A stretch of DNA of 42,484 nucleotides. Source: an uncultured Flavobacteriales bacterium (GTDB taxonomy: Bacteria > Bacteroidota > Bacteroidia > Flavobacteriales_E > Vicingaceae). The first letter of the stretch is position 1. Every line of letters begins with the position of its first letter. The position numbers were made by a program, and so were the translations under genes. Shown piece by piece: positions 1 through 42,484 of this stretch. The DNA lies in NCBI GenBank assembly GCA_913048175.1, contig CAJWVX010000010.1, forward strand, positions 1-42,484. Reading direction: 5' to 3'. The notes under the pieces were generated by a model. The model saw only the letters and a program-made list of their open reading frames with translations. It had not been told where the DNA came from and searched no databases.

Positions 1-1727
1 AGGCAGCAACAAAAGAGTGGAGAAATGAATCTGTAGAAAGTAGATTGTCACACGCATTAGTTCGTGGAATAGTAGAGTTTATTGACGAAGATGTTGAAGA
101 GTGCCGCCAGAAGTTTAACAGACCAATTGAGGTGATTGAAGGGCCTTTAATGGATGGGATGAATGTAGTGGGTGATTTGTTTGGTGAAGGGAAAATGTTT
201 TTACCTCAAGTAGTTAAAAGTGCTCGTGTAATGAAAAAAGCAGTAGCGTATTTATTGCCATTTATTGAGGCTGAAAAAGGAGAGGGAAGACAGTTTGCCG
301 GGAAAGTATTGATGGCTACAGTTAAGGGAGATGTGCATGATATTGGAAAAAACATTGTTGGAGTAGTATTAGGTTGTAATAATTATGAAATAATTGATTT
401 AGGAGTAATGGTTCCTGCCGAAAAAATTATTCAAGTAGCCAAGGAGCAAAATGTAGATATTATTGGATTAAGTGGCTTAATTACACCTTCTTTAGATGAG
501 ATGGTACACGTTGCAAAAGAGATGGAAAGAGAAGGGATGAGTGTTCCATTATTGATTGGTGGTGCAACAACATCTAAAGTGCATACTGCAGTTAAAATTG
601 AAGAGAATTTTACTAAAGGACAAACCGTTCACGTTTTAGATGCCTCAAGAAGTGTGCCTGTGGTTGGTAAATTATTAAACGATCATAAGGTTGGTTTTGT
701 AAAAGAGATACAAGATGATTATCAGCGTTTGCGAGACTTACATAACAAGAGAAGAGCTAAAAAAGAGTTTTTAAAAATTGAACAAGCACATCAAAACAAA
801 TTTCAAATAAATTTTGAAAAGGACAAACCGGTAAAGCCTAATTTATTAGGAAACAAGGTTTTTGAGCATTATGATTTAAAAGAAATTGCTGAATATATTG
901 ATTGGACACCATTTTTTAGAACGTGGGAGTTAGCTGGTAAATATCCTGAAATTTTAGAGGATAAAATTGTTGGAGAAGAATGCGTAAAGCTTTTTGCGGA
1001 TGCTAAAAAAATGCTAAATCAGATAATTGATAAAAACTGGTTAGAAGCAAAAGCAGTAATTGGAATTTGGGAAGCAAACTCAGTAAAAAATACAATTATT
1101 GAAGTTAATAATGGAGAAGCTAATTTACAGCAATTAAGACAGCAATCTAAAAAGGTTGCTGGAGTTCCGAGTATTTCTTTAGCAGATTTTATTGCGCCAA
1201 AAGAAACGGGAATACAAGATTATGTTGGTGGATTTGTAGTAACAACTGGTTTAGGTATAGATGAACATATTGCTCGATTTGAAGCGGACCATGATGATTA
1301 CAATTCTATTCTCTTAAAAGCTTTAGCTGATAGATTGGCTGAAGCGTTTGCAGAGTTGATGCATAAAAAAGTACGTTTAGAGTATTGGGGTTATGCTGTT
1401 AATGAAAATTTAAATAACGAAGCTTTAATAAAAGAAAGCTATAAAGGAATTAGACCTGCACCAGGTTACCCTGCTTGTCCTGACCATACCTTAAAACAGG
1501 AGCTGTTTCAATTGTTAGATGCAACAAAATTAACTGGAGTAGATTTAACCGAAAGTTTAGCAATGTTCCCAACAGCTTCTGTGAGTGGTTTCTATTTCGG
1601 AAACGAACAAGCAAAATATTTTGGTTTAGGTAAGATTGATAAAGATCAAATTGAAGAATATGCTCAACAAAAGAATGTTTCTATCGAGAATGCTGAAAAA
1701 TGGATGAGTCCTAATTTGAGTTATTAG
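1..1727 (+). CDS. metH: Methionine synthase MetH, C-terminal part (5' end outside window)
   Basis: Cobalamin-dependent methionine synthase transfers the methyl group of methyl-tetrahydrofolate to homocysteine through B12. The reading frame (first full codon at base 3) is open to the left edge, so the TTG at 45 is an internal Leu codon and the gene is truncated by the window. Visible in order are the helical cap domain, the cobalamin-binding domain with the signature DVHDIGKN near 330-353 (its His is the lower axial cobalt ligand), and the AdoMet-binding reactivation domain with [12 protein letters not shown] near 1452-1487. The folate and homocysteine domains would lie upstream. In many Bacteroidota metH is split into two genes, so this could be the second half of a split enzyme; the window cannot decide. 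The family call is secure. Confidence 0.96.
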
Positions 1728-1731
1728 TCGT

Positions 1732-1788
1732 TTCGTTTAATGTACTTGTTGGTCGCGTTATAATGCTACTTACATTGTGTTAAACGAA
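1732..1788. repeat. 57-bp imperfect palindrome downstream of metH
   Basis: TTCGTTTAA (1732-1740) and TTAAACGAA (1780-1788) are perfect inverted copies. Between them TGTA and TACA also pair, and the centre (1755-1766) is the near-palindrome GCGTTATAATGC, so the whole element is symmetric about position 1760. It could fold into a long hairpin and act as a metH transcript end, or be a member of a dispersed palindromic repeat family. No second copy is visible in this window. Confidence 0.55.
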
Positions 1789-1827
1789 GTTACTGTTTTT
1801 TAGCGAGAAAGTCGAGGGGGCACAATT

Positions 1828-1858
1828 TTGGCATAAAGTTTAAAAAAAATTAACTTTG
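1828..1858 (+). promoter_or_regulatory. Bacteroidota-type promoter for the OmpA-tsaB pair
   Basis: A TTG at 1828-1830 (-33 element) is followed after 20 bases by TAACTTTG at 1851-1858, a full match to the TAnnTTTG -7 consensus of Bacteroidota. The start codon at 1864 is only five bases further on, so transcription should begin at or within a few bases of the ATG and give a leaderless or nearly leaderless mRNA. Confidence 0.6.
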
Positions 1859-1863
1859 CAATA

Positions 1864-3105
1864 ATGTTTCAGAAATCAATCATACTACTTTTAACTTTTT
1901 TCTCTTTATTTTTAACTGAAGGATTTGGTCAAAATGCTGATTGCGATAACATGTTGATTTTAAAAGATACTATTTATCATACCAAGGCTATTTCTGGTTA
2001 TGGAACTAAAAAAGAGTTTTCAGATAATGCCTTGGAAGATGCTAAGACTTTTGAAAAAGAAGCGAATTCTATTTGGTATTTTATTGTTGCTAAAGAAGAT
2101 GCTGTTTTAACTTTTGATATTATTACAGAAAGTGCAACTGACGATTGGGATTTTGTATTTTATGAATACTCAAAGGGCTTTTGTAAAAACATTGTTAATA
2201 ATAAATTGGTGGCTTTAAGGTCTAACCTTTCTCGTAGCGCAATTACAGGTTTATCTCGAAGAGGAAAAACAAGTTTTGTGGGGGCTGGGGTTAATGCGAA
2301 TTATAGCAAACCAATAAGAGTTAAAAAAGGAGCTAGATATGTATTGGTAGTAAATAATCCTAAAAGATCTGGAGGAAAACATACGTTAATACTTCATTAT
2401 CCCAAAAAGAATAATACTAAAAAAGCAGTAGTAAAAACTAAAGTTGAAAAAGAAGTTGTAGCACCTGTTTCGTTAGTTACTAATTTTAAAATGAAGATCA
2501 AGGATGCCTCTACTAATGAACCAGTTCTGGCTTATGCAACTATTTCTGGATTAAAAGATGGTGTTGTTGAGGTTCTAGAAGAATCAATGTTTAAAAAGGA
2601 ACTTTCTAAAAAGAACCATAAAATAATTATTGATGTTTCAGCTAAGGGATATATGTTGACGTCTAAAGGGTTTAAAATTAGTAAAAACAGGACCTCTTTT
2701 TTGGCAGAAGTAGCGCTAGAAAAAATTGAGGCTGGTAAAAGAGTAAATCTCAAAAACATTCAATTTCATGGTAATAGATATGATTTTCTTCCTAAAGCAA
2801 CAAGTTCCTTAATGGCTTTATTGTCTTTTATGAAAGAGAATCCTAATGTTGTAATAGAGATTGAAGGACATGTAAATGGCCCAGGTAAAAAAAATACGAA
2901 AGACTATCAAGAGTTATCTTACAGTAGGGCTTTCGCTGTAAAAGAGTATTTAACGAAAAATGGAATTGTTAAAGATAGGATCGGCTTTAAAGGATATGGT
3001 AATTCAGAAATGTTATATCCAAATCCTAAAAGTCCGCATCAAGAATCTGCAAATAGAAGAGTAGAAATTAAAATATTATCCAATGAGTATAATTCTGGGA
3101 ATTGA
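1864..3105 (+). CDS. OmpA-family outer-membrane protein
   Basis: 413 residues with an N-terminal signal peptide (about 1-23, ending GFGQ). Residues 25-180 look like a beta-sandwich with several Cys and no family I can name. Residues 208-285 resemble a carboxypeptidase-regulatory-like beta domain (TNEPVLAYATISG). Residues 300-405 form an OmpA C-terminal peptidoglycan-binding domain: a beta strand with EGHVNG, LSYSRAFAV, the GYGNSE turn and the final NRRVEI. The protein probably sits in the outer membrane or periplasm and anchors it to the cell wall. Its last 23 bases overlap the start of tsaB in another frame, so the two are cotranscribed. The start is fixed by the signal peptide and by the promoter just upstream. 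Confidence 0.85.
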   Translation: MFQKSIILLLTFFSLFLTEGFGQNADCDNMLILKDTIYHTKAISGYGTKKEFSDNALEDAKTFEKEANSIWYFIVAKEDAVLTFDIITESATDDWDFVFYEYSKGFCKNIVNNKLVALRSNLSRSAITGLSRRGKTSFVGAGVNANYSKPIRVKKGARYVLVVNNPKRSGGKHTLILHYPKKNNTKKAVVKTKVEKEVVAPVSLVTNFKMKIKDASTNEPVLAYATISGLKDGVVEVLEESMFKKELSKKNHKIIIDVSAKGYMLTSKGFKISKNRTSFLAEVALEKIEAGKRVNLKNIQFHGNRYDFLPKATSSLMALLSFMKENPNVVIEIEGHVNGPGKKNTKDYQELSYSRAFAVKEYLTKNGIVKDRIGFKGYGNSEMLYPNPKSPHQESANRRVEIKILSNEYNSGN

Positions 3106-3760
3106 AACTTCCACAAAAATTTGTTCAGTAGCTGTTACTGATGGCAATAATTTATTGGCATTAAAAGAAGAGGGTGGTGATTATTCTCATTCAGAAAAGC
3201 TGACAATTTTTATCCAAGATGTTTTAAAAAAGGCAAGCTTAGAGTTGGCGGATGTTGATGCTGTTGCAGTAAGTAAAGGGCCTGGTTCTTATACTGGTTT
3301 GCGAATTGGAGTTTCTGTTGCAAAAGGATTATGTTATGCTTTAGATAAGCCTTTAATTGCAGTAGATACATTGCAAGCAATGGCTAAAAATCCTTCTTTA
3401 AAGTCGACTCTCTATTGCTCTATGATAGATGCTAGAAGAATGGAAGTTTTTACAGCTATTTATGATGGCAATAATAATATGGTTGAGCCAATTACCGCAA
3501 AAATTATTGATGAGAATTCGTTTTCAGAAGTTTTAAAGGATAATGAAATACTCTTTTTTGGCGATGGTGCAGCTAAGTGTAAAGAGGTTCTTTCTGGTAA
3601 TTCAAACGCTATTTTTAGCAAAGAAGGGTTGCCTTCGGCACAATATGTTAATGAAATAGCTTTAGAAAAGTTTGAGAAGCAAGAGTTTGAAGATATGGCT
3701 TATTTTGAACCTTATTACCTAAAAGATTTTGTAGCAACTACACCAAAAAAGTTGTTGTAA
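3083..3760 (+). CDS. tsaB: tRNA threonylcarbamoyladenosine biosynthesis protein TsaB
   Basis: 225 residues. TsaB is the ASKHA-fold partner of TsaD in making t6A37 in tRNAs that read ANN codons. The N-terminus ILGIETSTKICSVAV is the phosphate-1 loop of the fold, and KGPGSYTGLRIGVSVAKGL (about 65-83) is the TsaB signature. Length is normal for the family. The ATG lies inside the 3' end of the OmpA-family gene (23-base overlap), suggesting translational coupling with an unrelated envelope gene. It converges with the PrcB-like lipoprotein gene 16 bases downstream. Confidence 0.95.
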   Translation: MSIILGIETSTKICSVAVTDGNNLLALKEEGGDYSHSEKLTIFIQDVLKKASLELADVDAVAVSKGPGSYTGLRIGVSVAKGLCYALDKPLIAVDTLQAMAKNPSLKSTLYCSMIDARRMEVFTAIYDGNNNMVEPITAKIIDENSFSEVLKDNEILFFGDGAAKCKEVLSGNSNAIFSKEGLPSAQYVNEIALEKFEKQEFEDMAYFEPYYLKDFVATTPKKLL

Positions 3761-3776
3761 AGTTTTATTTTAAGGC

Positions 3777-4271
3777 TTAAAAACCTTTGCCACATTCATT
3801 TACTTTTAAAGTTTTTGTAAATGTAATTTCTTTATCTGTTTTAGGAATTTCTATTAACTGAAACGGATAAACCATAACTGTTGGAGAATTACAGGTGCTT
3901 CCTGGTTTGTTTTCTTCAGCGATTATAATAACGCGATTTTTAGTTTCTAAAACCGATTCGATTTTAATAGAATAGCTTCCATTATTTCTTTCGCCCAAAG
4001 CTACTGCAATCAGCATTTTGTTTTCAAAATCAAAACTTGGAATAGGCGGTTTTCTGTCGTAATTAGCAAATAAGTTGACCCATACAGCAGTAAGTTCATT
4101 AAAATTACGAATCTCAAAAGTTGTAAACGCTAAATAATTACTGTTTTCGCCTGTTTTAATTTCTGTAAAAGTTATAGGAGATTCTTTTGGTTTAAGATCT
4201 TTACTGCTCTTACATGAGAATAATGTTATTGTTGCAAATATTAGGTGTAAAATTAGGATGTTATTTTTCAT
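3777..4271 (-). CDS. PrcB-like lipoprotein
   Basis: 164 residues with a lipoprotein signal: hydrophobic stretch followed by TLFSC, Cys20 being the likely lipidated residue. The C-terminal half matches the PrcB C-terminal domain as I know it: KMLIAVALGERNNGSYSI (about 85-102), then KPGSTCNSP with a second Cys and a beta strand ending YPFQLIEIPKT. PrcB was first described with the dentilisin protease complex of Treponema; in Bacteroidota these are usually single lipoproteins of unknown function. The next gene on this strand is the tiny lipoprotein at 4306-4425, so the two may share a transcript with pdxJ. The family assignment rests on pattern memory. Confidence 0.6.
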   Translation of the reverse strand: MKNNILILHLIFATITLFSCKSSKDLKPKESPITFTEIKTGENSNYLAFTTFEIRNFNELTAVWVNLFANYDRKPPIPSFDFENKMLIAVALGERNNGSYSIKIESVLETKNRVIIIAEENKPGSTCNSPTVMVYPFQLIEIPKTDKEITFTKTLKVNECGKGF

Positions 4272-4305
4272 GAATAGGATATTTATTGTCTACGAATATT
4301 AACGG

Positions 4306-4425
4306 CTACATATTCCCCATAGGAGTTTTTATACCTTGAGAGCCATTACATTTTTTACTGCTACTGCAGGATGATATTGCAATTGTACCGATAAAAAGGA
4401 GTATTAAACTTGTTTTTTTAATCAT
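4306..4425 (-). CDS. 39-residue small lipoprotein
   Basis: A complete reading frame of 39 codons from ATG at 4425 to TAG at 4306. It encodes a short Lys-containing N-terminus, a hydrophobic core and the lipobox AISSC (Cys20), followed by SSSKKCNGSQGIKTPMGNM. The layout (signal, lipobox, Ser/Lys tether, one further Cys and a TPMG tail) fits a genuine lipoprotein rather than chance. I recall short Bacteroidota lipoproteins with this kind of C-N-G...I-K-T-P-M-G tail but know no function. It lies between pdxJ and the PrcB-like gene on the same strand, 39 bases after the pdxJ stop. Confidence 0.7.
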   Translation of the reverse strand: MIKKTSLILLFIGTIAISSCSSSKKCNGSQGIKTPMGNM

Positions 4426-4464
4426 AAATAGTTGATTATTAGCGCTTAATTTATGTGTGGCAAA

Positions 4465-5178
4465 TTATTTTAAGCAAGTTAGGTATTTTTGAATGGTTGA
4501 TTCTAAGCCATAATAAAGAGAATCGCAAATTAAAGCATGTCCTATAGAAACTTCTAAAAGTCCATTAATATTATTTTTAAAAAAGTTGAGGTTATCAAGA
4601 TTTAGATCGTGACCTGCATTTATACCCAGCCCTAATTCATTAGCAAGATTGGCAGTTTTTATAAATGGAGCAATAGCCTCTTCCTTGTTTTTTAAGAAAT
4701 TATCTGAAAAAGGGCCAGTGTAAAATTCTATTCTGTCTGTTCCAGTTTCAACAGCATTTTCAATATTTTTAATTTCAGTATCTACAAAAATGGAAGTTCT
4801 AATTCCAGCAGATTTAAATTCATCAATCACTTCTTTTAAAAAGTCTTTTTGTTTTAAAGTGTCCCAGCCTGCATTAGAGGTTAAAACTCCAGGAGGATCA
4901 GGAACTAAGGTGACTTGTTCTGGTTTAACGTCTAAAACTAAATTTATAAAAGAAGTGTTAGGAAAGCCTTCTATGTTGAATTCTGTAGTTAAAACAGGTT
5001 TTAAATCGTAAACATCTTGGTAAGTTATATGTCTTTCATCTGGTCTAGGATGGATTGTAATTCCTTCTGCACCAAATTTTTCACAATCTTTTGCAACTTG
5101 AATTAAGTTGGGCAAGTTTGTTCCTCTAGCATTTCTAATTGTTGCAATTTTATTGATGTTTACACTTAACTTAGTCAT
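4465..5178 (-). CDS. pdxJ: Pyridoxine 5'-phosphate synthase PdxJ
   Basis: 237 residues. PdxJ condenses 1-deoxyxylulose 5-phosphate with 3-amino-2-oxopropyl phosphate to give pyridoxine 5'-phosphate in the DXP-dependent B6 pathway. Signatures: [17 protein letters not shown] at the N-terminus, [10 protein letters not shown] (about 41-50), EGFPN and [11 protein letters not shown] near the C-terminus. I place the start at the ATG at 5178; an in-frame ATG at 5217 would add 13 residues (MVYSQF...) not expected in this family. A -7 like element on this strand lies at 5242-5249. Divergent from the CBS-domain gene. Confidence 0.95.
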
Positions 5179-5241
5179 TGTATTAGTATTTTTGAATTGA
5201 AATTGGCTATAAACCAACTGCTTTTATTGTAAAACCTCACA

Positions 5242-5249
5242 CAAAAGTA
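5242..5249 (-). promoter_or_regulatory. pdxJ: Candidate -7 element upstream of pdxJ
   Basis: On the minus strand this reads TACTTTTG, matching TAnnTTTG, 63 bases upstream of the chosen pdxJ start. No clear TTG -33 element sits 19-21 bases further upstream, so this is only a candidate. Confidence 0.3.
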
Positions 5250-5266
5250 GAAACTATTCAAACAAT

Positions 5267-5929
5267 ATGATCGCTTCTGAATTAATATCTTATGACATTC
5301 CTCCGTTAAAACTTTCTGATACAGGGTTAAAGGCGTTAGATTGGATGGAAGAGTTTAAAGTGACTGAGCTCCCAATCGTTGATGATGGTCAATACTTGGG
5401 CTTGATTGGAGAAGCTGATATTTTGGATAGAAATGATATTGATGAGTCTATCAATGCATATAATCTAACTTTTTCTACACCAAGTATAAAAAGTAATAAA
5501 CACCTATTTGAGGTTATTTCACTTATTGTACAACATGATGTAAATATCCTGCCAGTTGTTGATTTAGATGATCAATATTTAGGTGTAATTACTATTAAAA
5601 ATATTTTACATCATTTTTCTAAAGCAATTTCAGTTTCTAGCCCAGGTAGTATTGTTACTTTAGAAGTTAACCTTAGAGATTATTCCTTATCTGAGATAGC
5701 AAGAATGGTAGAGTCGGATGAGGCAAAAGTATTAGCGTCTTTTATCACTTCACACGTAGATTCAACTAAATTAGAGGTTACATTAAAGGTTAACAAAACA
5801 GATATTAGCAGAATTCTTCACACCTTTGAACGATTTAACTACACGGTTTTAGCATCATACAATGAAAGTGAATATCAAAAAGATATGCAAACTAAGTATG
5901 ACGAGTTTATACGTTTTCTGAATCCTTAA
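5267..5929 (+). CDS. CBS-pair domain protein
   Basis: 220 residues, no signal peptide, cytoplasmic. Two CBS motifs are visible: residues about 8-60 (TELPIVDDGQYLGLIGEADIL) and 70-125 (VNILPVVDLDDQYLGVITIKNIL). CBS pairs usually bind adenosine nucleotides. The C-terminal third (about 130-220), with alternating strands and helices, may be an ACT-like fold. The downstream POTRA/BamA-like gene starts one base after the stop, so they are cotranscribed, and nadK follows; an energy- or nucleotide-sensing role is a guess from domain type and neighbourhood. Confidence 0.85.
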   Translation: MIASELISYDIPPLKLSDTGLKALDWMEEFKVTELPIVDDGQYLGLIGEADILDRNDIDESINAYNLTFSTPSIKSNKHLFEVISLIVQHDVNILPVVDLDDQYLGVITIKNILHHFSKAISVSSPGSIVTLEVNLRDYSLSEIARMVESDEAKVLASFITSHVDSTKLEVTLKVNKTDISRILHTFERFNYTVLASYNESEYQKDMQTKYDEFIRFLNP

Positions 5930-5930
5930 G

Positions 5931-7337
5931 ATGCGCTCGCTAATTCTTAAAATCCCTTTAGCTTTAATTTTTATTGTTAGTGTCTGTCAATTTTGTTTTT
6001 CACAACAAAACGAGGAGGGTTATATAATTATAAAGGAGGTTAAGATTATTGGTAATAAAACAACCAAAGAAAATATAATTGTAAGAGAAGTCCCATTAGC
6101 AATTAATGATAGTATGATTGCTGGTGGCTTATCAGATATTTTGGAAAGAACAAAAAGCAATCTTTTAAACACCTCACTTTTTAATTTTGTAACAGTTGAG
6201 CCAGTTTATTTTGATGAGCAGCATATTTCTATATACATAACCGTTGAAGAGCGATGGTATTGGTGGCCAATTCCAATTTTTCAAATAGAAGAAACCAATT
6301 TCAACTCTTGGCTTGAAAATAATGATTTTAACAAGGTAAGTTACGGTTTGTTTTTGGCTAAAGAAAATTTTAGAGGAAGAAAAGAGAAGGTAATGGTGCT
6401 TTTACAAACAGGTTATACTGAAAAAATAGGTCTTAAATATGTTATTCCATTCATTAATAAGAAAAAGACTAGTGGGTTAAGTGTTAATTTTGCTTACGGA
6501 AGAAATCACGAAGTATTTTATTCCTTAACTAATAATAAAAGAGATTATTTTCGGTCAAAAGATCAGTATGTTCAAAAAGAAATTTCTGCAGCAATTGGTT
6601 ATGAGATTAGGCCAAAATTATACTTCAAGCACAACTTTGAATTAGAGTATAAGAATGTAAATGTTGAAGATTCAATACTGTTTTATAATCCAAGTTTTTT
6701 ATCTGAAGATAAAAATGATATGCAGTTCTTTAGTCTAAGTTATAAAATTAGAAGAGATAAACGAAATAATAAGAATTATCCAATAAAAGGTTCTTATTAT
6801 GATTTAGGGTTAAATAAATCCGGCTTTTCAATTCTTGATAAACAACTTCATTCGTTTTATGCTACTTTCCATCTTAAGAAATTCTGGCAATTGGATGATA
6901 AACTTTATTTAGCAAGTTCTTTAAAGATAAAATACTCATTTCAAGATGCACCGTTTTATTTAATGAGAGGTTTAGGTCAAGGGAATGATTTAGTAAGAGG
7001 ATATGAGTTATATGTTGTTAATGGTGAGAATTTTGGCGTTTTTAAAAGTCAGTTAAGATATGGGCTGTTAGAGGATAAAACTTTTAATGTCAAATCTTTA
7101 AGATCAAATAAATTTAATAAAATTCCTTTAAGTATTTATTTGGGAACATATTTTGATGCAGGTTATGTGGATTCTAAAAGAGTAGCAACTCATGGATTTT
7201 TAGAGAATGAATTGATGCTTGGAGGTGGAGTCTCTTTAGACTTTGTAAGTTATTACGATATGGTTTTACGAACAGAATTTTCTGTAAATCGGTTTAATGA
7301 AAAAGGACTCTTTTTACATTTTATAGCACCTATTTAA
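5931..7337 (+). CDS. POTRA-containing BamA/TamA-like outer-membrane protein
   Basis: 468 residues with a signal peptide (about 1-25, ending CFSQ). Residues 30-110 form one POTRA domain (IKEVKIIGNKTTKENIIVRE, a helix, then ISIYITVEERWYWWP). From about 130 to the C-terminus there are alternating amphipathic strands typical of a 16-strand Omp85 barrel, with the conserved region MRGLGQGNDLVRGYE near 346-360. With a single POTRA it is much shorter than BamA, so it is a distinct Omp85 member, perhaps a secondary assembly or translocation factor. It is translationally coupled to the CBS gene (one-base gap) and 38 bases ahead of nadK. Confidence 0.8.
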   Translation: MRSLILKIPLALIFIVSVCQFCFSQQNEEGYIIIKEVKIIGNKTTKENIIVREVPLAINDSMIAGGLSDILERTKSNLLNTSLFNFVTVEPVYFDEQHISIYITVEERWYWWPIPIFQIEETNFNSWLENNDFNKVSYGLFLAKENFRGRKEKVMVLLQTGYTEKIGLKYVIPFINKKKTSGLSVNFAYGRNHEVFYSLTNNKRDYFRSKDQYVQKEISAAIGYEIRPKLYFKHNFELEYKNVNVEDSILFYNPSFLSEDKNDMQFFSLSYKIRRDKRNNKNYPIKGSYYDLGLNKSGFSILDKQLHSFYATFHLKKFWQLDDKLYLASSLKIKYSFQDAPFYLMRGLGQGNDLVRGYELYVVNGENFGVFKSQLRYGLLEDKTFNVKSLRSNKFNKIPLSIYLGTYFDAGYVDSKRVATHGFLENELMLGGGVSLDFVSYYDMVLRTEFSVNRFNEKGLFLHFIAPI

Positions 7338-7375
7338 ATTATTAGTTAACTTCACATAATAAAAGAATCGACAAA

Positions 7376-8254
7376 TTGAAAATTGCAATATATAGTTATA
7401 AGTTAGAGGATAAGTATTTGCCGTTTATTCAGCAATTATTCCACAAGTTGTTAGAGCGGCAAGTAGAGGTTATTGTTTACGAAACGTTTTATAATGATTT
7501 GTCTAGTCATTTTAAATTGGATGATAGACTGAAAGTATTTAATAGTCATGAAGACCTTGATTTAGTTGATTATTTGTTTAGTGTAGGAGGTGATGGAACT
7601 TTATTGAAAACAATAACTTTTGTGAGAGATAAAAACATTCCAATTTTAGGTATAAATACTGGACGATTAGGATTTTTAACTAGTATAGCCACCGAAGAGG
7701 TTGATAGAGCTATTGATGCTGTTTTAAAAGGTGATTTTGATTTAGACACGAGATCTTTGTTAAGTTTGGATACTGAAGGCGATTTGTTTGGTGAAGTTAA
7801 TTACGCGTTAAACGAAATTACTTTACAGAAAAAAGACAGTTCGTCTATGATAACCATTCAGGTTTATTTAGGAAATGAATTCTTAAATTCCTATTGGGCT
7901 GATGGTTTGATAATTTCAACGCCAACGGGATCTACAGCCTATTCTATGAGTTGCAATGGGCCTATTATTTTGCCAGGCTCTGGAAATATTATTATAAACC
8001 CTATTGCACCACATAATTTAAACGTAAGACCTGTAGTTGTTCCAGATGACGCAGAACTAACGTTAAAAATTGCTGGTAGAACTGAGAATTTTTTAGTTGC
8101 TCTTGATTCCAGATCATTGACTGTACCATTGTCTAGTGAGCTAACAATAAGAAAGTCTCCTCATCAAATTAAACTTATCAGATTGACTGATTATAGTTAT
8201 TTGAATACCTTAAGAACTAAGTTGATTTGGGGACAGGATAATCGTAATTACTAA
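7376..8254 (+). CDS. nadK: NAD kinase
   Basis: 292 residues. Phosphorylates NAD to NADP in the cytoplasm. Signatures: FSVGGDGTLLKTI (GGDGT at 71-75) for nucleotide and phosphate binding, NTGRLGFLTS, LNEI, and STPTGSTAYSMSCNGPII. The start must be TTG at 7376: the upstream in-frame codons contain no ATG/GTG and hit a stop at 7343-7345. It follows the Omp85-like gene by 38 bases on the same strand, heading the conserved nadK / DUF6089 / uppS / bamA run. Confidence 0.96.
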   Translation: MKIAIYSYKLEDKYLPFIQQLFHKLLERQVEVIVYETFYNDLSSHFKLDDRLKVFNSHEDLDLVDYLFSVGGDGTLLKTITFVRDKNIPILGINTGRLGFLTSIATEEVDRAIDAVLKGDFDLDTRSLLSLDTEGDLFGEVNYALNEITLQKKDSSSMITIQVYLGNEFLNSYWADGLIISTPTGSTAYSMSCNGPIILPGSGNIIINPIAPHNLNVRPVVVPDDAELTLKIAGRTENFLVALDSRSLTVPLSSELTIRKSPHQIKLIRLTDYSYLNTLRTKLIWGQDNRNY

Positions 8255-8330
8255 ATTCAATTATCAAGGGTAATATCTTAGTCTATTATTTATGATCAAA
8301 TAAAAATTCGTCTTTTATGAAATAAAGTAA

Positions 8331-8338
8331 TATATTTG
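8331..8338 (+). promoter_or_regulatory. Candidate -7 element before the first DUF6089 gene
   Basis: TATATTTG matches the TAnnTTTG consensus and lies 36 bases upstream of the ATG at 8375 in a 120-base intergenic gap. The -33 position is occupied by TTCG (8307-8310), an imperfect TTG. It would allow the envelope genes from 8375 onward to be transcribed independently of nadK. Confidence 0.45.
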
Positions 8339-8374
8339 CGAGGTCAAAATTTTTTTTAAGCAGTATAAGAAAGT

Positions 8375-9304
8375 ATGCAAAAAATAGTTCTATTAATATT
8401 AACCTTGGCATTTTTGCCTTTTTTTTCACAAGCTCAAAAGTGGAAAAGACAGAGGAAAGAATATAGTTTTGGTATTGGTGCATCTAATTTTTTAGGAGAT
8501 TTAGGTGGGAGAAATCAAGTTGGAACAAATTTTGTTCAAGATTTTGATCTTAAAGCTACTCGTTATGCTATAGAATTAGGTTATCGCTACCAATTTGCAA
8601 GAGATTTTTATCTTAAAGGAAGTTTAAGTTATATTAAGGTGAGTGGTTCTGATGCTTTAACAGATGAGCCTTACAGATCTGCTAGGCAACTAAATTTCAA
8701 ATCCAATATGATTGAGTTAGGAGGTCAGATAGAGTACAAGATTATTAGTCAAAAAGCAGGTCATTTATATCAATTAAGAGGGGTAAGAGGTAAAAAGTGG
8801 TTTAGATTTGAGGTTTATACTTTGGTAGGAATAGGTGTTCTTTGGTTCGATCCTAAAGGAGAGAGAGATGGGAAATGGTATAGTTTAGCTCCATTGAACA
8901 CTGAAGGGCAAGGTCAAATAAATGGAATTAGCGATTATAGTCAGTTTACCGCAGTTATTCCTTATGGATTAGGTATAAAGAGAAGTTTGGGTAACGGTGC
9001 AAAATCTAGGTATTATGGAACTTGGAGTATTAGCTTAGAATTAACAATGAGAAAAACTTTTTCTGATTACATTGATGACGTGAGTAATGTATACTACGAT
9101 TCTGATGGTATTGGTTATCAGAATGTGCCAGAAGCTAGTGAAGCATCTATTTATTTTTCTGATCCATCAAATACTTATAATAATGGTGGTTATGGCGAGC
9201 CACAACAAAGAGGTGATGCTTCTGATAATGACGCGTATATGTTAGGTGTAATTTCAATTAATTACAAGCCATCAAGAAGAAGAAGAAATCTATCTAAGTT
9301 CTAA
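8375..9304 (+). CDS. DUF6089-family envelope protein (first copy)
   Basis: 309 residues with a signal peptide (about 1-20, ending SQAQ). After it comes EYSFGIGASNFLGDLGG and then alternating aromatic and glycine-rich strands ending in YMLGVISINYKP, the pattern of a small outer-membrane beta barrel. I recognise it as the DUF6089 family that sits just upstream of uppS-bamA in many Bacteroidota. Molecular function unknown. A second, shorter relative follows at 9369, suggesting tandem duplication. The C-terminus is basic (RRRR), which is unusual for a barrel end. Confidence 0.75.
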   Translation: MQKIVLLILTLAFLPFFSQAQKWKRQRKEYSFGIGASNFLGDLGGRNQVGTNFVQDFDLKATRYAIELGYRYQFARDFYLKGSLSYIKVSGSDALTDEPYRSARQLNFKSNMIELGGQIEYKIISQKAGHLYQLRGVRGKKWFRFEVYTLVGIGVLWFDPKGERDGKWYSLAPLNTEGQGQINGISDYSQFTAVIPYGLGIKRSLGNGAKSRYYGTWSISLELTMRKTFSDYIDDVSNVYYDSDGIGYQNVPEASEASIYFSDPSNTYNNGGYGEPQQRGDASDNDAYMLGVISINYKPSRRRRNLSKF

Positions 9305-9368
9305 AATATTTTTTAAATCAAAATAAAAAGTACTTTAATTATTAAATCTCCGTTTATTGGGGGTAAAT

Positions 9369-10082
9369 ATGAATATGAGATTTAAAAAGCTATTTTTTTT
9401 TGTTTTTGTTCTAACTAACTGTTCTGTGTTCGCTCAACATTCGGAAGTTGGAATTTTGTTAGGGACTTCTTATTATCTTGGGGAAGTAAATCCTGCAATA
9501 CACTTAGTTAATGAGGTTAAGCCTTCTGCAGGAGTTTTTTATAGAAAGAATATGAATAAAAGATATTCATTGAGAGGTGGAGTTAATTATGTAAGGCTTT
9601 CAGCTTCAGATCAAATGAGTGGTTCAGAACTTAGCCGGTATAGAGATCTAACATTTTCAGCTAACTTATTTGAAGGTTATGGTATTTTGGAATTTAATTT
9701 TATTCCATATCAAATCAATAACTATTCAACCTCACCTTTTTCCCCTTATGTTTTTATAGGGGTGTCCGTTTTTTATACTTCTATTGATGTAGACGAAAAG
9801 GTAGAATATAAACGTGAGGAGGATATCGTTGATATTTTTGCTGCCCCAGCAATACCATTTGGATTTGGTGTTAAATTTAATTTTGCAGAAAATTTGGGTC
9901 TAGGAATAGAGTGGGGGATGAGAAAAACTTTTACCGATAAACTTGACGGATTACCAACAACATACGAGAATAATTATCAGCTGAGTAATTCTCAAAATAA
10001 CGATTGGTACTCAATTGTTGGAATAACTCTTAATTATAAATTTTTAACAAAAAGAGATAACTGCCCAGGTGTTATTAATTAG
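9369..10082 (+). CDS. DUF6089-family envelope protein (second copy)
   Basis: About 237 residues. I start at ATG 9369; ATG 9375 is nearly as good, and a TTG at 9357 is less likely. Signal peptide to about SVFAQ, then EVGILLGTSYYLGEVNPA, RGGVNYVRLSASD and MRKTFTDKLDG, which parallel GIGASNFLGDLGG, KGSLSYIKVSGSD and MRKTFSDYIDD of the preceding protein. A small outer-membrane barrel of unknown function, clearly a diverged paralogue of its neighbour. Ends five bases before an upstream ATG of the uppS frame. Confidence 0.75.
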   Translation: MNMRFKKLFFFVFVLTNCSVFAQHSEVGILLGTSYYLGEVNPAIHLVNEVKPSAGVFYRKNMNKRYSLRGGVNYVRLSASDQMSGSELSRYRDLTFSANLFEGYGILEFNFIPYQINNYSTSPFSPYVFIGVSVFYTSIDVDEKVEYKREEDIVDIFAAPAIPFGFGVKFNFAENLGLGIEWGMRKTFTDKLDGLPTTYENNYQLSNSQNNDWYSIVGITLNYKFLTKRDNCPGVIN

Positions 10083-10126
10083 TAATAATGCTATATTTGT
10101 CCGACCTTAAAAAAAGGTATATTTTA

Positions 10127-10870
10127 ATGGATTACAAATCTCAAATAAATATTAAAGAAGTTCCTGGTCATGTAGCCATTATTATGGATGGAAATGGGCG
10201 TTGGGCAAAACAGCACAATAAGCCTAGAATTTTCGGGCATAAAAATGGCGTATTTTCTGTTAGAAGTGTTGTTGAGGGAGCTGGAGAGATTGGTTTAAAG
10301 TATTTAACTTTATATGCTTTTAGTACAGAAAACTGGAAACGGCCCAAGATTGAAGTAGCTGCATTAATGCAGCTACTGGTAGCAACGATCAGTAATGAAG
10401 TTTCTGCTTTAAATAAAAATAATGTTAGATTATTAACTATTGGTGATTTAAGTAGCTTGCCAGGGAACTGTGAAAAGGAGTTGCAAAAAGCAATGGATAA
10501 AACAAAGGGTAATACGGGTTTAAGCTTAATACTTGCACTGAGTTATAGTTCTAAGACTGAGATTATAAATGCTGTTAAAAAAATTGCTTCTGATGTAGTT
10601 GAAAATGCATTAACCATTGAGGATATTAATGATTCGGTTTTCAATAGTTATTTAGATACTGCTGTAATTGAAGATCCACAATTATTGATAAGAACTAGTG
10701 GAGAATATAGGTTGAGTAATTTTTTATTATGGCAAATAGCTTATTCTGAGCTTTATTTTACAGATAAGTTTTGGCCAGACTTTACTAAGGAAGATTTATT
10801 TAAAGCAATAGTTGATTATCAGGGAAGGGAAAGAAGATTTGGTTTGACAAGTGAACAAGTAGGTAAATAA
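10127..10870 (+). CDS. uppS: Isoprenyl transferase (undecaprenyl diphosphate synthase)
   Basis: 247 residues. Cis-prenyltransferase making the C55 lipid carrier for peptidoglycan and surface polysaccharides. Motifs: HVAIIMDGNGRWAKQ (catalytic Asp21), YLTLYAFSTENWKRP, and RTSGEYRLSNFLLWQ-AYSE near the C-terminus. I choose ATG 10127 (MDYKSQINIKEVPGH), which matches usual family starts; an in-frame ATG at 10088 would add 13 residues. The stop overlaps the bamA start by one base (TAATG), so the two are translationally coupled. Confidence 0.95.
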   Translation: MDYKSQINIKEVPGHVAIIMDGNGRWAKQHNKPRIFGHKNGVFSVRSVVEGAGEIGLKYLTLYAFSTENWKRPKIEVAALMQLLVATISNEVSALNKNNVRLLTIGDLSSLPGNCEKELQKAMDKTKGNTGLSLILALSYSSKTEIINAVKKIASDVVENALTIEDINDSVFNSYLDTAVIEDPQLLIRTSGEYRLSNFLLWQIAYSELYFTDKFWPDFTKEDLFKAIVDYQGRERRFGLTSEQVGK

Positions 10871-13374
10871 TGAGAAAGTATATATATATAATTTTAATGA
10901 TGCTTACTCCGTTTATGGTGAAAGCTCAATTTTCAATAAATTCTGGTTTGGATGACATCAGTTACTCAAATCCTCAAGAATATGAAATAGGGGGGCTTAC
11001 TATTTCAGGAGTCAATTATTTTAATTCGGCAACTATTAAAGGTATTTCTGGTCTTGCTGTTGGGGACAAAATAACTGTTCCTGGAGATAAAACAATGAAC
11101 GCTATAAAAAGCTTATGGGAACAAAAACTTTTTGCAGATGTAGAGTTAAGAGCAACTAAAATTGAAGGCGAAAAGATATTCTTAGAGATAAAGATTACTG
11201 AATTGCCAAGGTTGACAAAGTTTAAATTTACGGGGGTAAAAAAGGCTAAACAAAAAGATTTAAGAGAAGAGATTGAATTAATAAGGGGAAAGGTTGTGAC
11301 AGAAAACCTGTTAATCAATACAAAAAATAAAGTTGAAAATTATTATGTTAAAAAAGGGTTTTTAGATGCTAATGTAGTTATTGCCCAACAGGTAGATACT
11401 TCGGTTCAAAACAATGTTATTTTAATTATTAATGTTAAAAAAGGTTTAAGAGTAAAAGTTAAGGATATTAATTTTTCTGGAAATAAAGCTCTTAAATCAA
11501 GTAAATTAAGAAGGTCTTTAGAGGAAACGAAAAGGGCTAGATCTTATAATATATTTACAATCTCAAAGTATATTCCTAAATTATATAAATCAGATAAGCC
11601 AGCTATAATTGATCAGTATAATGAAAAAGGGTACAGAGATGCAAAAATTTCTTTTGATAGTGTTGCTAGAGTTAGTGATAAAAGGGTAAGTATTGATATT
11701 AATATAGAAGAAGGAAGCCAGTATTATTTTAGAGATATTAAATGGGTTGGAAACAGCGTTCATTCCACAAAAGTTTTAGATCGTATTTTAGACATTAAAA
11801 AGGGAGATATCTACAATAAGAAAACTCTTGATTCAAGATTATTAATGAATCAAAATGGTAGAGATGTTAGTTCATTATATTTAGATGATGGATACTTGTT
11901 TTTTCAGGTAAATGCTGTAGAAGTTAAGATAGAAAATGATTCTATTGATTTTGAAATGAGAATTTACGAAGGAAAACAAGCTCGAGTAAATCGAGTAATA
12001 ATTGTAGGGAATGATAAAACCAACGATCACGTTATTCGAAGAGAAATAAGAACATTGCCAGGTGAATTGTTTAGCCGTTCAGATATTATTAGAACACAAA
12101 GAGAGTTAATGCAGTTAGGATATTTTAATCCTGAGACGATGGGTGTTAACCCGAAACCAAATCAAGAAAATGGAACTGTAGATATTGAATATGTTTTAGA
12201 AGAAAAGCCATCAGATCAGATTGAACTTTCTGGAGGCTGGGGAGGAGGACGAATTGTTGGTTCTTTAGGAGTTTCTTTTAATAATTTTTCTGCTCGTAAC
12301 TTATTTAAAAAAGGAGCTTGGAGACCATTGCCTGCAGGAGATGGTCAACGATTAGCTTTAAGAGCTCAATCAACAGGTTTAGGTTACCAATCTTACAGTA
12401 TGTCTTTTACTGAACCATGGTTGGGAGGAAGAAAACCTAATTCTTTAAGTGTTAGTTTAACGCATGTTAATTTAAATAACACTAACACATCAACAGACTT
12501 TACTCAGTCCTTTAAATCTTACGGAGTAGCAGTAGGTTTAGGTAGGAGGTTAAAGTTTCCTGATGATTATTTTACGTTGTATAATGAAGTTTCCTACCAA
12601 TACTACGTAATAGACAATTATACGGTATTAAATGGTTTTTCAGATGGGTTTGCTAATAACTTAAGTTTTAAACATGTACTTTCTAGAAGCTCTGCTGGTC
12701 CAAGTCCAATATACCCAACAACAGGTTCTACAACTACTTTAACTTTAAAACATACGTTGCCTTATTCTTGGGTAAGATTTCAAGATGAAACTTATACAGA
12801 CTTAACAGTTCAGCAAAGAAATTTATTTGTTGAGTATCATAAATGGAAATTTCAAACATCTTGGTTCTCTAAGTTAACTCATGGCAAAAGGGCATTTGTT
12901 TTAAATACAAAAGCAGGATTCGGATATTTAGGGTCTTTTAATAAAGATTTAGGAACAACACCATTCGAAAGATTTTATTTAGGGGGTGATGGCTTATCTG
13001 GAGTGAACCAATTTGTAGCAACAGAGGTTATTGCTTTAAGAGGTTATGGATCAGGAGATTTATCACCAAGTTCTGGAGCAACTTTTGTTAATAAATATAC
13101 TGCAGAATTAAGGTATCCATTCTCTTTAAACCCTAGTGCTACAATTTATGGCTTGGTATTTGGAGAAGCAGGAAACTCATGGGATACTTTTGATAAGGTT
13201 AATCCTTTTGAAGTTTATAAATCTGCTGGTGTGGGAATTAGAATTTTTATGCCAATGTTTGGACTGTTAGGATTAGATTGGGGGTATCGATTTGATGATA
13301 TACCTGGAAGAACTGATCCAAATAGTAATACAGAAATACACTTTAGTATTGGTGGAAGCATAAACGGATGGTAA
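10870..13374 (+). CDS. bamA: Outer membrane protein assembly factor BamA
   Basis: 834 residues. Central Omp85 component of the BAM complex that inserts beta-barrel proteins into the outer membrane. Signal peptide about 1-19 (MVKAQ). Five POTRA repeats are suggested between about 40 and 440 (strands such as ITELPRLTKFKFTGVKKAK, VKDINFSGNKALKSSKLRR and VNRVIIVGNDKTNDHVIRR). The barrel follows from about 450, with FERFYLGGDGLSG...LRGYGSG near 690-730 and a terminal strand ending in Trp. Coupled to uppS by TAATG and followed by two periplasmic chaperone genes, the usual envelope-biogenesis order. Confidence 0.96.
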   Translation: MRKYIYIILMMLTPFMVKAQFSINSGLDDISYSNPQEYEIGGLTISGVNYFNSATIKGISGLAVGDKITVPGDKTMNAIKSLWEQKLFADVELRATKIEGEKIFLEIKITELPRLTKFKFTGVKKAKQKDLREEIELIRGKVVTENLLINTKNKVENYYVKKGFLDANVVIAQQVDTSVQNNVILIINVKKGLRVKVKDINFSGNKALKSSKLRRSLEETKRARSYNIFTISKYIPKLYKSDKPAIIDQYNEKGYRDAKISFDSVARVSDKRVSIDINIEEGSQYYFRDIKWVGNSVHSTKVLDRILDIKKGDIYNKKTLDSRLLMNQNGRDVSSLYLDDGYLFFQVNAVEVKIENDSIDFEMRIYEGKQARVNRVIIVGNDKTNDHVIRREIRTLPGELFSRSDIIRTQRELMQLGYFNPETMGVNPKPNQENGTVDIEYVLEEKPSDQIELSGGWGGGRIVGSLGVSFNNFSARNLFKKGAWRPLPAGDGQRLALRAQSTGLGYQSYSMSFTEPWLGGRKPNSLSVSLTHVNLNNTNTSTDFTQSFKSYGVAVGLGRRLKFPDDYFTLYNEVSYQYYVIDNYTVLNGFSDGFANNLSFKHVLSRSSAGPSPIYPTTGSTTTLTLKHTLPYSWVRFQDETYTDLTVQQRNLFVEYHKWKFQTSWFSKLTHGKRAFVLNTKAGFGYLGSFNKDLGTTPFERFYLGGDGLSGVNQFVATEVIALRGYGSGDLSPSSGATFVNKYTAELRYPFSLNPSATIYGLVFGEAGNSWDTFDKVNPFEVYKSAGVGIRIFMPMFGLLGLDWGYRFDDIPGRTDPNSNTEIHFSIGGSINGW

Positions 13375-13416
13375 TTAGTTATAAATCCGCTGAAGTTTTA
13401 CTCGGCAATTAAAGTT

Positions 13417-13422
13417 AGGAGG
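13417..13422 (+). promoter_or_regulatory. Strong Shine-Dalgarno site before ompH
   Basis: AGGAGG, eight bases before the ATG at 13431. Such a perfect site is unusual here: the other genes of the window lack it. It suggests high translation of this chaperone. Confidence 0.6.
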
Positions 13423-13430
13423 AAATTAGT

Positions 13431-13970
13431 ATGTTTAAGAGTTTAAAAAAAATTGGAATAGTTGGAGCATTTTTGCTAACGTCAACATTTGCGTTTAGTC
13501 AAAGTTTTGCATACGTAGATACGGAGTATATTTTAGAAAATATTCCAGATTACAAAGATGCTCAGGGAGAGTTAGATAAATTGTCTATTGAATGGCAAAA
13601 ACAACTTGAAAGGAGATATTCTGAAATTGATAAGATGTACAAAAATTATCAAGCAGAACAAATTCTACTTACCGAAGATATGAAGGTGAAGCGAGAAGAT
13701 GAAATCATTAAAAAAGAAAAAGCTGCTAAAGAATATCAAAAAGTAAAATTTGGTGTAGATGGTGAATTATTTCAGAAAAGAAAAGAGTTAGTAAAACCAT
13801 TACAAGATAAAGTTTATAAAGCAATAAGTGAAATTGCTAATTACAAAAAGTTAGGTGTAATATTTGATAAGGCAAGTGCTTTAACGATGTTGTATACAAA
13901 CCCTAAATATAATGTAAGTGATGACGTATTAAAAAAAATGGGTTACAAGCCTGGAGAAACAAAACAATAA
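13431..13970 (+). CDS. OmpH/Skp-family periplasmic chaperone (first copy)
   Basis: 179 residues. Signal peptide about 1-23 (FAFSQ), then FAYVDTEYILENIPDYKDAQ, the beta strand that opens the Skp trimer body, followed by a long charged coiled coil (about 45-125) forming the tentacles, and a C-terminal strand region (LGVIFDKASALTMLY). Skp holds unfolded outer-membrane proteins for BamA, which is encoded just upstream. A tandem paralogue follows after 33 bases. The start is fixed by the signal peptide and the AGGAGG site. Confidence 0.9.
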   Translation: MFKSLKKIGIVGAFLLTSTFAFSQSFAYVDTEYILENIPDYKDAQGELDKLSIEWQKQLERRYSEIDKMYKNYQAEQILLTEDMKVKREDEIIKKEKAAKEYQKVKFGVDGELFQKRKELVKPLQDKVYKAISEIANYKKLGVIFDKASALTMLYTNPKYNVSDDVLKKMGYKPGETKQ

Positions 13971-14003
13971 TATATATTTAACAATTAATTAATTACAAGA
14001 AAG

Positions 14004-14516
14004 ATGAGAACAATAAAAATAACACTACTAATGGTTGTAGTTGCTTTATCAACTACAGCAATGGCACAAAAAAGTGCAAAAATTGGACATATTAATTCTA
14101 ATGAATTATTAACAGCAATGCCAGAAAGAACTGCTGTTCAAAAGGATTTAGAAGATTATGCAAATGAATTAAAGGTTACGTTAGATGTAATGAGAAAAGA
14201 GTATGAAACAAAAGTAGGGGCTTTTCAGAGTAAACAAGATGTAATGACTGATATCATTAAGGATAGCAAGATTAAAGAAATTACAGATTTAGAAAAAAGA
14301 ATTACAGAGTTTCAACAAACAGCAGAAGCAGATTTACAAAAGAAAGAACAAGCTTTGTTGCAGCCAATTATTGATAAAGCTAAACAAGCTATTGATGATG
14401 TTGCTAAAGCTGAAGGGTACACTTATGTATTAGATTCTAGCGTTGGAGTTGTATTGTACTCTGTTGATAGTGATAATATTTTAGCTAAGGTTAAAACTAA
14501 ATTAGGTATTCAGTAA
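14004..14516 (+). CDS. OmpH/Skp-family periplasmic chaperone (second copy)
   Basis: 170 residues. Signal peptide about 1-21 (TAMAQ), then AKIGHINSNELLTAMPERTA, a coiled coil of Lys/Glu/Gln-rich helices (about 45-130) and the closing strand YTYVLDSSVGVVLYS. Same fold and probably the same role as the preceding gene, delivering barrel proteins to BamA. The pair could form different trimers or divide clients. A rho-independent terminator begins 17 bases after the stop, marking the end of the uppS-bamA-ompH transcript. Confidence 0.9.
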   Translation: MRTIKITLLMVVVALSTTAMAQKSAKIGHINSNELLTAMPERTAVQKDLEDYANELKVTLDVMRKEYETKVGAFQSKQDVMTDIIKDSKIKEITDLEKRITEFQQTAEADLQKKEQALLQPIIDKAKQAIDDVAKAEGYTYVLDSSVGVVLYSVDSDNILAKVKTKLGIQ

Positions 14517-14533
14517 GAAAATATACTTAACTT

Positions 14534-14562
14534 AATCCCGGCTTTTAGTCGGGATTTTTTTT
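14534..14562 (+). terminator. Rho-independent terminator after the ompH pair
   Basis: Stem AATCCCG (14534-14540) pairs with CGGGATT (14550-14556) around a nine-base loop, followed by an uninterrupted T run to 14562. The murI start codon is at 14571, only eight bases after the T run. Confidence 0.85.
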
Positions 14563-14570
14563 GCTTTATT

Positions 14571-15374
14571 TTGAATAAAAACAATATAAATAATATCGCA
14601 CCTATTGGGATTTTTGATTCTGGTTTAGGAGGGCTTTCAATTTGTCAAGAGATTGTTACTCTTCTTCCAAATGAATCCATGATATATTTAGCAGATAGTG
14701 CAAATACTCCTTATGGAGAAAAAAGCCAACAAGAAATAGTTAGTTTAAGTATTAAAAATACGGAGCTTCTTATTGCCCTTGGATGTAAAATTATAATTGT
14801 TGCCTGCAATACTGCAACAACTAATGCAATTAGTAATCTAAGAGAGCATTATGATATTCCTTTTATTGGAATAGAGCCTGCCACTAAACCTGCAGCCTTA
14901 AAAACTCAAACTGGAAAAATAGGTGTATTGGCTACTAAAGGAACCTTAAAGAGTGATTTGTTTATTACCACATCTAATCAATTTAGAGGGCATTTAGAGA
15001 TTTTTGAAGCAGAGGGCTTTAACTTAGTTAGATTAATAGAAAAGGGTGATTTAAAAGCAACAGTTCCCTTACTTAAAGAATACCTTGCCCCAATGATTGA
15101 TGCAGGGGTTGATAACATTGTTTTAGGATGTACGCATTATCCATTTTTAATTCCATTAATTAAAGAGTTAGTTCCAAATAATGTAGCTATAATAGATTCA
15201 GGTAAAGCTGTTGCGAAGCAAACATTAAATATTTTGAGATCTGAAGGCTTATTAAATTCTTCAGTTTCTGCGGTAACAAGATTTTTTTATACAAATGGTA
15301 AACAAGAATTATTAGAAGCCTTTTTAAAAAAAATTGAACTACCTAGTAACTCAGTTTCCTTTAAATATTTTTAG
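14571..15374 (+). CDS. murI: Glutamate racemase
   Basis: 267 residues. Converts L- to D-glutamate for peptidoglycan in the cytoplasm. Motifs: PIGIFDSGLGGLSI (Asp15-Ser16), VACNTATTNAI with catalytic Cys79, and VLGCTHYPFL with the second catalytic Cys187 and His189. The start is a TTG; no in-frame ATG exists before the essential N-terminal motif. The TTG begins eight bases after the ompH terminator, so murI is expressed either by read-through or from a very short or absent leader. Its 3' end overlaps bshA on the other strand by 14 bases. Confidence 0.95.
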   Translation: MNKNNINNIAPIGIFDSGLGGLSICQEIVTLLPNESMIYLADSANTPYGEKSQQEIVSLSIKNTELLIALGCKIIIVACNTATTNAISNLREHYDIPFIGIEPATKPAALKTQTGKIGVLATKGTLKSDLFITTSNQFRGHLEIFEAEGFNLVRLIEKGDLKATVPLLKEYLAPMIDAGVDNIVLGCTHYPFLIPLIKELVPNNVAIIDSGKAVAKQTLNILRSEGLLNSSVSAVTRFFYTNGKQELLEAFLKKIELPSNSVSFKYF

Positions 15375-16494
15375 TAATCAGGCTTCTATATAACTCTTCA
15401 TATTGTGGAAGAACAGTATGTAGATCAAATACTTTGGCTTGTTTATAAGCCCCTTCTTTAAATTGATTAAGTGTAGTGTCATTAGTAAGGATTTTTATGG
15501 CATTTTCTGCCATAGATTGAACATCACCTACATCACTTAAGAAGCCAGAAACACCATCTTTATTAACTTCAGGAATACCTCCTGTATTTGTCGATATTAC
15601 TGGTGTTTTTGCAGCCATAGCCTCTAATGCTGCTAAACCAAAGCTTTCAGATTCAGACGGTAAAATAAATACGTCTGCAATAGATAAAATACGTTCTGTG
15701 TCTTTAACTTTTCCTAAGAATTTTACAAGATGGCAGATCTCTAATTCTCTACAAAGTATTTCTAATCTACTTCTTTCTGGTCCATCACCAACCATCAATA
15801 ACCTTACTGGTTTTTGTTTTCTAACGATATCAAAAATCCTAAGAACATCTTCTGTTCGTTTTACCTTTCTGAAATTAGAAACATGTATTAAAATTTTTTC
15901 GCCATCAGGAGCAAAAGAATTTTTAAGTTCAGTGGTATCTTTATCCGTATTGTATTGTTCTAAACAGATAAAGTTTGGAATCACTTCAATATCCCTTTTA
16001 ATATTAAAGAGGTTTAATGTATCTTGTTTAAGACTATCTGATACGGCTGTTACAGCATTTGATTCGTTTATGGCAAAAGTAATAACAGGAGCAAATGACG
16101 CATCTTTACCAACCAACGTAATATCGGTGCCGTGTAGTGTGGTAACAAAAGGTATATTAATTCCTTCAGATTTTAAAATATGCTGAGCCATATAGGCAGC
16201 TGAAGCGTGAGGTATGGCATAATGAACGTGTAAAAGGTCTAATTTTTCGAATTTAACAACATCAACTAATTTACTTGTAAGAACAAGTTCGTAAGGTTGA
16301 TAATCAAATAATGGATAATCGGATACTTTTACTTCGTGATAAAAAATATTTTCAGAAAAGATGTCTAGTCTAACGGGTTGTTGGTAAGTTATAAAATGAA
16401 TTTTATGGCCTTTAGAAGCTAAGGCTTTTCCTAACTCTGTAGCAACCACACCACTACCACCAAATGTTGGATAACACACAATTCCTATATTCAT
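15361..16494 (-). CDS. bshA: N-acetyl-alpha-D-glucosaminyl L-malate synthase BshA
   Basis: 377 residues, GT-B fold, glycosyltransferase family 4. Couples UDP-GlcNAc to L-malate, the first step of bacillithiol synthesis. The N-terminus MNIGIVCYPTFGGSGVVATELG is highly characteristic of BshA rather than of generic GT4 enzymes, as is HVHYAIPHASAA. The donor-site block is SESFGLAALEAMA followed by NTGGIPEV. Convergent with murI with a 14-base overlap. A -7 like element sits 22 bases upstream of the start. Confidence 0.93.
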   Translation of the reverse strand: MNIGIVCYPTFGGSGVVATELGKALASKGHKIHFITYQQPVRLDIFSENIFYHEVKVSDYPLFDYQPYELVLTSKLVDVVKFEKLDLLHVHYAIPHASAAYMAQHILKSEGINIPFVTTLHGTDITLVGKDASFAPVITFAINESNAVTAVSDSLKQDTLNLFNIKRDIEVIPNFICLEQYNTDKDTTELKNSFAPDGEKILIHVSNFRKVKRTEDVLRIFDIVRKQKPVRLLMVGDGPERSRLEILCRELEICHLVKFLGKVKDTERILSIADVFILPSESESFGLAALEAMAAKTPVISTNTGGIPEVNKDGVSGFLSDVGDVQSMAENAIKILTNDTTLNQFKEGAYKQAKVFDLHTVLPQYEELYRSLITKNI

Positions 16495-16515
16495 ATTAAG
16501 CGTTTAATTAAAAAA

Positions 16516-16523
16516 CAAATATA
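16516..16523 (-). promoter_or_regulatory. bshA: Candidate -7 element upstream of bshA
   Basis: Reads TATATTTG on the minus strand, matching TAnnTTTG, 22 bases upstream of the bshA ATG. No clear -33 TTG at the expected spacing. Confidence 0.4.
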
Positions 16524-16544
16524 CTTAAATAGCAATTGTCTTTT

Positions 16545-17060
16545 TTATTGTCTTCTGGTTATCCTTGTTCTATTATTGGATTGCTTTAATATTTTTTCTC
16601 TAGCCTTAATTTCTGATTTTCTATTTGGAATTAAAGCTTCAATACTTGCTCTTAATTTAGTGGTTATATCTGTATATTTTTTTGATAAATTACAGTCATA
16701 CTAGATGCCTTAATTGTTATTGGTTAATCAGAAGAGTTTAGTAATTTAAAACTCACATCTAAAATGTTTTCTCATGTTTTTCTGGGAGATTTAAAAGTTG
16801 GAAAGCACATAAAATGTTAAGGTTTACTGATTCGTGTTTGTTTCGAGTATTCAATAATTCATTCTGTAATTTAGGAATTTGTTTTTGTAAAATAAAAGAT
16901 ATTGGCCATGCAGCTCTTTGAGTTATTTGGAACAGTGCCTTAAGTAAAAAGGTTATTAACTATTTCATTTTTTTTTGAATAACTAGATGCTTATGTTATA
17001 ATAATCGTTTTAGTTCCTTTTGAATGATCTTTTTTAAGAGTGCTCTAAAATTAATAAAGT
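16545..17060 (-). pseudogene. Decayed HEAT-like repeat protein gene
   Basis: This stretch has no intact gene, but its minus strand keeps coherent protein segments in different frames. One (stop at 16759-16761, open to about 16940) contains ITQRAAWPISF, IPKLQNELL and LNLPEKHEKTF. The other (16545-16700) contains KKYTDITTKLRASIEALIP and KAREKILKQS, then a stop. They resemble the first and last parts of a helical, HEAT-like protein of about 170-180 residues that I recall from Bacteroidota (a TQRAAWPLSY-like motif, a P-E---EL...IE--LP helix pair and a C-terminal R--KIL helix). Upstream, 16960-17060 holds weaker matches with stops. The two frames and several in-frame stops indicate a dead gene. 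Confidence 0.6.
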
Positions 17061-17103
17061 AAATTTAGAAAATAATTTTCAAGAGTAACATCCGTTATTT
17101 TAG

Positions 17104-17111
17104 TAAATTTG
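17104..17111 (+). promoter_or_regulatory. Candidate -7 element for the small membrane protein gene
   Basis: TAAATTTG, matching TAnnTTTG, 17 bases upstream of the ATG at 17129. The -33 position has no exact TTG. Confidence 0.4.
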
Positions 17112-17128
17112 AATTCATACTTTTAATT

Positions 17129-17431
17129 ATGGAAGCTCCTAAAATACCCTCTATGTTTGGTTTCAAATCAAAGAAACCTGAGCAGTTTTATTTTGAACCT
17201 CGTTATTATGATGAGCGTAAAGAGAAAATGAAAAAACGGTATGATAGTATTGGTAGACAAGTAGATGAGAATCCCACTTTTGAAAAGTCTAATACGGATG
17301 ATTTTAAAACTAATATTAGAGAAAATTGGGGGAACAGTTACAGTAGAAATCGAGCTGGAAATAAAATGAATACAAGAGTAATCATTTATATAATTGGGCT
17401 AGGAGCTTTGGCTTACTATATTCTCTTTTAA
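17129..17431 (+). CDS. Small tail-anchored membrane protein, unknown function
   Basis: 100 residues. The N-terminal part is charged and contains FYFEPRYYDERKEKMKKRY (about 31-49), a basic-aromatic block I recall in short Bacteroidota proteins without assigned function. Residues about 83-99 are one hydrophobic segment at the very C-terminus (VIIYIIGLGALAYYILF), so the protein is probably tail-anchored with its N-terminus in the cytoplasm. No signal peptide. It ends four bases into the 3' end of the convergent Wzi-like gene. Likely real, with its own promoter element. Confidence 0.7.
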   Translation: MEAPKIPSMFGFKSKKPEQFYFEPRYYDERKEKMKKRYDSIGRQVDENPTFEKSNTDDFKTNIRENWGNSYSRNRAGNKMNTRVIIYIIGLGALAYYILF

Positions 17432-19011
17432 AAATCAAAATAGCGATTCATTAACCCGGTTTTTATACCGAAAAAAATCATATTGGTTGATGTGCTTTCT
17501 ATACTGTTTTTATAAGTTCTGTTTGTAATTCCAGCCTGTAAGGTTAATTGAGATTTTGGATTAATTAAATAAGACACTTTCAACGTAGAATTAATAATAT
17601 CTGTAGTTAATCCCTGTGTTGTAAAATTACCATACTCACTAGCTCTATTATTGTTTGTTAAGTAGATGTCTTGACCAATACTTACTGTATCACTGGTTTC
17701 CAACCCAACTTGTGCAATAGTAGTCATTCCTTCTATAATCCATCTTTTTTTCTGATAAGTTAAGCTAACCATTGCCTCATTAAAATTGGCACCTAAAGGA
17801 TGAGCTAATGGAGAGCTGAAATGCGCATAATTCTGTAAAGTACTAATGTTAGTTTGTGTGAAGCTATGTGTGTAGGTAAATGGTCTTACAGAATTATATT
17901 CTAATTGAAGCGTTAAGTTTTTATTCCAGAGAAAATCATAAGATTTTATCCCCAATTGGCAGCCATATTTATTTGCCCACCAACCATTTCCTGATTTAAG
18001 TTCTCCTAAGAGAAATTCATCTAAAATCAGTTGAGAATAGAAAATATTTTTTTTTAGGATCTTAAATTTCATACTTCCACCAAGCAAAGCATTATCTGCA
18101 GATCCTTGAGAGTACTCTGTCGGCCTCAAAAAGATAACAGGATTAAAATAATTGATGTCGTAACCTCTATAATAATTTCCTTCTTGCGCTTGCCACATAA
18201 TACTCTCAAATAAGCCAATATTCCACCATTTGGTTGCATTGTAACTCAAATAATGGACTGTAGAAAGCTTCTGAGAAAAATCATTCATATTACCATCAGA
18301 AAATCTAATATCTTGATAATTGGCGTAAAGTGCCATGTATTTTAGTTTCCAAATATTAGCTGTAACCTTTAAATAAGGGTAGCTATTAGCATTGTCAGAT
18401 AAAAATAGGGAACGATATCCATCTCCTATAAAGTTTTTACCATAACCCAATTGAAAGGTGAAATGGTCATCAGCAGTAAAAGTTATGTTAGCCTGAGCAG
18501 CAAAAGCTCTACCACTCTTAGAATAACCATATCCTGGACTAATATTCTTGTTTTTAACTAACGAATCAATATGCGAAGGGTATTTTGAATTGTCAGATAA
18601 AATAGCGATTTGACTACTCCATTTTTTACCAAAACTAGTTTGTAAATTAAAACCAAAAGAGGTTTCAGTAATACTTTGAGATGTAGCGCTGTTTTTCTCG
18701 AAAGTAATTCCCAAATTAACTACAGGGTCAAGTGTTAACTTAATTTTTTTGGACGAAGATTCTATTAGATGTTTATTGCGAATTAAGACACCTTTTTCTG
18801 TTTTGTAAGAATCAATGATTACATCAAAATCTGAAATTTCATTTTTAGAAAATGGTTTTATACTCGTATGAAATTTGTTTAGTGTATCAACGTGTTTATT
18901 GAATAAATTAGAAAAGGTTCTTTCATTCGAGATATTGAAATTCTGAGCGTTAGTTTTTGTCCAAAATAACAGTAGTAAAAGGGGTAGTATGTAAACGATT
19001 TTTTTTTGCAT
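17428..19011 (-). CDS. Wzi/RemB-like outer-membrane protein (distal copy)
   Basis: 527 residues with a signal peptide (about 1-22, ending TNAQ). The rest is a series of amphipathic strands fitting a large outer-membrane barrel. Conserved blocks: FQLGYGKNFIGDGYRSLFLSD (about 188-208), NIGLFESIMWQ, YDINYFNPVIFLRPTEYSQGS and the strand LTLQLEYNSVRPFTYTH. These match the capsule-assembly Wzi-like family that includes the gliding protein RemB. It is a paralogue of the gene at 20083; the two flank a polyprenyl-phosphate sugar transferase, suggesting a role in surface polysaccharide attachment or export. Its ATG overlaps the stop of the transferase gene by one base (TAATG). Confidence 0.7.
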   Translation of the reverse strand: MQKKIVYILPLLLLLFWTKTNAQNFNISNERTFSNLFNKHVDTLNKFHTSIKPFSKNEISDFDVIIDSYKTEKGVLIRNKHLIESSSKKIKLTLDPVVNLGITFEKNSATSQSITETSFGFNLQTSFGKKWSSQIAILSDNSKYPSHIDSLVKNKNISPGYGYSKSGRAFAAQANITFTADDHFTFQLGYGKNFIGDGYRSLFLSDNANSYPYLKVTANIWKLKYMALYANYQDIRFSDGNMNDFSQKLSTVHYLSYNATKWWNIGLFESIMWQAQEGNYYRGYDINYFNPVIFLRPTEYSQGSADNALLGGSMKFKILKKNIFYSQLILDEFLLGELKSGNGWWANKYGCQLGIKSYDFLWNKNLTLQLEYNSVRPFTYTHSFTQTNISTLQNYAHFSSPLAHPLGANFNEAMVSLTYQKKRWIIEGMTTIAQVGLETSDTVSIGQDIYLTNNNRASEYGNFTTQGLTTDIINSTLKVSYLINPKSQLTLQAGITNRTYKNSIESTSTNMIFFGIKTGLMNRYFDF

Positions 19012-20081
19012 TACTTTTTCTTGGCTGCAGATTTTTTTTGTTTAAGTTTAATAAAGAATGGAATTTGAATTAAGATTAAAACACTACTAATAATTACTAT
19101 AAAAGAGTAGCTAGGATCAAATTTTTGAGCAAATATAGATGCGGATATAGTTAACAAACTAAATAAATAGATAATTAGTACTGTTTGCTTATGAGAAAGG
19201 CCTAAGTCAATTAATCGGTGATGGATGTGGTTCCTGTCAGCAGTAAATGGAGAAACACCATTAATAGCTCTTAAAGTAAAAACTCTAATGGTATCAATTA
19301 GTGGAAATACTAAAATTGACATTGCTAAAAGTGGTTTGGATATATTTTTAATAGACGCAGGTAATTCTTGAGCATCATATTCTACCAATTCTATTGCCAT
19401 CACAGCAAATAAGAATCCAATGGTAAGCGATCCAGAATCTCCCATAAATATTTTGGCAGGATTAAAATTAAATCTTAAAAAGCCAAGTAAAGCTCCAGCT
19501 AATGAAAAGGCTAAAACAGCATAAGTCCAATCGCCAGCATAATAAAACCAAGATCCAAATACTGTGGAAGCAATTAAACCAACCCCGGCTGCTAAACCAT
19601 CAACCCCATCAATTAAATTAAAAGCATTTATAATTACTATGTAGGTAAAAACTGATAACATTATTCCTGCCCATTCAGGGATTTCTTTAACACCAAATAT
19701 CCCATGTAAACTGGTTAGTTTAACATCTGCCATTAAAATCATGATAAATGCTACAACAATGTGAGCAGCTAATTTTTTTACGGGAGCAGTTCCAATTATA
19801 TCATCTTTCATTCCTACAAAAAACATAATAAGTAATGAGGGTACTAAATATTTTATTACGCCAATATCCTTTACAGGTAGCCATAATAAAAAAGCAAAAA
19901 GAGTTCCTGCAAAAATCATCATACCTCCCATAAGGGGTACTTTTCTTGTATGAATCTTTCTGTCATCAGAAGGGTCATCAAATAAATGTTTGATTTCTGC
20001 AATTTTTATAAATGAGGGTGTTGAAAGTAACACAATCATAAAAGCAGTCAATATGGGTAGTAGTAGTTCTAATTCTTGCAT
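19011..20081 (-). CDS. WecA/MraY-family undecaprenyl-phosphate sugar-1-phosphate transferase
   Basis: 356 residues, polytopic inner-membrane protein with about ten hydrophobic segments. It attaches a HexNAc-1-phosphate to undecaprenyl phosphate to start a polysaccharide chain. Signatures: DDPSDDRKIHTRKVPLMGG (about 36-54), VGMKDDIIGTAPVKK (catalytic Asp pair), NAFNLIDGVDGLAAG, FMGDSGSLTIGF and the cytoplasmic HIHH loop (ADRNHIHHRLIDLG). The HIHH motif separates WecA/TagO-type enzymes from MraY. Sugar specificity cannot be read. Lies between two Wzi/RemB-like genes with a one-base gap upstream and a one-base overlap downstream, one tight operon. Confidence 0.9.
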   Translation of the reverse strand: MQELELLLPILTAFMIVLLSTPSFIKIAEIKHLFDDPSDDRKIHTRKVPLMGGMMIFAGTLFAFLLWLPVKDIGVIKYLVPSLLIMFFVGMKDDIIGTAPVKKLAAHIVVAFIMILMADVKLTSLHGIFGVKEIPEWAGIMLSVFTYIVIINAFNLIDGVDGLAAGVGLIASTVFGSWFYYAGDWTYAVLAFSLAGALLGFLRFNFNPAKIFMGDSGSLTIGFLFAVMAIELVEYDAQELPASIKNISKPLLAMSILVFPLIDTIRVFTLRAINGVSPFTADRNHIHHRLIDLGLSHKQTVLIIYLFSLLTISASIFAQKFDPSYSFIVIISSVLILIQIPFFIKLKQKKSAAKKK

Positions 20082-20082
20082 A

Positions 20083-21678
20083 CTAAAAGTCGTTGTATAA
20101 ATTTCTTAATGATGTTCTAATTCCAAAATAGATGTAGTTTGTTTTATTGGTCTGATGAAATGTAAGTGAAGCAACATCTGTATTAATATCAATATTTTCT
20201 GTTCGTTGATTTATTCCAACTAGGATACTGAAATTATTTTTTGGGTTAATTAAATAGCCTAAATGCGCTTGGATATTTTTTATGTTTATATTGTACGTAT
20301 CGAATGCGAAATAATGCTCTCGGTTATATTTAATCTGATTAAATTTTATTTGAGTAAAAGCTCGTTTATATTTGTAATTAATAATTCCAATAACTTCTTT
20401 AAAATTACTTCCAGATGGGTGAGCTAGTGGCTCATTATAATTAGAATAAGCTTGTAACAAGACTTCTGAAGAATAAGTTTCGCTTGCTACACTATTGTAC
20501 TCTGCTTGAAGTGTTAAGTTGGGTATTCCAGAATATCTAGCGCCAATTTGATAGCCAATTTTAGGCTTATTAGAGTTTGTAACGCCATCATAAACAAATT
20601 GATTATAAATTACTGTCTTAAAAGGAAGTTTGATTTTTAGATTTGTACCAATAACAGTATGATTAATATTATTAAATCCTGTTGTAGCTGTGTTAATTCC
20701 AATAACTGGATTAAATTGTTGCCATTGTAAAGATTTTGTTTCGGTAGAATCTTCTGTTTGCCACATCGTAGATTCAAACAATCCAATATTTAACCATTTG
20801 GTTGTTAACCAACTTAGGTAATGAGTACTCATTGTTTTTCGTTGAAACAAAGCCTCACCTGTCGATCCTGCCTCTCTTCTGGTAACTGAAGAAAGCGATC
20901 CATTTAATTTGGTGTATTGAAATTGATCTTTTTTTCCAAAAGTGCTAATGATTTTCCAAAAAGGATAGTTGAAGGATGCATCTGATAATAGCAAGGAACG
21001 GTAACCATCTCCAACAAAGTTTTTTCCTGTTCCTAATTGAAAATTAAAATGTTTGTTTGGAGAGTATGAAATATTTGCCGCAGCAGAAGCAAAATCATAA
21101 CCTTGGCTACCTTTAAAGTTCTTCCATCTTCCTTGGCCAGGAATTACGTCTGTTGCATTTGCATAATCAGTTTGATACTGTGGTAAAACCATTTGGTTTT
21201 CATATAAAGAGGTTTCGAAAGAAAAATTTTCTCCAATATTGGCTCTTACAATTACTCCTCTTGTGTTTTTATAAAGAGTTCTTCCAGAGTTGTCTTCAGA
21301 ATCTTTTCCCATCTCTACATTAATGAGTGGATCAATTGTTAAATAAAAATTTCCTGTATCTACAACTAGGAGGTTTTCGAAAAACATAGAACGATACATC
21401 CAACCAAAAAAGTTTGACGTTTTTGCTTCTGATTCCGTAATGTTGGATAAATAGAACTTACGTTCTGTATTAGATAAGGTAGTATCTGAAATGCTATTAA
21501 TGTAGGATTGATTTATTGGAAGAAATGAAGTATGAATAGTACTTTCAAATCCATTAAAAACTTCCTGATTAACTAAACCAAACTCCCTATTTAAAGGTAA
21601 GTTTTGTTGTTGTGCAAGACTTAAGCTTGATGTAAGCAAAAGAACTATGACGATGATATGTGTATTAAAAGTGTTCAA
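20083..21678 (-). CDS. Wzi/RemB-like outer-membrane protein (proximal copy)
   Basis: 531 residues. Signal peptide about 1-22 (LSLAQ). It shares with the 17428 gene the blocks FQLGTGKNFVGDGYRSLLLSD, NIGLFESTMWQ, QFNPVIGINTA, LTLQAEYNSVASETYS and the end LRNLYNDF (compare LMNRYFDF). The start is TTG at 21678, forced because an in-frame stop (21682-21684) lies just upstream. It follows the DUF255 gene by 24 bases and precedes the sugar transferase by one base. Probably an outer-membrane barrel for polysaccharide assembly or gliding; the precise role is unknown. Confidence 0.7.
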   Translation of the reverse strand: MNTFNTHIIVIVLLLTSSLSLAQQQNLPLNREFGLVNQEVFNGFESTIHTSFLPINQSYINSISDTTLSNTERKFYLSNITESEAKTSNFFGWMYRSMFFENLLVVDTGNFYLTIDPLINVEMGKDSEDNSGRTLYKNTRGVIVRANIGENFSFETSLYENQMVLPQYQTDYANATDVIPGQGRWKNFKGSQGYDFASAAANISYSPNKHFNFQLGTGKNFVGDGYRSLLLSDASFNYPFWKIISTFGKKDQFQYTKLNGSLSSVTRREAGSTGEALFQRKTMSTHYLSWLTTKWLNIGLFESTMWQTEDSTETKSLQWQQFNPVIGINTATTGFNNINHTVIGTNLKIKLPFKTVIYNQFVYDGVTNSNKPKIGYQIGARYSGIPNLTLQAEYNSVASETYSSEVLLQAYSNYNEPLAHPSGSNFKEVIGIINYKYKRAFTQIKFNQIKYNREHYFAFDTYNINIKNIQAHLGYLINPKNNFSILVGINQRTENIDINTDVASLTFHQTNKTNYIYFGIRTSLRNLYNDF

Positions 21679-21702
21679 ATCTTACATTGCTAAATTAGCT
21701 CA

Positions 21703-23832
21703 TTATTTAATTTGTAAAAGAGCTTCGCTTACTTTTTCAACTGGTAACTGACAGGCTTTATTATAACATACGTATATCATTGTAGAACCGTTGACTTCTT
21801 TCATTTCTAACAAAGGTAAATTACTTTCTTTAATACTACCAACTAATAATTTATTTGGGATATAATTTTGATTGAATTCTTTTCTTTTTTCATGTGCTTT
21901 CTTTCCCGAAATAGCTAATTCGTAAAAGGGTTTTACATTATTAAGCATTAAAATCCCCCAGTTAGAATATCCAGAAATATATTGAGGGATTTGAGCCTCA
22001 ATATTCTTTAACATTTGCTTCGATTTTTTTGTGTAATCTTTATTGTAATAGAGTTCTCCTAAAAGAAATAAAGATTTTGCCATACTAGAGTTTGACGCAG
22101 GAATAACATTATCAGTTAATTCCATTTTTCTTGCTACTAATCCTTTCGCATTATTTGATGTGAAAAAGAAAAATCCAGTTTCAGAATCATAAAAATGTGC
22201 AATTGCATAATCGGTTAATTGTTGAGAATGTTGCAGCCATTTCTCATCAAATGTTGCTTGGTAAAGTGCAATGAAAGCTTCTGTTGTAAAAGAATAATCT
22301 TCTAAATACCCATCTAAATTACTTACTCCATTTTTGTAATTATGGTTTAATCCACCATCCTTTCTAACCTGAGTGTTTACTATAAAGTGGGCATTTTTTA
22401 AAGCTGCTTTTAAGAAAGCTTCATCTCCAAAAACGGAATAGGCATCTACATAACCTTTTAGCATTAAAGCATTCCAAGAGGTTAATGTTTTATCATCTAA
22501 TCCCGGTCTAATCCTATTGCTTCGTTCTTTTAAAAGTAATGCGTTTATTTTTTCAATTTTGGCAACAACTTCAGTTTCAGAAATATTAAACAGCTTGGCA
22601 ATTTTAACGTTATCTTTTTTACGAAGTAAGATGTAATGCCCTTCCCATTTTCCTGCTGAATTTATACTGTAATATTCCTTAGCAAATTCAAAATATTCTT
22701 TTAAAACTGCTTCTAACTCTTCTTTACTCCAAACATAAAATTTGCCTTCCTCACCTTCACTATCTGCATCTAAAGAAGAATAAAAAGCACCATTTTTAGC
22801 CGTCATTTCACGTTCAATATATTTCAAAGTTTGGTAAACAACATGTTTGTATAACGGTTTTTTAGTTAACTGATAAGCTTGAGCGTATAATGAAACTAGT
22901 TGTCCGTTATCGTAGAGCATCTTTTCAAAATGCGGAGCTTTCCAGTATTTATCAGTTGAATAACGGGCAAATCCTCCACCAATCTGATCGTAGATTCCTC
23001 CAAAAGCCATTTTATCAAGCGTAAGCTCAACAATGTCTAATATTTCTTTATCCTTAGTGTGATAATAATACTGTAATAAGAATTCGTAGTTGTTTGGCAT
23101 TGGAAATTTTGGCGCATTAGCTCCACCACCTTCAACATAATCGAATTGCTTTTTAATTTTAGAAACTCCTGCCTCTAAAACATTCATAGAAAAAGGCGCT
23201 TTATCCTTTACTATTGGCAACATCTCACTAGTTTTTATTCCGGCTGTTAACTTAGTGGCATAATCAACTACGTTTTGTGGCGCAACTTTATATTCGTTTG
23301 CAACATTATTTAAAATTTGAATCCATTGATCTTTTTGAAAATAGGTTCCTCCATAAAAGGGTTCACCAGTTGGTAATGCAAAACAGTTTAAAGGCCATCC
23401 ACCTCTTCCTGTTATTAGCTGAACTGCATTCATATAAATTTGATCAATATCAGGTCGTTCTTCTCTATCTACTTTTATACAAATAAAATTATCATTCATT
23501 ATTTTGGCAACTTCCTCGTTCTCAAAAGATTCATGCTCCATAACATGGCACCAATGACATGCTGAATAGCCAATACTAATTAATAAAAGCTTGTTTTCTG
23601 CTTTTGCTTTTTTCAAGGCTTCATCGCCCCAAGCGTACCAATTTACTGGGTTGTGAGCATGTTGTAATAGGTAAGGGCTGGTTTGGTTAATTAAATTGTT
23701 CGTGTGTTTATAGAGGGTGGTGTCTTTTACCATTTCTTTAGAATCGGAAGAATTAATTTTAGTGCTTTTTTCAGCACAAGAAATAATGGAAAGGAGCAAT
23801 AAGGAAAATGCGATGGAAAGAATAAATTTCAA
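21703..23832 (-). CDS. DUF255 thioredoxin-domain lipoprotein (YyaL / SPATA20 family)
   Basis: 709 residues. A lipoprotein signal ends in SIISC (Cys19). Residues 50-210 are the DUF255 thioredoxin-like domain, with [18 protein letters not shown] and the redox motif [13 protein letters not shown] (Cys92 and Cys95), then [11 protein letters not shown] and [13 protein letters not shown]. The remainder is an alpha/alpha-toroid like glycosidase and epimerase folds ([29 protein letters not shown]). The family is widespread, but its biochemical function is not established. The lipidation signal places this member in the cell envelope. Upstream, on the same strand, of the Wzi/RemB-transferase block. 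Confidence 0.88.
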
Positions 23833-23890
23833 AATAAATTCGGTTTGACGATTATGTATAGTTATTAAGCGAAAATACTAATTTTACAAG

Positions 23891-24724
23891 ATGAATATTG
23901 TCGGACTATTGATTTTCCTGATGCCTTTAATTATTATTTATGGGATATATCAATTTCATTTGATTGGAAAAGGAAAAGCTTTTTATTTTAATAGGGTTAA
24001 ATGGAGTACGAAAATTACTAGAGCCAAATATATTGAGTTGGATGGTATATTAACGAAGAGAATTTATTTTTATAAAGGACTCTCAGATAACGGTAAGGCC
24101 AAATTTATCAATCGAATTTGTAATTTATTATTAATTAAAAAATTTGAAGGAAAGAGTGGTTTAATGTTAACTTCTGAAATAAAAGTTGTAGCCTGTGCAT
24201 CAATTGTTCAAGTTACTTATGGGCTTAGATCTTATGAATTAGATAATATTAAAGGGTTTAACATCTATCCTACTGTTTTCTATAATTCCCTTATGAAAGC
24301 ATATTTAAAAGGGAGTTCCCCACCTGAAGGAATGATCTCTTTGAGTTGGAAAGATTTGGAGCATGGTTTTTTAGTTGAAAATGATAAATACAATTTAGGT
24401 CTACATGAAGTGGCCCATTCATTAAAATCATCTTTAAAACATGCGTATGATTTTGATTATAAGTACTCTTCTTATATTAAGCAGTGGGAAGAAGTCGGAC
24501 ATGTTGAGTTTAAGAAAATGAAAAGGGGGGAAGAATCTTTTTTAAGGAAATATGCTGGTGTAAATGAGCATGAATTTTTTGCAGTTTGTATCGAACATTT
24601 TTTTGAAGTTCCTGAACAATTTCAGTTTAACTTGCCAAAAGTGTCTTATCATTTGAGCGTACTTCTTAATTTAGACCCTTTAAACGTTTCAGGAAATTAC
24701 CAGTTAGTAAACCAACCTTTATAG
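23891..24724 (+). CDS. MtfA-family zinc peptidase (M90-like)
   Basis: 277 residues. An N-terminal membrane segment (about 4-23) is followed by a cytoplasmic or periplasmic domain. The zinc motif is LHEVAHSLK (His172, Glu173, His176), and NEHEFFAVCIEHFFEVPEQF (about 223-242) carries the third ligand Glu, the arrangement of MtfA-type gluzincins. E. coli MtfA is soluble and affects the glucose PTS regulator Mlc; the membrane anchor here and the absence of a visible PTS neighbour argue for another role. Converges with the LEA-type lipoprotein gene, overlapping it by six bases. Confidence 0.85.
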   Translation: MNIVGLLIFLMPLIIIYGIYQFHLIGKGKAFYFNRVKWSTKITRAKYIELDGILTKRIYFYKGLSDNGKAKFINRICNLLLIKKFEGKSGLMLTSEIKVVACASIVQVTYGLRSYELDNIKGFNIYPTVFYNSLMKAYLKGSSPPEGMISLSWKDLEHGFLVENDKYNLGLHEVAHSLKSSLKHAYDFDYKYSSYIKQWEEVGHVEFKKMKRGEESFLRKYAGVNEHEFFAVCIEHFFEVPEQFQFNLPKVSYHLSVLLNLDPLNVSGNYQLVNQPL

Positions 24725-25177
24725 TTTTACTTTTTCGGTAAAGTCGATCGGTATTTTTTTGCTAATACCCTTAACTTGCGCTTTAATATCGCCCACAATA
24801 TGAACTTCCATAGAGCTTTGGCTCATTAAACCCATAAGTACAGGAAGACTTTTTAAAGACAGGTCTTTAAAGCTCGATTGCAGTGTAAATCGATAAACTG
24901 CATTTGATTTTTTTTTGAGAGTCACTTTTTCTTTAATAGTTGCGCTGCCCATTTTCTTTCCTTTTATATGTAAGTTAAGTTCAGAGTCTACAATACTAAT
25001 ATTGTAGTTGTTTGGGTTTTTAACCTGCATAGCTACTTCAATATCAACACCACTTGCTGAAATTTCTTTAACTCCAACTTCGACTATTTTTATAACTTCA
25101 ACCTCCTTATATTCCAAACAACTTGAGAGGCTAAAGGTTAAAAGTAATACGGTGCAATATTTAAGAAGAATTTTCAT
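24719..25177 (-). CDS. LEA-type-2 (WHy-like) lipoprotein
   Basis: 152 residues with a lipoprotein signal ending SLSSC (Cys20). The body is a single beta sandwich with the LEA_2 pattern VDIEVAMQVKNPNNYNISIVD followed by ELNLHIKGKKMGSATIKEKV and a C-terminal strand pair. The NPN motif within a hydrophobic strand is typical of the family. Likely anchored in the envelope, function unknown. The downstream six bases overlap the convergent peptidase gene. Confidence 0.78.
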   Translation of the reverse strand: MKILLKYCTVLLLTFSLSSCLEYKEVEVIKIVEVGVKEISASGVDIEVAMQVKNPNNYNISIVDSELNLHIKGKKMGSATIKEKVTLKKKSNAVYRFTLQSSFKDLSLKSLPVLMGLMSQSSMEVHIVGDIKAQVKGISKKIPIDFTEKVKL

Positions 25178-25197
25178 TCGGATAGATAAAAAATAGA

Positions 25198-26589
25198 TTA
25201 CACGTTATGGTAGTCAGCAAAATATTTATAAAATAAAGGGATAGTTTCTATTCCTTTAAAGTAGTTAAATACACCATAGTGTTCATTTGGTGAATGAATA
25301 GCATCAGAATCTAATCCAAAACCAAAAAGAACAGATTTTAAACCTAATTCTTCTTCAAATAACGCAACAATTGGGATACTTCCTCCACTTCTAATTGGGA
25401 TAGGTGTTTTGCCAAAAGAATCTTGCATTGCTTGTTTTGCAGCTTTATATCCAATAAAATTAGTTGGAGTTACATAAGGTGTACCTCCATGGTGTGGGGT
25501 AACTTTTACTTTAACTGATTTTGGAGCAATACGGTTAAAATATTCAGTAAATAATGTTGTTATTTTGTCACTATCTTGATGGGGAACTAAACGCATAGAG
25601 ATCTTAGCATAAGCTTTAGATGCAATTACCGTTTTTGCACCTTCGCCTGTATATCCTCCCCAAATTCCGTTAACATCTAATGTTGGTCTAATAGAGTTTC
25701 TTTCGTTTGTTGTATAACCTGCTTCACCATCAATATCAGATAAATCTAGCGCTTTTTTATACTCTTCAACACTAAAAGGAGCCTTTGCCATTTCTGCACG
25801 TTCTTCATCCGAAAGAATTTCAACATCATCATAAAAACCGGGAATAGCAATGTGGTTTTTATCATCACGCATTTTAGCAATCATTTCACATAAAATGTTT
25901 ATTGGATTGGCTACAGCCCCGCCATATAGGCCAGAATGTAAATCTCTATTTGGACCAGTTACTTCCACTTCAACATAGCTTAAACCTCTTAAACCAACAG
26001 TAATTGATGGGGTATCATTAGCTATAATTCCTGTATCAGAAATTAAGATTACGTCTGCTTTTAACTTTCCTTTATTTTCTTTAACAAAAGTGCCTAAATT
26101 TTCAGAACCAACTTCCTCTTCACCCTCTATCATAAACTTTACGTTACATGGTAGCGAGTCAGTTTTCATCATCGTTTCAAAAGCCTTAACATGCATATAC
26201 ATTTGGCCTTTATCATCACAAGAGCCTCTAGCAAAAATTGCTCCTTCAGGATGACTTTCAGTAGTTTTAATTACTGGTTCAAATGGAGGGCTATCCCATA
26301 AATCAATTGGATCAGCTGGTTGAACATCATAATGGCCATAAACTAAAACAGTAGGAAGGTTAGTGTCAATAATTTTATCAGCATAAACAATAGGATGACC
26401 CGCTGTAACACAAATTTCTACATTATCTGCTCCTGCTTCTTCTAAACGCTTTTTTACTACTTCTGCAGTTTTTGAAGTGTCAGCATCATAAGCAGAGTCA
26501 GCACTTACTGAAGGAATTCTTAATAGATCCAAAAGTTCACCCAGAAACCTTTCCTTGTTTTCTGCAATGTAATTATTGATTTTAGGCAT
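25198..26589 (-). CDS. M20-family metallo-dipeptidase
   Basis: 463 residues, no signal peptide, cytoplasmic. Motifs of M20 peptidases: VLVYGHYDVQPADP (His86 as zinc ligand, Asp88), RGSCDDKGQMYMH (Asp125 bridging) and IEGEEEVGSENL (Glu157-159, catalytic base and ligand). YGGAVANP and RSGGSIPIV fit the dimerisation and substrate region of the PepV/CNDP-like branch. It probably hydrolyses dipeptides or related amides; specificity is unknown. Confidence 0.92.
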   Translation of the reverse strand: MPKINNYIAENKERFLGELLDLLRIPSVSADSAYDADTSKTAEVVKKRLEEAGADNVEICVTAGHPIVYADKIIDTNLPTVLVYGHYDVQPADPIDLWDSPPFEPVIKTTESHPEGAIFARGSCDDKGQMYMHVKAFETMMKTDSLPCNVKFMIEGEEEVGSENLGTFVKENKGKLKADVILISDTGIIANDTPSITVGLRGLSYVEVEVTGPNRDLHSGLYGGAVANPINILCEMIAKMRDDKNHIAIPGFYDDVEILSDEERAEMAKAPFSVEEYKKALDLSDIDGEAGYTTNERNSIRPTLDVNGIWGGYTGEGAKTVIASKAYAKISMRLVPHQDSDKITTLFTEYFNRIAPKSVKVKVTPHHGGTPYVTPTNFIGYKAAKQAMQDSFGKTPIPIRSGGSIPIVALFEEELGLKSVLFGFGLDSDAIHSPNEHYGVFNYFKGIETIPLFYKYFADYHNV

Positions 26590-26604
26590 ATGTTCAGTTT
26601 TTTA

Positions 26605-26612
26605 CAAATATA
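26605..26612 (-). promoter_or_regulatory. Candidate -7 element upstream of the M20 peptidase gene
   Basis: Reads TATATTTG on the minus strand, 16 bases upstream of the ATG at 26589, matching TAnnTTTG. No clear -33 TTG at 19-21 bases. Confidence 0.4.
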
Positions 26613-26851
26613 AATAAGTTAGCTTACTTCGGGGTTAAAATTAGGTTTAGATTAATAAAATTAAGGTTAGACTTTAAGTTAGTTATGTTTTTTGACTCAG
26701 CCAGATGTTAAAAAAATAGAAAGTTTGTTTATATTTGATAATAGATTTTATAACTAGGAATTCAATAGTTGTCTACTTTAATAAAAAATAGAGAGGCAAC
26801 CTTTTGTTAAAATCGAAGTCTTAATTATAGAGGAATCACTACATAGGAACT

Positions 26852-29800
26852 ATGAAAAAAATTAAGTTAGCTATATTATTTGCGTTTTTTACTGTTGTAG
26901 TAAATGCTCAGCTTACTGTAAATACGGGTGTTTTAACGCCAACACAGTATGTTCAAAACGTATTGGTTGGTGCTGGAGTTACTATCTCAAATGTGACATT
27001 TACGGGAGATGTGAGTCAGTTAGGGGAATTTAATGGCGTTAACACGAATATTGGACTTGGAACAGGATTAATTATGGCGACTGGTGATGTAAATGTTGCA
27101 GTTGGACCAAATGATGATGGCTCTTCAACTTTGCCTATGGGTGGATTATTTGGTCCTGGAGATGCGGATTTGGATTTGATAATTAACGATCCATTTGTTA
27201 CGAGTAATGATGCTGTAGTTTTAGAATTCGATTTTATTCCAACTGGCGATACAGTTAAATTTAATTATATCTTTGGTTCTGAAGAGTATCCAGAATTTGC
27301 TCCCCCTATGAATAATGGGTTTAATGATGCTTTTGGTTTTTTTCTAAGTGGCCCTGGAATAGTAGGGCCTTATTCTAATAGTTCAGTAAATATTGCAAAC
27401 ATTCCTGGGACTACCACACCTGTTAGTATTAACAATGTTAATCCGATAACAAATACTGTATTTTATGTTGACAATGGTGATGGAAATACAGCTCCCTTTA
27501 ATACTGGAGCGCAATACATACAGTTTGATGGTTACACAACTGTTTTACAGGCTGTTTATCCTGTTACTTGTGGTTTAAATTATCATATTAAAATAGCTAT
27601 TTGTGATGCTGCAGATGAATCATTTGACTCAGGAGTGTTTTTACAGGCAGGTAGTTTTGCAAGTAATACAGTTGTTTTAAATTCTAATGTTAATATTGGA
27701 GGGAACGACTCGGTTTTGTATGAAGGTTGTGGATCTGCATTATTAGATTTTGTTAGAAGTGATACTTCAGGAACTTCGGTTTACAATTATACTATTGTAG
27801 GTACTGCTGGAGCAACTGATTTTACAATTAGTGCAGATAGTGTAGAGTTTTTTCCTGGACAAGATACCGTTACATTGACTTTTGAGGCTATTCAAGACGG
27901 TTTGGTTGAGCCATTAGAAACAATAACTATTCAATTGATTCAAACAATTTGTAGTGTTATTGATACGCAAAAAGTAACTTTTTATATCAGTGATTTTCCT
28001 ATCCCGATTGTAACTGCCCATGATACGTTTATAGCTTGCGGAAGTACTGATTCTGTGCCAGTTTGGGTGGAGGTGACTGGTCCGCCATATGTAGTTTCGT
28101 GGAATACCACTCCAGTTCAAATTACGGATACTATTTGGGTAGCTCCAAGTGTAACCCAAGAGTATACTGTTACTGTTTCGGATACGTGTGGTGTTTATGC
28201 CATTATTGATACTTTAGAAGTTATTGTTGTAGCTCCAGCATCAATAACCTTAACTACTCATGATACGATTAAAGCATGTGGGAGTAATGATTCTGTGCCA
28301 GTTTGGGTTACAGTTTTAGGGGCTCCATATACAGTTTTATGGAATACGACTCCAGCTCAAACTACTGACACCATTTGGGTTAATCCAACTGTAACTCAAG
28401 AATACATTGTTACTGTTACTGATGATTGTGGTGTTTATATTGTTTTAGATACAGCTGAGGTTCTTGTTGTTCCACCAACACCAATTACTTTAACGATGTC
28501 TTTAGATAGTACTAAGTATTGTATCCAAGATAGTATTGAGATTTATGTTGAATCTTCTGGGGGAGGTGGAGGCTTTACTTATATCTGGAATCCATTAGGA
28601 TTAGCAGATACTAACTTTTTTGTAAATCCAATTATTACAACAACTTATGTTGTTGAGGTAACAGATATTTGTGGAACAATAGAGAAGGATTCTGTTACAA
28701 TAACTGTTCCTAATTTTGTGCCATTAACAGCTAGTATTATAAATGTTGATGATACCGTTTGTTCTGGCGAGTTGGTTGTTTTAAATGGAGCAGTTGCTGG
28801 AGGAGTGGATGCTTATTTTTCTTGGGATAACGGATTAGGCAATAATTCTCCAGTGAATGTTAATCCAGTTACAACTACAACTTATATCTTAACTGGACAA
28901 GATAGCTGTGGTGCTATAGAAAGAGATACTGTTACAATAACAATTATACCTACAGTATTTACGCTTCATTTACCCGATTCAATTACGTTTAATTGCTTTG
29001 GTGAAAATGCACTACTAGACCCTGAAACTTTTGATGGAGATGGTCTAGAAACTTATCTTTGGTCAACAGGGCAGGTTACGGAAATAATTTCTGTAATGCC
29101 ATCAACTACTACCATATATACCCTTAAAGTTACTTCAGGAGACGGTTGTTCATTTTTGTATGACACAACTAAGGTTATTCTGCCAATATTTTTACCTGTA
29201 GTTTTAGAAGTAAACCAAGATGATTCTATCGCTTGTCCTGGAGATCCAGTGGTTTTATTTGGAACTATTTATGAAGGTTCAGGAGATCCCTTAATTATTA
29301 ATTGGTCTGATGGGGCAAATATTTTTACTGGAAATAACATTATTGTAAACCCATTAATAACAACAACCTATACTGCTTGGGTTAATGATACTTGTGCTCA
29401 AGATTTTGGAGCAATCGACTCTTTAACTGTTACTGTTCCAATATATACACCTTTAGTGTTTGATTATTTTTCTCCAGATACTCTAATCTGTTTAGGCAGT
29501 CAAGCTAATTTAGGAGGTTCAATTTCTGGCGGAGAAGGGAACTATTTTTACTCTTGGAGTAATGGATCAACTTCTGATTCAATTAGAGTAACCCCAACTT
29601 TTAGTAGAGGTTATAGTGTAAAAGTTTCTGATGCCTGTGGTGTTCAGATTGATACTTCGGTTTATGTAACTGTTTCGGCTCCTACAGCCAATTTTAATTT
29701 CGAATATCAAACGGTTATGGAGGTTCAGTTTTATGATTCATCATACAGTAATATAACTGCCTATTTTTGGACTTTTGATAATGGGACTTCTATAGCAGAA

Positions 29801-30178
29801 AATCCATTACATAATTTCAATTATGATGGAGCTCATGATGTTTGGTTATTGGTAGTAGATATAAATAACTGTCGTGATAGTATTTTAAAAACAGTTAAAC
29901 CTTCATTGTTGGTTTACGCTCCAAATTCTTTTTCTCCAAATGGAGATGGATTAAATGATGAATTTAAATTTAAAGGAGTAGGAGTAAAATCATTCAATCT
30001 ATTAATTTATAATAGGTGGGGGGAGTTAATGTTTCAGACGGATAATATAAATAACGGATGGAATGGGACTCTAAAAGGTGAAGAAATTCCGTTAGGCGTT
30101 TATGTTTACAAGGTTAGAGCAGAATCTTATGAGGGTATTGAATTTGAAGAAGCTAATAAATTACAACTGATTAAATAA
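26852..30178 (+). CDS. Large secreted adhesin-like protein with type-B T9SS sorting domain
   Basis: 1108 residues. Signal peptide about 1-19 (VVNAQ). Residues about 20-270 form a choice-of-anchor-L domain (GVNTNIGLGTGLIMATGDV, FDFIPTGDTVKFNYIFGSEEY, NDAFGFFLSGPG). A Calx-beta-like segment (about 280-378) follows, then a chain of Ig-like modules each with paired Cys and a T--Y-V-V-D-CG core. Two of these (390-469 and 470-549) are near-identical 80-residue repeats. A PKD-like module lies near 940-1015. The last 90 residues (NSFSPNGDGLNDEF ... LLIYNRWGE) are the gliding-motility-associated type-B sorting domain that directs export by the type IX system to the surface. Probably an adhesin or motility-related surface protein. 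Its 3' end overlaps gpmI by eight bases, convergently. Confidence 0.9.
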   Translation: MKKIKLAILFAFFTVVVNAQLTVNTGVLTPTQYVQNVLVGAGVTISNVTFTGDVSQLGEFNGVNTNIGLGTGLIMATGDVNVAVGPNDDGSSTLPMGGLFGPGDADLDLIINDPFVTSNDAVVLEFDFIPTGDTVKFNYIFGSEEYPEFAPPMNNGFNDAFGFFLSGPGIVGPYSNSSVNIANIPGTTTPVSINNVNPITNTVFYVDNGDGNTAPFNTGAQYIQFDGYTTVLQAVYPVTCGLNYHIKIAICDAADESFDSGVFLQAGSFASNTVVLNSNVNIGGNDSVLYEGCGSALLDFVRSDTSGTSVYNYTIVGTAGATDFTISADSVEFFPGQDTVTLTFEAIQDGLVEPLETITIQLIQTICSVIDTQKVTFYISDFPIPIVTAHDTFIACGSTDSVPVWVEVTGPPYVVSWNTTPVQITDTIWVAPSVTQEYTVTVSDTCGVYAIIDTLEVIVVAPASITLTTHDTIKACGSNDSVPVWVTVLGAPYTVLWNTTPAQTTDTIWVNPTVTQEYIVTVTDDCGVYIVLDTAEVLVVPPTPITLTMSLDSTKYCIQDSIEIYVESSGGGGGFTYIWNPLGLADTNFFVNPIITTTYVVEVTDICGTIEKDSVTITVPNFVPLTASIINVDDTVCSGELVVLNGAVAGGVDAYFSWDNGLGNNSPVNVNPVTTTTYILTGQDSCGAIERDTVTITIIPTVFTLHLPDSITFNCFGENALLDPETFDGDGLETYLWSTGQVTEIISVMPSTTTIYTLKVTSGDGCSFLYDTTKVILPIFLPVVLEVNQDDSIACPGDPVVLFGTIYEGSGDPLIINWSDGANIFTGNNIIVNPLITTTYTAWVNDTCAQDFGAIDSLTVTVPIYTPLVFDYFSPDTLICLGSQANLGGSISGGEGNYFYSWSNGSTSDSIRVTPTFSRGYSVKVSDACGVQIDTSVYVTVSAPTANFNFEYQTVMEVQFYDSSYSNITAYFWTFDNGTSIAENPLHNFNYDGAHDVWLLVVDINNCRDSILKTVKPSLLVYAPNSFSPNGDGLNDEFKFKGVGVKSFNLLIYNRWGELMFQTDNINNGWNGTLKGEEIPLGVYVYKVRAESYEGIEFEEANKLQLIK
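28019..28498 (+). repeat. Two tandem 240-bp repeats inside the adhesin gene
   Basis: The units 28019-28258 and 28259-28498 are closely similar in DNA and in the 80-residue modules they encode; both start with CATGATACG and carry TGATTCTGTGCCAGTTTGGG shortly afterwards. A recent internal duplication of one Ig-like module, able to vary in copy number by recombination. Confidence 0.8.
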
Positions 30179-31691
30179 GTATGTTTCCTGTCATTTCTTT
30201 AGGAGGGATTACATTTAATAGTTGTAAAACAGTTGGGGCAATATCTGCTAAATTTCCATCATTAATTTTGGTGTTATCCTTATCAATTAAAATACAAGGT
30301 ACTGGATTAACACTGTGTGCAGTATTTGGTGTTCCATCAGGATTTATTGCCATATCAGCATTGCCATGATCCGCGATAATAATAAAAGAGTAGTCGTGCT
30401 CAATTCCTGAATTAACGATTCGCTCCAAACAGCTGTCAACTTTTTTTGCTGCAGCAGTAATGGCAGTATATATTCCTGTATGGCCAACCATATCTGTATT
30501 GGCAAAGTTTAAACATATAAAATCAGTAGGATCATTTTCAATTTCATGGATAATTTTTTGAGTTACTTCTTCTGCACTCATTTCTGGTTGCAAATCATAA
30601 GTTGCTACGTTAGGTGATTTTGCCATTAGACGTTTTTCACCATGAAATTCAGCCTCCCTTCCTCCAGAAAAGAAAAATGTAACGTGAGGATACTTTTCTG
30701 TTTCTGCAATACGTATTTGAGTTTTTTTATTCGTCTCTAATACTTCTCCTAAAGTATTTTGGATATTATCTTTATCGTATATAACATGAATATCTTTGAA
30801 ATTCTTATTGTAATTTGTCATGGTAACATAATGTAAGGGAATAGTTTTCATTCCATTATCAGGCATGTCTTCTTGAGTTAGAGCAGTAGTAATCTCTCTA
30901 CATCTATCTGTTCTGTAGTTAAAACAGATTACAACATCATTTGCTGCAATTCTTCCAATAGGATTGTTATTTTCATCGACTTTAACTAATGGGGTAATAA
31001 ATTCATCAGTTACATTATCATTATAAGATTTCTGAATAGAAGTTATTAGATTAGTACTTTTTACACCTTTACCATCTAGGAGTAAATCATAAGCTAATTT
31101 TACTCTTTCCCATCTGTTATCTCTATCCATTGCATAATACCGGCCTACAACAGAAACCAGATTTCCAGCCGATTTTGAAAGTTTTTCTTCAAGTTTTGCA
31201 ATATGACGTTTTCCGCTTTTAGGGTCACAATCTCTACCATCAGTAAAGGCATGTATGAAAAGATTGGCTACATTATTCTCCTCTGCTAACTCACATAACT
31301 TATATAAATGATTTTGATGAGAATGAATTCCGCCATCAGAAACTAATCCCATAAAATGAACAGCAACCTTATTTTCTCTTGCATGTTTAAAGGCAGCTTT
31401 TATAGTTGTATTATCTGAAATAGAATTATCTGCTACGGCATTATTAATTTTAGAAAAGTCTTGATAAACAACTCTTCCTGCACCTATATTTAGGTGGCCA
31501 ACTTCTGAGTTTCCCATTTGTCCAGAAGGCAAACCAACGTATTCTCCATAAGTTTTAAGCGTGGAGTTTGGGTATTTATCTAAGCAGTTATCAAAAAAAG
31601 GAGTATTCGCGTTGTAAATGGCATCGGATTTCGATTTATCACCTATTCCCCAACCATCTAATATAATTAAAGCTACTTTTTTTGTACTCAT
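30171..31691 (-). CDS. gpmI: 2,3-bisphosphoglycerate-independent phosphoglycerate mutase
   Basis: 506 residues, usual length. Manganese-dependent glycolytic mutase interconverting 3- and 2-phosphoglycerate in the cytoplasm. ALIILDGWGIG gives metal ligand Asp12; GQMGNSEVGHLNIGAGR contains the phospho-acceptor Ser62; HAFTDGRDCDP, FNYRTDRCREI, FANTDMVGHTG and IADHGNADM complete the alkaline-phosphatase-superfamily sites. It runs convergent with the adhesin gene. The decayed phosphatase gene upstream lies on the same strand. Confidence 0.97.
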   Translation of the reverse strand: MSTKKVALIILDGWGIGDKSKSDAIYNANTPFFDNCLDKYPNSTLKTYGEYVGLPSGQMGNSEVGHLNIGAGRVVYQDFSKINNAVADNSISDNTTIKAAFKHARENKVAVHFMGLVSDGGIHSHQNHLYKLCELAEENNVANLFIHAFTDGRDCDPKSGKRHIAKLEEKLSKSAGNLVSVVGRYYAMDRDNRWERVKLAYDLLLDGKGVKSTNLITSIQKSYNDNVTDEFITPLVKVDENNNPIGRIAANDVVICFNYRTDRCREITTALTQEDMPDNGMKTIPLHYVTMTNYNKNFKDIHVIYDKDNIQNTLGEVLETNKKTQIRIAETEKYPHVTFFFSGGREAEFHGEKRLMAKSPNVATYDLQPEMSAEEVTQKIIHEIENDPTDFICLNFANTDMVGHTGIYTAITAAAKKVDSCLERIVNSGIEHDYSFIIIADHGNADMAINPDGTPNTAHSVNPVPCILIDKDNTKINDGNLADIAPTVLQLLNVIPPKEMTGNILI

Positions 31692-31711
31692 GATAAATTG
31701 TTTTAGACTTA

Positions 31712-31719
31712 CAAAAGTA
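31712..31719 (-). promoter_or_regulatory. gpmI: Candidate -7 element upstream of gpmI
   Basis: Reads TACTTTTG on the minus strand, matching TAnnTTTG, 20 bases upstream of the gpmI ATG. No exact -33 TTG at 19-21 bases. Confidence 0.4.
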
Positions 31720-31743
31720 CTTGAAATCTTTTAAGATGAAAAG

Positions 31744-32025
31744 TTAAACCTTTACTCGAAGAATACAAACCTCATCTATTTGTTCTAACTGTCCTCTCCA
31801 GGATTCAAAATTTTCGATAAGAATTTATTGTTGTGCTTTTATTATTTTATCTTAATGGATAAAAGCAGTTTTAAAAAGGTTTTAGACATAATTTTTTGCC
31901 CTTTTATTCACCTAATTGATATGCATAGTCATCAGAAAAAAATAAATAGTATCTCCCTTTTGAAAATCAAAAGTATGCTTAGTGTAAAAATCTGAATTTT
32001 TAAATTGACCAATAGGTTATTTATT
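31744..32025 (-). pseudogene. Remnant of a SpoIIE/PP2C phosphatase C-terminus
   Basis: The minus strand reads PIGQFKNSDFYTKHTFDFQ, then KGDTIYFF, then (after one missing T in a T run) SDDYAYQLGE, a stop, KGKKLCLKPF, and finally IENFESWRGQLEQIDEVCI with LRVKV and TAA at 31744-31746. This is the C-terminal third of a SpoIIE-type phosphatase: compare DSIYLSSDGYVDQFGG and QVDDATIIGIKL of the intact phosphatase at 38972. At least one frameshift and several stops make it dead. The rest of the gap 32026-32408 shows no intact gene; upstream parts may continue in too eroded a form to read. Confidence 0.75.
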
Positions 32026-32211
32026 CGCCTTTTTTGCTAGAATATTTCTGTTCAGAGCTTTATTGGGTAAGCCTTCAGATATTGAACTAGGAACAGATGT
32101 GTTTTTAGACAGTAATGCAGAAAATCTAAAGTGATCAAAGGCTATTGTGTTTGCTAATTTTTATTTGCAATTACGCGAATATCAAACGTTTTTTCATTTA
32201 GAATTCAATTA

Positions 32212-32242
32212 CGTTGGGAAAACAAATACCAGCATTAGGAAA
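32212..32242 (+). repeat. Diverged 31-bp repeat, copy 1
   Basis: 27 of 31 bases are identical to 38882-38912. In the phase in which both are open, the copies read LRWENKYQH and LRWVNKYQH, each followed soon by a stop. Either a fragment of a duplicated coding sequence or a shared upstream element; both copies precede signalling genes on the plus strand. Confidence 0.55.
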
Positions 32243-32408
32243 GTGTTAATAAGTAACTCTGAAAGAGGGAACTATATTTATGAAATTATTTATGTGGTTA
32301 CGATATTAATATTTCTCAAAACTTAATTCTAGGATTTATTTGATAATAACTACTATTAGTAATAAAATTTACAAAAAGAGATTAATAGTAATATAAAAAA
32401 GACAAGTT

Positions 32409-32945
32409 ATGAAAGGAATCATCTTTACCGAATTTTTAGAGTTAGTCGAAAATGAGTTTGGCTTAGCAATGGTTCAACAGATAATTGATGAATGCGAACT
32501 GGATACAGATGGTGTTTATACCTCTGTAGGCACATATAGCCATAAAGACATGTTTAAAATGGTTGGAAAGTTATCTGAAATAAAGGGGGTTCCAATCCCT
32601 GAACTGTTAACCGTTTTTGGCGAATATTTTTTTAACACTCTAAGTAATGATTACCCGCAATTTATGAAACAGGCTAATTTGTTTGGGTTTTTAGATTCCA
32701 TTGAAAGTTATATTCATCCAGAAGTTTTAAAGTTATACCCAGATGCAGAATTACCTGCCTTCGGTTCAGAAATAAAAAATGAAAATGAGTTATTTTTAAA
32801 TTATCTATCATCAAGAAAATTGTCTGATTTGGCAATTGGTTTGATAAACGGTGCATCGAAGTATTTTAATGAGGAGGTTAATGTTTTTAAAGTTAGTGAA
32901 GAGGATGGTGGCGAAAAAGTGATGTTGAAAATAAAGAAAATTTAA
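32409..32945 (+). CDS. H-NOX heme-based gas sensor (HNOB domain)
   Basis: 178 residues, a stand-alone H-NOX domain. It binds heme and senses NO or O2, usually passing the signal to a partner histidine kinase by direct contact. Visible features: MKGIIFTEFLELVENEFG at the N-terminus, VYTSVGTYSHKDM, the proximal heme ligand His103 in SYIHPEVLKLYPDAELP, and the heme-propionate motif YLSSR (Tyr132, Ser134, Arg136). No Tyr lies in the stretch just after Arg136 where O2-binding members carry a distal Tyr, so NO selectivity is likely (inference). It ends seven bases before a histidine kinase gene, the classical H-NOX/kinase arrangement. No clear promoter was found; 400 bases of eroded DNA precede it. 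Confidence 0.92.
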   Translation: MKGIIFTEFLELVENEFGLAMVQQIIDECELDTDGVYTSVGTYSHKDMFKMVGKLSEIKGVPIPELLTVFGEYFFNTLSNDYPQFMKQANLFGFLDSIESYIHPEVLKLYPDAELPAFGSEIKNENELFLNYLSSRKLSDLAIGLINGASKYFNEEVNVFKVSEEDGGEKVMLKIKKI

Positions 32946-32952
32946 TGTTGCT

Positions 32953-34566
32953 ATGGAGATAGAACTACTTGAAAAAGCCTTGAAAAGGCAGAAATTAGCA
33001 CGAAAAGAGGCGGAGAGTCTACTTGAAAGAAAGAGTTTAGAGTTATATAATGCCAACTTAAGGCTACAAGAGGTAATTACAAATACTAATTTATTTCCGG
33101 AGGAAAATCCGAACCCAGTGATGAGATGTTCTGGACATACATATGATTTAATGTATGCTAATAAGCATGGTAAAGAAATTAATATGTTTTTAAACAGCTA
33201 TACAGGTAGAAGGGTAAAAGAAAAATTTACGCAAGAATTGAGTCTTTCCTTTGAAAAAGGAATTCATAATCAATTTGATATGGCAATTGAAAATAAAACG
33301 ATGAGGTTTAATCTTGTTCCATTTCCGTTAAAAAATTATATAAATATATATGCATCTGATATCACGGATATAAAAGCAACAGAAGTTCGGATGCAAAATA
33401 TTACGGCTACATTAAAGCAGGCACAACAACTAGCAAGAATGGGAAGCTGGGAGTTAGATATTGCCTCTAATCATATGATTTGGTCTGAAGAATTGTTTCA
33501 TGTTTTACAAGTTGACCCAGAAAAATTCATTCCATCCCATGAAAGTTATATTAATCTTTTGCATCCAGACGATAAGCAGATAAGTAATGATGCAGTTAAT
33601 AAAGCAATTAAATACAAGAAAGAGTTTGTTTTGATACACAGACGAATATTTGATAATAGAGAGGAAATATATTTAGAATGTCGAGGACAAATTGATTTAG
33701 GAAAAGATGGTAAAGTCAAACGTTTGTATGGTATTTGTATTGACGTTTCTTCTAAAATTAAAGCACAGCAAGCAAAAGAAGGTTTTACGAAAGAACTGGA
33801 AGTAAAAGTAAAGGAACGAACAGAGGAGTTGATTAATAGTGAGCATAAGTTAAGATTATCTTTAGTTAAAGAAAAAGAGTTGGGGGAATTAAAAACTAGT
33901 TTTGTTTCAATGGCATCACATCAATTTAGAACACCATTAGCTGTTATTCAGTCAAATTTGGGATTGCTTGAAATTCTTAACAGCATTGATGAAAATCAAG
34001 AACCAGAAAAGTATAAAAAAGTAACTGGTCGTATTGCAGGAGAAATTACTAAAATGACTGAGTTAATTGATGAAGTTCTAATTTTAGGTAAATTGACATC
34101 AGGAAACGTTCATTATGACCCTCAAGATATCGATTTGATTGAGTGTTGCAAGGTCTTAAATAAACAATTTAATTCGATACAACAAGATGGAAGAATTATA
34201 GATTTTGAGATTGAAGGACAGCCATACAATATAAAGTTAGACTCTAAATTGCTAACACATTCATTATCTAATTTATTTAGCAATGCTTTTAAATATTCTG
34301 AAAAAAAAAACAATCCTAAATTAAAAATAATCTTTAGGCCAAAAGAACTTAGTATAATTGTGAAAGATTATGGTATTGGCATCTCACATACTGAAATACC
34401 CAACTTATTTCAACCCTTCTTTCGTGCAAAAAATGCAACAGAAATTAAGGGTACTGGCTTAGGCTTGAGTATTGCAAAGGAATATATCGAAATTAATAAG
34501 GGGCATATTGATGTTAAATCCGTATTGGGAGAAGGTAGTTGCTTTGAAATAAAATTTAATCGTTAA
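32953..34566 (+). CDS. PAS sensor histidine kinase, probable H-NOX partner
   Basis: 537 residues with no membrane segment, so cytoplasmic. N-terminal coiled coil (1-45), a degenerate PAS-like region (about 47-140), a PAS_3-type domain (about 160-272: ARMGSWELD, LLHPDDK, ECRGQID), a second coiled coil ending VKERTEELINSE, then HisKA with MASHQFRTPLAVIQSN (phosphoacceptor His323) and HATPase_c: SNLFSNAFKYS (N box), DYGIGIS, and GTGLGLSIAKEY. All catalytic motifs are intact. Seven bases after the H-NOX gene, hence probably cotranscribed and regulated by its heme state. It lacks its own receiver; the receiver proteins downstream are candidate targets. Confidence 0.9.
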   Translation: MEIELLEKALKRQKLARKEAESLLERKSLELYNANLRLQEVITNTNLFPEENPNPVMRCSGHTYDLMYANKHGKEINMFLNSYTGRRVKEKFTQELSLSFEKGIHNQFDMAIENKTMRFNLVPFPLKNYINIYASDITDIKATEVRMQNITATLKQAQQLARMGSWELDIASNHMIWSEELFHVLQVDPEKFIPSHESYINLLHPDDKQISNDAVNKAIKYKKEFVLIHRRIFDNREEIYLECRGQIDLGKDGKVKRLYGICIDVSSKIKAQQAKEGFTKELEVKVKERTEELINSEHKLRLSLVKEKELGELKTSFVSMASHQFRTPLAVIQSNLGLLEILNSIDENQEPEKYKKVTGRIAGEITKMTELIDEVLILGKLTSGNVHYDPQDIDLIECCKVLNKQFNSIQQDGRIIDFEIEGQPYNIKLDSKLLTHSLSNLFSNAFKYSEKKNNPKLKIIFRPKELSIIVKDYGIGISHTEIPNLFQPFFRAKNATEIKGTGLGLSIAKEYIEINKGHIDVKSVLGEGSCFEIKFNR

Positions 34567-34638
34567 AAGATATCTAGCATCTAAAAAATAGGATGTTAAA
34601 CAGGTTTAGCTCACTTAACAGGCTTAATTATAAATAGA

Positions 34639-36261
34639 ATGAGAGTCATGAATAAAAGGTCCTATGAGGAATTGGAGAAAGAACTCCTTGAGTTGAAAAA
34701 TATTCATGTTAGAGATTTAAAAAACAAAGAATATAAAATGCTTTTCGATTCTATGCCAGAAATGATTGAGGTTATAGAAGTTATTTATAACAAGAGTTGC
34801 GAACCCATCGATTTCTATATCCGTGATATAAACCTTTCTTTTGCAAAGTTTTTAGGTAAGCCCAGGGAGCAATTAATAAACAAAAAAGGATCCTCTATAA
34901 TTGGTAAAATAGCAGCGCAGCATTGGGTGATTTCTTTTTCTAGTGTTGATAAAACAGGAAAGCAAATCAGCTTTAAAAATTATAGCACAGAACTTGATAC
35001 GTATTATTACGTTCTATCATGGAAAATCTCAAAAAATAGAGTGGGGATTTCTTTTACTGAGATTACTGAAAATGAAAAGGCTGAAATTGAAAAACAAAAA
35101 TTTAATGAAACTATATTAGATAATATCCCTGCTGACATTGCTGTTTTTGATAAAAATCATAATTATTTATATGTAAATCCAAATGGTATTCGTGATCTTG
35201 AAACTAGAAAATGGATGATTGGAAAAAACGATTTTGAGTATTGCGGTTTTAAAAACTTAGACAATTCTTTGGCTCAAAATAGACGAGATCTTTTTAATAA
35301 ATCAATTCAAACTAATCAGCAAATAGAATGGGTTGATAAGTATAATAAAGAGGGAGAAGATGTTTTTATAATGCGCAAGTTTTACCCTGTTTTTATTGAT
35401 GATATATTTCATTACGTAATAGGTTATGGGATGGATATTTCTGAATTAACAAAAGCGAAAATCGAACTAAGCCAGTTGAATAATAGCCTTGAAGAAAAAG
35501 TTAATGATCGAACAGTAGAGTTGATTAATAGCGAAAAGAAGTTAAAATTATCTTTACTTAAAGAAAAAGAGTTAGGAGAATTAAATGCCAGCTTTGTGTC
35601 AACAGCATCTCATCAATTTAGAACACCTTTAGCCGTTATTCAGTCAAATACAGAATTATTAGAAATGTTTGTCAGCACTGGAGAAAAAATTGAAACAGAA
35701 AATTATAAAAGAGTAACTGGACGTATTACAGGAGCAATTGCTAGAATGACGGGATTAATGGATGATGTTTTTATTTTAGGTAAATTAACATCAGGAAACA
35801 TCGGCTATAAACCTAAAGAGGTCGATTTGATTCGGTTTTGCGAGGTTTTGGCAAAACAGTTTAATGCTTTTCAAACGGATGGAAGAAGTATAAATATTGT
35901 TACAGATGGTGAGGCATATAAAACTGATTTAGATCCTAATTTACTAATGCATGCATTATCTAATTTAATTAGTAATGCTTTTAAGTATTCACTAAGAAAA
36001 ATTAATCCTGAGCTGTTTATAAATTTTAAACCAACAGAATATGTATTATCAATAAAGGATTATGGAATAGGTATTTCTCAAGAAGAACAATCAAATCTAT
36101 TTCAACCATTTTTTAGAGCTAATAATGTTTCAGAAATTAAAGGAACTGGACTTGGGTTAAGTATTGCAAAAGAATACGTTGAAATTAATAGAGGGCATAT
36201 TTCAGTTAAATCGAAATTAGGAGAAGGCAGTTGTTTTGAAATAACCTTTAAACGAAAATAA
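34639..36261 (+). CDS. PAS sensor histidine kinase, transmitter paralogue
   Basis: 540 residues, cytoplasmic. The N-terminus is a short coiled coil, then two PAS-like domains (about 30-145 and 155-272; ILDNIPADIAVFDKNHNYLYVN opens the second). From about residue 280 the protein parallels the preceding kinase almost line for line: NDRTVELINSEKKLKLSL, STASHQFRTPLAVIQSN (His325), LGKLTSGN, SNLISNAFKYS, DYGIGIS, GTGLGLSIAKEY and LGEGSCFEI. The sensory halves are unrelated in detail, so the pair shares one duplicated transmitter with different inputs. Start at 34639; an ATG at 34648 is an alternative. No sign of an H-NOX of its own. Confidence 0.9.
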   Translation: MRVMNKRSYEELEKELLELKNIHVRDLKNKEYKMLFDSMPEMIEVIEVIYNKSCEPIDFYIRDINLSFAKFLGKPREQLINKKGSSIIGKIAAQHWVISFSSVDKTGKQISFKNYSTELDTYYYVLSWKISKNRVGISFTEITENEKAEIEKQKFNETILDNIPADIAVFDKNHNYLYVNPNGIRDLETRKWMIGKNDFEYCGFKNLDNSLAQNRRDLFNKSIQTNQQIEWVDKYNKEGEDVFIMRKFYPVFIDDIFHYVIGYGMDISELTKAKIELSQLNNSLEEKVNDRTVELINSEKKLKLSLLKEKELGELNASFVSTASHQFRTPLAVIQSNTELLEMFVSTGEKIETENYKRVTGRITGAIARMTGLMDDVFILGKLTSGNIGYKPKEVDLIRFCEVLAKQFNAFQTDGRSINIVTDGEAYKTDLDPNLLMHALSNLISNAFKYSLRKINPELFINFKPTEYVLSIKDYGIGISQEEQSNLFQPFFRANNVSEIKGTGLGLSIAKEYVEINRGHISVKSKLGEGSCFEITFKRK

Positions 36262-36499
36262 AAAAATGAAATTTGTAGCTAAAATATAAATCTATTGGTT
36301 AAAAAACTTGTTAAATAGAGATAAAATATGCTCTTTTTCTCTAAAAGTTAAATAGTGTTTTGATTATAGTTATGACTCAATTATTTTCTGACTTTAATGA
36401 ATAACAATTTTTTCATACTAAATTACATCAATTTCGAACTTGATTAAGAGTTCTCAAGGTAAAGATGTTTTACTTCAAATAACGCTAAGTAATGGTTAA

Positions 36500-36880
36500 A
36501 AAAGAAAATGAGAAATGCTAAGGAAACTAACTGTTAGTGTTAACGCAGGAGCTGTTGATTTAAGAACGATTTTTTTGGAAAGTAAATTTATTAACCTGTC
36601 TTTCAAATAAAGTGCTTACATAATTTGATTAGCAATACTTTTACATATTTTATTTAAAAAATAACACTCAATTGGAGGGGTCATTATAATCCAAAAGAAC
36701 TTCGTATGATTGTGAACTATATTCAATAATTAGGAAAAGGAAAATTTAAAAACCATACAAGCACTTATTTTTTATAAAAAATAATGTTTAAATTAAATTT
36801 GCATAGTTAATCTTAGAAAGAATATATCGAGCAACCAAATAACCGTAAATTCTAATTAGGTTTACTGAACTAACATGAAA
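36500..36880 (+). pseudogene. Remnant of a third histidine kinase transmitter
   Basis: Pieces of the neighbouring kinases can be read here in changing frames. LRKLTVSVNAGAVDLRT (from about 36518) parallels LGKLTSGN...VDLIRF. TAATTTGATTAGCAATAC and the following bases (36621-36643) match 20 of 23 bases of the N-box DNA of the second kinase (35961-35983). Positions 36691-36716 match 24 of 26 bases of the first kinase (34339-34364, the PKELSIIV strand). GAATATATCGA at 36820-36830 equals the KEYIE codons. Stops and frameshifts are frequent. The 240 bases before 36500 show nothing I can assign. Confidence 0.7.
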
Positions 36881-36901
36881 AAAAGTTAATAAACATAAGT
36901 T

Positions 36902-37885
36902 ATGCATACTATATTGATAATTGAAGATGAAAAGATATTGCGCGAAACATTAGCCGATATCTTAGAAATTAGTGGATATATTGTTATTCAAGCCAGAGAT
37001 GGAGAGAGTGGAATAGAAATGTTTTCTAAAACAGTTCCTGATTTGGTAATATGTGATATAAATATGCCTAAAATGGATGGTTTTGAAGTATTACAAATTT
37101 TAGAGGCTGTTATGCCAGCATCTAAATTTCCTCCATTTATATTTCAATCTGCTAAAACAGAACCAGAGAACATTCGTAAAGGGATGAACTTAGGCGCTAC
37201 AGATTTTATTACAAAGCCATATTCTGCGCCAGAATTATTAAAAGTTATTGGACTAAGACTCCTGGAGAGAAAAAAACTAGAAGAAGCATTAGTACGGGAT
37301 GAAAGAATAAGAATAGCTAAAGAATTGCAAGGAGGTGTTCAGCGCTTAGTCACCGCAGCTAGCGAAGGAGTTACAGCCCTTGCTGGTCGTTTAGATGAAA
37401 TGTCTAGAGAGAACCAAGATTTGCTTAATAACTCAGGCCAATTACTTCGTCAAGCAATTTCAGAAATACGTTCTGTTTCAAACGATTCAAAAATTGATTT
37501 AATCAAAATACAAGCACTTGAAAAATACCTTAACTTAATCTTTGAGACAACTTTGTTTTCTAAAGATGTAAAGCTGCATCTCACTATTGATTTAGAGGGA
37601 GATTTATTGCCACACCAATTACAGATAGAAATCTGCCTATTGGTTAGAGAAATGATAAACAATACGCTAAAACATGCAAAAGCCCAAACTGTTTCCTTAA
37701 AAATTTTAAGAATAAAAAAGGAGATACAGTTAGCCTTTCAAGATGACGGTATAGGTTTTGACATAAATCAATTTACATCAGGAAATGGATTACAAAATAT
37801 CAGGAAAAAATTAGCTGAATTAAACGGTAAATTTTCAATAGAATCTGAACCAAACAAAGGGACAAAAATACAGTTAACACTTTAA
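36902..37885 (+). CDS. Receiver domain fused to a degenerate HisKA_3-type kinase (His to Gln)
   Basis: 327 residues. Receiver 1-120: IIEDE (acidic pocket), phosphoacceptor Asp52 in CDINMPKMDG, Ser83 and Lys105 (TKPY). Residues 130-200 are a NarX/DesK-type dimerisation region in which the usual ELHDG/ELHDS reads ELQGG: Gln143 replaces the phosphoacceptor His (the downstream paralogue has ELHDS). The HATPase part is intact: EMINNTLKHAKA (N box), QDDGIGFD and GNGLQNIRKKL. It should bind ATP but not autophosphorylate in the normal way, so it may be a phospho-sensing regulator or partner of another kinase. A perfect 14-bp hairpin overlaps its stop codon. Confidence 0.85.
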   Translation: MHTILIIEDEKILRETLADILEISGYIVIQARDGESGIEMFSKTVPDLVICDINMPKMDGFEVLQILEAVMPASKFPPFIFQSAKTEPENIRKGMNLGATDFITKPYSAPELLKVIGLRLLERKKLEEALVRDERIRIAKELQGGVQRLVTAASEGVTALAGRLDEMSRENQDLLNNSGQLLRQAISEIRSVSNDSKIDLIKIQALEKYLNLIFETTLFSKDVKLHLTIDLEGDLLPHQLQIEICLLVREMINNTLKHAKAQTVSLKILRIKKEIQLAFQDDGIGFDINQFTSGNGLQNIRKKLAELNGKFSIESEPNKGTKIQLTL

Positions 37886-37915
37886 ACTGCTTATTTTACA
37901 TAAATAAGCAGTTTA
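37883..37915 (+). terminator. Perfect 14-bp hairpin at the end of the receiver-pseudokinase gene
   Basis: TAAACTGCTTATTT (37883-37896, starting with the stop codon) pairs perfectly with 37902-37915 around a five-base loop. It is followed by an A run rather than a T run on the plus strand, so it is not a textbook terminator; it may end, process or protect the mRNA 3' end ahead of the LytTR gene. Confidence 0.45.
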
Positions 37916-37983
37916 GAAAAAAAAGGCTACTTTAAAAATTAATAAAGGGTTGTATTTAAAATCAAGCGGAATACAAAATAATT

Positions 37984-38733
37984 ATGGAAAAAATACTCGT
38001 AGTTGAAGATGAACAAGATATAAGAGAAACTTTACAGGATATTCTTGAGTTGGCAGGCTATGAGGTACTAATTGCGAGTAATGGTAAAAAGGGTTACAAT
38101 GTTATTCTCGATAACCAACCCGATTTGGTGCTTTGTGACGTAAATATGCCAGAATTAGATGGTTTTGGATTACTTGGAGCAGTTAATCAACGATTAAAAG
38201 ATAAAATAGTTCCTCCTTTTCTTTTTCTTACCGCTAAAGTTGAAAAAGAAGATATGCGTTATGGTATGAGTTTGGGTGCAGATGATTATATTTTTAAACC
38301 CTTTAACTCTAATGAGATTTTAAAAACAGTAAGACTTCGTTTAGATAAGCGTCAACAGTTATTAAAGCTGAGTACTAACAATTCAGAGTTAGTCATAAAA
38401 GACGTTAACAAATTAGCGCTACCTTGTGATGATGGTTTAGAATTAATTTCTTTTGATAAAATTATTAAGTGTCAGGCAGATAGATCATACTGTAATTTTC
38501 ATCTGATAGGCAATAGGAAAATACTAGTTTCTAAACCTATGAAAGAGTTTGAAGAGATATTAACCAGTAAAAGTTTTTTAAAAGTTCATAAATCTACCAT
38601 TGTAAACATTAAGTATATTGAAAAATTTGTTAGAGGAAAAGCTGGTCATTTACTCATGTCAGACGGATCAATTGTAGCTGTATCAGTTCGAAAAAAAGAA
38701 GAACTAATACATTTATTAAAATCAAAAATTTAA
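37984..38733 (+). CDS. LytTR-family response regulator
   Basis: 249 residues. Receiver 1-120: VVEDE, Asp52 in CDVNMPELDG, Thr83 and Lys105 (FKPF). The LytTR DNA-binding domain spans about 142-247, with KLALPCDDGLELISFDKI, CQADRSYCNFHL, LVSKPMKEFEEIL, FLKVHKSTIVN and the end VSVRKKEEL. It is the only intact DNA-binding output among the four receiver proteins of this island, hence the likely transcriptional arm. The 238-base gap after it contains the second copy of the 31-bp repeat and a -7 like element, but no gene. Confidence 0.93.
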   Translation: MEKILVVEDEQDIRETLQDILELAGYEVLIASNGKKGYNVILDNQPDLVLCDVNMPELDGFGLLGAVNQRLKDKIVPPFLFLTAKVEKEDMRYGMSLGADDYIFKPFNSNEILKTVRLRLDKRQQLLKLSTNNSELVIKDVNKLALPCDDGLELISFDKIIKCQADRSYCNFHLIGNRKILVSKPMKEFEEILTSKSFLKVHKSTIVNIKYIEKFVRGKAGHLLMSDGSIVAVSVRKKEELIHLLKSKI

Positions 38734-38881
38734 CATTATAATAGCTTATCATGGAATTGATATAACCAACATAATGTTTAAAGTGTTTATTTCAGCATTC
38801 TTATTTTTTCTACTAAAATGGCTTAATTTCTAACTGAAATTTAGTTTGTACATGATTTTTTTTCGGTATAAAATAGAGTTG

Positions 38882-38912
38882 CGTTGGGTAAACAAATATC
38901 AACATTCGGAAA
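38882..38912 (+). repeat. Diverged 31-bp repeat, copy 2
   Basis: Partner of 32212-32242 (27 of 31 identical). Lies in the gap between the LytTR and phosphatase genes, 60 bases before the phosphatase start. The surrounding bases (about 38868-38925) also show weaker similarity to the first copy's flanks. Confidence 0.55.
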
Positions 38913-38942
38913 TTAACGACACACTATTTTAGATTACGCAAC

Positions 38943-38950
38943 TACATTTG
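38943..38950 (+). promoter_or_regulatory. Candidate -7 element for the SpoIIE-type phosphatase gene
   Basis: TACATTTG, matching TAnnTTTG, 21 bases upstream of the ATG at 38972. No -33 TTG at the expected distance. Confidence 0.35.
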
Positions 38951-38971
38951 CGTTAAAATTATATCATTTGT

Positions 38972-40225
38972 ATGGGTACAATATTGATTATTGAAGATGA
39001 AAAAATATTAAGAGAAACATTGGCGGAGATCATAGGGCTTAATGGCTATAAAGTTGTTCAAGCAAGAGATGGAGAGGAAGGTGTAGAAGTTTTTACTGAA
39101 ACAACTCCAGATTTAGTTCTTTGCGATATAAATATGCCTAAAATGGATGGCTTAAATGTTTTAAAAGTAATTCGACAGAATGATGAATTAAAACACACTC
39201 CTTTTGTTTTTTTAAGTGCACTATCCTCAATGCCTGATCTTCGTTTAGGAATGAATAAAGGTGCTGATGATTACTTAACTAAACCTTTTCATTACAAAGA
39301 ATTGTTATCCACGATTTCACTCCAGCTAAAAAAGTCAGTAGAACTAAAAAAAATTGGAAGAGAGTATTCAAGGAAAAACATAAAGGATTATAAAGTTAAA
39401 ATAAAGGGAAAAACAAAGGGGTTCCTTGATAGCTTAAATCGTGCAAAAACAATACAAAATGTAATTTTGCCAAGTGCACAAAAAATGGATGAATTACTTC
39501 CCAATCATTTTAATTATTTCCTGCCCAAATACGTTATTTCGGGTGATTTTTATTTAGTAAGAAAATTTAAGGGAATCACCTTAATTGCTGTTGCAGATTG
39601 TACAGGTCACGGAATGCCTGGAGCATTAATATCAATGGTTTGTAATATGAGTTTAATTAACGCGTTAGATCAGTTTGGATTAACAAAACCTGCAGAGATT
39701 TTGACTAAAGCAAATGACATTTTTTTAGACTTTATGAATACAAACGAGAGTAATATTTCTAAGGATGGAATGGATATTTGTTTATGTTCCATAGATAGTA
39801 ATTCTAACTTAATTCGATTTGCTGGAGCAAAGCGCCCGTTATATTTAATTACTAAAATAAATAAATTTAAACCTGTTAGTATAAGTAATAATTTCTCAGG
39901 ATTAATAGAGGAAGAAGATGTTCTATATGAAATTAAGGGGAACAACTGTTCTGTTGGTTCTGAGGATCCAATTTTTGAAGTTGAAGAACAAATTTTTGAA
40001 TACAATAATGGAGATTCAATATACTTAAGTTCAGATGGTTATGTTGATCAGTTCGGGGGAGATTTAGACCGGAAATTTAAATCAAAAAAGTTGAAAAAAT
40101 TACTTCTATCCATTCATAACAAAACGATGTCTGAACAAAAAAAACTATTAGCTCATGAATTTCAGAGTTGGAGAGGAAATAAAGAGCAAGTTGATGATGC
40201 AACAATTATTGGCATTAAGCTATAA
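38972..40225 (+). CDS. Response regulator with SpoIIE/PP2C-type serine phosphatase output
   Basis: 417 residues. Receiver 1-120 with Asp52 (CDINMPKMDG), Ser82 and Lys104; its first 60 residues are strikingly close to those of the 36902 protein. A basic coiled linker (125-165) leads to a SpoIIE domain: SGDFYLV (190-196), VADCTGHGMPGALISM (207-222), DGMDICL (Asp268), LSSDGYVDQFGG (Asp355) and QVDDATIIGIKL (Asp408, Asp409). All metal-binding Asp positions appear present. Such proteins usually dephosphorylate an anti-sigma or anti-sigma-antagonist partner; none is encoded here, so the target lies elsewhere. Confidence 0.92.
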   Translation: MGTILIIEDEKILRETLAEIIGLNGYKVVQARDGEEGVEVFTETTPDLVLCDINMPKMDGLNVLKVIRQNDELKHTPFVFLSALSSMPDLRLGMNKGADDYLTKPFHYKELLSTISLQLKKSVELKKIGREYSRKNIKDYKVKIKGKTKGFLDSLNRAKTIQNVILPSAQKMDELLPNHFNYFLPKYVISGDFYLVRKFKGITLIAVADCTGHGMPGALISMVCNMSLINALDQFGLTKPAEILTKANDIFLDFMNTNESNISKDGMDICLCSIDSNSNLIRFAGAKRPLYLITKINKFKPVSISNNFSGLIEEEDVLYEIKGNNCSVGSEDPIFEVEEQIFEYNNGDSIYLSSDGYVDQFGGDLDRKFKSKKLKKLLLSIHNKTMSEQKKLLAHEFQSWRGNKEQVDDATIIGIKL

Positions 40226-40253
40226 TAGAAATGAACACTTAAACTGTATCGTT

Positions 40254-40663
40254 ATGATAAAAAACACTATTAGTAGATGATCACAAAATAATAAGGGACG
40301 GAGTAAAGGCAATGCTTTCTCAAATGAAAAACATTAAAGTAGTAGGATAATGTAGTAACGGGATTTAAGCTATAGCTTATGTAAAAGAACAAAGTAATGA
40401 GGTTGGCACAACTATAATGGCATCATTTTTTAAATGAAAAAAATTGGTTTTTTCCTAAAGAATTTTCTACAAGAGAACTTGAGGTTTTAGTCTGCATTTC
40501 AGAAGGGTTAACCAACAAGCAGACAGGAAAAAAACTTTTTATAAGTGCTATAACATTTGAGACACATAGAAGTAAGTTATTACATAAAGCAGAGGTAAAT
40601 AATACTATAGAATTAATTAAATATTGTATAAAAAATTTAAGAATAAAATATGACATATTATAA
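40254..40663 (+). pseudogene. Decayed NarL/LuxR-type response regulator gene
   Basis: ATG at 40254 would start MIK, but an extra A in an A6 run shifts the frame, after which TLLVDDHKIIRDGVKAMLSQ and MKNIKVVG follow. Stops occur at 40348-40350 and 40366-40368 within what should be the receiver. The central and distal receiver, including the phosphoacceptor Asp, is missing. In another frame, from about 40448, the DNA-binding domain is well preserved: FSTRELEVLVCISEGLTNKQ, KLFISAITFETHRSKLLHKA and NNTIELIKYCIKN, ending at TAA 40661-40663. A recent pseudogene formed by frameshifts plus an internal deletion. Confidence 0.88.
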
Positions 40664-40704
40664 TAAATTAGTGCTAATTGTATCCCATAAAAAATAAAAA
40701 ATAA

Positions 40705-41691
40705 ATGTGTAAGACAAAAGAAACCATTTTAGTTGTTGAAGATGACTCAGAAATCAGAGAATCATTAAAAGAGATTTTAAAATTGAAAGGGTATCAAGTA
40801 CAAACAGCAAATAATGGAGAGGAAGGACTTTCGACTATTGTTAGAGAAAATCCTACATTAGTAATATGTGATGTAAATATGCCTATAATGGGAGGGTTTG
40901 AACTGTTAAAGAAATTGAATGACAGTATGAAAAAAGAAGTTATTCCTCCCTTTTTATTTTTAACTGCAAGAGTTGCAAGTTCAGATATGAGAACAGGAAT
41001 GACCTTGGGCGCAGATGACTATATTACAAAGCCTTTTAGTGCTTTAGACTTGCTGACTAATGTAGCATTAAAAATAAATAAACGTAAAAAAATACAGTTA
41101 TTGGCTATAAGCGAAGAGCAGAACAGAATTTCTGATGAATTACACGATAGCATTCAACAACTATTAGCTGCGGCTCAAATAGGATTTAGTAGTATTGAAG
41201 GTAATATTAGTTTTTTAGATCACAATACCGAAGAAATGTATTCTAGATCAATAAAGTATTTAAAAGAAGCTTCTGTGGAAGTAAGAAATATTTCTCATGA
41301 CATTTCAGTTAAAGAAGAAATAAACTTAGAAGATAAGATTAACAATCTGTTGCAGCAATTAAATGAGGCTAGTAAAATTGAGACTAATTTTATTTGTCAG
41401 GAAAATAAAATACTTGAAAATACTGTAAAATTTGAATTGTTAAGAATAATTCAAGAAGCAGTGAGTAATATTATAAAGCATGCAAAAGCAAAAAGTATAA
41501 CGGTATATATTGAATCCAATAATAATGGTGGTAAAATAGAAATAACCGATAATGGAAAAGGTTTTAACCTTAATAACCATATTAAAGGTAGAGGATTAGA
41601 AAGTATGAGACAGAGAGCTAAAAAAATAAAAGCATCTTTGAATATAATATCAAGTTCTAATGAAGGCACTTCAATAAGTTTAGACTGGTAA
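40705..41691 (+). CDS. Receiver domain fused to HisKA_3-type histidine kinase
   Basis: 328 residues. Receiver 1-125: VVEDD, Asp56 in CDVNMPIMGG (Gly where MDG is usual), Thr87 and Lys109. The kinase half has the NarX/DesK-type motif RISDELHDSIQQLL (His147 present), the N box EAVSNIIKHAKA, TDNGKGFN and GRGLESMRQRA. It is thus an intact counterpart of the 36902 protein with the same architecture. Such kinases normally phosphorylate NarL/LuxR regulators; the only one nearby is the dead gene directly upstream, so this kinase may have lost its cognate partner. The N-terminal MCKTKET extension is longer than in the sister proteins. Confidence 0.9.
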   Translation: MCKTKETILVVEDDSEIRESLKEILKLKGYQVQTANNGEEGLSTIVRENPTLVICDVNMPIMGGFELLKKLNDSMKKEVIPPFLFLTARVASSDMRTGMTLGADDYITKPFSALDLLTNVALKINKRKKIQLLAISEEQNRISDELHDSIQQLLAAAQIGFSSIEGNISFLDHNTEEMYSRSIKYLKEASVEVRNISHDISVKEEINLEDKINNLLQQLNEASKIETNFICQENKILENTVKFELLRIIQEAVSNIIKHAKAKSITVYIESNNNGGKIEITDNGKGFNLNNHIKGRGLESMRQRAKKIKASLNIISSSNEGTSISLDW

Positions 41692-41923
41692 ACAACTGAT
41701 CTTATATAATAAGTTTATTTAACTATTTTAAAGTTCACTCCTAAGTTATCTTACGTTAAGTGAAAAATGAATAGGAAATTCGACTATTTATATCAATTTA
41801 AAAATACATACTCTCAACCCTTCTATCGAGAAGATTTATGCTTAGAAAATTACTCTTGTTACTTGTGATACTTTGGAATGTCTAGTATTTTGCGATATTA
41901 TAAATAATTACTTACTTAACTTA

Positions 41924-41931
41924 TATATTTG
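41924..41931 (+). promoter_or_regulatory. -7 like element before the IS3 orfA remnant
   Basis: TATATTTG, four bases ahead of the remnant's ATG at 41936. It matches TAnnTTTG but has no -33 TTG at the right spacing. Confidence 0.3.
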
Positions 41932-41935
41932 AATT

Positions 41936-42316
41936 ATGGTAAAAAAGAATAAGTATGATAATTTAACTATTAAAATTAGTTAGAACAGAAAATAATTGAG
42001 TTTTGAGTACAGTATCAATAGTGCTATACTAAGGTGTTGGAGGCATAAATTTGAAGCTAAATCTGTTAATTTTTCTATGAAAAGAGCAGTGTCTTTTGAA
42101 GAGTTAGGGCTGAAATTATTAAAGAAAGAACTCAAAGATGTTCAAATGGAGCGAGATATATTAAAAAACCATTGGGTATCTTCTCTAATTGTATATCCAT
42201 TTACTATTTCAGGTTTAAACTCTATCGATAAATTTTTCTGTATTCTCAGGATCAATTCGATAATTGAGGAGTATGCGGTGATCTATTATTCCTTTAAATT
42301 GTATTCAATGTTGTAA
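41936..42316 (+). pseudogene. IS3-family transposase orfA remnant
   Basis: ATG 41936 gives MVKKNKYDNLTIKIS and then a stop at 41981, resembling the basic N-terminus of IS3 OrfA proteins. A reading frame from 41996 continues with SAILRCWRHKFEAKS and EELGLKLLKKELKDVQMERD, then ILKNH, the leucine-zipper end of OrfA. At about 42165 a one-base loss shifts the conserved KKALGIFS ending into the next frame (LGIFSN is readable from 42172). No orfB was recognised before the right edge, and the terminal repeats are not identifiable. The element is an inactive fragment. Confidence 0.75.
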
Positions 42317-42394
42317 CTTATCGGCTATATTTAGCTTAGGAATTAAAAGCATCAATCTTTAGGTTAAGTTCGAAAACCCTTATTGAATATAGCT

Positions 42395-42413
42395 ATTGTG
42401 CCTGTTGCACAAT
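42395..42413. repeat. Short inverted repeat near the right edge
   Basis: ATTGTGC (42395-42401) and GCACAAT (42407-42413) pair around CTGTT. It lies in the noncoding tail after the IS3 fragment. It could be part of an insertion-sequence end or a small terminator-like hairpin; there is no T run. The rest of 42317-42484 shows nothing recognisable. Confidence 0.35.
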
Positions 42414-42484
42414 ATTGTTGATAAAGGCATTAAGATAGTTAAATAACTGTGTGTATAGGTATTAACTTTAATGAATGCAAGGAA

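Follow-up and report, generated by a model that had tools for sequence, protein, structure and literature searches.

The closest described systems are the HnoX-HnoK-HnoB/C/D networks of Shewanella oneidensis and Vibrio cholerae, in which the kinase encoded next to H-NOX signals to several receiver-output proteins (PMC8846402; PMC8738867). The outputs of these networks are c-di-GMP-centred, comprising the phosphodiesterase HnoB and the inhibitor HnoD, together with HnoC. The island analyzed here lies in a 42,484-nucleotide stretch of DNA (the window) from an uncultured Flavobacteriales bacterium, and it likewise places H-NOX beside a kinase and several receiver-output proteins. It differs from the Hno network in its outputs, which are LytTR, SpoIIE, and two HisKA_3-type kinases, one intact and one dead, and in possessing two kinases with one transmitter type. 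Saccharophagus degradans also carries two H-NOX genes, as does the island genome, but both are assigned to one kinase (PMC8738867), whereas in the island genome each H-NOX has its own kinase and the transmitters of the two differ. In the open-access library searched, no paper was found that describes a branched network leading from H-NOX to LytTR, SpoIIE, and kinase outputs, and the combination is apparently undescribed, as had been supposed.

The island comprises seven intact open reading frames, all on the forward strand (Table 1). The original prediction of an H-NOX gene, two kinases with a common transmitter, and four receiver proteins on one strand was confirmed by Pfam and by the 66.7% identity of the transmitters. 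H-NOX and HK1 are separated by 7 bp, and long gaps were observed within the island. Features additional to the original prediction are two decayed genes, a kinase scrap, the paired direct repeats, and a second H-NOX locus elsewhere in the genome. Pfam outputs of the receivers are HATPase, LytTR, SpoIIE, and HisKA_3, with no EAL or HD-GYP-type domain among them. The contig fits its genus (iPGM 69–81%); misbinning was considered and dropped, since iPGM and its neighbors match the genus. The island was absent beside iPGM in six congeners, and only a single draft genome was found to contain the full assembly of H-NOX and array. A SpoIIE remnant upstream of H-NOX was considered as a copy of RR3, but a better match is the SpoIIE gene that precedes iPGM in genome G002; the remnant belongs to an older neighbor gene at the left edge of the island and is not part of the island.

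Table 1. Features of the island and its left border, with positions in the window.
Feature	Position	Strand	Remarks
Decayed SpoIIE 3' end	31747..32055	-	intact SpoIIE at same place in genome G002
Operator-like direct repeat TTACGTTGGG-N11-CAGCATTAGG	32209..32239	+	upstream of H-NOX operon
Putative -7 box TATATTTA	32273..32280	+	5/6 to TAnnTTTG; 64 bp from repeat start
H-NOX, predicted haem NO sensor	32409..32945	+	Pfam HNOB, full length
HK1, chimeric kinase	32953..34566	+	PAS_3-HisKA-HATPase_c; residues 1-148 H-NOX-type kinase, ~149-285 PAS_3, 286-537 island-type transmitter
HK2, PAS kinase	34639..36261	+	transmitter 67% identical to that of HK1
Kinase scrap, further copy	36691..36716	+	92% identical to 34339-34364
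RR1, predicted pseudokinase	36902..37885	+	REC-HATPase_c
RR2, transcription factor	37984..38733	+	REC-LytTR
Operator-like direct repeat TTGCGTTGGG-N11-CAACATTCGG	38879..38909	+	upstream of RR3
Putative -7 box TACATTTG	38943..38950	+	6/6 to TAnnTTTG; 64 bp from repeat start
RR3, phosphatase (PP2C-type)	38972..40225	+	REC-SpoIIE
Decayed LuxR/NarL-type response regulator	about 40260..40640	+	stops and frameshifts; just before RR4
RR4, kinase	40705..41691	+	REC-HisKA_3-HATPase_c

The H-NOX protein matches Pfam PF07700 (HNOB) with an E value of 2.6e-44 over residues 1–161 of 163. Alignment to solved H-NOX proteins, the nearest of which include 6bde and 6ocv, revealed the proximal histidine (His103) and the YxSxR haem motif (residues 132–136, YLSSR); a leucine occupies the position of the distal tyrosine of O2-binding H-NOX proteins. 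The protein is a predicted haem NO sensor that would bind haem and NO. A second, canonical H-NOX locus (C51/L020) is present elsewhere in the same genome and belongs with others of the family (L015, L017, L018, and L021). The H-NOX proteins of these loci are related to that of the island (70% identity to L015), and the kinases of L017 and L020 share the N-terminal module of HK1. Unlike the island, however, the canonical loci pair a sigma-54 (NtrC-type) regulator with a hybrid kinase that carries a receiver of its own; their transmitter is of another clade, and they do not have the direct-repeat promoter.

HK1 is 58–72% identical to canonical H-NOX kinases over residues 1–80 and 48–53% identical to canonical, H-NOX-adjacent kinases over residues 1–148. 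Residues 160–280 show <20% identity to anything compared, and from residue 281 identity to HK2 jumps to 72%; after residue ~285 the two kinases are 66.7% identical, with a dN/dS of 0.26, and their N-terminal halves are unrelated. Among 46 family genomes, only two H-NOX-adjacent kinases matched the N-terminal part at E<=1e-35, and a search for HK1 in viral contigs returned no match. A tree built from 117 transmitters placed HK1, HK2, and C210, a third kinase of the same genome that joins the island transmitter to a TPR sensor, in one group (support 98). This group falls within a clade of 38 (support 97); the other 63 H-NOX-adjacent kinases all lie outside it. An AU test against the grouping of HK1 with the canonical H-NOX kinases of L017 and L020 gave p 6.1e-7; tree and test both set the HK1 transmitter apart from those of the family's other H-NOX kinases. 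HK1 is, as judged from these comparisons, a chimera of an H-NOX-type front end and the array's own transmitter.

The receiver domains of RR1–RR4 group with those of the array (23 rows; modest support of 77, from few columns), and fall into RR2/RR4-like and RR1/RR3-like sub-groups; the REC domain of RR1 is close to that of RR3. RR4 retains the DHp histidine (ELHDSIQ). Where RR4 and its REC-HisKA_3 relatives read ELHDxIQ, RR1 reads ELQGGVQ, although its ATPase boxes look intact, which bears out the expectation that RR1 is a pseudokinase, with a HisKA_3-type core that lacks the phospho-acceptor histidine. The intact homolog of the decayed LuxR/NarL-type regulator in L164 is a REC-GerE protein. 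The decayed gene was likely the partner of RR4, and part of the output may therefore be dead, given the pseudogenes in the region. The SpoIIE domain of RR3 retains its acidic motifs (SGDF, DCTGHG, SDGYVDQF, and VDDATI); RR3 has a 71% identical relative in another family (G100, L255), where the gene borders the end of a contig. The anti-sigma control originally proposed for SpoIIE is no more than plausible: the genome encodes, elsewhere, two stand-alone STAS proteins (C39 and C44) through which RR3 could act, but no anti-sigma gene adjoins them. In genome G001, a kinase of the island's transmitter clade adjoins STAS and HATPase_c_2 genes.

The kinase-receiver array exists independently of H-NOX, and the island is thus not H-NOX-centred. 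In seven relatives a kinase of the clade adjoins REC-LytTR, followed by REC-SpoIIE in 4/7 and by REC-HisKA_3 in 1/7, and in an eighth relative it adjoins REC-HisKA_3. Arrays of this H-NOX-less kind (G003/L053, G044, G025, G030/L167, G033/L055, and G027/L056) share the island's transmitter clade and, in various subsets, its outputs; several share its promoter layout. Transmitter and receivers are conserved in them, yet no H-NOX, HK1, or dead-kinase RR1 was seen. Because a single clade kinase lies beside both REC-LytTR and REC-SpoIIE in L053, L055, L056, and L167 (in one of them beside REC-HisKA_3 also), one-to-many coupling of kinase and receivers is likely the older state. The suggestion that the locus is a conserved Bacteroidota version of HnoB/C/D was accordingly not upheld, the full combination being found in no other genome; nor was there a conserved neighborhood of H-NOX plus array in relatives (0/70 other H-NOX loci). 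Across the class, LytTR genes occurred near H-NOX at 18/70 loci versus 3/80 control loci, and SpoIIE genes at 9/70 versus 0/80. The 80 controls came from a contig scan with a REC-SpoIIE alignment; as its matches were receiver-only, without H-NOX or SpoIIE, they were used only as a control set. Three H-NOX operons (L087, L090, and L114) resemble the island in encoding, on one strand, H-NOX, then a kinase, a receiver, and finally REC-SpoIIE, but their transmitters belong to different clades and neither a LytTR nor a HisKA_3 output adjoins, indicating a separate coupling.

A 10-11-10 direct repeat precedes both the H-NOX operon and RR3, in each case with the same spacing to a putative Bacteroidota -7 box (consensus from PMC9723704), the distance from repeat core to box being 62 bp at both window sites. 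LytTR sites consist of two 9–11-nt repeats with 11–13-nt spacers (PMC4847170), and the island repeats fit this operator layout upstream of a putative promoter. RR2 is a candidate binder of both. No such site was found upstream of HK2, RR2, or RR4, and scans for sigma-70 style promoters and terminators yielded no more than chance. In a model trained on the two window sites only, with 1,454 regions as background, the REC-SpoIIE promoters of L053, L055, and L167 scored 19.2, 22.4, and 19.2 versus a background maximum of 18.0. That of L056 reached p 0.056; on visual inspection L054 and L057 also match the layout, but their model scores are not significant (p 0.22 and 0.12). Canonical H-NOX operons scored 1.0–4.5 and the starts of their sigma-54-regulator genes 4.4–6.2. 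The top background score, upstream of the L112 H-NOX gene, overlaps a REC-LytTR coding region and was set aside as probably a chance match. By layout, then, the H-NOX operon and REC-SpoIIE genes have a common putative promoter architecture.

Gene content, the chimerism of HK1, the receiver group, and the shared promoter architecture can be read from the DNA; NO control, phosphotransfer, the LytTR protein as binder, and the substrates are what we infer from it. We consider it probable, at roughly two chances in three, that H-NOX control was grafted onto a resident multi-output array by way of the HK1 chimera, with the operon placed under an array-type promoter. A Bacteroidota array of a one-clade kinase with REC-LytTR, REC-SpoIIE, and REC-HisKA_3 effectors would have been resident, and the joining of an H-NOX-type front end to a copy of its transmitter would have produced HK1 and the H-NOX input, the operon then coming under the type of promoter and operator that also precedes REC-SpoIIE. 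H-NOX, with or without NO, would set HK1 activity through the N-terminal module, and HK1 and HK2, having a common transmitter, are proposed to phosphorylate the same receivers. RR2 may bind the direct repeats and so control the H-NOX operon and RR3, RR3 may dephosphorylate a STAS-type or other phosphoprotein, and RR4 may be a phosphorylation-gated second-tier kinase; RR1, its catalytically dead relative, may accept phosphoryl groups or modulate RR4. Whether input-domain swapping and capture by the network's LytTR operator together put transcription, a SpoIIE phosphatase, and a second-tier kinase under self-amplifying control that responds to NO is an evenly balanced matter. The branched network of the original prediction, with LytTR, SpoIIE, and kinase outputs of which the first two recur near H-NOX, stands as the best reading, but not as one centred on H-NOX.

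The transmitters of HK1 and HK2 are 67%, not 95%, identical, the receivers split into two sub-groups, and the genome has in C210 a further kinase carrying that transmitter, all of which would suit insulated parallel pathways in which HK1 and HK2, having diverged after their duplication, would each serve only some of the receivers, without true branching. The single clade kinases beside several outputs in relatives argue against this, as does the purifying selection observed on the transmitter copies, and we regard it as possible but unlikely, at perhaps a third of the weight given to grafting. It is more doubtful still that the island is a recent, partly failed acquisition, mostly non-functional: the LuxR-type pseudogene, the kinase scrap, the long gaps, and the one dead kinase domain would be expected of decay, but all seven reading frames are intact, the duplicated transmitter and receiver pairs have dN/dS values of 0.26–0.30, the promoter architecture is conserved, and the SpoIIE remnant belongs to the older neighbor. 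That H-NOX-HK1 merely adjoins an unrelated array by chance is very improbable, for although the array occurs without H-NOX in relatives and the combination in one genome only, chance predicts neither the derivation of the HK1 transmitter from the array's kinase clade nor the array's promoter layout before the H-NOX operon.

How two-component systems gain inputs without loss of specificity is a long-standing question, and foreign input domains have been fused to transmitters in laboratory studies. Under the grafting of H-NOX control onto a resident array, the locus looks like a natural case of such joining. Relatives of both HK1 parents, the canonical H-NOX kinase of C51 and HK2, are still encoded by the island genome and offer ready controls, so that the question of input gain is directly testable here. 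In the class as a whole, LytTR regulators and SpoIIE phosphatases are recurrent H-NOX neighbors, beyond the c-di-GMP outputs stressed in the reviews consulted, and the island may exemplify how bacterial signalling is rewired.

An H-NOX gene followed by two kinases (HK1 and HK2) and four receiver proteins (RR1-RR4), all on one strand, formed the core of the original prediction, and gene and domain calls bear this arrangement out (see table). The description of RR1 as a pseudokinase was also fair, because its DHp histidine has been lost (ELQGGVQ, against ELHDxIQ in RR4 and in the REC-HisKA_3 proteins of relatives). The H-NOX protein retains the His and YxSxR motif, and its alignment to solved H-NOX structures spans its length. 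O2-binding members carry a distal Tyr, and the Leu at this position suggests that the protein is an NO sensor.

Coordinates and gene content of features in the window and compared loci
Feature	Location	Coordinates	Strand
CHU_C protein	window	26852-30175	
Decayed SpoIIE 3' end	window	31747-32055	
H-NOX	window	32409-32945	+
HK1 kinase	window	32953-34566	+
HK2 kinase	window	34639-36261	+
RR1, REC-HATPase	window	36902-37885	+
RR2, REC-LytTR	window	37984-38733	+
RR3, REC-SpoIIE	window	38972-40225	+
RR4, REC-HisKA_3-HATPase	window	40705-41691	+
IS3-like ORF	window	41996-42316	
L020: sigma-54 regulator, H-NOX, hybrid kinase, further small receivers, apparent polysaccharide genes	G000:C51	10042-16022	
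L162: TPR-type membrane kinase	G000:C210	521-4240	
L164: clade kinase + REC-HisKA_3, with STAS and HATPase_c_2 genes alongside	G001:C93	222-4213	
L130: H-NOX and overlapping gene	G190:C61	9819-11403	
L255: REC-SpoIIE	G100:C60	127-1032	
L057: repeats upstream of REC-SpoIIE	G025:C209	about 1140-1260	
L053: kinase, REC-LytTR, REC-SpoIIE, REC-HisKA_3			
L055, L056, L167: kinase, REC-LytTR, REC-SpoIIE			
L054, L057: REC-SpoIIE, REC-HisKA_3			
L163, L165, L166: kinase, REC-LytTR			

The source genome is a draft (252 contigs, ~3.5 Mb, 90% complete, 3.4% contamination), of which the window is one entire contig. Its iPGM shares 69-81% identity with those of 13 congeners and adjacent genes match congeners too, ruling out a misbinned contig. 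None of six congeners examined (0/6) carries the island next to iPGM. Upstream of iPGM in genome G002 lies an intact SpoIIE gene, whose decayed remnant in the window (103 residues at 41%) marks the left edge of the island. The window also encodes a large protein bearing a CHU_C signal for type IX secretion, and in several congeners related genes lie beside iPGM; near the contig end, an ORF without a Pfam match looks like the beginning of an IS3-type transposase.

Conservation of the whole neighbourhood did not hold: H-NOX is present in 72/395 genomes class-wide, and the full set occurred in 0/70 other H-NOX neighbourhoods read. REC-LytTR lay near H-NOX at 18/70 loci and SpoIIE at 9/70, against 3/80 and 0/80 control loci, a rough yardstick drawn from receiver-bearing loci of several phyla. 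At L087, L090, and L114, H-NOX, kinase, receiver, and REC-SpoIIE are tightly ordered. At L130, H-NOX overlaps a 345-aa gene with an N-terminus like the H-NOX-kinase module and a SpoIIE C-terminus, with neither kinase nor receiver beside the pair; direct H-NOX control of the phosphatase is possible.

REC-SpoIIE relatives (37-56% identity) were found in G003, G044, G033, G027, and G025 with varying subsets of REC-LytTR, REC-HisKA_3, and kinase, and no H-NOX adjoins these arrays at L053-L057 or L163-L167. The closest REC-SpoIIE relative (71%), at a contig edge in another family, makes horizontal transfer possible. At L057, the repeats ending AATTTCTACTATTGTAGAT resemble a CRISPR array of the Cas12a type.

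The window H-NOX is 70% identical to that of the canonical locus L015 and clusters with the family's canonical members; another H-NOX of the same genome, on contig C51, has the layout common in the family, and the genes after its small receivers look like polysaccharide genes. HK1 is a chimera. In segment searches, residues 1-140 share 51-53% with canonical H-NOX kinases, the PAS region has no close match, and residues 286-537 share 67% with HK2; sliding identity breaks near residue 281. In a transmitter tree of 117 kinases, HK1, HK2, and a TPR-type kinase of the same genome, on contig C210, form one group (98; 100/99 in a more careful tree), nested in a clade of 38 where HK1 is the sole H-NOX-adjacent kinase, the other 63/63 lying outside. 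A constrained tree grouping HK1 with canonical kinases of L017 and L020 was rejected (AU p 6e-7). H-NOX-adjacent transmitters are spread over several separate clades, and transmitter replacement therefore seems to have occurred more than once. The C210 kinase, which carries the same transmitter (about 60%), adjoins a gene reading like a type I restriction-modification methylase.

A repeat search showed that H-NOX and RR3 are preceded by similar sequence over 54 nt, with a direct-repeat core, RCRTTNGG-N13-RCRTTNGG. Exact matches genome-wide occur only at these two sites, from which the pattern was derived, so that uniqueness here means only the absence of further copies. At both, a box resembling TAnnTTTG, the Flavobacterium sigma-A -7 consensus (PMC9723704), starts 62 bp after the core. 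Under a two-site model trained on these sites only, the sequences preceding REC-SpoIIE at L053, L055, and L167 outscored all 1,454 background upstream regions; at L056, p was 0.002 for the gene that opens the array and 0.056 for REC-SpoIIE, and L054 and L057 fit by eye with non-significant scores. Canonical H-NOX genes scored 1.0-4.5, sigma-54-regulator starts at those loci 4.4-6.2, and window HK2, RR2, and RR4 0.4-5.2; RR1 scored 10.4, yet lacks a recognizable repeat. With array REC-SpoIIE promoters scoring high and canonical H-NOX operons low, the site before the window H-NOX belongs to the array's REC-SpoIIE promoter rather than to H-NOX operons. LytTR sites comprise two 9-11-nt repeats with an 11-13-nt spacer (PMC4847170), compared with 10-11-10 in the window, and we infer that RR2 may bind the repeats before H-NOX and RR3.

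RR1-RR4 fall within one 23-receiver group including receivers of H-NOX-less arrays (support 77 among 145 receivers compared over few columns). The RR1 receiver domain is nearest to that of RR3 (57% identical in protein and, over 196 nt, 78% in DNA), which makes RR1 look like a product of recombination between parts of the island. Transmitter (HK1 vs HK2) and receiver (RR1 vs RR3) copies are under purifying selection (dN/dS 0.26 and 0.30). RR3 retains PP2C-type motifs, two stand-alone STAS proteins are encoded elsewhere in the genome, and the gene company at L164 hints at partner switching. Because the adjacent LuxR-type gene, RR4's expected partner, has decayed, RR4 may be left without an output, or it may target a distant regulator.

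The HnoX-HnoK-HnoB/D network acts on c-di-GMP (PMC8846402); no paper tying H-NOX to SpoIIE or LytTR outputs was found in the open-access library searched. A duplicated transmitter together with duplicated receivers would provide a simple path to one-to-many coupling, with phosphotransfer itself presumed, and it is for its likely mode of origin that the island is notable.
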